Shown here: positions 1-64,000 of the stretch, in pieces | How positions within the stretch are numbered: the first letter of the stretch is position 1 | Layout: every line of letters starts with the position of its first letter | Assembly (NCBI RefSeq): GCF_019797845.1 | Contig: NZ_CP081864.1 | Coordinates: forward strand, 310,001 to 374,000 | Origin: Symbiopectobacterium purcellii | Lineage (GTDB): Bacteria > Pseudomonadota > Gammaproteobacteria > Enterobacterales > Enterobacteriaceae | Reading direction: 5' to 3' | DNA: 64,000 nt | Position numbers and translations under genes: made by a program | The notes under the pieces: model-generated | Databases searched by the model: none | The model's input: the letters and a program-made list of their open reading frames with translations, nothing else | What the model was told of the DNA's origin: nothing

Positions 1-1009
1 CTGACACACCGCTGGCGGCTTCAGGCGCCGGTGACACGCTGGCAGGCGTAGTATACGGGGCACTGATTGAGGTTACCGCCCCGTTGTCTGTTGGTGCGGA
101 GGCTGTATCGACAGGCGCGCTGTAGGCCATGCTGGCCTGGCCGCTTTTCGCCGCATTAAAGCCTAGTTGGATGGCGTTGGCGAACACCTGTGCCTGACCG
201 TTGAGCGGCAGCAGCAGGGCGACGCCACCGCCGACGCCACCACCGGCGACCGGTAAGGCGGTCTGGCCCGATGCCAGCGGTGTCGGCAGCGTTTGTGCCG
301 CTGGGTGGCGCGGATAGCGCGTCTGCCAGTCGCTTAGCGCGGCTTTTAACTGATCGCTCGACTCGCGGTTGTTCTGGTAAGTGGTGAGCAGATCCATCCA
401 TCCAGCCAGCACGTTCTCATTGGCGTTGATCAGCACGGCACTGGCTGCCTGCGCAGACATCTGTGTCAGGGCAACCCAGGTCTGATCGATATTTTTTTGA
501 TGCTCATCGCCTTTAAGCTGCGGCTCTTGGGCGATATAGGCACGCAGCAGGTCAGCAGAGGGCTGGCCTTGATGTGCGTTGATTTGCGCCTGATAGTAAC
601 GCGCCTGTTGATCGGCGGAGAGTGCGCTGACGTCGAGCCCCTGCAGTGCGGCGGCAGTGCCGTTGCTGTCGTTGTTAGCGGCGGCAATTTCCGCTTTCAG
701 CAGTTGCTGCTCACGCTGCTGCGGTTGTGCCAACTGTGCAGGCAGTGCGTTGAACTGCTCGGTTGCCTGGGGGAGCTTTCCTTCCTGAACAAGGGCACGA
801 ATCGCAAGTAATTGCCAGCCAGCCTTGTTATTATCTCGGCTTTGCTCCATTTGTTGCAGGTAGTAGTAAGAGGAGGCTCCGGCCTGACCTTGAACATCAG
901 GTGAAGGCGGCTGTGGCGCCTGGCCTGGACATCCCGCAAGAAGCAGCGCCGCGAATAACACAGACGCGATACGCCCTGTTTGCGAACGGACGAAATGATT
1001 GGGAAGCAT
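1..1009 (-). CDS. lpoA: LpoA, outer-membrane lipoprotein activator of PBP1A (5' part only)
   Basis: LpoA sits in the outer membrane and reaches through the periplasm to stimulate peptidoglycan synthesis by PBP1A (MrcA). The reading frame starts at the ATG at 1009 and runs off the left edge, so about 336 codons are visible. Residues 14-27 form a lipoprotein signal ending in the lipobox LLAGC, with Cys27 as the lipidation site. The following region is Gln/Ala-rich and helical, as expected of the N-terminal TPR-like domain of the family. The gene is divergent from rsmI, the arrangement in E. coli (yraM/yraL). The C-terminal PBP1A-binding part lies outside the window. Confidence 0.9.
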   Translation of the reverse strand, partial: MLPNHFVRSQTGRIASVLFAALLLAGCPGQAPQPPSPDVQGQAGASSYYYLQQMEQSRDNNKAGWQLLAIRALVQEGKLPQATEQFNALPAQLAQPQQREQQLLKAEIAAANNDSNGTAAALQGLDVSALSADQQARYYQAQINAHQGQPSADLLRAYIAQEPQLKGDEHQKNIDQTWVALTQMSAQAASAVLINANENVLAGWMDLLTTYQNNRESSDQLKAALSDWQTRYPRHPAAQTLPTPLASGQTALPVAGGGVGGGVALLLPLNGQAQVFANAIQLGFNAAKSGQASMAYSAPVDTASAPTDNGAVTSISAPYTTPASVSPAPEAASGVS

Positions 1010-1078
1010 ACTGTATCCAGTGGTTTTTTTATAAAGATGCTCAATATTAAATCGGCAACCCGGATGAAACAATGAATC

Positions 1079-1966
1079 ATGAACAACAATGAAGACATTT
1101 CTGCATCCACGCTTTACATTGTGCCAACGCCCATTGGCAATCTGGGCGATATTACGGAACGTGCGCTAAGCGTACTGCGTGGGGTGGATGTGGTTGCCGC
1201 GGAGGATACGCGTCATACCGGCCTGTTATTGCAACATTTTGCCATTAGTGCGCGCTTATTTGCACTGCACGATCACAACGAGCAGCAAAAGGCCGATCAT
1301 CTGCTGGCTAAGCTTCAGCAAGGACAATCCATTGCGCTGGTCTCCGATGCGGGGACGCCGCTGATTAACGATCCCGGTTACCATCTGGTGCGCCGCTGTC
1401 GTGAAGCGGGCGTACGCGTGGTGCCATTACCGGGTCCGTGCGCGGCGATCACGGCGTTGTCGGCTGCCGGCATCGCCTCGGATCGTTTTTGTTACGAAGG
1501 GTTTTTGCCCGCGAAAACCAAAGCGCGTCAGGATCGTTTACTGCAACTGTCTGAAGAGACGCGCACGCTGATTTTCTACGAATCCACTCACCGCTTGATT
1601 GACAGCCTGACCGATATGGCAACGGTGCTGGGGGAATCGCGTTATGTAGTGTTGGCGCGCGAATTGACCAAAACCTGGGAGTCGATTCAAGGTGCCCCGG
1701 TGGGTGAACTGCTGGCCTGGGTGAAAGAAGACGAAAATCGCCGCAAAGGTGAGATGGTACTGATCGTAGACGGCTTCCAACCGGATGAGAGTGCGCTTTC
1801 AGCGGAAGCGCTGCGTACCCTGGAACTGCTGCGCGCTGAATTGCCGCTGAAAAAGGCGGCAGCGCTGGCAGCGGAAATCCACGGCGTGAAAAAGAATGCG
1901 TTGTATCGCTATGCGTTGGCGCAAAATGAGGCGGATGACGACGCAGAGGATGACAACCAGGACTAA
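1079..1966 (+). CDS. rsmI: 16S rRNA (cytidine1402-2'-O)-methyltransferase RsmI
   Basis: RsmI uses S-adenosylmethionine to methylate the 2'-OH of C1402 in 16S rRNA, near the ribosomal P site. The 295-residue product has the family start pattern [15 protein letters not shown] (residues 12-26), then AEDTRHTG, the [12 protein letters not shown] loop of the tetrapyrrole-methylase fold and the PGPCA motif. Length agrees with E. coli RsmI. It is divergent from lpoA and lies immediately upstream of the RNase P RNA gene. The C-terminus is acidic (DDDAEDD). Confidence 0.95.
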
Positions 1967-1985
1967 TTCGCCTATCATTCGCGCC

Positions 1986-2364
<379 letters not shown>

Positions 2365-2373
2365 CTTAAAAAA

Positions 2374-2395
2374 CCCCGCTTCGGCGGGGTTTTTG
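2374..2395 (+). terminator. Rho-independent terminator of rnpB
   Basis: Stem CCCCGC (2374-2379) pairs with GCGGGG (2384-2389) around a TTCG tetraloop, followed by five T. It directly follows the RNase P RNA. Confidence 0.93.
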
Positions 2396-2543
2396 CATGT
2401 TAACCCCCCTCATTGCAGCAACCTGGCATGCCTGGCCGGAGCCTTTCCTGGTATTTGCTGTGCAAAATGCACGCTAATATTAACCCGTTTACCGACGGCA
2501 GGCCGCTATCGACGACTAATCCCTATTTGTGAATGGAGGTACA

Positions 2544-2915
2544 ATGCGCGTAAGCCCAGGCAGCATGACTTCAGGCATGCTAAAAACGCTTGCTACCCAG
2601 GTTCCTTCAAGTGGAAATTCGGTAGAGCAGAAGATTCAAAAATTGCACAAACAGATCGTTAAACTGGTTAAAGCGCTGAAAGAATTAACCGGAAAAGCGG
2701 CTGGGACAGAATCTGATGAAGAACGCAATGCGTTGAGAAAACAAATACAACTCATTCAACAGCAAATTCAGGCACTTTACGCAGAAATTTCTCGACTACA
2801 AAGGCAAGACGCTGAGAAGAGCAGCACGGCTTCTGCTGCGACAACAACGCCTAAGGCTGATTTATCGCAAGAGGGAACGCGCAGGCGCGGTCACCAGATT
2901 AATATTTACGCGTAG
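2544..2915 (+). CDS. FlxA-like family protein
   Basis: A 123-residue protein resembling the FlxA family, whose E. coli member is expressed with late flagellar genes but has no defined biochemical role. The start is the ATG at 2544, preceded by a strong GGAGG at 2535-2539. An upstream start at 2529 lacks a binding site. Residues 25-95 form a long amphipathic helix with repeated Lys/Gln/Leu heptads (coiled coil: EQKIQKLHKQIVKL, QIQLIQQQIQALYAEI). The tail is low-complexity and basic. The gene stands alone between rnpB and the ABC-F gene. I saw no convincing FliA promoter upstream. Family assignment rests on the coiled-coil pattern and size. Confidence 0.7.
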   Translation: MRVSPGSMTSGMLKTLATQVPSSGNSVEQKIQKLHKQIVKLVKALKELTGKAAGTESDEERNALRKQIQLIQQQIQALYAEISRLQRQDAEKSSTASAATTTPKADLSQEGTRRRGHQINIYA

Positions 2916-3184
2916 GTTTTGCGCTTTCAGCACTGAGCATATTGTGGGACTTAAGCAAAAGCTCCCCGCTAAAGAATGATACCTGGCCTTTGTATATCTC
3001 GTTTCTCAACAAGACAAAAATTAATCTTGAGTCAGATCCTGCCGTCCGTTAACCTTTACTGCGACGAACTTCTCGTCTCACTGGAGCACACACGGAAAAT
3101 GAACAAACACGACTGATGAATTCGGATCCTTGCTAACGCGAATGCGTTATCGGGGATGGCTATTGATTTCATTCAGGAGTGCTT

Positions 3185-4790
3185 ATGGCTCATTGTGCGC
3201 AATCCCCTGCTTTTCTTTTGCATCAGGTTACCTGTCAATTTGCGACCGGCTTGACGCTTTTCGGTCCGCTTAATCTTTCTCTTGATCCCTCATTGTGTGG
3301 CCTGGTCGGGCGTAACGGCTGCGGAAAAACGTCTCTGCTGCGTTTGCTGGCAGGGCTCGAGGTTCCCGCTTTCGGTCATGTTGAACGCGCGGGCTCTCTG
3401 GCTTATGTTGCTCATCAGCATAAAATTTTATCAACGACAACGCTGGCTGATTTGCTGGGTTACCAGGCCATTTTTGCCGCGCGTCAGCGCGTCGAGTCAG
3501 GCGACTATCAGTTGGAAGATCTCGAACTTCTGGAGGGGGCATGGGATCTACAAGAACGCTTGGCGGCGGCGTTTGCCGAAGCCCGCTTGCCGGAATTTGT
3601 TCCTGATAAACGTGCTGCTGAACTGAGCGGCGGAGAACGCGTGCGGGCACTGCTGTGCGCGGCATTTATGGCTGATGCTGACTATTTACTGCTTGATGAG
3701 CCGACGAATCACCTCGATCGACAGGCGAGAGTGTGGTTTTACGACAAGCTTTCCCAGCGACGCGGCGGCGCATTGGTGGCAACGCACGATCGTGAACTCC
3801 TGGTGATGATGCCGCGCATTTTGGAACTGACCCCGACGGGGTTGCGCAACTATGGTGGCAATTATGATGAGTATCAGCGGCAGCGTCAGGCCGAGCAGCA
3901 GGCTGCTCAGGCGGCATTGGAACATGCCACTACCGAGCGTCGGCGCACCCGAATGCGTTTGCAAAAAGCGCATGATGCCAGCCAGCGACGCTCGGCACAG
4001 ACCTTACGTACCGTTGATTCACTGAATATCGCGTCGTTTGAGCGGGTGCAATACAAAGCGGCGGCAAAAGCGCGTTTAGGCACGCTGCGTAAACAGCACC
4101 GTGAGCAAAATGATGTGCTTAATGCTGCTGTCTGTGAGATGCGGGGAAAGGTCGAGGAAGATAGTCCGATATTATTTACGCTGCCAGGTAGCCCCCAATA
4201 AACCGGTGTTAGTCATGGATGATCTGGTTTTGCCTCACATCGTGAAGGTTCCTTTCAACTGGAGGATAGATGGCCCGATGCGGGTAGCGCTGCGTGGGCC
4301 AAATGGCTGTGGCAAATCGACCCTGCTCAAGGTGATGATGGGTGACGAAACGCCAGTGTCTGGTGACTGTCGTGTTTCAGTCACCACCGCTTATCTCGAC
4401 CAGCATTTGTCGCGGTTGGATCTCTCATTGTCGGTACTGGCGCATCTCAATGCCGATGATACGCCGCTGGAAGAAAGCGTATTGCGTACCCGGCTGGCGC
4501 AACTGCAACTGGATGCGAATAAAGTTGCTCTGCCTCTGGCGGCATTGAGCGGCGGGGAGCGTCTGAAGGCGGCTCTGGCTTGCGTGCTTTGGCGTCGCGA
4601 TGCCGCCCAATTACTGTTGCTGGATGAACCCACCAACCATCTCGATCTGACGTCAACGCAGGCGATTGAGGCTGCGTTATCTACGTTTCCGGGGGCAATG
4701 ATTGTGGTATCACACGATGACGCTTTTCTTTCTGGTTTGAGGCTTACGCACAGCCTCGAATGGCGGGAAACGGGGTGGCATTATGAATAA
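3185..4790 (+). pseudogene. ABC-F family ATPase, interrupted by a +1 frameshift at a C5 run
   Basis: ABC-F proteins carry two ATPase domains and act on ribosomes rather than in membranes. The start is the ATG at 3185 behind CAGGAGT. The first frame gives Walker A GRNGCGKTSLL, signature LSGGERVRALL and Walker B YLLLDEPTNHLD, then a charged helical linker. It stops at 4199-4201. The second half, in the next frame, gives Walker A GPNGCGKSTLL, signature LSGGERLKAAL and LLLLDEPTNHLDL, ending at 4790. Removing one C from the CCCCC at about 4191-4195 joins the halves as LPGSPNKPVLVMDD, giving 534 residues, a normal ABC-F length. It is either a real one-base insertion, a sequencing error, or (less likely) ribosomal slippage at CCC-C. 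Confidence 0.85.
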
Positions 4791-4954
4791 AGGGAGCGAC
4801 GTGCTGGCTTGAAGGTGGTGGGCATTCAACGTGATGATTCAAATTTATTGATGTTCTTCATCACACGCCGATGACTTTCTCCCGGTGAAAAAGGGCGTAG
4901 AGTAATCCTATCGAGTGCACTGGCACATCAATATGGCTCACTAAGGATACTTCT

Positions 4955-5740
4955 ATGAACACTTCCCGGATGCCCGCACTGTTTCTCGGCCATGGTAGCC
5001 CGATGAACGTGTTGGAAGAAAATGACTATACGCGTGCATGGCGCCAGTTAGGTGAAACCCTGCCGCGCCCGAAAGGCACTATCGCGGTCTCGGCACACTG
5101 GTATACCCGTGGTACGGCGGTGACAGCGATGGAGAAACCGCGCACCATCCACGATTTCGGCGGCTTCCCGCAGGCGCTGTTTGATACGCAGTATCCGGAA
5201 CCGGGATCGCCTGAATTGGCAGAGCGCATTCAACAGGCTCTGGCACCGCTGCCGGTGATTGCTGACCACGAGCAATGGGGGTTTGACCACGGCTCTTGGG
5301 GCGTGTTGATTAAAATGTACCCGGATGCGGATATTCCTGTGGTGCAACTGAGCGTGGACGGTACGCAATCGGCAGAGTATCACTACCAGTTGGGGACCAA
5401 ACTGGCAGCGCTGCGTGATGAAGGCTATATGATTGTCGCCAGCGGCAACGTGGTGCATAACCTGCGCATGGTGAAATGGGATGGCGATGCCACGCCTTAT
5501 GACTGGGCGGTTTCCTTCAATCAGTTTGTCAAAGACAACCTGAACTATCAGGGAGATAACCACCCGCTGGTGGACTTTATGCAACATAAAGGGGCGGCGT
5601 TGTCGAACCCGACGCCTGACCACTTTTTACCGCTGCTCTATGTGCTGGGCAGTTGGGATGGCAAAGAGTCCATCACGGTGCCCGTCGATGGCATTGTGAT
5701 GGGAGCGTTGAGTATGCTCTCGGTACAAGTAGGCGGTTAA
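4955..5740 (+). CDS. ygiD: YgiD, 4,5-DOPA-extradiol-dioxygenase family protein
   Basis: A 261-residue class III extradiol ring-cleavage dioxygenase-like protein. E. coli YgiD and plant DODA cleave L-DOPA at the 4,5 position; the native bacterial substrate is unsettled. Metal-ligand histidines of the family are visible in FLGHGSP (His13), SAHWY (His48), ASGNVVHNL and TPDHFLPLL. The start follows AAGGATACTTCT. The gene is monocistronic and closed by a strong terminator at 5751-5780. It faces the Sel1-repeat gene. Confidence 0.9.
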   Translation: MNTSRMPALFLGHGSPMNVLEENDYTRAWRQLGETLPRPKGTIAVSAHWYTRGTAVTAMEKPRTIHDFGGFPQALFDTQYPEPGSPELAERIQQALAPLPVIADHEQWGFDHGSWGVLIKMYPDADIPVVQLSVDGTQSAEYHYQLGTKLAALRDEGYMIVASGNVVHNLRMVKWDGDATPYDWAVSFNQFVKDNLNYQGDNHPLVDFMQHKGAALSNPTPDHFLPLLYVLGSWDGKESITVPVDGIVMGALSMLSVQVGG

Positions 5741-5750
5741 GGTTGAATAT

Positions 5751-5780
5751 CAAGCCCGTGCATTGCACGGGCTTGTTTTA
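5751..5780 (+). terminator. Rho-independent terminator after ygiD
   Basis: An 11-bp perfect stem (CAAGCCCGTGC at 5751-5761 with GCACGGGCTTG at 5765-5775), ATT loop, then TTTTA. It probably serves only ygiD. Confidence 0.88.
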
Positions 5781-5792
5781 TTCATGGTGGCA

Positions 5793-6323
5793 TCAGCCGT
5801 TTTTAAGTGAAGCTAAAATATCCTGCGCTGTTTTTTTGTGGCCTTCGGACGCTTTGGCGTTGTTCAGCAGACGGTTTGCCCAAAACGCTGCGGCTTTAGC
5901 ATCCTTCTTCAACACGGTGCCATCGGCGAGCAGGCTGGCCAGCGCCATTTGCGCGATAGGTAAATTAGCATCAGCCGCTTTGGTCAGGTACGTCTGTCCC
6001 TGTTGTGGATCGTGTGGAATTCTTTTCGAGGTAAAGTAGGTTTTGCCTACCGCAAACTGTGAGGGCACATGTCCACCATCCGCTGCACGTTTTAGCCACA
6101 CAAACCCTTCTTTCCAGGCGCTGTCTGAACCGCTGGTGGTCAGGTTGTACGCCAGGCGGTTCTGTGCTTCCAGATCGCCCTGTTCTGCACGTTTTACCAG
6201 ATCGGTATCTTCATCGTAGATGGCTTTAACATCGGGAGGCAGAGAGGCGGTGCCAGCGGCATGGGCGGTAAACAGGGTGCTGACGGCGCAAAGCAGCAAC
6301 GCAGACAGAAGTCGCTTTTTCAT
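5793..6323 (-). CDS. Exported Sel1-repeat (TPR-like) protein
   Basis: A 176-residue protein with a cleavable signal peptide (MKKRLLSALLLCAVSTLF..AHA) followed by Sel1-like repeats: EQGDLEAQNRLAYNL, RAADGGHVPSQFAVG and KAADANLPIAQMALASLL. Sel1 repeats make alpha-solenoid protein-binding surfaces, so a periplasmic scaffold or adaptor role is likely. No enzymatic motif is present and no partner can be named. It stands between the convergent ygiD and the ygiC block. Confidence 0.8.
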   Translation of the reverse strand: MKKRLLSALLLCAVSTLFTAHAAGTASLPPDVKAIYDEDTDLVKRAEQGDLEAQNRLAYNLTTSGSDSAWKEGFVWLKRAADGGHVPSQFAVGKTYFTSKRIPHDPQQGQTYLTKAADANLPIAQMALASLLADGTVLKKDAKAAAFWANRLLNNAKASEGHKKTAQDILASLKNG

Positions 6324-6443
6324 AAAAGTCCTTTTTCCATGAGGTAAATAACGTTGTTAAATATCGGCTAACAGAGTCTGTTCTTTAATATTTTCAGGAA
6401 TTAACTCAATTACATCATGGTATTAGAACAGTAATGCTAAGAA

Positions 6444-6469
6444 AAAAGCCACTGGGTTCAGTGGCTTTT
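6444..6469 (-). terminator. Terminator after ygiC (possibly bidirectional)
   Basis: Stem AAAAGCCACTG (6444-6454) with CAGTGGCTTTT (6459-6469), loop GGTT. Read on the minus strand it follows the ygiC stop codon and ends in a T tract. Confidence 0.85.
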
Positions 6470-6483
6470 GCTGGCAACGAGAA

Positions 6484-7644
6484 TCAGTCCAGAATGATAT
6501 GCGGGTAAAAGCGTGACAGATCCTGAGTGATTAGTTCGCGATCTTCGCGCAGACCAATGCCGCACGGCTGATCGTTGACCAACCAACTGCCGATCACCGT
6601 ATGACTGTCGCCAAAGGTTGGCAGCGGGTGATATTGCTGAACGATCTTGCCTTCTTCGCCGTAAGGGCCGTCAACAGAGGCGATCTGCTGGCCATTTTTC
6701 ACGATCTGAATATTGGCACCTTCACGTGAGAACAGCTGTTTGACCACGTAACTGTCGAGTGGCGGATGATCGTCATCGGCAAAATAGGCGGGCAGCAGGT
6801 TGGGGTGGTTGGGGAACATTTCCCACAGCATCGGCAGCAGCGCTTTGTTGGAGATAATGCTTTTCCAGGCCGGTTCTAACCAACGCACGCCCGCATCTTC
6901 CAACTTGGTGGAAAATATTTCGCGCAGCATGAATTCCCACGGGTAGAGCTTGAACAGGTTGCCGATCACCTGATTTTGCATATCGGTGAACTGGCCTTTT
7001 TCACCCAGCCCAATCTCTTCCATAAAGAGAAATTCTGTGGGCAGACCCGCTTCCAACGCGCAATCCTGAAGGTATTGCACCGTGCCGCGATCTTCTTCGG
7101 TGTCCTGACAGCACGCCATATGCAGCAGACCGAAGCCATGATTGAGGCGCAGTTCTTCAAACCGGGCGATCAGCGCTTCCTGAATGCTGTTGTACTGATC
7201 GGCATTCTGCGGCAGCTTACCCGCCTCTTTCTGATCTTCCAGCCACAACCATTGAAAAAAGGCCGCTTCATACAGCGATGTCGGCGTATCGGCATTGTTT
7301 TCCAACAGCTTGGCCGGGCCTTTTCCGTCATAGGCCAGATCGAGGCGCGAGTAGAGCGAGGGCTGCTGGCTGCGCCAGCAGCTTCTGACAAATTCCCAGG
7401 TATGCTTGGGGATGCAGAATTTGGTGAGCAACGCATCGCTGCTGACCACCTTTTCGACCACTTGCAAACACATCTGGTGCAGTTCGGCGGTTGCTGCTTC
7501 CAACTCTTCAATCTGCGCCAACGTGAACTGATAGTAAGCATTTTCACACCAGTAGGGCTCGCCGTACATGGTGTGAAAGTTGAAACCAAACTCTGTCGCC
7601 TTTTCACGCCAATCCGGGCGTTCGGCAATATCAACGCGCTTCAT
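6484..7644 (-). CDS. ygiC: YgiC, glutathionylspermidine-synthase-like ATP-grasp ligase
   Basis: A 386-residue protein, the same length as E. coli YgiC, similar to the C-terminal ATP-grasp synthetase domain of glutathionylspermidine synthetase. The true substrate is unknown and E. coli YgiC does not make glutathionylspermidine as far as I know. Visible family features are the [15 protein letters not shown] and [12 protein letters not shown] segments and the nucleotide-loop region [13 protein letters not shown] near residues 300-312. It follows ygiB by 11 bases in one transcription unit, a pairing conserved with tolC across enterobacteria. Confidence 0.92.
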
Positions 7645-7655
7645 GCTTATGTCCC

Positions 7656-8324
7656 TTAGCCACCCATACTGCGAGAAGAGGAGCTGGAACCGGTGCTGGC
7701 GCTGCTACGTTGCATCGTGGTCTGCTTGGCGACACTTTCGCCAAAACCACCGCGGGTGATGGTGTTAGTGGTGGCAGGCTTAGGAGCCAGCGCGGTTTTG
7801 GGAACCGTGACGCTACGACCGGAAGTGGCAGCCCCGTAGCTTTTACCACTGGCGTCAACGAACTGGCCGTTCGCCGGGCTTGCCGGAGAGCGGGAAGAGA
7901 ACAGCGGCTGCTGGGCAAAACCTGCGCCACCGCCCATCATGCGGCCCATCATGTAACCGGCCATCAGCGGCATCCAGGAACTGCTGGTCTGTGTTGGCTG
8001 AGCGGCGGTGCCTGCCTGCGCAGGGACTGGCGTACATTGTGCTTCGCCAAATTCTGCTACGCAGTCTTCTTTGCTGGCATATTTCGGTGCAGTTTTTTCG
8101 GCTTCTTTCAGCGCGTTGTTGTACGCCGTGGTGCATTGCGCGCTCATGGACGGGTTCGCTGCTGAGCAGTCATCCGCATTTTGATACATCGACACGGTTT
8201 CGTCAGTCTGCTCGCAACCGGCCAGAATAAACGCGGCGCTGATCGCCAGTGCGACCTGTGCCAGACGATAAGTGCGCCACCCTTTTCGGAAAGCGTCCTT
8301 CTGTATGTTTTCTGTACGTTTCAT
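7656..8324 (-). CDS. ygiB: YgiB (DUF1190) putative lipoprotein
   Basis: A 222-residue protein of the UPF0441/DUF1190 family. Residues 24-37 form a hydrophobic segment ending in ILAGC, so Cys37 is a likely lipidation site, although the long basic N-terminus is unusual for a lipoprotein. The middle has a Met/Gly-rich hydrophobic stretch ([13 protein letters not shown]) and the tail is Ser/Thr-rich. In E. coli tolC-ygiA-ygiB-ygiC is one operon induced by MarA/SoxS/Rob. Here an ERIC element and a tolC terminator separate ygiB from tolC, so co-transcription may be lost. Confidence 0.9.
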
Positions 8325-8363
8325 ATGGTTATCCCAGAGGGCAAGGCGTCAATGCCAAAGGTA

Positions 8364-8564
8364 TATACCCGTCATACTTCAAGTTGCAGGTGCGTTGGCT
8401 GCTCTCGTTCACCCGAATCACTTACCTAAGTAAGCTCACCGGGATTGATGAACCTCATCCCTGAGGTTCACCCTACGGGTCAGCGCAAGCGCTGTTCAAA
8501 TTTGTTCCAGACAAATTTGTCTCTCCCTTGCCGCCTTCCTGCAACTCGAATTATTTAGGGTATA
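8364..8564 (-). repeat. ERIC repeat, long form (201 bp, 74-bp internal insert)
   Basis: On the minus strand this reads as an ERIC element. The ends are TATACCCTAAATAATTCGAG and its near-inverse ...GTATGACGGGTATA, and the conserved centre around GTAAGTGATTCGGGTGA is present. Compared with the 127-bp copies it carries about 74 extra bases (about 8448-8521). A 20-bp block of that insert, TTTGAACAGCGCTTGCGCTG on the minus strand (8481-8500), is identical to a block in the long copy at 29669-29866. It lies between ygiB and tolC. Confidence 0.93.
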
Positions 8565-8693
8565 GCAAGTGTGCATTAGCATAGGGGATGGCTGGCTGAA
8601 TTTAAAGCACTACGCCTGTCAGAACGCCTGCTCTTTACGTTGCTATACATTTTATTGCGTGCCTGGACGGCTTGGAATAAATCAGCGCCAAAC

Positions 8694-8721
8694 AAAAAGG
8701 AGATACACGGGGTATCTCCTT
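8694..8721 (-). terminator. Terminator after tolC
   Basis: On the minus strand AAGGAGATAC (8721-8712) pairs with GTATCTCCTT (8706-8697), followed by TTTTGTTT. It is 34 bases beyond the tolC stop codon. Confidence 0.88.
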
Positions 8722-8754
8722 AAGGTCATTAACTGCCTGACGGGGACGACGTCA

Positions 8755-10131
8755 TTAGCTGCGCGGTGCTTTCGGCTCCGGCGCACTGTTGTCAGTAAAG
8801 ACCGGTGACGTGGAAACGTCCTGGCCTAACGCGCCGTTCAGCGCCTGCAAGTCGTTTTCATTCAAGGTGCCCAACGCTGACTTGATGTTCAACTGGTTGA
8901 TCAGGTAGTCGTAACGCGCGTTAGACAGCTGTTGCTTGGCGTTAAACAACGTGGTGGTGGCATCCAACACGTCGACAATGGTACGTGTACCGACCTGATA
9001 GCCTGCTTCCATCGCATCCAGAGAGCTTTGCGCTGACACTTCGGCCTGCTTGTAAGCGTTGATGCTGCTGATCGAGGCAGAAATATTATTAAACGAGGAA
9101 CGCACGGTCTGCACCACGGAACGGTGTGCGCTTTCCAGTAGCTCGCTGGAACTGACGAAGCTGTGTTGCGCCTGTTTCACGCGTGAACTGGTGGCACCAC
9201 CGCTGTAGAGCGGCACGGTTAATGACAGGCCAATTTTGTTTTGGCCGGCATCAAGATCTCTCGAGGTATTATTGGAACCGGTGTTACGCGTGTTGCTGAC
9301 GCCGGAGGACGCCGTCAGATCTAACGTTGGCATATGGCCGGTTTCCGCTGAGCGAATCTGCTCACGCGCCAGATCCTGACTCAAGCGGGCGGACAGCAGG
9401 CTCAGGTTATGGCTTTCCGCATCTTTCAGTAAGGTAGCGATCGCCCCCGGTTTCTCGGTGGAGAAACGGGTGATGTTCAGCCCCGCCAGTTGCGGATAGA
9501 AGTTGCCGCTGACCTGACGCAGATTTTCCAGCGCGTTATCCAGCGTGTTGCGTGCAGAGACTTCATTGGCCAATACGCTGTCGTATTGGGCGCGGGCGTT
9601 CTGTACGTCAGTGATAGCCACCAAGCCGACATTAAAGCGCTGGGTGGTTTGATCGAGCTGGCGATAAATGGCCTGTTTCTGGGCGTTAACGTAGGAGAGC
9701 GCATCAATGGCGCGCAGCACGTTGAAATAAGCGGTGGCCGTATCCAGGATCAACGACTGTTGTGCCGTCTGGTAGGTCACGTCTTGAATGCCTGCCTGCT
9801 TTTCTTGCAGCGTCAGGGCGCGCCATTTCGACATATCAAACAGGGTCTGGGTCAACTGCAAAGCACCGCTGGTAACGTTGCTGTTAACGCCATTGCTATC
9901 GCGAAAACCTTTGGTGTAACCGTAGTCAGCACCGAGTCCGAGTTGTGGCAACAGGGGGCTGCGCGCCTCGTTGATTTTCTCGAAAGCCGCATCACGGGTG
10001 GCAGCCGAGCTGCGCAAATCCGGGTTGGTGGTTTTTGCTTGTTGATAGACCTGTAACAGATTTTCCGCGTGACCCACGGCGCTAAAGCCGCTCAGGCTCA
10101 GACCAATAAGAAGAGGGAGCAATTTCTTCAT
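8755..10131 (-). CDS. tolC: TolC, outer-membrane efflux and type I secretion channel
   Basis: TolC is the trimeric outer-membrane and periplasmic tunnel used by RND, MFS and ABC efflux pumps and by type I secretion. The 458-residue product has a signal peptide (MKKLLPLLIGLSLSG..GHA) and two outer-membrane-factor halves, each with long coiled helices. I start at the second ATG (10131) because AAGGA lies 6 bases before it, while the first ATG (10137) abuts that site. It is shorter than E. coli TolC (493) because the poorly conserved C-terminal extension is reduced. It is divergent from nudF, as in E. coli. Confidence 0.95.
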   Translation of the reverse strand: MKKLLPLLIGLSLSGFSAVGHAENLLQVYQQAKTTNPDLRSSAATRDAAFEKINEARSPLLPQLGLGADYGYTKGFRDSNGVNSNVTSGALQLTQTLFDMSKWRALTLQEKQAGIQDVTYQTAQQSLILDTATAYFNVLRAIDALSYVNAQKQAIYRQLDQTTQRFNVGLVAITDVQNARAQYDSVLANEVSARNTLDNALENLRQVSGNFYPQLAGLNITRFSTEKPGAIATLLKDAESHNLSLLSARLSQDLAREQIRSAETGHMPTLDLTASSGVSNTRNTGSNNTSRDLDAGQNKIGLSLTVPLYSGGATSSRVKQAQHSFVSSSELLESAHRSVVQTVRSSFNNISASISSINAYKQAEVSAQSSLDAMEAGYQVGTRTIVDVLDATTTLFNAKQQLSNARYDYLINQLNIKSALGTLNENDLQALNGALGQDVSTSPVFTDNSAPEPKAPRS

Positions 10132-10418
10132 GTGCATTCCTTGTTGTGCAGCTAAGGCAACGATGTAGCGGAGATAGCGCTGTCAAAAAACGAATCCGGC
10201 AGATTCTATCAGAATGTGCCAATAGGATAAGTTGGCTGAACGTGCCATCTTCCCCCTGACCGACCCCATTAGGGGGTTTAATTTGCTCTCAGGCCCTAAC
10301 GTTTGGTCAAATAGGTGTTGTACTAATCCAATTTATCACAAAGCATCGCAAGTATGATGTCCATCTTGATACATGAGACACGTCCACGTACCTGCGGTTG
10401 CTCGCAAGGAGTTGAGGT

Positions 10419-11051
10419 ATGGCTGTGTCTGTGTCCCATCCGGCGACTTTTCATAAAGACGATGTAGAAATTATTGCACGGGAGTCGTTATACGAGGGTT
10501 TTTTTTCGCTGGAGCGCTACCGTTTTCGTCATCGGTTGTTTAACGGTGAGATGAGCGGCGAAGTCAGCCGGGAAATTTTGGAGCGTGGTCATGCAGTTGT
10601 GTTGCTGCCCTACGATCCGGTACGGGACGAGGTGGTGCTGATTGAACAGATCCGCATTGCCGCTTATGACACCAGCCCGAGCCCGTGGCTGTTTGAACTG
10701 GTGGCGGGCATGATTGAGCCGGGTGAGTCTCTGGAAGCAGTGGCGCGACGGGAAGCGCAGGAAGAAGCCGGTCTTAACGTCGGGCGCTGTAAACCGATTA
10801 TCGGCTATCTGGCGAGCCCGGGAGGCACCAGTGAGCGTCTGGCGGTGATGGTGGGCGAAGTCGATTCCCGTGCCGCACAGGGCATCCACGGTCTGGCTGA
10901 AGAGAATGAAGACATTCGGGTGCATGTTGTCAGCCGCGAACAGAGCTATGCCTGGGTGGAGAGTGGAATTATTGATAACGCAGCATCTGTCATTGCGCTG
11001 CAATGGTTGGCGTTGCACCATACGCAATTGAGACTGGCGTGGACGGAGTAA
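10419..11051 (+). CDS. nudF: NudF, ADP-ribose pyrophosphatase
   Basis: This Nudix hydrolase splits ADP-ribose into AMP and ribose-5-phosphate. The 210-residue product has a complete Nudix box at residues 97-119: G-x5-E-x7-REAQEEAGL. It is the first gene of the compact nudF-yqiB-cpdA-yqiA run, each gene separated by at most 16 bases, that precedes parE. The start is supported by CAAGGAGTTGAGGT. The divergent tolC/nudF intergenic region (10132-10418) must hold both promoters; I could not assign boxes with confidence. Confidence 0.95.
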
Positions 11052-11055
11052 GCTG

Positions 11056-11508
11056 ATGAAACGCTACACCCCGGATTTTCCGGCCATGATGCGGCTGTGC
11101 GAAATGAATTTCGCACAATTACGCCGTTTATTGCCGCGAAAGGATGAAGTCGGAGAAAGTGCGGTTTATCATGTAAATAATGCAAGCTATCGCTTAACGA
11201 TAGTGGAATCCACGCGTTATACCTCATTGGTTGAAATCCAGCAGATTGCGCCCGCCGTCAGCTATTGGAGCCTGCCAACGTTGAGCGTGCGGCTTTACCA
11301 CGACGCGCTGGTTGCGGAAGTGTGTGCCAGTCAGCAGATCTACCGTTTTAAAGCACGTTATGATTACCCGAATAAAAAATTACATCAACGTGATGAAAAG
11401 CATCAAATTAATCAGTTTCTTGCTGATTGGCTAAGGTACTGCCTGGCGTATGGTTTTACATCGGCACCGTTAAATGCCGATTCCAGTTTGTTAGACAGAT
11501 TTCAGTAA
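11056..11508 (+). CDS. yqiB: YqiB (DUF1249 family)
   Basis: A 150-residue protein of the DUF1249 family, found in this position between nudF and cpdA throughout enterobacteria. Recognisable segments are [18 protein letters not shown] at the N-terminus and the basic [15 protein letters not shown] region. No catalytic motif is known and the function is undefined. It starts 4 bases after nudF, so translation is probably coupled. Confidence 0.9.
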
Positions 11509-11524
11509 CCAAGGATACTATTTT

Positions 11525-12352
11525 TTGGAAAGTCTGCTGAAAGTTCCTGTGGCGAGTGGGGCCAGAATCAGGATTTTACAAATAACCGATACCCACTTGT
11601 TTGCTGGCGAGCACGAGACACTGCTCGGCGTGAACACATACCGTAGTTACCATGCCGTGCTGTCTGCCATTCAGGCGCAGGGGCAGGATGTTGACCTTAT
11701 TGTGGCAACGGGAGATCTTGCTCAGGACCATTCGCAGGAGGCCTACCATCACTTCACGCGTGGCATTGCGCAGCTACCCGCGCCTTGCGTGTGGCTGCCG
11801 GGAAACCATGATTTCCAGCCTGCGATGGTGGATGTACTGGCACAGGCCGGTATTGCGCCTTCCAAGCACGTGCTGTTGGGCGATGCCTGGCAGATTATTT
11901 TGTTAGACAGCCAGGTATTTGGCGTGCCGCACGGTGAGTTGAGTGAATATCAACTCGAGTGGTTGGAGCGCAGCCTGCTACGCTTTCCAGAGCGTCATAC
12001 GCTGTTGCTGTTACATCACCATCCGCTGGCTTCAGGTTGTACCTGGCTCGATCAGCACAGCCTGCGTAACGCGCACCATTTGGATGCGGTGCTGGCGCGT
12101 TATTCGCAGGTGAAAAATGTGCTGTGCGGCCATATTCATCAGGAGCTGGATCTTGACTGGAACGGACGCCGACTGATGGCGACGCCTTCTACCTGTGTGC
12201 AGTTCAAACCGCACTGCACCAACTTTACCATTGACGATGTCGGGCCCGGCTGGCGTTATTTGGATCTGTTATCGGACGGTTCGCTCCAGACGCGTGTCTA
12301 CCGTCTGAACGGCAGCGAGTTTTTGCCTGACATGGATTCGGACGGCTATTAA
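11525..12352 (+). CDS. cpdA: CpdA, 3',5'-cyclic-AMP phosphodiesterase
   Basis: CpdA hydrolyses cAMP to 5'-AMP and so tempers CRP-dependent transcription. The 275-residue product has the calcineurin-type metallophosphatase motifs in order: [27 protein letters not shown] and CGHIHQ. The start is a TTG at 11525 with AAGGA at 11511-11515, matching the TTG start and MESLL beginning of E. coli CpdA. Its last base is the first base of the yqiA ATG. Confidence 0.95.
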
Positions 12353-12933
12353 TGCCTACGCTACTCTACCTTCACGGATTCAATAGCACGCCGAAATCGG
12401 CCAAAGCGACGGCGCTGGCCGCCTGGCTGGCGCAGCATCACCCCCAGATAGAGATGCTGGTGCCGCAGTTGCCGCCTTATCCGGCGGAGGCGGCCGACCT
12501 GTTGGAGTCATTGGTGATGGAGCGCGCAGGGCATCCGATCGGCCTGGTGGGCTCATCGCTGGGTGGCTATTATGCCACCTGGCTGTCGCAATGCTTTACC
12601 TTGCCCGCCGTGGTCGTCAATCCGGCGGTGAAACCCTTCGAACTGTTGCTGGGACATCTCGGCGAATATCGTAACCCCTATACAGGGGAAGAATATGTGC
12701 TAGAGTCTCGGCATATTTACGACCTGAAAGTGATGCAGATTGAATCACTCGAGGCGCCGGATTTACTGTGGTGTTTGCTCCAGACAGGGGATGAAGTGCG
12801 GGATTATCGGCAGGCTGTGGCGTATTACACGGCGTGTCGCCAGACGGTGGAATCGGGCGGGAACCACAGTTTTGTTGGGTTTGAACACCATTTTGACCCT
12901 ATTGTGCGTTTCCTGGGATTGAGCGACGATTGA
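12352..12933 (+). CDS. yqiA: YqiA, alpha/beta-hydrolase esterase
   Basis: A 193-residue esterase of the UPF0227 type; E. coli YqiA hydrolyses palmitoyl-CoA and short esters in vitro. The early [15 protein letters not shown], the nucleophile elbow [11 protein letters not shown] and a late [10 protein letters not shown] supplying the catalytic His are all visible. The start overlaps the cpdA stop codon by one base (TAATG), implying coupled translation. Confidence 0.92.
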
Positions 12934-13032
12934 TCCGTTCTGTACTGCACTGTCCTTACTGATACGGGCAACGACAACGCGCCGTCCGCGGACAGTGTAT
13001 CCTCTCAGCGCCATTCCGTTTTACACATTTAA

Positions 13033-14946
<1,914 letters not shown>

Positions 14947-14951
14947 TGCGG

Positions 14952-15482
14952 CTAGCGCGCAATCTTGTATAAACAGAACCGCTCCAGCGCATGACCTGCC
15001 GGTATTTTGGGATAACTAAAGTCTTCACCGGTATTGGTCATGCCTGCCTTTATCATCACGCGCTGTGAAGCCATATGTTGCAGTGGGGTATAGGCGTAGA
15101 CCTCTGGGGCGTCGAGCTCCTCAAAGGCATAGCGAATGGCGCGTTTTGCCCCTTCCGTGGCATAACCGTTTCCCCAGTGCCGCGCTTGTAAGCGCCAGCC
15201 CGCTTCGATAAGCGGCGCATGAGGAATTCCGCTCTATTCCTGCTGTTTATGCAGACCAACAAAGCCGATGAATTCGCCGCTTGATTTCAACTCTACGGCC
15301 CAGAAGCCCCAGCCTTTGTTGGCAATATGTCTGCTGATACGGCCGGCCTGCGCATCGCTTTCTTCGCGTGTCATCAGCGCAGGGAAATAGCGCATTACCG
15401 TCGGGTCGGCATTCAATTGTGCAAAAATGGGGTAATCTTCATCGCGCCATTGGCGCAGAATCAATCTTTCCGTCTCGATCAT
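14952..15482 (-). pseudogene. GNAT acetyltransferase (RimJ/RimL type) with an in-frame amber codon
   Basis: The frame starts MIETERLILRQWRDEDYP at 15482, typical of RimJ/RimL-like N-acetyltransferases. TAG interrupts it at 15234-15236 after 82 residues. Translation of the same frame beyond the stop gives the rest of the fold: EAGWRLQARHWGNGYATEGA, where the RHWGNGYATE acetyl-CoA loop lies, then AYTPLQHMASQRVMIKAGM, ending at 14952. Total length would be 176 residues with one sense codon at the stop. CAG to TAG is the simplest single change. Without suppression the product lacks the acetyl-CoA site. Confidence 0.82.
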
Positions 15483-15602
15483 AGCGATTTTTCTCCTTAT
15501 TCACGCTAAAGACTAACAAATCAATCTGAAAGACGCTGACAGCCTTCATGGCTTCACAGTAGAGTAAGTGAGCATCTTAATCCTTGACGACTGTGTAACA
15601 TT

Positions 15603-16665
15603 ATGAAAAACAATCACGAAAAAGACTCGGGTGGCACAGAAAAACTTGACGGCGGTGCGCGCCGTGTACGGCTGGAAGATATCGCCGCGCGCTGTGGTAC
15701 GTCGTTAAGCACGGTGTCCCGTGCGCTGAGCGGTGAAAAAGGGGTGAGCCAGGCGCTACGCGCGCAGATACTGGAAGTGGCGCGGGCGGTGCGCTACAGC
15801 CCCGCCGTGGAAATGGGGGGCTCCCGTATCGGTGCTGGCCGTCTCTCAGGTTGCGATGCTGGATTATCACCGTTATCAATTCAGTTGGTATGTGCTGCAA
15901 GGGCTGAAAGAGCGCGCCAAAGTGCTGGGGCTGGATCTGGTGACCCATCCACTTTCTGACAAGGGCACGCAGGCGCTGACCGATCTGCTCAATCAGGAGG
16001 ATATCGGTGGCATGCTGGCACTCACCGTCGACGATCCGGCGATTTTAGACGTTGTGGTAAACCTGAAAAAACCTGCGGTGCTGGTAAACAGCGAAGATCC
16101 GCTGATGCGACTCTCCAGCGTGATGCCGTGTAACCGCTCGGCCACCCGGATGGCGGCTGACTATCTGGTGTCGCACGGGCATCGCGATATCCTGTTTTTG
16201 ATCCATCCCGGCCGACGAACCATTGAACAACGGCATGAGGGCTGGCAGGAGTCGATGCGTTATTTTCAGCTGCCCTGCTCTGAACAGCAGGTGATCAGCG
16301 TGACCGATTGGCTTCCCGAACTGGCTGAGCAGGCGGTGGTAGCGTGGTTTCGCGAAAAAAAACGTACCTGTACCGCGATCCTGTGTGCCAATGACTCTTT
16401 GGCGTTAGGGGCGATTAACGGGTTACAGCGCTTAGGTTTGGATGTGCCAGGGGATATCTCGGTGGTGGGGATGAACGATTTGCCGCAGGCCGAATTTGCA
16501 TCGCCGCCGCTGACCACCGTGCACTTGCCGGTGCAGGAAATCGGCGTTATTGCGCTGGAGTTGTTGCAGGACATCATCGTCGGCAATGTGACGATCCCCC
16601 GGCGTATAGAACTGGCGTGCGCCATGGTCGAGCGTCAGTCTGTGGCGGCGTTAAACGCATCATGA
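15603..16665 (+). pseudogene. LacI/GalR-family regulator of the carbohydrate locus, frameshifted at a G6 run
   Basis: The first frame encodes an N-terminal arm and a LacI helix-turn-helix (VRLEDIAARCGTSLSTVSRA), then the hinge region RYSPAVEM. Just after the hinge a run of six G (15815-15820) shifts the frame. The second frame, to 16665, carries the periplasmic-binding-like effector domain (FSWYVLQGLKERAK, ILCANDSLALGAINGLQRLG, ISVVGMNDLP). Removing one G joins the two as VEMGAPVSVLAVSQ, giving 353 residues. As read, the DNA-binding domain is separated from the sugar-sensing domain. It is convergent with the MFS gene; by position it would repress the MFS/829-codon/GH105 operon. Confidence 0.83.
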
Positions 16666-16707
16666 GGGCTAATGCCCCCATGATGCGGTGCTGCGCGTGT
16701 TACGCGG

Positions 16708-18026
16708 TTATTTGAATTTCGCTCGTTCCATATTGGGGATCAGCAGCAGGTACATCACACCCCAGGCGACCAGATAGGCCACAGAACTAATGGCGAACAG
16801 CGCCCAATAATTGCCTGATGCTTCGAGTACGGCACCGATCACCGTGGAGAAGATCACGCTGCCGATCATGCCAAAGGTGCTGCCGATGCCGACCACCGAA
16901 CCCACCGCCGCGTTTGGGAACAGGTCGGACACCGATGTCAGCAGGTTTGCTGACCAGCCTTGGTGTGCAGCAGCCGCCAACCCGACGAGGGCAACGGCCA
17001 GCCACAGGCTTTCCACCTGCGTCGCGGCAAAAATCGGTATCACCGCGCAGGCGCAAATCAACATAGTGGTTTTGCGCGCTTTCGCCGCGCTGAATCCCAT
17101 ATTCATCAGCTTACCGGGTAACCAGCCTGCGCCCAGACTACCGCCAATGGCAAACAGATAGATCATGATCAACGGCACACCCAACCCGGCCATATTGATA
17201 TCGCGGGTTTCGTTCAGCCATTTGGGCAGCCAGAACAGGAAGAACCACCAGATGGGATCGGTCAGCATCTTGCCTAGCGCAAAGGCCCAGAGTTGACGGT
17301 AGCGCAGCAGATGCGTCCATTTGATGGATTCCACGCTAACGTGCTCTTCTTTGTCCTGACGGATCCAGGCCAGCTCTTCGGCAGAGGCTTTATCTTGCGG
17401 TTTGCCAAACAGGAAAAACCACGGAATAAGCCAGACAAAGCCCACCGCGCCAAGAATCAGAAACGCCCCGTGCCAGCCGTAATGGATGGCGATAAACGGA
17501 ATCAAGGCGGGAGAGACTACCACGCCAAGGTTAACCGCGACGCCCAGAATCCCTGTCGCCAGCGTGCGCTCTTTCTTGGGATGCCAGTCGGCGATGACTT
17601 TCATCGCTGCCGGGAAGTTGGCCGATTCCCCCAGTCCAAGGATGACGCGCACAATAGCAAAACCGACCACGGTGCCGACCGCCGCGTGCAACATGGCAGC
17701 GGCGCTCCAGACTACCATCGCCACGGCGTAGCTGATCTTGGTACCAAATTTGTCAATGACGCGGCCGCAAATCAGGGTGCCTGCGCCGTAGGCAATGGTG
17801 AAGGCGTTGACCAGCCAACTGTACTCCATCTGCGTCCAGCCGATATCTTTTTGCAGCATCGGCGCCAGCAACCCGAGCAGTTGGCGGTCCATGTAGTTCA
17901 CCGTGGTGGCGAACACTAGCATCGAGCAGATAGTCCAGCGATAGCGGCCCTTGGGGGGGCACTGGCGGTGGTTTGGCTGTCGCCGTGAGGGACAGCAGCT
18001 TCTTTTTGGCTAACTTGAGTGTCCAT
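16708..18026 (-). pseudogene. MFS transporter of the ACS (hexuronate/ExuT-like) type, frameshifted near its N-terminus
   Basis: The long frame from 17922 gives about 404 residues with 12 hydrophobic segments and the family motif between TM2 and TM3 (GRVIDKFGTKI). The natural start is upstream: ATG at 18026 behind CTGGAGAATCACT, encoding MDTQVSQKEAAVPHGD... . The two frames join if the C7 run (G7 on the plus strand, about 17954-17960) is read as eight C, giving ...SAPPKGRYRWTICSML and 439 residues. ACS-family MFS proteins carry hexuronates and similar anions. Adjacent GH105 and toroid genes suggest an unsaturated uronic-acid oligosaccharide as substrate (inference). Confidence 0.83.
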
Positions 18027-18038
18027 AGTGATTCTCCA

Positions 18039-18059
18039 GCTCAGGCCAGTGGCCTGAGC
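18039..18059 (-). other. Intercistronic hairpin between the MFS and 829-codon genes
   Basis: A perfect 9-bp inverted repeat, GCTCAGGCC (18039-18047) with GGCCTGAGC (18051-18059), loop AGT, with no T tract on either side. Within a minus-strand operon it may stabilise the upstream mRNA or attenuate expression of the transporter; it does not look like a full terminator. Confidence 0.55.
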
Positions 18060-18101
18060 GGTTGATGGTTAGGGTAGAGTGGTGTTGCGTGATGAAAAGG
18101 G

Positions 18102-20591
18102 CTAGAGCGTCAGCTCGCCGTGCGTACCGGCCACGCTCCAGGCATCGGGGTCAAGAGCGCGCCCTTGCGCTTCCACGCGGCCATCCGGCAGAAAGCGCAC
18201 CTCACCGTAGACCGGATCGAGGACGCGCAGGGTGCCATCGGCCTCGTGGTGCACGGTGAGATCGGCGAACGTCTGCGTAAAGTAGTCCAGCGACTGAATG
18301 TCTGCGGTGTCATTCAGGCGCACCAGCCAGGTGGTTGTTTGGCCGTGCTGCTGCACTTCACAGTGGCGTGTCGGGCCGGTTTCCACGATGTGGAAAGGCT
18401 GAGAGCCGAATAACAGCGCCATGCCCGTGCCGCTTTGCAGCGCGATACGCTCGGGGCTGATACGCACATCGCTAAAGATGTGCTGCGGCAGCCAGGCGTG
18501 GGTAAACGTCGGCTGTCCTTCGTGGGTGGTGAAGGTCAGCACTGCAAGTCCACGATACTGCTGGACGCGCGGCAGCGTACCGCAACCGCCCCAGTAGGAC
18601 GGTCTGCCAAATCCGCCGTGTAGGGCTTCGCCAGGGTGGTTGATCCACACCTGCGCTTCAGGAATATCACCAAGGCGCAGATGCAACGGTGTCTCCTGAT
18701 ATCCCCACTCGCCCCAGCGATAACCGGCAATGGAGCCCATCGCCACATGACGAGTTTTGTAGTGATACAGCTTAGCGATGCGGTTGGCCCCTTGGGCAAA
18801 GCACCACTCTTGTGCCGTCGGTTTCTGCCACACCGCAATCTCGGCCAGTGCAGGATCGAGGGTTAAACCGTGGTCGCGCAGCAGTAGCGCCAACTGTGGT
18901 AAGGCGTGGAAACGGCAACCGTAGTTGCCTTTGCCCCACAGCAGGCGGGAGATTGCGGCCAGCTCCAATGAGCGTCCAGCACGCAGTGTGTGTTCGTAAG
19001 AGCGCCCCTGAGAGGCGGTCAGCATACCTTGATGACAGGAGCGAGCGATTTGCTCAACCAACCGCTGGATGGCGCGGCAGCTGCGTGCGGCAATATCGGC
19101 GTCGGGAGAGAGCGCGGCCAACGCGGTCAGTCCTTTCAAATCCACGGGGAAATAGGGCGCTGAGTTCCACTCGGCCATCTCGCAGGATTCAAAATGGGTG
19201 AGCCAATCGAGCACGCGCTGCTTGCCGGCGGCAGCCTGCTGGCTCCCGCTGCGGTTGCTACGCACAAAGGTGGCCTGTGGGAAAAAGCTGCCTGCCAGAT
19301 AGGCGGCCGTGTGAAACAGTAGCGCATGGTTTTCCGAGAAGTACCACTGCACGTCGTTGCCCGGCTCATCCATCCAGTAGCGGAAATGCAGAATGGCGGC
19401 ATCGATTTTTTCCCGGGTGGCCGGTGCGATGGCATCACCCCAGGCGATGCGGCACCACAGCAGCGGCACCAGCGTGAAATCGGCACAGTCATGACAATCC
19501 AGCACGGAAGGCAATACCCCTTCCAGCATGGTGTGCGTTTCCTCATCGGCCATGCCGCAGGCCAGTCTGGCTAACGCTTTAACGCTGCTGTATTCCCCTT
19601 GCGTGGCGACCGTGTGCAGCGCTTCGGCAATACGTGCGGCTAAGGTCTCTGGCACAACCTGCTGTGCGGTGGCATGACAAATTTCAACGCCAAGGGTACG
19701 GCTTATTGATAACGCTCCGCTGGAGAGCGTTATCACGAAGTTGCGGAAATCCGCCGGGAGCTGTGCCGTATTGGCGATACGCGCTATCTGTTGGCCCGGA
19801 CGCAATTCGGTTTCCAACTCAATAGGGCTATCCAGCGAAATAAAATCGCCCAGTACGCGACAGGCGATGGTCAGCGGCCGGGTCGCAGGCGCAGGGAAGC
19901 AGAGGTTGATATCCCCGTGGCTGTAGGCGGAGTATTCGAAGGACACCCCTTCCAACAGCGCTTCCATTTCCGCCACGCACGATGCGCCAACCGGTGAGGT
20001 CAACGCCACATTAACCGGTATGCCCGCTACGTAATCGAGTTGGAAGAAAAAGCGAATATCCCGTTCAGCCAGATCGTCAAACCAGACCCGAACGTCGTTA
20101 AGCCCCGATTTCAAGGAAACGGTGACCTCAATGGCGTTTTCCAGGTTGCGCTGGTAGGCGGCACTCCAGGCGACCTCTTCGCCGTTAACCTGCACGATGC
20201 CGCCGCCGCAGGTGGTGAAACGCAGGGTCACCTCACCGTCGGTTTCGGCTTCCAACCCGGTTTGCGCCCAGGCACCGATACGGGTGGGACGGAACCAGAA
20301 ACCAGAAAGGTCTACGCGGTCAGAACCAAACGGGAACCACCATCGCGTCAGTTCGAACGCACCGAACGGCTGTGGTTTCTTCTCCAGATAGCGTTGCTGG
20401 AAGTCTACCCGACAAGGGTAGGTATGCGGGATGAAGTTTTTCTTTTTACTCATGAAGAAAAACGGGTCCATGTCACCCTGCATAGGGACATCGGGTACGT
20501 CATAACGCTGGCTGACAATATCGGAATAGTGTCAGTAACGAATCGCGTCACCCTGTTGTAAAGCGCGGCGATAAATAGTGTCAGTGTTCAT
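18102..20591 (-). pseudogene. Unrecognised 829-codon toroid-like protein of the GH105 locus, with TGA at codon 20
   Basis: I do not recognise this family. The frame starts MNTDTIYRRALQQGDAIRY at 20591, meets TGA at 20532-20534 (codon 20) and continues as HYSDIVSQRYDVPD... to 18102. The longest uninterrupted frame begins at 20483. TGG to TGA is the simplest change. There is no signal peptide. Residues up to about 300 are beta-rich (a GGGIVQVNGEEV strand pair). The middle is helical, like an alpha/alpha toroid, with WYFSENHALLFHTAAYLAG, EWNSAPYFPVDLKGLTAL and TASQGRSYEHTLRAGRSLEL. The C-terminus is beta-rich. That order recalls toroid polysaccharide lyases or glycosidases, but no catalytic residue can be assigned. 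It lies 35 bases after GH105 in one operon. Confidence 0.75.
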
Positions 20592-20626
20592 TGATTATTC
20601 CCCGGAAACAATGTGTTGCAGGTCAT

Positions 20627-21706
20627 TTATTCCGCAACACGGATGCCTTCACTCAAACACAATATGGCAAGCGACTGCCCGTAGGCGGTGGGTTGCAGCG
20701 GAATCTCTTTATAAAAATCAAGCGTGCGCCCCATGCGGGTGCCATACGAGACATTCTGCACCGTGCCTTGCGCATCGATATTCTGGCGTACTGCCTGTAA
20801 CGCTTTTTTCCCCGCCGCCAGCCAGCGCTCATCACCCAGGCCCAGGCGTGCGCCTTTCAGCAAGCCATAGCCAAAACCGGCGGTAGCGGAAATTTCTTCG
20901 TAGCTGTCAGGGTGGTCCAGCAGGGTATGCCAGGCCCCGCTTTCGGCTTGCAGGTCGATCAGCGTGTTCACCTGTGCGTTGAGACACTCCAGCAGATAAA
21001 GGCGTACACCGTTATCGATAGGAGCAATCTCCAGCAGATCGAGAATCCCCACGGTGATCCACGCGTTGCCACGCGCCCAGCGGGCTTGCGCAAAATTGCT
21101 TTTTTGCGCAAAGCTCCAGCCGTGGTACCACAGCCCGGTTTTCGGGTCATTGAGGTAGCGTGCGTGCAGCAAGAACTGACGTACCGCTTCGTCGACCAGT
21201 TCCTGACGGCCTGAAACCGTACCGTAATGCGCGAGGAACAGCACCACCATAAACAGTGTGTCGTCCCATATCTCCATCTGGTTCACACCGTCAGACACCA
21301 CATGCTGGAAGCCTTGTTCCGGCGTGCGTGGCAGTTTGGTTATCACATCGTTCGCCCAACCGTCCAACACGCGCGCGTAATCATCATTACGGGTGTGTTG
21401 CCACAGCAGCGACAGCGGCAGCATCGGCGCGGTGGTATTGACGTTGAGCGGCGGTAAACCCTGTGCGATTTGCTTATCAAACCAGGTGGTGAGGGTAGCC
21501 AGCAGATCGTCTCGACGGGTGAATTCCCACAGGCGGAACAGCCCGTACAGGCCCACGCCCTGCGGCCATTCCCAACTGTTGAAAGAGATATAATCTCTCG
21601 GCGTACCATCCAGGTTGGGCTCGTGAAAACGGCCTTCGTCTTTCAGGCCGAGAGTGCCTGCTATCAGGGCATCTAACTGTGCGTTCAGTGTGGTGTTGCT
21701 GCTCAT
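20627..21706 (-). CDS. GH105 family unsaturated glycuronyl hydrolase (RhiN/YteR-like)
   Basis: GH105 enzymes remove the 4,5-unsaturated uronic acid left at the non-reducing end after polysaccharide-lyase cleavage, classically from unsaturated rhamnogalacturonan disaccharides. The product is an alpha/alpha barrel with the conserved MEIWDDTLFM (the Asp used for hydration of the double bond) and WARGNAWITVG segments. I start at MSSNTTLNAQ (21706), 359 residues, behind AAGGG. The longer frame to 21757 runs into probable operator sequence. No signal peptide, so cytoplasmic. First gene of the operon with the 829-codon protein and the MFS transporter. It is the one intact gene of the locus. Confidence 0.85.
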   Translation of the reverse strand: MSSNTTLNAQLDALIAGTLGLKDEGRFHEPNLDGTPRDYISFNSWEWPQGVGLYGLFRLWEFTRRDDLLATLTTWFDKQIAQGLPPLNVNTTAPMLPLSLLWQHTRNDDYARVLDGWANDVITKLPRTPEQGFQHVVSDGVNQMEIWDDTLFMVVLFLAHYGTVSGRQELVDEAVRQFLLHARYLNDPKTGLWYHGWSFAQKSNFAQARWARGNAWITVGILDLLEIAPIDNGVRLYLLECLNAQVNTLIDLQAESGAWHTLLDHPDSYEEISATAGFGYGLLKGARLGLGDERWLAAGKKALQAVRQNIDAQGTVQNVSYGTRMGRTLDFYKEIPLQPTAYGQSLAILCLSEGIRVAE

Positions 21707-21741
21707 TGCGTCGGTTTTCCCTTGATGAAAGAGTGCGTCTT

Positions 21742-21776
21742 GCAAATGGTGTAGCATTTGCGCAAAAGAATGCGCA
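21742..21776. promoter_or_regulatory. Candidate LacI-family operators before the GH105 operon
   Basis: Three overlapping symmetries lie 36-70 bases upstream of the GH105 start: GCAAATG-n6-CATTTGC (21742-21761), the CG-centred palindrome TTTGCGCAAA (21757-21766), and a second CG-centred half-match ATGCGCAAT just beyond. LacI/GalR proteins bind CG-centred palindromes. The regulator at 15603 is the natural candidate; this is inference. Confidence 0.45.
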
Positions 21777-21916
21777 ATACGAAAATTTTTTGCGTTAATG
21801 TTTTGTGATTTTGATTAACTTTTTGCCGAGGTGCGTACCGATCAGGTTTTTTTTATTTATTAAAATAACCGGTTATGATGACGTTATCTGAGGCAGAGAA
21901 ACGGCAGCGAGAAGCG

Positions 21917-22813
21917 ATGAAAGTCACGCTGGAAGAGTTGCAAGCGTTTGTCGTGGTCATCGACAGCGGATCGATTACAGCAGCGGCAGAGCAGTTGGGG
22001 CAGACCGCCTCCGGTATCAGTCGTGCGCTGCGCCGGCTGGAAACCAAGCTGGATACCACGCTGTTGCACCACACCACACGCCGTTTGGCGTTATCACAGG
22101 AAGGCGAGCGGTTTTTGACGCAGGCACGTGAAGTTATCGCGTCAGTTGAACAGGCAGAAGAGTCGATGGCCGTCGGACGTGAGCAGCCCTGCGGCACGTT
22201 GCGCGTCAATGCCGCGTTTCCGTTTATGCAACATGCCATTGTGCCCCTTATTCCCGAATTTCGCCGCATTTATCCGCATATTCAGCTACAACTGAACACC
22301 GATGACGTCTTTATTGATTTACTGGAGCAGCATACTGACATTGCGATCCGCATTGGCACCCTGCGGGATTCCAGCATCCATGCCCGTCTGCTGGGCAGCA
22401 CGCGCACGCGGATCCTGGCCAGCCCTGATTATTTGCAACGCCACGGAGTGCTGCAGACCGTAGAAGCGCTGGATAATCACGTATTATTCGGTTTTACCCA
22501 TGTGGATGTGCTCAATGTCTGGCCGGTACGTAAAGCCAACGGTGAGTTGTATCGCATCAAACCGGCGCTGGTGGCCTCGAGCGGTGAAACGCTACGCCAG
22601 CTGGCGCTGCGCGGGGAGGGGATCGTCCGCTTGTCTGATTTTATGACACAGGACGATCAGAAAAGCGGACGATTAGTGCCGGTGTTGGCGCAACAGACGA
22701 TTGAAACGCGCATGCCGGTGAACGCGGTTTACTACCGCAATACCAAGCTGACGGCGCGTATCAGCTGTTTTCTCGATTTTCTCAGCGAGAAGATGGCGCA
22801 ACAGTTGCTGTAG
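21917..22813 (+). CDS. LysR-family transcriptional regulator
   Basis: A LysR regulator of about 298 residues. The winged helix-turn-helix is at residues 8-45 (GSITAAAEQLGQTASGISRA) and the effector domain follows (TLRVNAAFPFMQHAIVPL, DIAIRIGTLRDSSIHARLL), closest in pattern to the group that regulates quinone or aldehyde oxidoreductases. I prefer MKVTLEELQAF at 21917, the normal LysR beginning; an in-frame ATG at 21875 exists with no binding site. Convergent with mdaB (7 bases between stops), a plausible but unproven target. Confidence 0.85.
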   Translation: MKVTLEELQAFVVVIDSGSITAAAEQLGQTASGISRALRRLETKLDTTLLHHTTRRLALSQEGERFLTQAREVIASVEQAEESMAVGREQPCGTLRVNAAFPFMQHAIVPLIPEFRRIYPHIQLQLNTDDVFIDLLEQHTDIAIRIGTLRDSSIHARLLGSTRTRILASPDYLQRHGVLQTVEALDNHVLFGFTHVDVLNVWPVRKANGELYRIKPALVASSGETLRQLALRGEGIVRLSDFMTQDDQKSGRLVPVLAQQTIETRMPVNAVYYRNTKLTARISCFLDFLSEKMAQQLL

Positions 22814-22820
22814 GCCGCGT

Positions 22821-23402
22821 TCAGGCGAATACGCGGGTCAAATGTTCACGGTACTCAGCCAGATAGCGATCTACTTCCGGCTGCTTGATCACATCATTGC
22901 AGATAAAGGTCGGCAGCGGTGACAGGCCGATAAACTGGTTAGCTTTGTGGAACGGCAGGTAAACGCCATCAACCCCGACACCGTGAAAGAACTGGTCGGG
23001 ATCGGTAAAGGCTTCCAACGGCGCGTTCCAGGTCAGGGACAGCATATAATTCCGCCCTTGCAGCAGACCGCCGGAGCCGTATTTTTTGCTGGCGTCTGAG
23101 CGGGTGCGGCCATCGCTGGCATACAGCGAGCCGTGACCGTGAGTAAACACCTCATCGACGTATTTCTTCAGAATCCACGGCACGTCCATCCACCATCCCG
23201 GCATTTGATAAATGACGGTGTCTGCCGACAAAAAGCGCTGTACCTCTTCGTCCAGGTTGTAGCCCTGATCGACGTTAGTCACCTGTACGTTATGGCCCTG
23301 TTCGCTGAGCAAGGTGGCGGCAAAATCCGCGAGCGTATTGTTCAATTGGCCCTTGGAGTGACCAAAGGATTTGCTGGCGTTGATCAGCAGAATGTTTTGC
23401 AT
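22821..23402 (-). CDS. mdaB: MdaB-like NAD(P)H:quinone oxidoreductase
   Basis: A 193-residue flavodoxin-fold oxidoreductase that reduces quinones by two electrons with an FAD cofactor, avoiding semiquinones. Close resemblance to E. coli MdaB is visible in YQMPGWWMDVPWILKKYVDE, GHGSLYASDGRTR, MLSLTWNAPLEAFTDPDQF and FHGVGVDGVYLPFHKANQF. In E. coli mdaB also lies between parE and parC, so the position supports orthology. Confidence 0.88.
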   Translation of the reverse strand: MQNILLINASKSFGHSKGQLNNTLADFAATLLSEQGHNVQVTNVDQGYNLDEEVQRFLSADTVIYQMPGWWMDVPWILKKYVDEVFTHGHGSLYASDGRTRSDASKKYGSGGLLQGRNYMLSLTWNAPLEAFTDPDQFFHGVGVDGVYLPFHKANQFIGLSPLPTFICNDVIKQPEVDRYLAEYREHLTRVFA

Positions 23403-23550
23403 GGTGACGATGATCCTGATTGCTTAATGAAAGTAAGGCAGTGTAGTGCGCAGTCTTAAGATAAAAAATGGGTGTAATCGCAAAACACTTTTGACTTTCA
23501 GTCAATAAATCAGGGGTTTTGTGTCCTGAGCGTCAGGCAATCGCTAAATA

Positions 23551-23589
23551 AAAAGGGCAGGAAAACCAACGTATTGGTTTTCCTGCCCT
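23551..23589 (-). terminator. Terminator after the TonB receptor gene
   Basis: A perfect 16-bp inverted repeat (23554-23569 with 23574-23589, loop CGTA). On the minus strand it is followed by TTTTATTTA. It lies 50 bases beyond the receptor stop codon. Confidence 0.9.
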
Positions 23590-23639
23590 GTTGAGGACAC
23601 GTTTTGCGTTTATTTCACTTCACGCAATAAACACGCTAA

Positions 23640-26029
23640 TTAGAAATCGACACTCATGCCCAATTGGAAGGTGCGCCCCGGTGCAATGGACAACTGTTGA
23701 TCGTAATAGTGTGCGTTATTGGGATCGGCATTGGTTGGTGCCTCAATGTTGCGGCTGTTCTGGTAATCCCAATATTTACGGTCAGTCAGGTTGTAGATAC
23801 CGCCGTTGACACGCACGTTTTTGGTAATGCGGTAGTAGGCGGTCAAATCCACTAAACCATAGCCCGGCACGCGCATAAAGGTGTAATTGTCGGAGCCAAG
23901 CACATTACCGTTGCCTACGCGTTTACGGCCTGCGGCGTAATCAGCGGTTTTTCCTTTGGTAAAGGTGGTGATCAACGCAGAGCCATAGGTGTTGCTCGGA
24001 TCGTCATAGGCCAGCCCAACCACGGCTTTTTGTGGCGTGACGGTATCAAGATTGACATAGCGGTCACCGGAGGCGCTGGATTTCGAGGCACCCTGGGTAT
24101 AGCCGTAAGCCAGACGGGGCTGAACCCTTTGGCCTGTTCAAACCAGGTGCCCAGTTCGAAACGTGCACTCAGCTCGCCACCGTAGATATAGGCTTTATCG
24201 CGGTTTTCAGTGAGATAGAGGGTACTGATGGTGTTTGGCAGATTGACAAACAGGTCGGGATTTCCTGCACGGCGATAGTAGCCATTGGCGATAAAGTTTT
24301 TGTAATCGTTATAGAACGCAGCAGCGCTAAGCGTTACCCCGTCCACAATACGACCTTTCAGCCCCAGCTCATAGTTATCGCTGGTTTCGGTTTTCAGATT
24401 AGGATCGCCGATCGTGGCATAAGAGCTTGATGTGCCCATATAACCCAGGGACCAGGCACCATACAGTTGCCCTGCGTTCGGGAACTGCGCACCGCGCTTA
24501 TACTGCACATAGGCCAGCAAATCCGGCTTCAGATTGTACTGGAAGGTCAGTGCTGGCAGAATTTGGCCGTCAGCGTTGGTGCCGTACATATTGGCAGTGT
24601 CATTGGCTGTCACGTTGCCATTAGTGTTGGTAAACAGGTTATCGGTATTTTCCGGCTTGGCGTGCTGCCAGGCGAAACGCACCGCAGGGATCACGGAGAA
24701 ATCACGCCCCGCCACATCCCAGGTCATCTTATCCTGCACAAAAGCACCGGCATTGATGATTTTACTGTCTGCTTGAGGGCGGCCCAATTGAATAGGTAAT
24801 CCATCAGCCGCTATGTTTTGTGCTGTCAGCGGTCTTTCGGATTCAGATTGGCGAATATTGACACCATAGCTAAACCGATGGTTACGCCACTCTTTGGTCG
24901 CTTTGCTTTCCAGCCCAAGGGTGTTGGTATCGTAGCCGCTCCACACCTGAGTTGGTGACGCCGCATTGCTGATGGTGTAGTCGTGGGCTTCGGTTTTGCT
25001 AAAGAACAGTTTGCTGTTCAGGCTGTCAAACAGCAGCCCGTCAGTCGGGGTATACAGATCGGCAACGCTTACGCCCCAGCGGCGCGTTTTGCTGTCCTGA
25101 AATGAGGTGCTGCCATCACGAGAAGAACTGCCAGAGGCGCTGACATTCCAGGTGGGGAAGTTGCTGTGGTTAAACTTCTCGTAATAGTCCACGGTACCGG
25201 TGAGCTGGTGCACGTCGGTTGCCTGCCAGATGCCGGAGGCCAATACTGCGTTGGAGTGCCAGTTGGCCGGATTGCTGTCGATGGTGGCATCACGGTGGTT
25301 TTCGGTTTCATTGCCGTCACGGCGGCTGTAGACCACTACGCCGCGCAGGGTGTCGTCACCGCCAGCGGCGGTAATCCCGTTGTGGAAACTGCGATCGGCG
25401 GAGTCATATCCAGCCTGATAGCCAAAATAGCTGTGTTTATCGCTACTGAGGAAGTTATCCGGCGATTTGGGCATAAATGAAACCGAGCCGCCCAGCGCGT
25501 TATTGCTGTTAGACACGTCGGTCGCACCGGAGGCGATGTCTACTGAGCCGTACAGGTAGGGATCGAGGTAATCACCGCGGCCGATGCCGGTGCTGCCTGC
25601 CTGAACGCGACCGCTTGGCGTGGAAGTCCCGCGATCGGTTCCTGCGGGAAGTTCAACGCCATCGATATCGATAGAGACGCGATTGTTTTCCAGTCCGCGA
25701 ATGTTGTAACCGCTATAGCCACCGCGATCGTAGCTGCTTTTGCCTGCGGTAGCCCCGGCGCTGACGCCCGGTGCGCTCACCAGTGGCTGATAGCGCATGA
25801 TATTGCCGAAGGTGTTACCGCCTTCTTTCAAGAGGTCGTTGGCCGTCAGGGTGGTTTTCGTGCCCGCTTCTCGCTCCACGCGGGGAGAAAGTACCGTCAT
25901 GGTATCCTGGGACTCTTTCTGGGCAGTATCCGATTTGCCCTGCGCGCTTTGCGCCGCATTGGCACCAAATGCCAAGCCGGACAGGACGCCGGTCAGCAAA
26001 ATGTTATTCATATTCTTATGATTTAACAT
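23640..26029 (-). pseudogene. TonB-dependent haem/haemoglobin-type receptor, frameshifted near its C-terminus
   Basis: This outer-membrane receptor starts MLNHKNMNNILLTGVLSG.. with a signal peptide ending FGANA. It has a TonB-box-like DTMTVLSP, a plug domain (YNIRGLENNRVSIDIDGVEL) and the DPYLYGSVDIASGA strand of the haemoglobin/transferrin receptor family. After about residue 640 the frame breaks: a C4 run at 24116-24119 needs one more C to continue as FSPRLAYGYTQGAS. The other frame then runs to a proper C-terminal SVDF at 23640. The repaired length is 796 residues. As read, the last beta strands are lost. Two Fur boxes precede it, and exbBD in this window could power it. Confidence 0.87.
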
Positions 26030-26116
26030 GATAGAGCTCTTGGGTTCGCGATGGTTTGGGTTCGTAAAAATAGCGGTGCCGATATTGTCATCGGTGCGGT
26101 AGGATGCCGCGTATAG

Positions 26117-26158
26117 CTAAATGATAATCATTAGCATATAGCAAATATAATCATTATC
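26117..26158. promoter_or_regulatory. Two Fur boxes upstream of the TonB receptor
   Basis: Against GATAATGATAATCATTATC, the box at 26117-26135 matches 15 of 19 and that at 26140-26158 matches 14 of 19. They lie about 90-130 bases before the receptor start, so iron repression is expected. Confidence 0.85.
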
Positions 26159-26316
26159 ACCGCGATTGCGGCATTAAGATTTCTTAATGCAGGAACTCAA
26201 CGACGATTGATGAAGTGTTAAGGGAGGAAGACACCGGAGGTTTGTGACAGTGGCTGGCAAGATGCTGTACTATCTGCGCAGACATTACCGCGCGCGTTGC
26301 GGGAATTAAGCCTTTT

Positions 26317-26443
26317 TATACCCTAAATAATTCGAGTTGCAGGAAGGCGACAAGCGAATGAATCCCGATGAGCTTACTCAGGTAAGTGATGCGGGTGAGT
26401 GAACGCAGCCAACGCACCTGCAACTTGACGTATGACGGGTATA
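26317..26443 (+). repeat. ERIC repeat, standard 127 bp
   Basis: Begins TATACCCTAAATAATTCGAG, has the centre GTAAGTGATGCGGGTGAGTG and ends ATGACGGGTATA. Imperfect palindrome, intergenic, 48 bases before parC, on the side that would be transcribed into the parC leader if the promoter lies upstream. Confidence 0.95.
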
Positions 26444-26491
26444 GATGACCTGTTATGGCATGATCATTGAGTCACCGCGTAAGGATTATCG

Positions 26492-28750
26492 ATGAGTGAG
26501 ATAACTCATGACGGCGCAGAACGTCTTGCGCTACATACGTTTACAGAAAATGCGTACCTGAACTACTCCATGTACGTCATCATGGACAGGGCGCTGCCTT
26601 TTATTGGTGACGGCCTTAAGCCGGTGCAACGCCGCATCGTGTATGCGATGTCGGAACTGGGGTTGAGCGCCAGCGCCAAGTTTAAGAAATCCGCCCGTAC
26701 CGTGGGTGACGTGCTGGGGAAATACCATCCGCACGGTGACAGCGCCTGCTATGAAGCCATGGTGCTGATGGCGCAGCCTTTCTCTTACCGCTATCCGTTG
26801 GTGGACGGTCAAGGCAACTGGGGGGCACCGGACGATCCGAAATCCTTTGCGGCGATGCGTTACACCGAATCGCGCCTCTCCAAATACGCCGAAGTGCTGC
26901 TGGGCGAGTTGGGGCAAGGCACCGTTGAGTATCAGCCCAACTTTGACGGCACCTTGCAGGAACCGAAAATGTTGCCGGCGCGTCTGCCCAACATTTTACT
27001 CAATGGCACCACCGGCATTGCAGTCGGGATGGCGACGGATATCCCACCGCATAACGTGCGCGAAGTGGCGGCCGCCGCCGTTGAACTGCTGGAAAAACCG
27101 GAATCCTCGCTCGACGATCTGTTGCAGTTCGTCCAGGGGCCGGATTTCCCCACCGAAGCGGAAATCATCACGCCGCGTGATGAGCTGCGCCGTGTCTATG
27201 AGCAGGGGCGTGGTTCCGTGCGGATGCGTGCCCTGTGGAAGAAAGAAGACGGCGAAGTGGTGATCACCGCGCTGCCGCATCAGGTCTCGGGGGCGAAAGT
27301 GTTAGAGCAGATCGCCAGCCAAATGCGGGCGAAAAAGCTGCCGATGATCGACGATTTACGCGATGAATCGGATCATGAAAATCCGACGCGCCTGGTGCTG
27401 GTGCCGCGATCTAACCGGATCGATCTCGATCAGGTCATGAATCATCTGTTTGCCACCACCGATCTGGAAAAAAGCTACCGTATCAACATGAACATGATCG
27501 GTCTGGATAACCGTCCCGCCGTGAAAGGGCTGGTGGAGATCCTGAGCGAATGGCTGGTGTTCCGCCGTGATACGGTGCGCCGCCGCCTTAATTACCGCCT
27601 GGAAAAAGTGCTCAAGCGTTTGCACATTCTGGAAGGTTTGTTGATTGCGTTCCTGAACATTGATGACGTTATTCATATCATCCGCACCGAGGATGAGCCC
27701 AAAGCGGAGCTGATGCGCCGCTATGGCCTGAGTGATACCCAGGCTGAAGCCATTCTTGAATTAAAATTGCGGCATTTGGCGCGCCTGGAAGAGATGAAAA
27801 TCCGTGGCGAGCAACATGATTTGGAAAAAGAGCGCGATCAGCTTCAGGCGCTGTTGGCATCAGAACGCAAGCTCAACAATCTGCTGAAAAAAGAGATTCA
27901 GTCGGATGCGGAGTTGTATGGCGATCATCGCCGTTCGCCGTTGCATGAGCGTGCGGAAGCCAAGGCCATGAGCGAGCACGATTTTGTGCCGTCTGAGCCC
28001 GTCACGATTGTGTTGTCAGAAATGGGCTGGGTGCGTAGCGCGAAAGGGCACGATATCGATCCTTCCGGGCTGAGCTTTAAAGCAGGCGATAGCTACCGAG
28101 CGGCCGCGCGCGGCAAGAGTAACCAGCCGGTGGTGTTTATCGACTCCACCGGGCGTAGCTATGCGCTCGATCCTATCACGCTGCCGTCGGCGCGCGGCCA
28201 GGGTGAACCGCTGACGGGCAAACTGACACCGCCACCGGGTGCCACCATTGAGCATGTGCTGATGGCGGCGGATGAACAGCGTCTGTTGATGGCGTCCGAT
28301 GCCGGCTACGGGTTTGTTTGCACGTTCAACGATCTGGTGGCGCGCAACCGTGCCGGTAAAGCGATGATCACGCTGCCGGACAATGCCAAAGCGCTGGCAC
28401 CGATCGTGATAGAGCGCGAAGACGATCTGCTGATGGCGGTCACTGCTGCGGGGCGCGTACTGGTGTTCCCGGTGTCCGATCTGCCTCAGTTGTCGAAAGG
28501 CAAAGGCAACAAGATCATCTCCATCTCTTCGGCGGACTTTACTGAAGGCAAGGATCGCCTGGCTCTCCTGCTGGTACTGTGGCCGCAGGCGACGGTGAAA
28601 CTGTATTCCGGCAAGCGCAAAATTGTGGTGCGTGCGAGCGAGCATCACGGTGAACGGGGGCGCAAAGGCACCCTGCTACGCGGGCTGCAAAACATTGACC
28701 GCATTGAGGTTGATGCGCCGCCAGCGTCGAAGGATGACAGCGAGGAGTAA
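26492..28750 (+). CDS. parC: ParC, topoisomerase IV subunit A
   Basis: ParC is the DNA-cleaving subunit of topoisomerase IV. The 752-residue product equals the E. coli length. It has the winged-helix quinolone-region sequence [15 protein letters not shown] and the active-site tyrosine in [15 protein letters not shown], then the tower, coiled-coil and C-terminal beta-pinwheel repeats. Residue Ser in GDSACYE is the wild-type state at the usual quinolone-resistance position. It heads the parC-plsC-ftsP block, as in E. coli. Confidence 0.97.
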
Positions 28751-28755
28751 TTCGT

Positions 28756-28786
28756 TGCCTGATATCACCGATGGCGGTATCAGGCA
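28756..28786 (+). terminator. Hairpin after parC
   Basis: TGCCTGATA (28756-28764) pairs with TATCAGGCA (28778-28786). The sequence after it, TCCCCCCTTTGTTA, has only a short T run, so it is a weak or attenuating terminator before plsC. Confidence 0.5.
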
Positions 28787-28896
28787 TCCCCCCTTTGTTA
28801 CCGTGCCGATGGCGCGGGCGCCACGGCAAAGGATTACCCGTGTGTTTTATGCCGAAGTCGCTATACTAGCGGCGGCGGTTGGCTTATGAGGTTGTT

Positions 28897-29634
28897 ATGT
28901 TATTCATTATCCGTTTTGTGGTAGTGGTGATTTTTTCCATTCTGATTTGCCTGTTCGGTACGATTTACTGCCTGTTTAGCCCGAAGAATCCGCGCCACGT
29001 GGCGACCTTTGGCCATGCGTTTGGGCGGCTTTCGACCCTGTTTGGCCTAAAAGTAGAAGTCAGAGTGCCTGCGGATGCGGGAAACTATGGCAACTGCATT
29101 TACATTGCCAACCATCAGAACAACTACGATATGGTGACGGCGGCAAATGCGGTGCAGCCGGGTACGGTAACGGTCGGTAAAAAAAGTCTGGTGTGGATCC
29201 CTTTCTTTGGGCCGCTCTATTGGCTGGCAGGTAACTTGCTGATTGACAGAGAAAACCGCGCCAAGGCGCACGGCACCATTGCGCAAGTTGTTCATCACAT
29301 TAAAGAGCGCAATATTTCTGTCTGGATGTTTCCAGAAGGCACGCGTAGCAGTGGTCGCGGATTGATGCCGTTCAAAACCGGCGCTTTCCATGCGGCGATC
29401 AGCGCAGGCGTGCCAATTGTGCCAATTTGTGTGACCGACACGCACAATAAAGTCAAACTGAACCGGTGGAATAACGGCCATGTGATCGTTGAAATGCTGC
29501 CACCGATTGATACTTCTGCATACGGTAAAGAGCAGGTGCGTGAGCTGGCCGCACACTGTCATGATGTGATGGCAGCGCGTTTGGTTGAACTGAATGCTGA
29601 AGTCGTTGATCGGGAGAAAGCAGCGAAGCGTTAA
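28897..29634 (+). CDS. plsC: PlsC, 1-acyl-sn-glycerol-3-phosphate acyltransferase
   Basis: PlsC makes phosphatidic acid by acylating lysophosphatidic acid at the inner membrane. The 245-residue product begins with a membrane segment (MLFIIRFVVVVIFSILICLF). It has the acyltransferase motifs NHQNNYD (HX4D, residues 73-78) and FPEGTRSSG, then FKTGAFHAAI and VPIVPIC. I start at 28897, with TGAGG 6 bases before it, rather than at the earlier in-frame ATG at 28879. Confidence 0.95.
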   Translation: MLFIIRFVVVVIFSILICLFGTIYCLFSPKNPRHVATFGHAFGRLSTLFGLKVEVRVPADAGNYGNCIYIANHQNNYDMVTAANAVQPGTVTVGKKSLVWIPFFGPLYWLAGNLLIDRENRAKAHGTIAQVVHHIKERNISVWMFPEGTRSSGRGLMPFKTGAFHAAISAGVPIVPICVTDTHNKVKLNRWNNGHVIVEMLPPIDTSAYGKEQVRELAAHCHDVMAARLVELNAEVVDREKAAKR

Positions 29635-29668
29635 CGTTTTTTTACGCCCTCTACATTGGTGGTGGATG

Positions 29669-29866
29669 TATACCCTAACTAATTCGCGTTGCAGGACAAA
29701 ACGTTTACGTTTTGAACAGCGCTTGCGCTGGCCCTCTAGGGCGAAGCTCATTTATGCGTCTCGTAATGCGGCAAGTGAGGGAGTCCCGATGCGCTTACTC
29801 AGGTAAGTGATTCGGGTGAGCGAGCGTAGCCAACGCCCCTGTAATGCGAAGTATGACGGGCATATA
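29669..29866 (+). repeat. ERIC repeat, long form (198 bp, 71-bp internal insert)
   Basis: Ends TATACCCTAACTAATTCGCG and ...GTATGACGGGCATATA. The insert (about 29697-29767) sits after the first 28 bases and contains the 20-bp block TTTGAACAGCGCTTGCGCTG (29711-29730), identical to that in the copy at 8364-8564 but entering the ERIC at a different site. It separates plsC from ftsP. Confidence 0.93.
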
Positions 29867-29891
29867 CGGTTAGCAAGATTACGGAGTTTTT

Positions 29892-31298
29892 ATGTCACTT
29901 AGCCGCCGTCAGTTTATTCAGGCATCGGGGCTTATGGTGTGTGCGAGCGGGTTACCTGCGCCGGCGCAGGCAAAGGGCAAGCAAAATGCGCTACCCATCC
30001 CGCCGCTGTTGGAGTCTCGTCGCGGACAACCGCTTTTTTTGACCATGCAGCGTGCACACTGGGCGTTCTCCGGTGATCGTAAGACGTCGGTGTGGGGCGT
30101 TAACGGACGTTATCTCGGTCCTACGGTAAAAGTGTTCAGCGGCGATGATGTCAAACTGATCTATGGCAACCGTCTGAATGAGCCGGTCTCGATGACTGTC
30201 AGTGGCCTGCAGGTGCCAGGTCCGTTGATGGGCGGAGCCGGACGTATGATCTCTCCGGGGACTGACTGGGCCCCAGTGTTGCCCATTCGACAGGCGGCGG
30301 CTACCTGCTGGTATCACGCCAATACGCCGAACCGCATGGCGCCGCATGTGTATCAGGGGCTGGCTGGTCTTTGGCTGATAGAAGACAGCGCCAGCAAGAG
30401 TTTGCCTATTCCGAATCACTACGGTGTGGATGATTTTCCGCTGATTATTCAGGATAAGCGCCTGGATAACTTTGGCGTTCCGGTCTACAACCCGCCCAGT
30501 AGCGGAGGCTTTGTCGGCGATACGCTGTTGGTGAACGGTATACAAGAACCGTTTGTCGAAGTCTCACGCGGTTGGGTGCGCCTGCGCTTGCTGAATGCAT
30601 CAAATGCGCGTCGTTATGTGATGCGTCTGAGCGACGGTCGCCCGATGTACCTTATCGCCAGCGATTTGGGTTTTTTACCGCTGCCGCTGGCGCTGAATCA
30701 GATTTCCCTGGCGCCGGGTGAACGCCGTGAAATTCTGATTGATATGTCTCAGGGCGGTGAAGTGACCTTGGCGGCGGGTGATGCGGCAACGCTGATGGAG
30801 CGACTGCGTGGCTTGTTTGAGCCCTCCAGCATCCTGGTGTCAACGCAGATACTGACGTTAAAACCCACCGGTTTGCTGCCACTGGTGACCAACAATCTTC
30901 CCGCCCGCTTGCTGACGGATATTGTGCTACCCGCCAATATCAGCCGGACGCGGGAGTTCCGTCTGGGCGATAGCCTGCCGGGGATTAACGGTGCGATGTG
31001 GGATATGACGCGCACGGATGTGCAAACGCAGGAAGGACGCTGTGAACGCTGGATCATTCACGCCGATTCACCGCAACCGTTCCACATTCAGGGGGCGATG
31101 TTTCTGGTGCGCAGCATCAACGGCGCGGCTCCTGCTGCCGATCAGAGTGGCTGGAAAGACACGGTGTGGGTGGATGGGGACGCCGAACTGTTGGTCTATT
31201 TCACCCAATCGTCATCGGCCTCATTCCCGTTCCTCTACTACAGCCACACGCTGGAGATGGCGGATCGTGGTTCCACCGGACAGTTGGTGGTGCAGTAA
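29892..31298 (+). CDS. ftsP: FtsP (SufI), Tat-exported divisome-stabilising protein
   Basis: FtsP is a periplasmic multicopper-oxidase-fold protein without the copper site. It protects the division machinery under stress and is a model Tat substrate. The 468-residue product has the twin-arginine signal SRRQFIQASGL and AQA cleavage region, then three cupredoxin domains (TVKVFSGDDVKLIYGNRL, TCWYHANTPNRMAPHVYQGLAG split by a strand, PQPFHIQGAMFLV). Most copper-ligand histidines are absent, as in E. coli FtsP. It is last of the parC-plsC-ftsP block, with its own terminator. Confidence 0.94.
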   Translation: MSLSRRQFIQASGLMVCASGLPAPAQAKGKQNALPIPPLLESRRGQPLFLTMQRAHWAFSGDRKTSVWGVNGRYLGPTVKVFSGDDVKLIYGNRLNEPVSMTVSGLQVPGPLMGGAGRMISPGTDWAPVLPIRQAAATCWYHANTPNRMAPHVYQGLAGLWLIEDSASKSLPIPNHYGVDDFPLIIQDKRLDNFGVPVYNPPSSGGFVGDTLLVNGIQEPFVEVSRGWVRLRLLNASNARRYVMRLSDGRPMYLIASDLGFLPLPLALNQISLAPGERREILIDMSQGGEVTLAAGDAATLMERLRGLFEPSSILVSTQILTLKPTGLLPLVTNNLPARLLTDIVLPANISRTREFRLGDSLPGINGAMWDMTRTDVQTQEGRCERWIIHADSPQPFHIQGAMFLVRSINGAAPAADQSGWKDTVWVDGDAELLVYFTQSSSASFPFLYYSHTLEMADRGSTGQLVVQ

Positions 31299-31309
31299 AA
31301 CGGCACGAT

Positions 31310-31337
31310 AAGGGGGCGTATGGCCCCCTTTGTTTTG
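31310..31337 (+). terminator. Rho-independent terminator after ftsP
   Basis: AAGGGGGC (31310-31317) pairs with GCCCCCTT (31323-31330), loop GTATG, followed by TGTTTTGT. Confidence 0.88.
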
Positions 31338-31365
31338 TCTTGCCGTTTTGTATTACCGCCGTGTA

Positions 31366-32400
31366 TTACAAATTGGCGTTTGGATTCTGTGGTGCCGCCG
31401 CGACGGGTTGCGATGCAGACACTTTCAGCGTTAGTTTAAACCACTCCACCACGCGATGAATCAGCGGCTCTTGATACCACGGTAAATCGCCGTGATTCGC
31501 CCCTTCCAGCAACACATACTCTGCCGGATTTCCGCCCTGTTTTAAGGCCTTAAACAACTGAGCACTTTGTACCGGAGAAACCAGCGTATCCGCGCTGCCG
31601 TGCATGATCAGGAATGGCGGTTTTTTACCGTTGATGTGCCCCATAGGGCTGGCATTAAGGGCTTTCTTCTCATCTTTGCCGATAGCTGCACCAGGGAAAT
31701 CGCGGAAGGCCGCACCGTTAACCAACAGCGCTTCGGTTGACGCCGGTGAGCGGTGTACATCCTGAATATTCTCTGGGAAGCCAGCACCGATGTTGAGCAG
31801 ATTGGAGAGCCCATAGAGGGTCACCACGGCCTGAACATCCGAGGATTGATTGAGATAATCCCCTTTATCGAAGTTTTTTTCACCGTTGGTGACACCCAGC
31901 ATTTGTGCCAGATATCCACCCGCAGAATCACCCAATACGCCAATACGTTGCGGATCAATGCCATATTCTGCGGCGTGTTCGCGCAGGTAACGCACCGCGG
32001 CTTTACCGTCTTGTACTGGCGCAGGGAAGGTGTCTGGCACCGTGCGATATTCTGCGGCAGCGACCACAAAACCAGCCTGTGCCAGCGCCATGCGCATTTC
32101 GATAAATTTCTCATGATCGGCGGAGGTAAAACCGCCGCCAGGGAAATAGACAATAGCCGGTTTAGCGGCGGCAGTACGCGGGATAAGAAACGACATCCTC
32201 AACTGACGAACCGCACGTGGGCCTTTGATCTGGCTGTAGATCACATTGCTGATGGTATCAATTTGTCCGCGGGTAGCAGCAATCTGAGTGACCTCGGCAC
32301 CGGGCGTGTAGCCGGGAAGTTGCTGTGGGGCAGCATTGGCGGACGCGGCGGCAATGCCTGCCACAATCGCGCCAATTAAGGCAATCTGTTTTATTTTCAT
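31366..32400 (-). CDS. Exported alpha/beta-hydrolase esterase, downstream of padC
   Basis: A 344-residue esterase of the BD-FAE/hormone-sensitive-lipase type, exported by a signal peptide (MKIKQIALIGAIVAGIAAASANA). Motifs in order: YFPGGGF oxyanion hole, nucleophile elbow GVLGDSAGGYLAQ, the Asp in MHGSADTLVSP and the His in GANHGDLPWY. It begins 28 bases after padC on the same strand behind AAGGAACGTC, so the two are almost certainly co-transcribed. Release of hydroxycinnamic acids such as ferulate or coumarate from plant esters in the periplasm would feed PadC; this is inference from context. Confidence 0.85.
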   Translation of the reverse strand: MKIKQIALIGAIVAGIAAASANAAPQQLPGYTPGAEVTQIAATRGQIDTISNVIYSQIKGPRAVRQLRMSFLIPRTAAAKPAIVYFPGGGFTSADHEKFIEMRMALAQAGFVVAAAEYRTVPDTFPAPVQDGKAAVRYLREHAAEYGIDPQRIGVLGDSAGGYLAQMLGVTNGEKNFDKGDYLNQSSDVQAVVTLYGLSNLLNIGAGFPENIQDVHRSPASTEALLVNGAAFRDFPGAAIGKDEKKALNASPMGHINGKKPPFLIMHGSADTLVSPVQSAQLFKALKQGGNPAEYVLLEGANHGDLPWYQEPLIHRVVEWFKLTLKVSASQPVAAAPQNPNANL

Positions 32401-32428
32401 GACGTTCCTTACGTGACTGCGGTATCGG

Positions 32429-32935
32429 TTACTTCAGATTTTCAGGAAAATTGGCCGGCAGTTCGCTGGCTGGGCAAGCGATCACGCTCTCGTTATCGGG
32501 GCCGCAATCACGCACAAACGTGATGGTGGAAAACTCGTCGATCACTTCCGTTGGGTAAGCCGGGCCCGCGGCGCGGTAGGCTTCCATGGTCGGGATATGA
32601 TCGTTTTGGAAGCACACGGTTTTTTGTGGATCGTTGATAACCCAACGCGGGAAGAAGATGGTGCCGTGGAACAGGCGATCGCCCAGATTCACGATCAGGC
32701 TGACATCGGTGCCAGTGGGTTCCGTCCAAGAAATTTTATAAACGCTGTGGGCAACGCGAACGATGTGGGCAAACTGATCCTTGACCCAGCGGTTAGCGAC
32801 GATGCCGCTGTGAATGCGGTAATCCAGCGTGTGGTCGTTCTTCACGTAAATCTCATAGTTCCAGCCATTATCGTAGGTATAAACCAGATGTTTGCCGACA
32901 AAATCGCTGAGGTCGTGCTTATCAAATGTACTCAT
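32429..32935 (-). CDS. padC: PadC-type phenolic acid decarboxylase
   Basis: Phenolic acid decarboxylases convert p-coumaric, ferulic and caffeic acids to vinyl phenols, detoxifying plant defence compounds without cofactors. The 168-residue product is family-sized and has GKHLVYTYDNGWNYEIYVK, IHSGIVANRWVKDQ, DVSLIVNLGDRLFHGTIFFP and VIDEFSTITF. These carry the catalytic Tyr/Arg/Glu region of the small beta-barrel. I start at MSTFDKHD (32935) behind AAAGGAGCAGGACC. A longer frame to 32980 has no binding site. A LysR gene is divergent from it, the usual arrangement for inducible padC. Confidence 0.92.
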   Translation of the reverse strand: MSTFDKHDLSDFVGKHLVYTYDNGWNYEIYVKNDHTLDYRIHSGIVANRWVKDQFAHIVRVAHSVYKISWTEPTGTDVSLIVNLGDRLFHGTIFFPRWVINDPQKTVCFQNDHIPTMEAYRAAGPAYPTEVIDEFSTITFVRDCGPDNESVIACPASELPANFPENLK

Positions 32936-33036
32936 GGTCCTGCTCCTTTTGTTCTTGATGTCAGGATCATATTGCGTCACTCTGTGAATTCATAACGCTT
33001 ATTTTTCATCTAATTCATCCAAAATGTAGATTGATT

Positions 33037-33930
33037 ATGCACAAGACAACGCTGGAACAATGGTTCTTGCTGGATAAGGTGATTGAGCTGGGCAGCTTTG
33101 CGCGTGCAGCGCAGGCAACGCACCGTAGCCAGTCTTCGGTGAGCTACAATCTGGCGCTGCTTCAGGAGCGCCTTGGTGTGGCATTGCTGGAAGCTAAAGG
33201 ACGTAAAGCGGAGATAACCCCTGCCGGCGCGCTGCTGTTGGCGCAGGTCAGGCCGCTACTTAATGCATTTCATTATGTGGAAACGCAGGCGGCCACGCTG
33301 AAAAAGGGGGGGCGTACGCGTCTCGATCTGGTGGTCGATAACGTATTTCCCCGTGAAACGCTATTTGCCATCTTACGTGAGTTTCAGCAGTTGCATCCCG
33401 ATACCCACCTCCATCTGACGGAGATACTGGAGAACCAATCCTGGGACGTGGATGCCGATGTGGCGGTACTGACGCGGCGTGAAGATATGATGGGGCGGGG
33501 CGAATGGCTGATGAACATCGATTTTGTTGCCGTGGCGCATTGCGATCATCCGTTGCATCAACTCCCTGCGCCGTTGCGTGAAGAAACGCTGTTGCGTTAT
33601 CCGCTGGTGCGAATCGCTTCCCGGGAAAACAGCATGCCATTGGCGGTAACAGCAGCCACTGAATATTGGACGTTCTCCACCGTAGAATCAGCGATTGAAG
33701 CGGTGATGCATCAGGTCGGTTATGGCTGGTTGCCGGAAGAGTGGATTGCGGCACCGCTGGCGTCGGGCATGTTAAAAACACTGGCATTAGGGCACGGCAC
33801 GCGCCGCGCCACGCCGCTGCACCTGATTGTCCGGCGGGCGCTGGCACCGTTGGATGAACAGGTAAAAACCTTGCTGACACTGTTTCGGCGTGCCAGCCGC
33901 GGTACGCCCCAAACGGGGTGTACCGAATAA
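33037..33930 (+). CDS. LysR-family regulator, divergent from padC
   Basis: A 297-residue LysR protein with the HTH ELGSFARAAQATHRSQSSVS near residues 16-35 and an effector domain of the short-chain aromatic-sensing style (RLDLVVDNVFPRETLFAIL, DADVAVLTRRED). The ATG at 33037 is preferred over the TTG at 33031. It shares a 101-bp intergenic region with padC, so it is the likely activator of padC and the esterase. The inducer is presumably a hydroxycinnamate (inference). Confidence 0.85.
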   Translation: MHKTTLEQWFLLDKVIELGSFARAAQATHRSQSSVSYNLALLQERLGVALLEAKGRKAEITPAGALLLAQVRPLLNAFHYVETQAATLKKGGRTRLDLVVDNVFPRETLFAILREFQQLHPDTHLHLTEILENQSWDVDADVAVLTRREDMMGRGEWLMNIDFVAVAHCDHPLHQLPAPLREETLLRYPLVRIASRENSMPLAVTAATEYWTFSTVESAIEAVMHQVGYGWLPEEWIAAPLASGMLKTLALGHGTRRATPLHLIVRRALAPLDEQVKTLLTLFRRASRGTPQTGCTE

Positions 33931-33943
33931 GCCTGTCTATGGT

Positions 33944-34897
33944 TTAGCGCGTGGGAAAAGCGGGCAGCGGCGCGGCGTCGGGGAAATACTCGTCTAGCGT
34001 ATTCCAGCCGGGAGGCTGTGACGATCCTTGAACGGCGACCATACAAGCGGCAACGCGATTGGCCAAATCGACCGCCTGCGTCAGCGGCCAGCCCGCAGCT
34101 AGGCCAGCCAGCAACCCGCTACAGTGCGCATCACCTGCGCCAATGCTGTCTACCACCGTGACCGGATACGGCGCTACGGATTGCGGTGCGGCGTCCGGTG
34201 GGCAAATCCATGCCCCTTCCTTGTCCAGTCGACAAATCAGCGTAAGCCCACTGCGTGCGGCGTACTGCTGCGCCAGTGCGATAATATCGCCTTCGCCCAG
34301 CAGGTGGCGCGCCTCGTCTCGGTTTAGCGTCAATAGCGTGCGACTGCCAAACAGCGCCGTGATAAAGCCGGGCGGAATGCCCGGTAGACGAGGGCCGAAA
34401 TCGATCAGTTTTTGCTGAGGCTGCGCCAGTACCCAGGCGCGCAGTGCGGCACCGCCCGTACCAAACAACTCGTAGCCATTCACATAAATCAGCGTATCCG
34501 CAGCGGGTTGCAGACGTTGCAACATCGCTGCGGTGATATGGGCCTCACAGCCTGTGATGCTGATAAACGTGCGCTCGCCGCCCGGTTCCGCCAGCGCCAG
34601 ACACCAGCCGTTGTCCATATCGGGGTGGCGCATCAGCACAGGCAGATGCAGCGCTTTCATGGCGCTTTCTACCGCGTTGCCCCAGGTACCGTTGCCCACC
34701 GGCATGCCGTTGAGCACTGGAGCACCAAGACGGGTGAGCGCACGCGCGACGTTAAAGGCACAGCCGCCGATTTGCAGCCCGTTGTCTTTGGCTTCCACGT
34801 CTTCGCCGCTGAGCGGCATGCGTGGAACGCCCAGCAGCATATCGCCACAAGCACCGCCGATCACCAGCACCTGTCGAAGCGTTTTTCCTTCATGCAT
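33944..34897 (-). CDS. PfkB-family sugar/nucleoside kinase, YegV-like
   Basis: A 317-residue ribokinase-family kinase. PfkB signatures are QIGGCAFNVARALTRLGAP near the N-terminus and VDSIGAGDAHCSGLLAGLA (the GAGD anion hole with catalytic Asp) near the C-terminus. Segments DNGWCLALAEPGGERTFIS and IDFGPRLPGIP are closest to E. coli YegV, whose substrate is not firmly known. I start at MHEGKTLRQV (34897) behind AAGGAGAATCACTA. That ATG overlaps the permease stop codon by one base. It forms a unit with the NCS1 permease, suggesting phosphorylation of an imported nucleoside or nucleobase derivative. Confidence 0.85.
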   Translation of the reverse strand: MHEGKTLRQVLVIGGACGDMLLGVPRMPLSGEDVEAKDNGLQIGGCAFNVARALTRLGAPVLNGMPVGNGTWGNAVESAMKALHLPVLMRHPDMDNGWCLALAEPGGERTFISITGCEAHITAAMLQRLQPAADTLIYVNGYELFGTGGAALRAWVLAQPQQKLIDFGPRLPGIPPGFITALFGSRTLLTLNRDEARHLLGEGDIIALAQQYAARSGLTLICRLDKEGAWICPPDAAPQSVAPYPVTVVDSIGAGDAHCSGLLAGLAAGWPLTQAVDLANRVAACMVAVQGSSQPPGWNTLDEYFPDAAPLPAFPTR

Positions 34898-36297
34898 TAG
34901 TGATTCTCCTTGGGCAGTAGCATGACATAGAGGCCATACGTCACGCCGCTGACGCCGAAGGAGAGGAACAGCCCAAGGCTGGAGTTTTCGAAAATACCGG
35001 TTGCCCACGGGCCATCAATAAAGCCGGTTTTGGTCACCATTAGCCCGGCAAAGGCACCCAACAGCCAGCACAGTAATGGTACCCAGCGCACGCCGTTATT
35101 CTTGCCGTTGACGGCAAACAGCGCGTCGTTATCGTAGCCGTCGCGTTGGCGCAGGTAGATATAGTCCAGAATAAACACCGCCGCCCACGGGCCGAGAAAC
35201 AGGCCACAGAAGATCAGAAAGGCGATAAACGGCGAAAGGAAATCCTGCGATACAAACAGAACGTAGACCGCAACGCCCACCACCAGCACGGCATCCAGAG
35301 AAACGGCCACCGACTGGCGCAGTTTTACGCCGATAGCCAGCAGGTTGAGGCTGGCGGAATAGAGGCTAAGTACCGCAATAGTGACGATACCCGCGGTGGC
35401 CGTTAGCAGATAGGGCACTGACATCCACGTTGGCAATACGGTGCCGATCAGGGCGATGGGGTTAGCTGAACTGGTTAACTCTGGTAATTGGGCTGAAAGT
35501 AAAATGCCTGCCAGCATCAGCAGGACGAGCGGCAACGCGGAGCCACCGACCACGGCAAAAAAGACGCTGCTGCGCGTGGTGGTAGGGCTTTGATAGCGGC
35601 TGTAGTCCGCGCCGGCGATGGCCCAACCGACCCCGGTGCCAGCCGCAATCACGGACACGGCCGGGAGAAAACCAGTCAGCCAGTTGCCAGACGGCAGTGC
35701 CAGTACCACATCCCACGGGGTACTGAACAAGATATAGGCCACGACGATAAGCGTCATGGTGCCGAAGATTTTGGTGATCCAGCTTTGCATCAGGATCAGG
35801 GTATTTTGCCCAAGAATACTTACCACAATGGTCAGGCCGCCGAACAGAATCAGGCAGATAGCGGTCAGCGTAGTGCTGCTGGTAAAACCAATGGCTTCAA
35901 ACAAGGCCACCAGCGTCAGTGTGCCAGTGGTGAGGTTAACGGCTTCCCAACCCATCAGGGTAAACCAGCCAAAAGCAGTAGGCGCGATATTGCCTTTCAG
36001 GCCAAACACCGCACGTGACAGGGTCAACGTGGCCGTGCGGCCCGTCTGCCCGGCAAACGAGGTGTATCCCACCAGTGCGAAGCTGGCAACGCCTACAATG
36101 GCGACGAGCAGCGACTGAATAAACGATAATCCGAATGAGACGATGATGGCACCATAAACGATGCCGAGAATACCAATATTCGCAGCGCACCAAATCCAGA
36201 ACAGTTCTAAGGGTTTTCCTGTGCGTTCCGCAGCGGGAACAATATCAATTCCCGTATTTTCAACTTGCCAGGTCTTATTCTGCTGTGTTTCACCCAT
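34897..36297 (-). CDS. NCS1-family nucleobase:cation symporter (CodB-like)
   Basis: A 466-residue inner-membrane permease with about 12 hydrophobic segments. NCS1 features are WCAANIGILGIVYGAI in TM1, AGQTGRTATLTLSRAVFG and GVGWAIAGADYSRYQ, a helix usually lining the substrate site in cytosine and purine permeases. The substrate is not readable from sequence; the neighbouring kinase argues for a nucleoside, nucleobase or thiamine-precursor-like compound. The start is preceded by CAAGGAGCCGCCGTC. Confidence 0.88.
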   Translation of the reverse strand: MGETQQNKTWQVENTGIDIVPAAERTGKPLELFWIWCAANIGILGIVYGAIIVSFGLSFIQSLLVAIVGVASFALVGYTSFAGQTGRTATLTLSRAVFGLKGNIAPTAFGWFTLMGWEAVNLTTGTLTLVALFEAIGFTSSTTLTAICLILFGGLTIVVSILGQNTLILMQSWITKIFGTMTLIVVAYILFSTPWDVVLALPSGNWLTGFLPAVSVIAAGTGVGWAIAGADYSRYQSPTTTRSSVFFAVVGGSALPLVLLMLAGILLSAQLPELTSSANPIALIGTVLPTWMSVPYLLTATAGIVTIAVLSLYSASLNLLAIGVKLRQSVAVSLDAVLVVGVAVYVLFVSQDFLSPFIAFLIFCGLFLGPWAAVFILDYIYLRQRDGYDNDALFAVNGKNNGVRWVPLLCWLLGAFAGLMVTKTGFIDGPWATGIFENSSLGLFLSFGVSGVTYGLYVMLLPKENH

Positions 36298-37103
36298 GAC
36301 GGCGGCTCCTTGTTGGCCTTAATGAAGCGGGTGGCGGAAAGGGCAGGCATGCAGTGACTATTGCTAATGGCAGCCATGCCGAAGAGAGAGTCCGATGTTA
36401 AAACATAGCAGCGGAACGGCAGGACAGACAGTAATTTTATGCGTTTGTTGAATTGCGGTGTGAGGAGTGCGCGTGGCGCGGGTGAGTTATCACGGTGGAT
36501 GGCGGTGTGGAAAAATAAAGGAGCAGCCAAAATAGAATGACTGCCCCTGTTCTCAGTTCATGCGTGGGTGAAACGAGTGATACCGAGTGACAAAATAAAA
36601 CGACTGTTAAAGGTGTTGTTATGTGCCGAAGGTGCTGGCACCAAGTACTGTTTATTGCTGTGTGTTGTCTTTATGCCATTTCATGTTAATGGACTGTCTT
36701 TCTGGTTGTATTCTTCGCTACTGCACGACATTTTTACTGCGTATTTTTCCTGGTGTTGCTAAGAGTCCTTTCGTATGCCATTGAAACAACCGCTGGCATA
36801 CCTGCTCAGTTCGCATTTTCTGCTCTGAGCACTGTTCTCATCGCACGATCTACTTAAATAACAAGAACATTATTGTGATCTGTGTCGTGAGACGCTGTTT
36901 TGTGGTCAACTAAATGACCCCCTGGTGTTGGCACGTCTGTATTTAATGTATACAATCCACAGTACAAAAGCAAGTCCAATTAAATGCCATTGAGATACCA
37001 ATACCAGTCCTGAGTCTTGTTTCGTGGTAATGTGCTCTTGCCATGCTGACACCTGTCGGGGGGATGCTACCCGTGGCGCAAAAAAACACTAAAAGGCCGT
37101 ACT
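36298..37103. other. Intergenic region between the NCS1 permease and the GntR gene
   Basis: About 800 bases with no gene I can support. Contents: AT-rich DNA, an 8-bp inverted repeat GTATGCCA (36773-36780) / TGGCATAC (36794-36801), and the perfect palindrome TGTATACA at 36947-36954. The latter has the GT-n-TA-n-AC style half-sites liked by HutC-type GntR proteins. Promoters for the divergent permease and GntR genes should be here. Confidence 0.5.
36947..36954. promoter_or_regulatory. Candidate GntR/UTRA operator
   Basis: Perfect palindrome TGTATACA about 150 bases before the gntR gene, in the divergent region shared with the permease-kinase operon. Short, so only suggestive. Confidence 0.35.
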
Positions 37104-37841
37104 ATGCAGGAGCTATTTCGTTGGGTCAGGCAAACACTTGAGAAACCTTCTACAGCGCCGCGCTATATGCAATTGGCGATGGTTTTGGAGCAGGGTATCA
37201 ACCAGAACAAAGCGCTGGCGGGGCAATTCTTTCCTGCTGAGCGCGTGATCGCGCAACAGTTGGATATTTCTCGCGTTACGGTCTCTCGTGCGTTGTCGTT
37301 GTTGGAAGAAAAAGGATTGATTGTGCGCCAGCAGGGTGTTGGGACGCGCATCAGTCAGCATCTAGACTATTCACTGGATGATGAAGAAGCCGGGTTCACC
37401 AAGCTGGTGTTGCAAGCCGGAGGTATTGCCGGTAATCGTTGGCTGGAGCGCACGACCACGCTGTTGCCGGATGAGGTCGCCAGCAGCGTTCCTGCCTTGA
37501 AAGGTGAGCGCGTGACCAAACTGCGGCGTGTACGATTGATCAACGGTGAACCCGTGTCGCTGGAAACCACATGGATCCCGTTGGCGTTGTTACCTGCCCC
37601 GGAGATTCTGGAGCACTCGCTCTATCAATACTGGGCGGAGCGCGGGATCCTTCCGGCAAAAAAGAAGGTGCGCATCAAGGCGATTGCCTGTCAGGCGGAA
37701 ACAGCGCGTTTGTTAAATATTCAGCCAGGCATGCCGCTGCTGTTTTATCGCCAGCATACCTATAACGCGCAAAATGGCTTGCTCGAATATTGTGAAATTT
37801 ACTGCCGCAGTGATATCTACGAAATACAGATATCGGACTGA
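37104..37841 (+). CDS. GntR-family (HutC/UTRA) regulator, YegW-like
   Basis: A 245-residue regulator with an N-terminal winged helix (FPAERVIAQQLDISRVTVSRALSLLEEKG split across residues 43-73, then VRQQGVGTRIS) and a C-terminal UTRA effector domain (TKLRRVRLINGEPVSLETTW, PLLFYRQHTYNAQNGLLEY). AAGG lies 9 bases before the ATG. E. coli pairs yegV (kinase) with yegW (this type of regulator), so control of the divergent permease-kinase operon is likely. Confidence 0.86.
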   Translation: MQELFRWVRQTLEKPSTAPRYMQLAMVLEQGINQNKALAGQFFPAERVIAQQLDISRVTVSRALSLLEEKGLIVRQQGVGTRISQHLDYSLDDEEAGFTKLVLQAGGIAGNRWLERTTTLLPDEVASSVPALKGERVTKLRRVRLINGEPVSLETTWIPLALLPAPEILEHSLYQYWAERGILPAKKKVRIKAIACQAETARLLNIQPGMPLLFYRQHTYNAQNGLLEYCEIYCRSDIYEIQISD

Positions 37842-37851
37842 ATCCGGGTCT

Positions 37852-37882
37852 CAGCCAGCCTCATTGTCGTTGAGGCTGGCTG
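37852..37882. terminator. Hairpin terminator after gntR
   Basis: A 12-bp perfect stem (37852-37863 with 37871-37882), loop TTGTCGT, just after the gntR stop and just before the convergent small gene. The following T content is low on both strands. Confidence 0.6.
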
Positions 37883-37892
37883 TCTCGTCAGA

Positions 37893-38060
37893 TTATTGAC
37901 AACCGCCGTGGGCACGGCAGCGTACCCACTCTGCTGAACCCACATCCGGACCTGTTGCCGGGTCGTCGAAATACATCCGATCGTAGCCTATGTGCGCGTT
38001 AACGCCTGCGGTAAGGCTCAAGATGCTCGCCAGGAGCAGATATTTGATTGCATTTTTCAT
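37893..38060 (-). CDS. Small exported two-cysteine protein, 55 residues
   Basis: Not recognised. Starts MKNAIKYLLLASILSLTAG at 38060 with GGAGATGTTACCG in front, a convincing ribosome site. Residues 1-22 are a signal peptide ending VNA. The mature part is only about 33 residues (IGYDRMYFDDPATGPDVG, WVRCRAHGGCQ), with two cysteines near the C-terminus that could form a disulfide. Clean signal peptide plus strong ribosome site make it a probable gene rather than noise. Confidence 0.65.
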   Translation of the reverse strand: MKNAIKYLLLASILSLTAGVNAHIGYDRMYFDDPATGPDVGSAEWVRCRAHGGCQ

Positions 38061-38255
38061 CGGTAACATCTCCATCATTCATAGGGTTTGGGTATTACTC
38101 GAACGCCTGAACTGTGCCATGAAGGATGGAATGGGGTTTTTATCTGATCAATGGATGCGGGGCGCTCGTTTGGTGTCTGTTAATGTTGGAGGGAATTCTG
38201 ATTGTTATTTGATAGCGATCGTTAGAACGCAGGTCAGAGCAGCGGAAAAAAGGAT

Positions 38256-38278
38256 TTCCGCCACACGCAGTGGCGGAA
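38256..38278 (-). terminator. Terminator after dkgA
   Basis: TTCCGCCAC with GTGGCGGAA, loop ACGCA. On the minus strand ATCCTTTTTTCC follows. It is 7 bases beyond the dkgA stop. Confidence 0.78.
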
Positions 38279-38284
38279 GCTCGC

Positions 38285-39130
38285 TTAGTCTTTGGTCGGA
38301 AACGTGGTGCGTGGCACATCCGGATCGGGTCCCAGCCGTTTGCCCGCATCCAGCTTGGCGATCTCGCCCAGTTCGTCTTTGTCGAGACGGAAATCGAACA
38401 CATCGAAATTTTCACGGATGCGCGTGGAGGTAACGGATTTGGGGATCACCACCAGACCGGAATCCAGATGCCAGCGGATCACGATTTGCGCAGGCGTTTT
38501 GCCGTATTTCAGCGCGAGCTGACGAATCAGCGGCTGATCGAATACCCCTTCTCCTCCTTGTGCCAGCGGACTCCATGACTCGGTTTGAATCTGGTGTGTG
38601 GCATTCCAGGCGTGTAATTGGCGCTGCTGGAACAGGGGGTGTAGCTCAACCTGATTGATGACCGGGAATACGCCGGTTTCTGCTTTCAGGCGTTGTAAAT
38701 GGTGTGGATGAAAATTGCTCACGCCAATGCTTTTCACTAGCCCCTGCTCCTGTAAACGCAGCAGGCCGCGCCAGGCATCAACGTAAGTATCCTGATCCGG
38801 CACTGGCCAGTGGATCAGATAGAGATCGACAAAATCCAGCCGCAGCTTTTGCAGGCTCTCTTCCAGCGCTTTTTGTGGATCGGACTGATCGGTATTCCAC
38901 AGTTTGGTGGTGATAAACAGCTGGTCGCGGGGCAGCGAGCTGGCCTGTAGCGCCTCTCCAACGCCTGCTTCGTTTTTGTAAATCGCGGCGGTATCAATAG
39001 CCCGGTAGCCAATGTTTAGCGCATCGCTCACTGCGGCCACGGTTTGGTCGTGTGTCGCCTGCCACACGCCCAGGCCGAGCTGCGGCATAATGTTGCCGTC
39101 GGCCAGTTTGATCATGGGTTGCGTTGTCAT
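38285..39130 (-). CDS. dkgA: DkgA, 2,5-diketo-D-gluconate reductase A / methylglyoxal reductase (aldo-keto reductase)
   Basis: An NADPH-dependent aldo-keto reductase that reduces 2,5-diketogluconate, methylglyoxal and beta-keto esters. The 281-residue product has the AKR signatures GYRAIDTAAIYKNEAGVG (catalytic Asp and Tyr), ITTKLWN (Lys), DLYLIHWPVP (His) and VIPKSVTSTRIREN for NADPH. I start at MTTQPMIKLADG (39130) behind AAGGAGAATGAC. In E. coli dkgA is also close to yghB and metC, supporting orthology. Confidence 0.9.
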   Translation of the reverse strand: MTTQPMIKLADGNIMPQLGLGVWQATHDQTVAAVSDALNIGYRAIDTAAIYKNEAGVGEALQASSLPRDQLFITTKLWNTDQSDPQKALEESLQKLRLDFVDLYLIHWPVPDQDTYVDAWRGLLRLQEQGLVKSIGVSNFHPHHLQRLKAETGVFPVINQVELHPLFQQRQLHAWNATHQIQTESWSPLAQGGEGVFDQPLIRQLALKYGKTPAQIVIRWHLDSGLVVIPKSVTSTRIRENFDVFDFRLDKDELGEIAKLDAGKRLGPDPDVPRTTFPTKD

Positions 39131-39384
39131 GTCATTCTCCTTCATTCGAGAATCCTCCCTGCCGAGGTCGGCAAGGGCTCGGTTGGATTTCAGCCACCGG
39201 ATACGGTGATGAATGGTATCCCTTCAACCCTGTTCGTAATGGACAGGACATGTCGGTTAAGTCTAGCCGAAAATAGCAGCAAAGCGGCGAGGAGATATAA
39301 CGGTACCTGCTTTTCTTGCGCGTAACATTAAGAAAATCAGAGGGTAGCGGGTACCGTTGATGAAGTGTCTGGAGAGGTACTGCG

Positions 39385-40044
39385 TCAGGCGGCGGAACGC
39401 CTTCTGTGCCACAACATCACCAGCATGCCAACTAATCCACTGATCAGTAGAACAATAGGGAGAATGATCAGAGCGGTCATCACCTGGTCTTCATAGCGTT
39501 TGACCAGCGGTACATGGCTAATGGCATAGCCCAGTGTGACAATACCAAACACCCACAGGAAGCCGCTTAGCCAGTTAAACAGCTGAAAACGCAGGCTGTT
39601 GAGGCCAGAAATGCCCGCCATGGTCGGCAACAGAGTGCGGATAAAGGCCAAAAAACGACCAATCAACAATGCCACCAGTCCATGACGGTGGAACATATGG
39701 TAGGCACGTTGGTGATAGTGTGCGGGCAGTTGCAGCAGCCACCCTTTCACGATGCGCGTATCGCCCAGCCAGCGACCTTGCAAGTAGCTGAGCCAGCAGC
39801 CGAGACTGGCTGCGACGGTAAGCAGGCACATGGTGGGCACGAAACTCATCACGCCTTTGGCGATCATGGCGCCGGTGAGCAGCAGCAGGCTGTCTCCCGG
39901 CAGAAACGAGGCTGGCAGCAAGCCATTTTCCAGAAACAATGTCGTGAAAAGAATACCGTAGATAACCCAGATAACATTGGGATCGGCCAACGCACTGAAA
40001 TCTTGCTGCCACAGCGCCTGAATGATGTCGTGAACCACACTCAT
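39385..40044 (-). CDS. yghB: YghB, DedA-family inner-membrane protein
   Basis: DedA proteins are needed for membrane potential, cell division and temperature tolerance and are thought to act in lipid-carrier flipping. The 219-residue product equals E. coli YghB. It contains [20 protein letters not shown] (with the conserved acidic residue), [18 protein letters not shown] and six or so hydrophobic segments. The start at 40044 follows CAGGAAGTAAT; earlier in-frame starts lack a site. Confidence 0.93.
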
Positions 40045-40285
40045 ATTACTTCCTGCCAGGTGTAGGGGCCCAAAGCACAACCCTGCTCGCACAAATGTCG
40101 AACGGATCAATCTGTGTCGCTAAGCAATAGCGTAGGGCCAAGATCTTAGTGTCGCCAATACGAACGCCTTTCAGCGACAGACATAAGCTCTGTTATTCGT
40201 GTAAAGCGGTTTTTTTGTCTTGCTTATTCCGTTCATCATACACGCTTTACACACACCACCGCAGCCATATCAAGGGATATCGCCG

Positions 40286-41479
40286 TCACACTTTGTGAAT
40301 TCTGTTGAATCCGGCTGTCAAATCATCGATCAGATCATCGCAGTCTTCAAGCCCGATATGTAACCGAATAAGTGTGCCGGTGAAGTCGACGCCACCCGCG
40401 GGACGAATCGACGCCAGATCCTCCGGCTGATTAGCCAGGATCAAGGATTCGAAACCACCCCAGGAATAGGCCATGCTGAAATGCGCAAAATTATCCAGAT
40501 AGTCGGACAGCTGCTCCTTGCTTAGCTTCTGCTTTAACACAAACGAGAACAATCCGTTACATCCGGTGAAATCACGCACATAAAACGCATGCCCTTTACA
40601 GCTCGGCAGTGCCGGATGGTTGACCACCGCCACTTCTGGCCGTGCAGCGAGCCAGTGGGCGATGCGCAGGCTGCTCTCCTGATGCTGCTTGAGGCGAACC
40701 CCGAGGGTGCGCAGGCCGCGACTGGCGACGTAAGCAGTATCGGCATCGACCATTTGTCCCATCAGATAGGAGTGCTCACGCAACTGATCCCAGCAGCGTG
40801 CGTTGGCAACGGCGGTACCCAGCATGGCATCTGAGTGACCAACGATATATTTGGTGCCGGATTGCACGGAGATATCAATTCCAAACTCGAGTGCTTTAAA
40901 CAGAATGCCCGCCGCCCAGGTATTATCCATGATGATAACGATGTCGGGGTTAACGCGACGCACTGCGCTGACGATGGCTGGCACATCGTGCACTTCCATG
41001 GTGATTGAACCTGGCGATTCGAGGAACACCACTTTGGTGTTTTCCTGAATCAGGTCAGCAATACCGGCACCGATCAGCGGATCAAAGTAGCGGGTGGTAA
41101 CGTTGAATTTACTCAGCACATTATCGCAGAACGCTTGAGTCGGTTCGTAGACGGAACCGGTCACCAGTACATGATCGCCGCCTGAAACAAATGAGAGGAT
41201 CGCATTGGCTATCGCTGCCGCGCCGCAGGGATACAGTGCACAGCCCGCGCCGCCTTCCAGCTCCGTCATCGCATCCTGAAAGGAGAAGTGTGTCAGGGTG
41301 CCGCGACGTCCGTAAAACAGGCCACTTTTGGCCCGGTTGAGGGTGGCCTGTTTCTTGTCGGCAACCGTCTCAAAAATCAGCGATGAAGCGCGTTGGATAA
41401 CGCTGTTGACCGATCCCTGTGTGTATCTTTTGCTGCGTCCTGCTGAAACTAGCGCCGTTGCTGTTTTCTTGCTGCTCAT
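40286..41479 (-). CDS. metC: MetC, cystathionine beta-lyase
   Basis: MetC splits cystathionine into homocysteine, pyruvate and ammonia in methionine synthesis, using pyridoxal phosphate. The 397-residue product has the PLP lysine in [49 protein letters not shown] and [16 protein letters not shown] start at [10 protein letters not shown] (41479). No clear tandem MetJ boxes were found in the 190 bases upstream. In E. coli metC adjoins exbB; here a TRAP operon lies between them. Confidence 0.93.
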
Positions 41480-41627
41480 GTCTGTTTCACCCAAGAGAAT
41501 GGAAACGGCTACGTTAGCATGGTGCAAAGAAGAGAGGGATGACGTTTTTTCATCTAAAAGAAAAACGGTCAGAGTCACTGTTTTTGAAGAGGTAGAAATG
41601 ATGTCATGCTGGAGAAAGTAGGGAAGT

Positions 41628-41655
41628 GCCAGCCCCTCTTACCAGAAGGGCTGGC
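41628..41655 (-). terminator. Hairpin between dctM and metC
   Basis: GCCAGCCC (41628-41635) pairs with GGGCTGGC (41648-41655), 12-base loop, not followed by a T tract on the minus strand. Probably a weak terminator of the TRAP operon. Confidence 0.5.
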
Positions 41656-41670
41656 GGCATTGAAACCGAG

Positions 41671-42963
41671 TTACCCGGTATGGACGCCGAAAAATTTGGG
41701 CAGCCACAGGGAAATGGCCGGTATGTAGGTGACCAGCATCAAGACGAAGAACAGGCCGCAGTAAAACGGCACCATCGCCTTCACCACCTGCTCTATCTTC
41801 TGTTTACTCACAGCGCTGGCAACAAACAGCACGGAACTCACCGGCGGTGTGATCAAACCAATCCCTAAGTTAACCAGCATGATCATGCCGAAATGCACCG
41901 GATCGACACCGAGTGAAATGGCGACAGGTAACAGTACCGGTGTCAGGATCAGGATCAGCGGGGCCATATCCATCAGCGTGCCGACCAGCAGCAGCATGAT
42001 GTTGATCCACATCAGAATGACGTATTTGTTATCCGAGATAGAGGTGAAGAAGTCGGTAATGCGACTCGGTAACTGCATGTAGGTCATGATGGCGCCGAAG
42101 GCCGCAGCAAAACCGATCAGGATCATCACGATAGTGACGGTTTTCACGGTGCGGTACATCAGCTTCGGCAGCTCTGCCCAAGTATAATCTTTGTAGATAA
42201 ACATGGTGACAAAGAATGACCATACGCAGGCAATCGCCGCGGATTCGGTGGCGGTAAAGATCCCTGAGAGGATCCCCCCCATGATGATGACCACGGTCAT
42301 CAGCCCCCACAGCGTATCAACAAAGATTTTCAGCGCCTGCTTGAAAGGCACCCGCTCACCTTTGGGATAGCCGCGTTTATGGGCAAACCCGACGCACATC
42401 ACCATAATGGTAAAGCTTAGCAGCAGCCCAGGCATGATACCCGCGATAAACAACGAGGCGATGGATACGGTGCCGCCGGTGGCCAGCGAGTAGATGACCG
42501 AGTTATGGCTAGGCGGCGTGAGGATAGCCTGTACCGAACCGCTGGCGGTCACGGCGGCGGCAAAATCACGCGGATACCCTTTTTTCTCCATTTCAGGAAT
42601 CATTACTGAGCCGATGGAGGCGGTGTCTGCAACCGATGAGCCAGAAATGGCACCAAAGAAGGTGGAAGCGACAATGTTCACCAGCGACAGGCCGCCTCGA
42701 ATAAAGCCAACAAAAATATAGGCGAAGTTCACCAATCGACGGGCGATACCGCCTTCCGCCATGATGGCCCCGGCCAGAATAAAGAACGGAATGGCTAACA
42801 GGGAGAATTTGTTCACCCCATTGGTTATCTGGATCATCACCGCTTCAAGCGGCAGGTCAATCCAGAATGCGCCGACAATGGCGCTCAGCCCGACGGCATA
42901 GGCGACGGGGACGCCAACGGCGAGCAGTACCGCCAGCGCGGCAACTAAAATAAATGCATCCAT
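41671..42963 (-). CDS. TRAP transporter large permease (DctM)
   Basis: The 430-residue DctM subunit is the ion-coupled channel of tripartite ATP-independent periplasmic transporters. Twelve or more hydrophobic segments are visible. Family motifs include FFILAGAIMAEGGIARRLVNF, FGAISGSSVADTASIGSVMIP, LTPPSHNSVIYSLA and NLGIGLITPPVSSVLFVASAV. The start is behind GGAGGCATTACC. It is last in the order SBP, small permease, large permease. Confidence 0.92.
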   Translation of the reverse strand: MDAFILVAALAVLLAVGVPVAYAVGLSAIVGAFWIDLPLEAVMIQITNGVNKFSLLAIPFFILAGAIMAEGGIARRLVNFAYIFVGFIRGGLSLVNIVASTFFGAISGSSVADTASIGSVMIPEMEKKGYPRDFAAAVTASGSVQAILTPPSHNSVIYSLATGGTVSIASLFIAGIMPGLLLSFTIMVMCVGFAHKRGYPKGERVPFKQALKIFVDTLWGLMTVVIIMGGILSGIFTATESAAIACVWSFFVTMFIYKDYTWAELPKLMYRTVKTVTIVMILIGFAAAFGAIMTYMQLPSRITDFFTSISDNKYVILMWINIMLLLVGTLMDMAPLILILTPVLLPVAISLGVDPVHFGMIMLVNLGIGLITPPVSSVLFVASAVSKQKIEQVVKAMVPFYCGLFFVLMLVTYIPAISLWLPKFFGVHTG

Positions 42964-42978
42964 GGTAATGCCTCCGAA

Positions 42979-43485
42979 TTAAGCGCTGCCCAGCATCACG
43001 ACAGGACGTTTATCCTGCGGACCAAAGCATATTCTTTCGACAATAAACAGCAGCGTGATTAAAGAGCCGATCGGCAGCGGCAGATAGGTCTCGCCGGCTG
43101 TCAGTACCGGAAATTCAGCCACGGGCTGTTCCCACAGTTCGATGCAAAGTTGCGTGCTGTAATAGAGGATAAACCCGCTGATCAGTAGCATCAGCATATT
43201 GGTCAGAAAGCTGCATAGGCGCTTGCCGCTTTCAGGCAGACGATCGGTCACCATGCTCACGGCAATATGCGAACAGGCGCGGTAACTGACGGCGGCACCG
43301 ACAAAGGTAAAGGTCACCATACAGATAATGGCAACCGGCTCCGGCCAGGAGAGCGCGGAGTTCAAGACATAGCGTGCGAAAATGCCAACGGGAATGATCA
43401 GCGTCATGACCAATAACGTTAGCCCGGAAACCCACATGGCAATAAGATAGAGAATATCCATTGCTGAAATATAAATACGGCCCAT
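42979..43485 (-). CDS. TRAP transporter small permease (DctQ)
   Basis: A 168-residue protein with four hydrophobic helices, the DctQ subunit that pairs with DctM. Recognisable segments are PVGIFARYVLNSALSWPEPV, FVGAAVSYRACSHIAVSMV and the loop before TM4. I start at MGRIYISAMDIL (43485) behind AGGTGGAAGCA; the GTG three codons earlier overlaps that ribosome site. Confidence 0.88.
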   Translation of the reverse strand: MGRIYISAMDILYLIAMWVSGLTLLVMTLIIPVGIFARYVLNSALSWPEPVAIICMVTFTFVGAAVSYRACSHIAVSMVTDRLPESGKRLCSFLTNMLMLLISGFILYYSTQLCIELWEQPVAEFPVLTAGETYLPLPIGSLITLLFIVERICFGPQDKRPVVMLGSA

Positions 43486-43663
43486 TGCTTCCACCTGTAC
43501 GACCCTGCGCCATTATCCTGTGCCATTATTGGGATATCGTCCGTGCCTTTAGCCCATGACAAAATTCAGACTGTGCAACGTAATAATGTCTGCCGGGGTA
43601 ACTTATGCTATTAGGGATAATGGGCGAGCCAGTGCTAAACCGGCTCGCATTATTAACGATAAA

Positions 43664-44641
43664 CTATTTCACGGCTTCCACAGCTTTGATCAGATCTTGG
43701 TATTTTGCGCCAAACTGATCGCGTACCGGTTGTGTCGCTTTGTAATAGTAATCGGTATCAATGTCGTAGAAATTCACGCCGCCAGCCTTCATTTTATCTA
43801 ACGACTGCTAGTTATAGGCATTCCACAATTCACGCTGTTCAAGTTGTGCTTCTTTGGCTAATTTAAGAATCAATTCCTGTTGATCTTTGGTGAGTTTATC
43901 CCATTTGGTTTTTGAATAGAGGAACAGTTCCGGAATAATAAAATGACGGCTCCAGGTAAAGTTTTTAGCGACCGGCATGTAGTTGTGCGCGACGAATGTG
44001 GGCGGATTGTTTTCCGTGCCATCGATAACGCCGGTTTGCATGCCGCTGAACACTTCACTGGTTCCCATAGCGATAGAGTTGGCACCCATGGCTTTCAGCG
44101 TAGCCAGTGCTACCGGGCTGCTCTGGACACGAATCTTCATGCCTTTGAGGTCTTCTGGTTTGGCAACCGGGGCTTTGGTGATCAGGTTACGTGTACCGGC
44201 ATCCATCCAGCCAAGGAACACCAGCTTGGATTTACTGTTATTGGTAATCTTGTCACCAATTTCCTGACCAATTTTTCCGTCCAGCACTTTGTGCATATGA
44301 TCTTCATCACGGAAAATATAGGGCAGGGTAAACACTTCGATTTCTGGCAAAATGGCGGCAACGGGGGTCATGGATACACGAATAATATCGATGGCACCTA
44401 ATTGCGCCTGCTCAATCATTTGCTTCTCATCACCTAATACCCCGCCTGGAAAGGTTTTTATTTCCAGTTTTCCATCCGTGGCGGCTTTTAATTTCTCTCC
44501 CATTTTTTGTACGGCTACCACATTGGGATAGCCTTCGGGGTGAACATCGGATGCTTTGATTTGCAATGCACTGGCTGAATAACTCATAAACAGCGTGGCG
44601 GAGCTTAGGCAGATGCCTATCAGTGTTTTGGATAGCTTCAT
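43664..44641 (-). pseudogene. TRAP transporter substrate-binding protein (DctP) with an in-frame amber codon
   Basis: The periplasmic receptor of the TRAP system, with a signal peptide (MKLSKTLIGICLSSATLF..SASA). It has family motifs FPGGVLGDEKQMIEQAQLGA, EVFTLPYIFRDEDHMHKVLDG and the substrate-carboxylate Arg region GMKIRVQSSPVALATLKAMG, then GVIDGTENNPPTFV. TAG at 43808-43810 stops it after 277 residues (..RELWNAYN). The same frame continues as QSLDKMKAGGVNFYDID.. for 47 residues to 43664, the normal C-terminal helix. GAG to TAG is a single change. Repaired length is 325, normal for DctP. The ligand is likely an acidic sugar or dicarboxylate; not determined. Confidence 0.85.
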
Positions 44642-45213
44642 TCGGGTCTCCAGAAGTCTCGAGGATATATTCGTGGTGCGACTATTATTGTTCTATAAAT
44701 AAAACCCGGTGCGTAATGAAGGGAATTAAAAAATTAAGTCAAAATAATTTCCCCTTATATTCAGGGGTAAACTAACCTATTATACCACTTTACGGAATGA
44801 CTCGTATCACAAAAGCGCAATGTAGGTAACTGAATGAAACAATTGGTTGTAATTGATTTCTAAGGTGTCATTTTAATGTCTATAGCATTGTTTTTAGTGC
44901 TATTAATTATTGCTGATAAGGTTTTTCCTGTAAGACAACTTATCGTTCTCTACGCAACAATGGTGTAATAACTCAAAGTCGATCACAGAATGCGACTTTT
45001 GTTGTTTCAGCACTGGCAAATTGGCAGACCCGTCGAAGACGTCATACCAAATCAGCGTTTTCCCTTATCGATATTATGGTTTTTTGTGCTCAAAACGCAT
45101 AAATAGTAATGAGAACTACTATCAATTCGTGCTCAGTTTGCTATCATTTCCCGTCGATTCGTTGCACTGCTCATTGGTGTTGTACTATTCATTGGTATAG
45201 GTGGAGGCACAGC
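44642..45213. other. Intergenic region between dctP and exbB
   Basis: About 570 AT-rich bases without a gene I can support. It must hold the promoters for the TRAP operon (leftward) and exbBD (rightward); a Fur box lies at 45105-45123. A lone AGACGTCA (45037-45044) resembles one MetJ half-box but has no tandem partner. Confidence 0.5.
45105..45123. promoter_or_regulatory. Fur box before exbB
   Basis: AGTAATGAGAACTACTATC matches 13 of 19 positions of the Fur consensus and lies about 90 bases before the exbB start, consistent with iron-repressed expression of the TonB energising complex. Confidence 0.7.
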
Positions 45214-46251
45214 GTGAAAACGGCTGTCGGTCATATTACTTTCCAGGCATTGCCAGCCTGGCTTACACATCGCGGCGCGTTCAGCGCATTTTCCCGTAGC
45301 ATGTTGACGGCTGTGGTTTTAACGGCGGGGCTGGTCACGTCAGCAGGACTAAGTGGAAATGCGTTCGCGGCACCTGCCTCTACGCCCGTTACCAATACGC
45401 CCGCAGCGAACACGGCTACCGCCAGCCCCGCTGCAGCATCGACGCCTTTGTCGGCTGAACCCGTCGTCGCAGACGCTGCGGCGGCGCCTGTATCGCCGTT
45501 GGCTCTGCCGCAGGGCAGTGCGGGCAACATCATGAAAACCGATCTTTCCGTCTGGGGCATGTATCAGCACGCGGATATGGTAGTGAAAACCGTCATGATC
45601 GGTTTGCTGCTGGCTTCCGTGATCACCTGGGCAATCTTTTTTGGTAAAAGCGTCGAGTTGGTGGGTGCCAAACGTCGCCTGCGTCGTGAATACACGGCGT
45701 TGGAGCAGGCGCGCACCTTAGATGATGCGGCAGATATCGTTGAGGCCTTCAAAGCCGACAGCACAGCGGCGATATTGCTGGCCGATGCGCAAAATGAGTT
45801 AACCCTTTCTGCCCGTTCTGATGACAATAATGGCATCAAAGAGCGTACCGCCTTCCGTCTGGAGCGTCGCGTAGCGGCGGCCGGTCGCCATATGGGGCGC
45901 GGTAACGGCTATCTGGCAACGGTCGGCGCGGTAGCCCCCTTTGTTGGGCTGTTCGGTACGGTCTGGGGCATCATGAACAGCTTTATCGGTATTGCGCAAA
46001 CGCAAACCACCAATCTGGCCGTCGTCGCACCGGGGATCGCTGAGGCGCTGTTGGCCACCGCGATTGGTCTGGTTGCCGCCATCCCGGCAGTAGTGATTTA
46101 CAACGTGTTTGCTCGCGGTATCGGCAGCTATAAAGCGCTGATGGGTGATGTGGCGGCACAGGTGCTTTTGCTGGTGAGCCGCGATTTAGACGTGGCTGCG
46201 AGTAACGGTAACCGTTTGACCGCCGCTAATCAAAAACTGCGGGTGGGTTAA
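45214..46251 (+). CDS. exbB: ExbB, TonB-complex proton channel subunit (long form)
   Basis: ExbB with ExbD uses the proton gradient to energise TonB. The start is a GTG at 45214 with GTGGAGG just before it, giving 345 residues. That is about 100 more than E. coli ExbB. The extra N-terminus is a cleavable-type signal (MLTAVVLTAGLVTSAGLSGN, ending NAFA) followed by an Ala/Pro/Thr-rich spacer, as in the extended ExbB subgroup. The core has DLSVWGMYQHADMVVKTVMI (TM1) and the TM2/TM3 pair TVGAVAPFVGLFGTVWGIMN and APGIAEALLATAIGLVAAIP. Confidence 0.92.
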   Translation: MKTAVGHITFQALPAWLTHRGAFSAFSRSMLTAVVLTAGLVTSAGLSGNAFAAPASTPVTNTPAANTATASPAAASTPLSAEPVVADAAAAPVSPLALPQGSAGNIMKTDLSVWGMYQHADMVVKTVMIGLLLASVITWAIFFGKSVELVGAKRRLRREYTALEQARTLDDAADIVEAFKADSTAAILLADAQNELTLSARSDDNNGIKERTAFRLERRVAAAGRHMGRGNGYLATVGAVAPFVGLFGTVWGIMNSFIGIAQTQTTNLAVVAPGIAEALLATAIGLVAAIPAVVIYNVFARGIGSYKALMGDVAAQVLLLVSRDLDVAASNGNRLTAANQKLRVG

Positions 46252-46254
46252 GTT

Positions 46255-46677
46255 ATGGCGATGCATTTGCACGATGATACGAGCGGTGACAGCGAGATGC
46301 ATGACATCAACGTCACGCCGTTCATTGACGTGATGCTGGTGCTGCTGATCATCTTCATGGTGGCAGCGCCGCTGGCGACCGTCGATATTCGTGTCGACTT
46401 GCCAGCGTCCACGGCAGTGCCGCAACCTCGTCCGGAAAAGCCGGTATATTTGACGGTGAAGGCGGACAAGCAGCTGTATGTGGGGGATATTGCCGTGAGC
46501 GAGACAGGGCTCACGACTCTGCTGGATGAGCAAACGGGTGCCAACAAAGAGACCACCATTTTCTTTCAGGCCGATAAAACCGTCGATTACGAAACCATGA
46601 TGCGTGTTATGGATACCTTGCGCAAAGCGGGCTATCTGAAAGTCGGATTGGTGGGTATGGAGTCAGCGGGTAAATAA
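46255..46677 (+). CDS. exbD: ExbD, TonB-complex proton channel subunit
   Basis: A 140-residue single-membrane-pass protein. The transmembrane helix carries the essential proton-binding Asp in NVTPFIDVMLVLLIIFMV (Asp25 by E. coli analogy). The periplasmic domain ends with YETMMRVMDTLRKAGYLKVG. It starts 3 bases after exbB, so translation is coupled. Confidence 0.95.
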   Translation: MAMHLHDDTSGDSEMHDINVTPFIDVMLVLLIIFMVAAPLATVDIRVDLPASTAVPQPRPEKPVYLTVKADKQLYVGDIAVSETGLTTLLDEQTGANKETTIFFQADKTVDYETMMRVMDTLRKAGYLKVGLVGMESAGK

Positions 46678-46686
46678 TTGCCTGTA

Positions 46687-46711
46687 CCGTCCCGCGCTTC
46701 TTGCGGGACGG
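46687..46711 (+). terminator. Terminator-like hairpin after exbD
   Basis: CCGTCCCGC (46687-46695) with GCGGGACGG (46703-46711), 7-base loop, then CTTGTCATT. The T tract is poor. Confidence 0.65.
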
Positions 46712-47589
<878 letters not shown>

Positions 47590-47617
47590 CTGAATGCATC
47601 TGGCAACAGGAGGAGCC

Positions 47618-48283
47618 ATGAGTCGAGTAGTGCTGCTAGGCGCGACAGGATTGATTGGGCAGGAATTGCTGAAGCTGCTGCAAGCCAATAGCCGGGTAGA
47701 GGTTATCTACGCGCCCACGCGCAGGCCGCTGCCCACACAGAACAAACTGGTCAATCCTTGTCATGAGGATGTGCGCGTTGCGCTGGCGCAATTGCATGAG
47801 CCGGTCGATATCGTGTTTTGTTGCCTGGGGACCACGCGCAAGCAGGCGGGCAGCAAACAGGCGTTTCGCTTTGTGGATTACACGCTGGTGGTCGACAGTG
47901 CTGCGCATGCCAAGGCGCTGGGAGCCACTCACCTGCTTACGGTGAGCGCCATGAGCGCCAATGCTACGTCACCGTTTTTCTATTCACGCATCAAAGGTGA
48001 AATGGAAGCGGCACTGCGTCAGCAAGGCTGGCGACATTTGACACTGGTGCGCCCTTCACTGTTGTTGGGTGAGCGCACAACGCCGCGGCCGCTGGAGCAC
48101 GTGTCAGCGCCGTTGTTCAAATGGTTACCGGCCAAATGGCGAGCGATAGAAGGTAAAGCCGTAGCGCGGGCACTGATGAATCACGCCTTTTCACCCGAAC
48201 CGAAAGCCAGTGTGACGGTGCTCGAAGCCGAGGAACTGCGCGCCTGGGGCAGCCCACCGCTTGCGCCGGAACTGCACGGTTAA
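47618..48283 (+). CDS. yraR: YraR, NAD(P)-binding Rossmann-fold oxidoreductase
   Basis: A 221-residue atypical short-chain dehydrogenase. Dinucleotide motif VVLLGATGLIGQELL at the N-terminus, then DIVFCCLGTTRKQAGSKQAF, LTVSAMSANATSPFFYSRIK and the conserved RPSLLLG, all typical of E. coli YraR. Substrate unknown. The start at 47618 follows ACAGGAGGAGCC. Probably co-transcribed with yhbP (28 bases apart). Confidence 0.9.
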   Translation: MSRVVLLGATGLIGQELLKLLQANSRVEVIYAPTRRPLPTQNKLVNPCHEDVRVALAQLHEPVDIVFCCLGTTRKQAGSKQAFRFVDYTLVVDSAAHAKALGATHLLTVSAMSANATSPFFYSRIKGEMEAALRQQGWRHLTLVRPSLLLGERTTPRPLEHVSAPLFKWLPAKWRAIEGKAVARALMNHAFSPEPKASVTVLEAEELRAWGSPPLAPELHG

Positions 48284-48294
48284 CGCTGCGTCTG

Positions 48295-48759
48295 TCATCG
48301 CAGGCGATGGACAACCTGATTGCTGCTGCCGCGCCAGATTAACGCAGGATCTTTGAGATCCTGTACAAATTTACCGTCCACCAGTACGTTGATAAGTGCC
48401 ACAACCTGTTGTTGTGCGGGCGTAAGCTCAGCGAGCAGGTAGCCAGTCCACATCCAGATGTCTTTTCCGGGGCATTCGGCATGAATACGCTCAACCAGAC
48501 GCAGCACATCCGGTACGTTTTGCGGATGGAGCGGATCGCCGCCGGAGAGCGTCAAGCCCTGGCGCGGAATCTGTGTATCCTGCAAATCGGCAATGATCTG
48601 GTCTTCCAGCGCCTGAGTAAAAGGCTGGCCGGAATTGAGCCGCCAGGTGCTTTTGTTGTAGCAACCTGGGCATTGGTGCACGCAACCGGAAACAAACAGC
48701 GTACAGCGCGTGCCGGGCCCGTTGACCACGTCAACCGGGTAGTACTGATGATAATTCAT
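48295..48759 (-). CDS. nrdG: NrdG, anaerobic ribonucleotide reductase activase
   Basis: NrdG is a radical-SAM enzyme that installs the glycyl radical on NrdD. The 154-residue product has the iron-sulfur motif CVHQCPGC (Cys26, Cys30, Cys33), then LTLSGGDPLHPQN and the C-terminal WRGSSNQVV. Intact here, whereas its only substrate NrdD is interrupted. It lies 125 bases after nrdD. Confidence 0.95.
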   Translation of the reverse strand: MNYHQYYPVDVVNGPGTRCTLFVSGCVHQCPGCYNKSTWRLNSGQPFTQALEDQIIADLQDTQIPRQGLTLSGGDPLHPQNVPDVLRLVERIHAECPGKDIWMWTGYLLAELTPAQQQVVALINVLVDGKFVQDLKDPALIWRGSSNQVVHRLR

Positions 48760-48884
48760 GGTATGGCTTTGTTTGCTGGGTAATGGTTTGATAAATAATG
48801 TTGGAGATAGCCGGCGTCCATTGACGCCGGTAAACGTGCAGAGCTGGCCACATCCTTGCGGCCATCAGGCACGGTGCGGACTGT

Positions 48885-51047
48885 TTAGCCCAGTTGACCA
48901 TTGCCGAGATGCTTGATCCGGCGTTTGACCTCTTCCTGTTTCCCGGTGTTAAACGGGCGCGCATCCGGACTGCCCAGATAGCCGCACACCCGGCGCGTCA
49001 CAGAGACGCGTGCGGAGTCGTGATTGCCACATTTCGGGCAGGTGAAGCCTTTGCTGGTGCACTCAAATTCACCGGTGAAACCACACTCATAACACTCATC
49101 GATCGGCGTATTGGTGCCGTAATAGGGCACACGGCTATAGCTGTAGTCCCAGACATCTTCCAGCGCTTTGAGGTTATGTTGCAGGTTCGGATACTCGCCC
49201 TAGCAAATGAAGCCCCCGTTTGCCAGCGGCGGGTAGGGCAGTTCAAAGTCGATTTTCTGGTAAGGATTCACCTTCTTCTCCACATCGAGGTGGAAGCTGT
49301 TGGTGTAGTAGCCCTTATCGGTCACACCCGGTATCACGCCAAACTCAGCGGTGTCGATACGGCAGAAACGGTCACACAGGTTTTCGCTCGGCGTACTGTA
49401 AAGGCTGAAACCGTACCCGGTTTCTTCTTTCCACTGGTCGGTCGCGGCTTTCAGGCGTGCGACGATGGCGACCGCTTTTTCACGCAGTTGCTCATTGTCG
49501 AACACGTGTGTCTGGTTGCCGAACAGCGCGTTAATGGTTTCATGAACCCCGATATAGCCTAATGAGATCGATGCCCGACCGTTTTTGAAGATCTCAGCGA
49601 CGTTGTCGTCCGCTTTCAGGCGTACACCGCAGGCACCTTCCATGTACAGGATCGGAGCAACGCGGGCTTTGACGTTTTCCAAACGCGCGATGCGCGTCAT
49701 CAGCGCTTTTTTCGCCAGTTGCAGACGATTATCCAACAGGTTCCAGAAACGCTCTTCGTTGTGTTCCGCTTCCAGCGCAATGCGTGGCAGGTTGAGGCTG
49801 ATTACCCCGAGGTTGTTGCGGCCATCGTGAATCTGCTTGCCCTCTTCCTCATACACGCCAAGGAAGCTGCGGCAGCCCATGGGCGTTTTAAACGAACCGG
49901 TAACCTTAACCACTTGATCGTAATTGAGGATATCCGGGTACATCCGCTTGCTGGCGCAATCCAAAGCCAGTTGCTTGATGTCATAGTTCGGATCGGCAGC
50001 CTTGTGATTGACGCCGTCGCGGATAGCAAACACCAGTTTGGGGAACACCGCGGTTTTGCGATTTTTACCCAGACCGGCAATGCGGTTGCGCAGGATAGAT
50101 TGCTGAATCAGGCGCGATTCCCAACGGGTGCCGAGGCCGAAACCAAAGGTGACAAACGGCGTCTGACCATTGGCGGTGTGCAGCGTATTCACTTCATATT
50201 CCAGCGATTGGAAGGCGTCATAGCACTCTTTTTCGGTACGAGACAACGCATAGGCGTCCGCATCGGGAATGTGCCATTCATCCGCAGTTTCCCGGTGCTT
50301 TTTATGGCTGGCGGTGACGAACGGCGCCAAAATTTCATCGATGCGGTTAATGGTGGTACCGCCGTAGATGTGGCTTGCCACCTGCGCGATGATTTGTGCC
50401 GTCACCGCTGTCGCGGTTGAGATGGATTTCGGCGGCTCAATCTCCGCATTGCCCATCTTGAACCCTTTGGTCAACATGCCTTCAAGATCGATCAGCATAC
50501 AGTTGAACATCGGGAAGAACAGGGAGTAGTCCAGATCGTGGTAGTGAATTTCACCGCGTTCATGGGCAAGCACCACGTCGCGCGGCAGGATATGTTGCTT
50601 GGCATAGTGTTTGGCAACGATACCGGCCAGCAGGTCGCGCTGGGTGGGGATCACTTTACTGTCTTTGTTGGCGTTCTCGTTAAGCAGAGCCATGTTGCTC
50701 TGTTCAACCAGACCACGAATTTCCTGATTCAAGCGGCCGCGCTGTTCGCGGGCGACATCACGATCGTGACGGTACTCAATGTAGGTACGTGCAAGCTGCT
50801 TATACTGGCCAGACATCAGCAGGTTTTCAACGGCGTTCTGGATATCGCGGATATCCACACGTGCTTTCCCTTGCATTTGTTGAGCGACCGCACAGGCCAC
50901 AGTTGCACAGTAATCTGTATCATCAACTCCTGCTGCATGCGCAGCACGTTCGACCGCCTGCTTGATGAGCATCTCATCAAAAGGCACCTGGCAACCGTCC
51001 CGTTTAATCACTACTGGTTTCAACGTTCGTTCCTCAGAGTTGTCCAC
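48885..51047 (-). pseudogene. nrdD: NrdD, anaerobic ribonucleoside-triphosphate reductase, interrupted by an in-frame amber codon
   Basis: NrdD reduces ribonucleoside triphosphates to deoxy forms without oxygen. The frame starts at 51047 with the ATP-cone domain (VIKRDGCQVPFDE) and continues through the catalytic barrel (LYMEGACGVRL, NGRASISLGYIG, SLYSTPSENLCDRFC). TAG at 49200-49202 stops it after 615 residues (..PPLANGGFIC). The same frame continues GEYPNLQHNLKALEDVWDY.. for 104 residues to 48885. That part holds the zinc cysteines (CYEC, CPKC) and the glycyl-radical motif RVCGYLG. E. coli has Tyr at the stop position, so TAC or TAT to TAG is the likely change. As read, the enzyme cannot form its radical. 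Confidence 0.93.
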
Positions 51048-51104
51048 AAGCGGAATCCGCAGCGGACAAGGGCTGCGGGGGGTTGTGGATGATATTGTGG
51101 ATAA

Positions 51105-51151
51105 GTACTACATGTAGTGTCTGTATTTATGATAGACACTATATGTAGTTT
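51105..51151. promoter_or_regulatory. Pair of NrdR boxes before nrdD
   Basis: GTACTACATGTAGTGT (51105-51120) and ACACTATATGTAGTTT (51136-51151) match the NrdR palindrome ACACWATATWTWGTGT and start 31 bases apart, the three-turn spacing typical of tandem NrdR sites. NrdR-ATP/dATP would repress nrdDG. Confidence 0.88.
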
Positions 51152-51505
51152 TGGGTGAAAAGAAATTCGCGATTTATTGACCTGGAACAAAGAATTTCGA
51201 GCAGCGTAGAAAGGGTGTGCAATGGCGTTGAGCGAAATAAAAATAATATATTGATTTGATTAGTAGTTTTTTATCTCTGCGCCATAAGGCAAATGACGAA
51301 CAAAAAAGCATAATAAACGTAGGGAAATAACAATAAGCAGGGCAATAATATCGCGGGGTATGTCTGTGTTTCCTGATGAATCACGACCAGGGACGCGCCT
51401 ACGGCTTACGCCGCTATGACCCCATCGCCGCACTTTACCTAACAACGCGCGTTGTCATCAGTCTGACGGGGCGACGGTCTCGCCCCGAGCTGCACCAATC
51501 GATGC
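51152..51505. other. Intergenic region between nrdD and ridA
   Basis: AT-rich upstream DNA of nrdD followed by a GC stem at 51467-51487 (CGGGGCGA with TCGCCCCG, loop CGGTC). The stem is a probable ridA terminator on the minus strand with a weak T tract. No gene supported; a 61-codon minus frame at 51260-51445 has no ribosome site. Confidence 0.5.
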
Positions 51506-51892
51506 TTAGCGGCGTACTGCGATGGCTTCGATTTCGATCTTCACATCTTTCGGCAGACGCGCCACTTCCACACAGGAGCGTGCCGGGAACGGTGCCTGAT
51601 GTTGAGTGAAGAAGGCTTCGTAAGTGGCGTTAACGGTGGCGAAATCTTGCAGGTCTTTCACAAATACCGTGGTTTTCACGATATCGGCAACTTTCAGGCC
51701 TGCCGCTTCCACAATGGCCTGCACGTTTTCAAGAGACTGACGCGTTTGGGCGACGATGTCCTCGGCAATCAGGCCGCTTTTCGGGTTTACCGGGATCTGA
51801 CCGGAAGTGATGATCATGCTGCCCAGATCGACACCTTGTACATAAGGGCCGATAGCGGCTGGGGCGTGTTCCGTGCTGATGCTACGTGACAT
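51506..51892 (-). CDS. ridA: RidA, enamine/imine deaminase
   Basis: RidA hydrolyses reactive 2-aminoacrylate and related imines, protecting PLP enzymes. The 128-residue product has GPYVQGVDLGSMIITSGQIP, VKTTVFVKDLQDFATVNATY and the substrate-carboxylate Arg in PARSCVEVARLPKD. It starts at 51892 behind TTCAGGAGAAACC. It follows pyrBI, the usual enterobacterial arrangement. Confidence 0.95.
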   Translation of the reverse strand: MSRSISTEHAPAAIGPYVQGVDLGSMIITSGQIPVNPKSGLIAEDIVAQTRQSLENVQAIVEAAGLKVADIVKTTVFVKDLQDFATVNATYEAFFTQHQAPFPARSCVEVARLPKDVKIEIEAIAVRR

Positions 51893-52035
51893 GGTTTCTC
51901 CTGAATTTCGACGTGACGGTTTTCGAAGGGACAATTCCCGCCGGGCCTGCGCCGGGCGGGATACAGCTTACCATTATTCAGAAAAGCGCGACGCAGGCAA
52001 TGGCGTTGATTCTCCTGCGCGCGCCGCACGGTGGC

Positions 52036-53450
<1,415 letters not shown>

Positions 53451-53540
53451 GTTTGCTTTTCTCCTAACGGTGAGCCCTGAAACATTTTTCTCTCGTCCAG
53501 CCGCTGTCGGTCGACGAGGTTCGCCCGGTATAACAGGCAA

Positions 53541-53570
53541 AAAAAAGCCCCTTCAACGAGGGGCTTTTTT
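53541..53570 (-). terminator. pyrBI attenuator
   Basis: On the minus strand AGGGGCTTTTTTTTT follows a stem AGCCCCT/AGGGGCT with loop CGTTGA. The leader peptide stop codon TGA lies in this loop. With low UTP, RNA polymerase stalls and the translating ribosome catches up and blocks the hairpin; with high UTP it forms and transcription ends before pyrB. Confidence 0.9.
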
Positions 53571-53666
53571 TAAACGATCGGTGATTGCCGGAAAAGAGGC
53601 GGCGCGCTGACGAAAAAAGGGGTCAGCAGCGTGATAAATACAGCATGTGGTGATGCAAGCGCACAT
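53553..53666 (-). CDS. pyrL: PyrL, pyrBI operon leader peptide
   Basis: A 37-residue leader (MCACITTCCIYHAAD.., ending DRLKKAPR) starting at 53666 behind a very strong CCAGGAGGAACC and stopping inside the attenuator hairpin. It differs from the 44-residue E. coli leader in sequence, as leaders do. What counts is that translation reaches the hairpin. The U-rich transcript stretches it covers provide the UTP-sensitive pause. Confidence 0.82.
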   Translation of the reverse strand: MCACITTCCIYHAADPFFRQRAASFPAITDRLKKAPR

Positions 53667-53877
53667 GGTTCCTCCTGGCAAATTGTGGCGCATTATACGC
53701 GCGAGATTCGCTATTTCAAGCGCTAATTTATGCGCGATAATCGCATTTTTAGTGTTTGGCAATCGGTTGCTTATGGAAAACCTTACGCGTTCGACCCATG
53801 AAAATAAAGGGGATAGGTAGCACTTTTGCCACTGTAGACTAGCGAGAATGCCTATGGCGGAGTATAAAGTTCGCTAA

Positions 53878-54378
<501 letters not shown>

Positions 54379-54581
54379 TCTTGTTACTGTGCGCGACGCC
54401 GGGAACGTTCGGTGCCGCGCACGGTGCGTCATTGGGATAATTGATCCCTCTCCGTCAATTCATCCATAATCACCTATATAAATATCGTCCCGTCCAGTGA
54501 TGCTGCGGTTTGTGCCGTCTCCTCGCTGACCGTTGATGATGGCCTCGCCGTGACTGCGCGCGTCCTAAGGAAGGAGTTAAC

Positions 54582-55589
54582 ATGGTTACGATACAGGATG
54601 TGGCGAAAAAGGCGGGCGTATCCAAAGCGACGGTGTCCCGCGTGCTCAACGGTAAAAACGTGGTGCGTGAAGATATGCGGCAGCGCGTGTTTCGCGCCAT
54701 TGAGGAAACCGGGTTTAGTCCAAACCTGCTGGCCCGCCAGCTGGCCACCCGCAAAACCAACTCGATGGGTTTGGTGATCACCAACTCTCTGTATCAGGGG
54801 CCGTTTTTTTCAGAAATGACGTATCAGGCGGCGTCATGCAGTGAAAAGCATCAGCGCCAACTGATTTTGGCGGATGGCAAAAACAGTGCGGAGGATGAGC
54901 GCAATGCTATCGGTATGCTGCTGGCGCTGCGCTGCGAAGCCATTATCGTTTATCCCAAATTCTTATCGGCAGAGGCATTGGAAACGCTGATCGAGCAGCA
55001 TGAGACGCCGATCATCGTGATTAACCGTAAACTGCCCCATCACCAGAATCACGCGGTGTATATCGAGCACTACCACAGCAGCCAACTGATGACACACTAT
55101 CTGCTTGAACAGGGGCATAGGCGCATCGCCTTTATTGCCGGGCTGCCCGGTTCTCCATCTGGTGAACAGCGGCTTGCCGGATTCCTTGATACGCTGAAAG
55201 CGGCGGGTATCGAACATGATGAGGCGTTACTTTTGGAAGGGGACTGGACGCCAGAGAGCGGCTATCGCGCCGCCCAAACGCTGCTGGCGCGTAATCTGGA
55301 CGTCACCTGTGTGCTGGCAGCCAATGATGATATGGCGATTGGCGCGGCGAAGGTGTTTCTTGATGCCGGAATGCGGGTGCCGCAGGATATGTCGTTGGCG
55401 GGATTCGATGACATGCTGATTGGGCGCTACTTTTCTCCCGCCTTAACGACGGTGCATGTGCCGATTGTCGCCATGATTCAGGATGCCATTGGCCGTCTGG
55501 TGGCGGCGTCACAAGGCGATGCCATGCCGACACCGCCTTGTCACCATCAAGGACGTTTGGTCATCCGAGAGTCCGTCGCCAGGCGCTGA
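54582..55589 (+). CDS. LacI-family repressor, AscG-like
   Basis: A 335-residue repressor with the LacI HTH (TIQDVAKKAGVSKATVSRVL) and hinge, then the effector domain. The segments LADGKNSAEDERNAI and RCEAIIVYPKFLS are close to E. coli AscG, the repressor of beta-glucoside genes. No beta-glucoside PTS or glucosidase gene lies nearby, so the target is elsewhere or different. AAGGAGTTAAC precedes the ATG. It is convergent with argF. Confidence 0.87.
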   Translation: MVTIQDVAKKAGVSKATVSRVLNGKNVVREDMRQRVFRAIEETGFSPNLLARQLATRKTNSMGLVITNSLYQGPFFSEMTYQAASCSEKHQRQLILADGKNSAEDERNAIGMLLALRCEAIIVYPKFLSAEALETLIEQHETPIIVINRKLPHHQNHAVYIEHYHSSQLMTHYLLEQGHRRIAFIAGLPGSPSGEQRLAGFLDTLKAAGIEHDEALLLEGDWTPESGYRAAQTLLARNLDVTCVLAANDDMAIGAAKVFLDAGMRVPQDMSLAGFDDMLIGRYFSPALTTVHVPIVAMIQDAIGRLVAASQGDAMPTPPCHHQGRLVIRESVARR

Positions 55590-55610
55590 GCATGGCGCGC
55601 CGCGCGACCT

Positions 55611-56618
55611 TTACTCTTGGCCGAGCGTGGCGACCATCACCGCTTTGATGGTGTGCATGCGGTTTTCTGCCTGATCGAACACAATGCTGTGTGCTGATTC
55701 AAACACCTCGTCGGTCACTTCCATGCCGCCGTGCAAACCATACTGCTCGGCCATCTGCTTGCCGATGGTGGTGTGATCGTCATGGAACGCGGGCAGGCAG
55801 TGCAAGAATTTCACCTGCGGGTTACCGGTGGCGGCGAGCATCGCCATATTGACCTGATAGGGTTTTAGCAGCGCAATCCGCTCCTGCCACACCTCTTTGG
55901 CCTCTCCCATGGAAACCCACACGTCGGTGTAGATGAAATCAGCACCGGCCACGCCTGCGGCGATATCTTCTGTCAACGTGATTTTCCCGCCCGTCAGTGC
56001 GGCAGCAGCACGGCACTCGGCCACCAGATTGGCATCGGGCCAGCAAGCTTTGGGCGCGACCAAACGCAGATCCAAACCGGTCAACGCAGCGGCTTCCAGC
56101 ATGGTATTACCCATGTTGTTACGCGCATCGCCCGCGTAGACCAGCGTCATGTCGCTAAAAGCGCGCTCAGGCAGATGCTCCTGCATGGTCAGTAAATCCG
56201 CCAGCAGCTGTGTCGGGTGAAATTCGTTGGTCAGCCCGTTCCATACCGGTACACCGGCGTACTCCGCTAGTGTTTCCACCAGTGCCTGACCGTAACCACG
56301 GTATTGAATACCATCATAAATTCTGCCCAGTACGCGGGCGGTATCCTTCATCGACTCTTTGTGGCCGATCTGGCTGCCGCTGGGGCCGAGATACGTGACG
56401 CGCGCGCCCTGATCGTATGCAGCAACTTCGAAAGAGCAACGAGTACGGGTCGAATCTTTTTCGAAGATGAGTGCGATGTTTTTATTTTGCAGGTAGCGTT
56501 TTTCTGTGCCGTTCTTTTTGCCGGCTTTTAGTTGGGCAGATAAGGTTAACAGTGCGCCGATCTCAGCGGGGGAAAAATCCATTAATCTTAAGAAGTGACG
56601 CTGGTGAAACGAGTTCAT
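55611..56618 (-). CDS. argF: Ornithine carbamoyltransferase (ArgF/ArgI)
   Basis: Makes citrulline from ornithine and carbamoyl phosphate. The 335-residue product has [33 protein letters not shown] and the ornithine-site [10 protein letters not shown]. The start at [10 protein letters not shown] (56618) follows ATGGAGATAACTACA. The order yjgK, argF, rraB, yjgM, yjgN, valS is that of the E. coli argI region, so argI is an equally valid name. Two ARG boxes precede it. Confidence 0.95.
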
Positions 56619-56650
56619 TGTAGTTATCTCCATGTGGCTCAACGCTGTTG

Positions 56651-56689
56651 GTTGAATTAAAATTCACTTTATATGTTTAATTATTCAAT
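56651..56689. promoter_or_regulatory. Tandem ARG boxes (ArgR operator) before argF
   Basis: GTTGAATTAAAATTCACT (56651-56668) fits the ARG consensus WNTGAATWWWWATTCANW throughout its core, and TATGTTTAATTATTCAAT (56672-56689) fits with two changes. The 3-bp gap is the standard spacing for one ArgR hexamer. Confidence 0.9.
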
Positions 56690-56781
56690 TTCAAGGGGCG
56701 GCGTCAAACTTTATGGTGGAGAGGGCGTCGGGGGTGTGGGAGAATACGGTAATAACGTAGAGATTAACGGGGGACAGACTC

Positions 56782-57216
56782 ATGGCAAACCGCGATTTAC
56801 TGGACGAACAACGGGAAGAAACGCGCCTGATCATCGAAGAACTGCTGGATGATGGTAGCGATCCGGACGCACTGTACACTATCGAACACCACTTTTCGGC
56901 AGAAAACTTTGACGCGTTGGAAAAGGTCGCTGTTGATGCCTTTAAAATGGGCTACGAAGTGACGGACGCGGAAGAGTTGGAAGTGGAAGAGGGCAAACTG
57001 CTGATGTGCTGCGACGCCATTAGCGAAGTGGCGCTCAATGCCGAGCTGATTGATGAGCAGGTAGAACAGTTAATCGAACTGGCTGCGCGTCACAACGTCA
57101 ATTACGACGGGTGGGGCACCTACTTCGAAGATCCGGATGGTGAAGACGGCGAAGAGGGTGAAGAAGGCGAAGACGACGATTTTTATGATGAGGACGATGA
57201 CGGCAAGCGTCATTAA
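56782..57216 (+). CDS. rraB: RraB, regulator of ribonuclease E activity B
   Basis: RraB binds RNase E and changes degradosome composition, altering mRNA decay. The 144-residue protein has [20 protein letters not shown], the [18 protein letters not shown] ferredoxin-like core and a very acidic tail of Asp, Glu and Gly. AACGGGGGACAGACTC precedes the ATG. Confidence 0.94.
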
Positions 57217-57226
57217 TGTCTCGCAG

Positions 57227-57252
57227 GCATGCCGAAGTGGCCTTCGGCATGC
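57227..57252. terminator. Hairpin between convergent rraB and yjgM
   Basis: An 11-bp stem (57227-57237 with 57242-57252), loop TGGC; a shared terminator for the two facing genes is likely, though neither side has a strong T tract. Confidence 0.65.
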
Positions 57253-57256
57253 TGTC

Positions 57257-57742
57257 TTAGAGTTGCTTGAGCATGGTGACTTCGCAGTCACCGTGACCGG
57301 TGTTGCCCATCGCGTGCGGAATGTGTTCAAACCCCAGTTTGCGATATAGCGCAATCGCCTGTGTCAATGTGCTGGTGGTTTCCAGATAGCAGCGTCGGAA
57401 TCCCTTCTGGCGAGCGAAATCGAGTGCTTGCAGCGCCAATTGGCGCGCCAACCCTTTACCACGCAAGACCGGCAAAAAGTACATCTTTTGCAGTTCACAC
57501 ACGTCTGCTTCCCCCTCCTGTAAAGGGGCGACACCGCCGCCGCCGACCACTTCACCGTCGTATTCAATGACCCAATAAGCGCTATTTGGCTGATTGTACA
57601 ACTGAAACAGGTTATCCAGGTTTCCCTTATCTGCCGTCAGGCCAAATTCCGCAGAAACACGGCGGATCACTGCCGCAATGGCGGCATTGTCCTGTGCGGT
57701 AATGGGGCGCATTCGCAAAGAAAGGGAAAGGGCGATTGTCAT
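57257..57742 (-). CDS. yjgM: YjgM-like GNAT N-acetyltransferase
   Basis: A 161-residue acetyltransferase. The GNAT motif A is [20 protein letters not shown] (R-G-x-G-L-A loop for acetyl-CoA), followed by [19 protein letters not shown]. Gene order next to rraB and near yjgN matches E. coli yjgM. The substrate is not evident from sequence. Confidence 0.85.
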
Positions 57743-58121
57743 GGTGCTTACTCTTACTGATAGGGGCTAATTACATTTTCTTACGCTGTAATAGCATTGA
57801 ACGGGGTTTTTGTGCAATACCGGATTAATAAGCGTTGGTCACCAGCCGTCTCACCACGATCTACATCCCTGATGTTGATTTTTTGTCCGCTCATTTTTTC
57901 TTGTCTAATGGATTAGGCACAGTTATTGTGCGGATATGGCCGTTTTGCACGTTGTTTAATCATAACATGATGATTATTAGCCAATTGTGTAGGATGCGCC
58001 AGAAATTTACCTTATGGCAATATATTATTGTTATTTAATGGTTAGCCTGCAATCCATATTGGGATGTGACTTGGGACACATTATTATTGAAATCCATTTA
58101 CCCCTATGGATGACGAGTAGT
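57743..58121. other. AT-rich intergenic region between yjgM and the MetX-like gene
   Basis: About 380 bases, mostly AT-rich, with divergent promoters expected. No RNA gene, repeat or operator recognised. Confidence 0.4.
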
Positions 58122-59183
58122 ATGGCCCATCGCATGTTGTCAGGCTGGATTAGCCTGTTTTTACTGTTTTTATCCCCCCTCGCTTACGCACAACCCTTAC
58201 AGCCTCAGGAAGGAGACTGGCGGCCTGCCGAGTTCCGTTTTCATACCGGTGAAACGCGTAACGACCTCCGCCTGCATTATTACACCTTGGGTGACCGCAG
58301 TAAGCCTGCGGTGCTGTTGCTGCACGGCACCAACCAGCCGGTGAGCGCGCTGCTGGCGGACGGATTTGGCGGTGAGCTGTTTGGGCCCGGCCAACCGTTG
58401 GATGTGGCGAAACACTTTATTATCATTCCCGAAAGTATCGGATCGGGAAAATCCTCCAAACCCTCCGACGGTTTGCGCACGCAATTCCCGCACTATAACT
58501 ACGATGATATGGTGCTGGCACAATATCGGCTGGTGACGGAAGCGTTGGGTATCAAACATTTGCGTCTGGTCATGGGGTATTCCATGGGCGGTATGCACAC
58601 CTGGCTGTGGGGGCAAAAATACCCGGACATGATGGATGCGCTGGTGCCGATGGCCTCACAGCCCAATGCGCTGTCAGGTCGTAACTGGATGCTGCGCCGC
58701 ATGCTGATCGAATCCATCAAACGCGATCCGGCCTGGAAAAACGGCGATTATCAGACCCAACCGCCAGCATTGCAGACCGCCAATATCATGTTCAGTATCG
58801 CCACAACGGGCGGCACTCTGGCTTACCAGAGTAAAGCACCGACGCGTGAGCTGGCGGATAAGCTGGTGGATGCGCGTCTTGCGGCGCCTGTGACCAGTGA
58901 TGCCAATGACTTCATCTATATCTGGAATTCCTCTGCGGACTACAACGCGATGTCCGGCCTGGAGCGCATCAAAGCCCCGATGCTGGTGATCAACGCTGCG
59001 GATGATGAGCGCAATCCGGTGGAAATTGGCTCGCTGGAACCCGCGTTGAAGACGGTCAAACAGGCCTCGCTGTTCTTGATTCCGGCCAGTGCGGAAACCA
59101 GCGGCCACGGAACCATGATGTCGGCCCGTTTCTATCGCACCGCGCTGGGTGAATTCCTGGCGAAAGCCCCTTCCCATCAATAA
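58122..59183 (+). CDS. Exported alpha/beta-hydrolase of the homoserine-O-acetyltransferase (MetX)-like fold
   Basis: Roughly 353 residues. The N-terminus (MAHRMLSGWISLFLLFLSPL, cut after AYA) is a signal peptide, so the enzyme is periplasmic, unlike true MetX. Fold markers are VLLLHGTNQPVS, the nucleophile elbow VMGYSMGGMHTWLWG, an Asp region LVINAADDERNPVE and a C-terminal SGHGTMM His. The start is ambiguous: ATG at 58110, 58122 or 58134; I choose 58122 because it gives a complete signal peptide. The substrate is unknown; esterase activity is likelier than amino-acid synthesis. Confidence 0.78.
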   Translation: MAHRMLSGWISLFLLFLSPLAYAQPLQPQEGDWRPAEFRFHTGETRNDLRLHYYTLGDRSKPAVLLLHGTNQPVSALLADGFGGELFGPGQPLDVAKHFIIIPESIGSGKSSKPSDGLRTQFPHYNYDDMVLAQYRLVTEALGIKHLRLVMGYSMGGMHTWLWGQKYPDMMDALVPMASQPNALSGRNWMLRRMLIESIKRDPAWKNGDYQTQPPALQTANIMFSIATTGGTLAYQSKAPTRELADKLVDARLAAPVTSDANDFIYIWNSSADYNAMSGLERIKAPMLVINAADDERNPVEIGSLEPALKTVKQASLFLIPASAETSGHGTMMSARFYRTALGEFLAKAPSHQ

Positions 59184-59267
59184 CGGCGGTTTTTCTTCCG
59201 GGCAGGCGCATCCATGATAAATCGCCTGTCCGGCTTGCTCTTGATGACCAATCACTAGGGACGATGT

Positions 59268-60884
59268 ATGTTTCGTAAGATAAAGATCCGCACGACGCTC
59301 AGCATCATGGTCTTATCGTTGACGGCGCTGTTGCTGTTTGTCGGGATGCTGGGGCTGTTTGCTGCCCAATCAGGGAATCACTCCTTCGCCAGAGTGGATA
59401 AAGAAGTGCTGCCCGGCCTGGTCGCATTGAATGAAAGTTCGGAATTACTGCTGCGTGCGCGTCTCGATCTGCGCTTGTATGAATCGCTGATGAGCAACGG
59501 TTCGCAGGATGCGGCAACGGTGGCATTAAAACGCGCCAAAGGGAAAATCGACGGAGCCAGTGAAAAATGGCAGGCGTATTTGACCTATCCGCAGGCGGAA
59601 CAAGAGAAAGCAATTTCCGCCGAGATGGCCAGCAAGCGTGAAACCTTGATGACCTCCTTTATCACCCCGGCGCTTGCCGCGCTGGAGGCCGGAAATCTGG
59701 ATGAATATCGCCAGCGCGCGGGTAAATCCACCGTGCTCTATGCCGATTTTGATGCTGCGTCCAAGAAACTGGTGCAGTTCAAACGACAGAATATCGACGA
59801 CGCCTATACCGCCTCCAACGACAGCATTAATCGCATGGAGATTATGCTGACGGTGGCGATTGCGCTGGCGCTGGTATTGGCGCTGCTCTCCTGGCTGGTG
59901 ATGACACATCTGGTGGTCAAGCCATTGAATCAGGCCATTGGTGTGTTCGATCGCATCGCACAAGGCGATCTGCGTGCTCGTTTTGAAATGCAGGGTAAAA
60001 ATGAGATCGCGCAGCTGTTTGGCGCCGCGCAGCGTATGCGTGATGGGTTAGAGAATATGGTGCGCGTGGTGCGTAACGGTACCGACGCGATAGGGATTTG
60101 CGTAGGCGAAATTGCATCTGGCAATATCGATCTCTCCAGCCGCACCGAGCAGCAGGCGGCATCGTTGGATGAAACGGCATCGAGCATGGAGCAGATCCTC
60201 TCGACGGTCAGCAATAACGAAGATAACACGCGCAAGGCTAACGATTTGGCGCAGCAGGCCTCGGCCTCGGCGGCGCGTGGCGGCGGTGTGGTCTCTGAAG
60301 TGGTGGATACTATGCGCACCATTCAGCGCAGTTCTGCCAAGATCTCCGATATTGTTGGGGTTATCGACGGCATTGCCTTCCAAACCAACCTGCTGGCGCT
60401 CAATGCCGCCGTGGAAGCCGCACGCGCCGGAGAGCAAGGTAAAGGGTTCGCAGTGGTGGCGACCGAAGTCCGCACGCTGGCGCAGCGCAGCGCCACGGCA
60501 GCCAAAGAAATAGGCTCGATGATTGATAACTCGCTGACCAGCATTCAGCAAGGCGCTGGCCTGGTGGAAGTGGCGGGGAAAACCATGAACGAAGTGCTGG
60601 ATGACGTCAGGAAAGTGGCAGACATCATGGATGAAATCATGATGGCATCCGGTGAGCAGAGCCGGGGGATTTCGCAAATCAATATCGCTATCAATCAGAT
60701 GGATGGCGTGACGCAGCAGAACGCCGGGCTGGTGGCCGAGGTGGCAACTGCGGCAGGATCGCTGCAGGAGCAGGTTTCTCATTTGCAGCATGCTATCGCC
60801 AGTTTTCAACTGGATGATGGGCATGTCTCCGAGAATGGGCTGCTGCCTGCGGTACCGCCTGTGGCATTGATGCGCGTGCGTTAA
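59268..60884 (+). CDS. Methyl-accepting chemotaxis protein (Tar/Tsr-type sensor)
   Basis: A 538-residue chemoreceptor. TM1 is residues 11-33, a periplasmic four-helix-type ligand domain spans about 34-188, TM2 about 190-212 and HAMP about 213-265. The long cytoplasmic coiled coil has the signalling tip GIAFQTNLLALNAAVEAARA and methylation-helix Gln/Glu pairs. There is no NWETF-type CheR tether at the C-terminus (it ends VALMRVR), so it depends on other receptors for efficient methylation. It is monocistronic with a terminator. The ligand cannot be read from sequence. Confidence 0.93.
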   Translation: MFRKIKIRTTLSIMVLSLTALLLFVGMLGLFAAQSGNHSFARVDKEVLPGLVALNESSELLLRARLDLRLYESLMSNGSQDAATVALKRAKGKIDGASEKWQAYLTYPQAEQEKAISAEMASKRETLMTSFITPALAALEAGNLDEYRQRAGKSTVLYADFDAASKKLVQFKRQNIDDAYTASNDSINRMEIMLTVAIALALVLALLSWLVMTHLVVKPLNQAIGVFDRIAQGDLRARFEMQGKNEIAQLFGAAQRMRDGLENMVRVVRNGTDAIGICVGEIASGNIDLSSRTEQQAASLDETASSMEQILSTVSNNEDNTRKANDLAQQASASAARGGGVVSEVVDTMRTIQRSSAKISDIVGVIDGIAFQTNLLALNAAVEAARAGEQGKGFAVVATEVRTLAQRSATAAKEIGSMIDNSLTSIQQGAGLVEVAGKTMNEVLDDVRKVADIMDEIMMASGEQSRGISQINIAINQMDGVTQQNAGLVAEVATAAGSLQEQVSHLQHAIASFQLDDGHVSENGLLPAVPPVALMRVR

Positions 60885-60896
60885 TCGGTAAACCAC

Positions 60897-60926
60897 ACAG
60901 GCTCCGTATTAGTGGAGCCTGTTTTT
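60897..60926 (+). terminator. Rho-independent terminator after the chemoreceptor gene
   Basis: ACAGGCTCC (60897-60905) with GGAGCCTGT (60914-60922), 8-base loop, then TTTT. Confidence 0.88.
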
Positions 60927-61171
60927 AAATCACTATAAAATATTTACTCTGCTAACGAAATAGCCCTATCAGACACCGGCATTTCCCTGCGCAATAATAT
61001 TGTCTCTTTGCCGGATTTATCAGATTTATCGCAGTGCATAATTCATCTTTATATCGATGCATTTATCAAATGCAAAAAAAAGTGTATTTTTTCTATTCTG
61101 CGTGTTCAAATCAGGTGCCTTTATTATATCGCATCAATAAATTTGACTTATTTTCATTTTTTGGATTTTTC

Positions 61172-61298
61172 TATACCCCAAATAATTCGCGTTGCAGGAA
61201 GGCGGCAAGTGAGTGAATCCCGATGCGCTTACACAAGTCAGTGATTCGGGTGAGCGAACGCAGCCAACACACCTGTAACGTGAAGTATGACGGGGATA
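61172..61298 (+). repeat. ERIC repeat, standard 127 bp
   Basis: Begins TATACCCCAAATAATTCGCG, has the centre GTCAGTGATTCGGGTGAGCG and ends ATGACGGGGATA. It lies 22 bases before the yjgN start codon, so it would form much of the mRNA leader. The preceding 60927-61171 is AT-rich with no gene. Confidence 0.95.
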
Positions 61299-61320
61299 CT
61301 TCTTTTAGGATGAAAGTGTT

Positions 61321-62502
61321 ATGAGTGACAATATCTCGCAAGGGAACGGCAAACATGCCGTGGTTTTTCATGGGAAATCGGGAGAATATTTTTTAATCTG
61401 GCTGGTCAATGCGTTATTAACCACGATCACCCTGGGTATTTATTCTGCTTGGGCAACGGTGCGCACCCGTCGTTATTTTTATGGCAATACTGAGATTAAT
61501 GGCGATCGTTTTGATTATCACGCCGAGCCCATCCAGATCTTGAAAGGGCGCATCATCGTGATTGGTGCGCTGGTACTGCTGTATCTTTTGCTGCTGTTTA
61601 CTCCTTTGGTCGGGTTGGCGGTATTGCTGGTGTTTACCGCGCTGCTGCCGATGCTGATTATTCGTAATTGGCGCTATAACGCCATTATGACCAGTTATCG
61701 TGGCGTGCGTTTTAACTATTTGGGCAGCGTAAAACGTGGCTATTGGACGTTTTTTGCGGTTCCGCTATTAATGGTCGCGGTGCTGCTGCTGTTATTGACC
61801 ACGGTCGGCAGTTTTTCTTCCTTTATCAGCAATCCGATACCGCTAATTGTTACTGCACTGCTTTACATCCCCGCGTTGATTGCGCTGGGCGGTGTGATGA
61901 AGTATATGATTGCCGATCTGTATGTGAATAACCTGCGGTTTGGCACCGCAGCCTTTAATGCAGCAATCAGCAAAGCGGCATTTATTAAAATTGCCTTTTT
62001 CAGCCTGTTGGCTTTTCTTCCCTTCCTGATATGGACGCTGTGGTTTTCAGGAGAGGTACTGCTTTCCGTCATGGAATATGCACAAACCGGTGGGCATACC
62101 ACGCATCGTGCGGATTACACGTCACCCTATGGTGGTATTTTCAAGCTGATCGCGGCGTATGTGTCGCTGATTATTGGCGGTCTGGTTGCCAAGTGCTATA
62201 TCGTGGTGGCGGAACGCAACTATATCTTTGGCAATACCACGCTCAGCGACAATGTGCAGGTGCACTCCAACCTAAAATTGGGTGCTTATCTGATGCTGTT
62301 ATTCACCAATACCCTGATTACGCTATTTTCTTTGGGGCTGGCCGCACCGGTAGCACAGGTGCGCTAAGCGCGCTTTATGGCGAATGCCACGCAAGTGAGC
62401 GGTGACCTTTCTCTGCTGAACGTGCAGGCGCACGGTGATACCGCGCGTTCGGCGGTGGCGGAAGAGGCGATTAGCGCGCTGGATCTTAACGTGGGCATCT
62501 AA
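61321..62502 (+). pseudogene. yjgN: YjgN (DUF898) inner-membrane protein with an in-frame ochre codon
   Basis: DUF898 proteins have a membrane-embedded body of several helices and no known function. The frame starts MSDNISQGNGKHAVVFHGKS at 61321 with the family pattern FLIWLVNALLTTITLGIYSAW, a second related half from about residue 200, and FSLGLAAPVAQVR. TAA at 62365-62367 stops it after 348 residues. The same frame continues ARFMANATQVSGDLSLLNVQ.. for 44 residues to 62502, matching the normal E. coli C-terminus (RGDLSL region). A TAC to TAA change would explain it. The M48 protease gene begins 9 bases later. Confidence 0.87.
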
Positions 62503-62511
62503 GGCGACCTG

Positions 62512-63546
62512 ATGATTATCGAGGGATACTATCAGTATCCGGGGCGTGCCGCACAGGAGGCGGCACGCGTGACGCTTGGCGAGCTGGATGCCTCATTGGT
62601 ACTGGCGCGCCACGACGTGGCTTCACAGGGGTTTATGCTGGCGCAGGTTGCGGTCTCGCAAGCGTTAGGGTCGATACCCTTGACGTTGACCTTCCCTGAT
62701 GGCGGGCGCTTTCGTCCTGCTGATGATGCCGTATTTCGCGCCTGGGTTGCGCAGCATCAGTCTCGCGGCCTGGTGTATCGGCTGGAGAAGTACAAACGGG
62801 GCGCGCTGTTTGCTCTACTGACGACGGTGCTGGTGGCGCTGAGCTATGTGTATGTGGTGCTGCCCTGGCTGAGCACCACTGTTGCGTTGCATATCCCCAC
62901 CGCCGTGGAGCAGCAGCTTGGGGCGCATACGCTTGCTTTGCTGGAGCGCACCGAGCTCGCGCCGTCAACCCTTCCTGAAGCGCGCCAGCAATCGTTGCAG
63001 CGCCTGTTTGAACAAGCGCAGCCGCCGGAAATGCGTCAGGCGCGCACCCCGTTGCGTCTGCGCCTGATGAGTGCGCCGGGCATGGGCCCAAATGCGTTTA
63101 TGCTGGCAGATGGAACGCTGATCGTCAGCGATGAGTTGGTTACGCTGTCGCGCCACGATGATGGGCTGGTTGCTGTGATGCTGCATGAAATGGGGCACCA
63201 TGCATATCGCCATCCAATGCGCATGCTGGTGCGTTCCTCATTGGTGTCATTGACGTTTATGTGGATCACCGGTGATGTCAGCGGTGTGGGGGATACGCTG
63301 TTACAGTCCGCAGCCTTCGTGAATGAACTGCAATTCTCCCGTGACATGGAGCGTGAAGCCGATGCGTGGGCGATAGCGGAAATGCAGCGGCAGGGACGTT
63401 CGCTTCAGGCGATGCAGGATATCTATCAACAATTGATGGCGGCGTCAGAAAAAGAGCATCACATCGGGCGCATGATGCCGGATTGGCTCAGTACACATCC
63501 CGACATGCAACAGCGCCTTGATGCCATCAAGGCACAAGAAAAGTAG
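62512..63546 (+). CDS. Membrane-anchored M48-family zinc metalloprotease
   Basis: A 344-residue protease. A transmembrane helix lies at about residues 98-120 (ALFALLTTVLVALSYVYVVL). The catalytic domain has the zinc motif HEMGHH (His225, Glu226, His229) and the third ligand in MEREADAW (Glu282), as in HtpX/BepA-like M48 enzymes. The N-terminal 95 residues are cytoplasmic and unfamiliar. AAGGCGACCTG precedes the ATG. It is probably translated from the yjgN mRNA, so an assembly or quality-control partnership with the DUF898 protein is plausible (inference). Confidence 0.87.
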   Translation: MIIEGYYQYPGRAAQEAARVTLGELDASLVLARHDVASQGFMLAQVAVSQALGSIPLTLTFPDGGRFRPADDAVFRAWVAQHQSRGLVYRLEKYKRGALFALLTTVLVALSYVYVVLPWLSTTVALHIPTAVEQQLGAHTLALLERTELAPSTLPEARQQSLQRLFEQAQPPEMRQARTPLRLRLMSAPGMGPNAFMLADGTLIVSDELVTLSRHDDGLVAVMLHEMGHHAYRHPMRMLVRSSLVSLTFMWITGDVSGVGDTLLQSAAFVNELQFSRDMEREADAWAIAEMQRQGRSLQAMQDIYQQLMAASEKEHHIGRMMPDWLSTHPDMQQRLDAIKAQEK

Positions 63547-63560
63547 TTCGCCTCATAAAA

Positions 63561-63586
63561 AAACCCGGACTTAGCGGTCCGGGTTT
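63561..63586. terminator. Bidirectional terminator between the M48 gene and valS
   Basis: AAACCCGGAC (63561-63570) with GTCCGGGTTT (63577-63586), loop TTAGCG, flanked by A-rich (left) and T-rich (right) sequence, so it can serve both convergent genes. Confidence 0.85.
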
Positions 63587-63611
63587 CTTATTTGCACAAG
63601 ATACTTATGAA

Positions 63612-64000
63612 TTACAGCGCGGCAATGGTGGCCTGCTGTTCCAACAGTTTGGCTTTCGCTACCGCATAGCCGTCACGTTTTTCACGCTCTTTGGCAATCA
63701 CCGCCTCCGGTGCGCGCGCAACAAAGCCTTCATTGGAGAGCTTGCTGTCGATGCGGTTGATTTCCGCTTCAACCTTGGCAACTTCCTTGGCCAAACGCTC
63801 CAGTTCTACGTCTTTGTCGACCAGATCAAGCATCGGGATCAGCAACTCCGCGCCGTCCAGCAGGGACGTGACTGCCACCGGGCCTTTTTCACCGGCAGGC
63901 AGCAGTTGCACACTTGCCAGACGCGCCAGGGTTTGGATAAAGCTGCGGTTTGCTTCCACGCGACGTTGCTTTTCCGGCGTGGCATCACGCAACAGCACAT
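63612..64000 (-). CDS. valS: ValS, valyl-tRNA synthetase (C-terminal part only)
   Basis: The visible 129 codons are the 3' end of valS, running off the right edge. The last 75 residues are the class Ia C-terminal coiled-coil arm that contacts the t[43 protein letters not shown] and the terminal helix [11 protein letters not shown]. The preceding [14 protein letters not shown] is typical of enterobacterial ValS. Confidence 0.95.

Follow-up and report, generated by a model that had tools for sequence, protein, structure and literature searches.

In the 64,000-nucleotide stretch of Symbiopectobacterium purcellii DNA analyzed here (the window), a gene for a GH105 protein lies beside genes for an MFS transporter, a LacI regulator, and a large protein of 829 codons. 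A preliminary description had read these genes as an operon next to a LacI regulator, for the uptake of an already unsaturated uronic acid oligosaccharide and its breakdown inside the cell. GH105 and KduI require an unsaturated uronate or its product. What, then, does the large protein do, and where does the unsaturation arise?

State of the locus in S. purcellii

Open reading frames (ORFs) and Pfam matches confirmed the gene order described, with LacI on the plus strand, followed by MFS, the large gene, and GH105 on the minus strand, together spanning 15603 to 21757. The features are as follows.

15603..15959, plus strand: LacI regulator, first piece (DNA-binding part), from ORF and Pfam
15832..16665, plus strand: LacI regulator, second piece (ligand-binding part), from ORF, Pfam, and relatives
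16708..17922, minus strand: MFS transporter, D-galactonate-like, ORF of 404 amino acids, from ORF, Pfam, NCBIfam, and relatives
18102..20483, minus strand: large protein, open part of 793 amino acids, candidate uronide beta-eliminase, from ORF, homologs, and the structure model of relative L006
18102..20591, minus strand: full 829-codon frame as in the relatives, interrupted here by a TGA at codon 20, from the relatives' intact N termini
20627..21757, minus strand: GH105/GH88 unsaturated uronyl hydrolase, 376 amino acids, intact, NCBIfam NF051900 "BglB," from ORF, Pfam, and NCBIfam
21771..21794, minus strand: operator-like element immediately upstream of GH105, an imperfect inverted repeat GCAA...TTGC

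The GH105 ORF, whose first start codon lies at 21757, is intact. It matches PF07470 at 8e-88 (295 bits against a cutoff of 26.6), and its Asp166 aligns with YteR position 143, which we take to be the catalytic aspartate. The Pfam score and the aligned residue agree with the earlier call and, at the level of sequence, place 20627 to 21757 among the GH105/GH88 unsaturated uronyl hydrolases.

The other three genes are broken in this genome. The 829-codon frame is present from 20591 to 18105, but it is not an open gene, as its codon 20 (window positions 20534 to 20532) is TGA. The helix-turn-helix and periplasmic-binding-like domains of LacI are both detected, but they are split over the two frames listed above, with the frameshift mapped roughly 12 bases away from a six-G run. 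The MFS ORF has 404 amino acids versus 439 in L006; it starts at 17922, and the gene's initial ~35 residues are encoded in a different frame that reaches about 18026, the frameshift sitting within a run of seven G. The best match of this protein among the 25 listed of 47 NCBIfam families is the D-galactonate transporter model TIGR00893 (1.3e-69), whose cutoff the frame, truncated here, misses (235 versus 395 bits).

The closest relatives (L005, L006, L044, and L004, at 92 to 95%) are three Candidatus Symbiopectobacterium records and one labeled Serratia marcescens. L004 and L006 carry all four genes, LacI included, each in one frame, while in the sister genomes L005 and L044 the operon is broken at positions differing from the breaks in the window. 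Outside the operon, an adjoining acetyltransferase-like frame (14946-15482) contains an internal TAG, and a nearby TonB receptor (23640-26029) is divided between two frames. A high pseudogene load has been reported for Symbiopectobacterium endolongispinus in the available text of PMC13345370.

For the window only, the frame breaks could be sequencing errors in an operon that works, given that the seven-G run at the MFS frameshift is a usual error site and that a six-G run lies near the LacI frameshift. Against this, the break in the large gene is an in-frame stop codon, the two neighboring genes are damaged as well, and L005 and L044 have their breaks elsewhere; we consider sequencing errors improbable. 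We take the breaks as gene decay in a symbiont lineage. The four genes and their order stand as described, but in this genome the operon is decaying and probably non-functional as a whole.

The large gene and its neighbors in other genomes

No match to the large protein of the window was found in Pfam, NCBIfam, or PDB sequences, nor did 20 relatives bring one from Pfam or, by profile, from the PDB. A match to a characterized family, which the preliminary description had held to speak against an undescribed pathway, was therefore not found by sequence, and known-family identity was set aside, with nothing above noise in Pfam (window protein and 21 members), NCBIfam, or the PDB. PA14 and beta-galactosidase binding-domain models gave weak matches (best E values of 0.012 and 0.018), each in 2 of the 21 members. 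PF07940 (heparinase II/III) was absent from the families matched by these 21 members at an E value of ≤1. Kinship to heparinase II/III was likewise rejected by hhalign, which returned a probability of 0.7% (controls, GH105 0.18% and MFS 0.28%) against the longest ORF of each PF07940 locus (18 of 20 past the length filter), which may not each be the PF07940 protein.

Among 8000 candidates, at least 776 relatives of the large protein were scored; within the 120 listed of these 776, most of those with a name are labeled "hypothetical protein," and a few "PA14 domain" or "six-hairpin." Among whole genomes the gene is rare, occurring in 5 of 197 sampled genomes of the order (own genome included, and one of the five only at 9.5e-5) and in 9 of 398 sampled genomes of the phylum, own included. 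It also lies on 200 plasmid records, 123 of them from Rhizobium, and with L049, the Gracilibacillus form, as the query, the Rhizobium plasmid entries listed were about 30% identical. A search of the open-access literature found no paper on the large protein or its operon and no tested activity for its family.

A scan with one genome per species gave 47 loci with the large gene, mainly from Enterobacterales, Rhizobiales, and Rhodobacterales by title, with two from Bacillota. Their content was determined by tblastn (E ≤ 1e-10, identity of ≥40%, coverage of ≥25% of the query) within flanks of about 7 kb. GH105 was detected in 41 of the 47 loci (all but L026, L034, L038, L047, L048, and L049), kduI in 29, and kduD in 13. 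The association of GH105 with the large gene is beyond chance, as 41 of 47 loci from other genomes show it, although some of these genomes are close kin. As to transport, 12 loci contain an MFS gene (broken copies included; all Enterobacterales by title), 27 contain ABC genes (two of them Bacillota), 6 contain TRAP genes, and 2 contain none of the three. The MFS transporter is therefore one of three types found beside the large gene, and although it is present in the locus as described, it is not a defining part.

In Pantoea ananatis (L015), kduI, kduD, GH105, and the large gene are consecutive. In annotated operons of Shinella and Phyllobacterium, the genes follow one another as LacI, GH88, kduI, a hypothetical gene (the large protein), ABC genes, and kduD, and a Pseudosulfitobacter locus holds GH88, TRAP, kduD, LacI, kduI, and a hypothetical gene. 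Remote homologs are found with GH88, ABC, and LacI genes in L066, from the window's own family (about 30% identity; L071 has the same ORF layout), and with GH88, GH28, and ABC genes on a Rhizobium plasmid. The S. purcellii genome itself has an open kduI frame away from the locus, at 3575392-3576225.

The genes of the neighborhood form 42 clusters, of which 20 representatives, in addition to LacI, GH105, and MFS, were submitted to Pfam. Nine had no match (2 of 10 in one set and 7 of 10 in the other), and the second set yielded a KduD-type dehydrogenase, a GntR regulator, and a luciferase-like protein as new names. No other lyase was present among these 20 representatives. By position, several of the representatives without a match overlap a known gene on the opposite strand.

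A 23-bp element, GCAAAAAWTTTTCRNATTGCGCA, lies upstream of the operon in 27 of the 47 loci at ≤2 mismatches, in Enterobacterales and Rhizobiales alike; the other 20 loci lack it at this threshold. It is an imperfect inverted repeat, spotted by eye, and no perfect palindromic operator upstream of GH105 is common to the loci. The S. purcellii genome contains one site at ≤3 mismatches and the genomes of four relatives contain one each, while a reversed control pattern gave none; a search of these five genomes for a second site, such as would mark a secreted enzyme under the same control, found none. Across 295 genomes of the order, the element occurred at ≤2 mismatches in the own genome only, and G097 harbors the large gene with no element at ≤2 mismatches. 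We infer that LacI binds this putative operator.

Predicted fold and candidate site of the large protein

The AlphaFold2 model of the intact relative L006 (pLDDT of 89) consists of an N-terminal beta part, an (alpha/alpha) toroid, which had been suspected in the middle of the protein, and a C-terminal antiparallel beta-sheet domain. When the predicted toroid and sheet were compared to known folds, 12 of 12 Foldseek matches at an E value of ≤0.001 were uronic acid lyases or dermatan sulfate epimerase, all with the toroid-plus-sheet fold, at low TM-scores of 0.38 to 0.48; toroid-only enzymes score close behind the lyases. The model thus assigns the large protein to the toroid-plus-sheet polysaccharide lyase fold. 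Whole-model matches to GH2 and PL27 were discarded because their TM-scores were near 0.12.

The closest folds by Foldseek and VIA-align are PL35 lyases (GAGase II/VII and BcPL35), which have the toroid and sheet in common with the model. Identity is about 10%, however, and PL35 enzymes act on glycosaminoglycans; unlike them, the large protein is longer by some 300 N-terminal residues, does not begin with a signal-like segment, and is encoded in an operon that includes a transporter and, often, kduI. The PL17 and PL15 alginate lyases Alg17c and Atu3025 share the same body (Foldseek E values of 2.4e-6 and 2.0e-4) at about 8 to 9% identity. Several alginate lyases of these two families act on oligosaccharides, but their substrate and operon partners are unlike those of the large protein.

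Across an alignment of 49 proteins, the most distant at 28% identity to L006, twelve residues never vary: Glu420, Asn421, His422, His427, Glu474, Asn476, Tyr480, Arg530, Tyr532, Lys612, Asn651, and His698 (L006 numbering). His652 is conserved in 48 of 49, and His610 is conserved in 43 of 49, being missing in 6 of the 7 remote sequences. The catalytic residues of PL8, 12, 15, 17, 21, 23, 35, and 39 are tabulated in the available part of PMC12088678, where PL35 likewise has an Asn/Tyr/His set and one PL39 and one PL15 enzyme also pair Asn with His in this order. The Asn-to-Tyr spacing is 59 in the large protein versus 53 to 63 computed from the enzymes with Asn in that table. At the level of motifs, the Asn/His neutralizer, the Tyr, and the sheet-domain His may therefore be likened to the active-groove set of lyases.

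In agreement with the absence of a signal peptide noted earlier, a simple hydropathy scan showed no signal-like start in the large protein or GH105 of L006 and L052, while a solute-binding protein scanned alongside as a control gave the expected hydrophobic start.

A proposed cytoplasmic elimination and its alternatives

Because GH105 and KduI need an unsaturated uronate or its product, no other lyase was found among the annotated neighbor clusters, the fold and residues of the large protein are lyase-like, and its start is not signal-like, we propose that it is a cytoplasmic eliminase acting on an imported saturated uronide. We consider it moderately probable that the intact locus is a self-contained operon in which such a uronide is cleaved by the large protein and then processed by GH105, KduI, and KduD; our confidence is slightly lowered because toroid-only enzymes score near the lyases and only part of the neighbor clusters was annotated. 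LacI would repress the operon through the element before GH105, and the transporter (MFS here, ABC or TRAP elsewhere) would import a short, saturated, 4-substituted uronide. The large protein may hold this uronide in the groove that the toroid forms with the sheet domain, where the conserved Asn421 and His422, in a site of presumed geometry, would neutralize the carboxylate, and the conserved Tyr480 and sheet-domain His would serve as base and acid. With the chemistry that the predicted fold suggests, the 4-substituent would leave by beta-elimination across C4-C5 in the cytoplasm, yielding a 4,5-unsaturated uronide. As expected for its family, GH105 would cut off the unsaturated residue as 5-dehydro-4-deoxyuronate, which KduI and KduD, encoded in the same loci of other bacteria, would carry towards KDG.

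The first pathway idea was thus correct in outline: kduI and kduD in the loci, the annotated operons, and the toroid-lyase-like fold support an intracellular route for a uronic acid saccharide. It departs from our proposal at import. A cytoplasmic eliminase would be idle on an already unsaturated disaccharide; the imported sugar is for this reason more likely saturated and probably acquires its unsaturation within the cell. The rhiTN rhamnogalacturonide system of pectin-degrading enterobacteria also combines GH105 with a transporter, as here, and is not known to have a counterpart of the large protein.

Eliminases that prime a residue for an unsaturated uronyl hydrolase have precedents. In the available text of the respective papers, two uronide dehydratases from Bacteroidota partner GH105/GH88 by the same logic: GH154/BcGDH, with a site of two Tyr and one Arg (PMC12269599), and P29_PDnc, whose activity is lost when an Asp, a Lys, and an Arg are changed (PMC8511951). 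PL27 and PL42 detach the sugar linked to glucuronate O4, so that an unsaturated residue remains, as described in the accessible part of PMC8377490. According to the same part, PL27 has a sandwich before its barrel, with no mention of a sheet domain after it, whereas the sheet domain of the large protein follows the toroid, and PL42 is close to GH145 beta-propeller proteins, unlike the large protein. PL27 (5no8) matches the model weakly, with a TM-score of 0.12.

The main rival to beta-elimination of a sugar is that the large protein is itself a uronide dehydratase, which would remove water from a saturated non-reducing-end uronic acid, feed GH105, and replace a glucuronidase. Small-anion transporters fit this role, as does the lack of a gene for the leaving sugar among the annotated genes within the 7-kb flanks. 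The full toroid-plus-sheet body of the model and its Asn-His...Tyr set instead resemble those of glycosidic lyases, whereas BcGDH relies on two Tyr and an Arg, so we hold dehydration to be possible if rather unlikely. That the protein founds a new family in which a lyase scaffold serves the cytoplasmic dehydration of saturated glucuronides, a third and separately evolved case of a dehydratase with an unsaturated hydrolase, seems to us unlikely; if true, Pseudomonadota would be able to use plant and algal glucuronides without a glucuronidase. It is quite improbable that the lyase-like fold serves another chemistry, either C5 epimerization or the hydrolysis of an acidic disaccharide, since the adjacent GH105 and KduI require an unsaturated product for which the annotated neighbor clusters offer no other lyase.

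The GH105 protein also passes, by score alone, the NCBIfam model NF051900, "beta-galactosidase BglB"; we found no paper behind this name in the open-access literature. A GH105 gene on a Salmonella plasmid has no related neighbors within 6 kb. An operon for plain beta-galactosides, with GH105 as the beta-galactosidase and the large protein as an accessory glycosidase, would fit the BglB scores (513 bits in the window against a cutoff of 420, and 509 to 544 bits in three relatives) but is very improbable given the kduI and kduD genes in the loci and the retained Asp equivalent to YteR 143.

Under the proposed elimination, the loci predict an easily assayed uronic acid step in rhizobia, plant-associated enterobacteria, and marine Rhodobacterales. 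If confirmed, this would add an enzyme family, an operon that exchanges transporter types, and a regulator site common to different classes. Confirmation would also be relevant to the idea, put forward in the available text of PMC12269599, that many organisms may remove uronates by elimination.

Broken genes on either side of the operon

Two features flank the operon in the window:

14946-15482, - strand, acetyltransferase-like frame with a single internal TAG
23640-26029, - strand, TonB-dependent receptor in two overlapping frames

The internal TAG in the acetyltransferase-like frame is part of the local gene decay. Both pieces of the TonB-dependent receptor matched the beta-barrel model, and they did so in order.

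In another enterobacterium, Kluyvera genomosp. 3 (L014), this operon likewise appears to be disrupted, with breaks in several frames.

Further GH105/GH88 genes in the same genome

Two more GH105/GH88 genes were found on C1 of the S. purcellii genome:

C1:3702940-3703884, L001, 41% identity to the window GH105
C1:1156976-1157914, L003, 37% identity to the window GH105

Neighborhoods of homologs and possible links to pectin

In Paenibacillus senegalensis (L047), a relative of the large protein (32% identity) is encoded together with ABC genes, a GFO/IDH oxidoreductase, and the tagaturonate epimerase UxaE, and tblastn (E<=1e-10, identity of at least 40%, at least a quarter of the query) gave no GH105 match at this locus. 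A remote homolog on a plasmid of Rhizobium sp. NLR16a (L072) has genes for GH88, GH28, and an ABC transporter beside it, neighbors hinting that the substrate in that branch is of the pectin type. Finally, palindromes resembling the KdgR-box consensus lie upstream of GH105, ahead of the operon, at two Kosakonia loci (L007 and L009), which suggests that the operon may be tied to the pectin regulon there.
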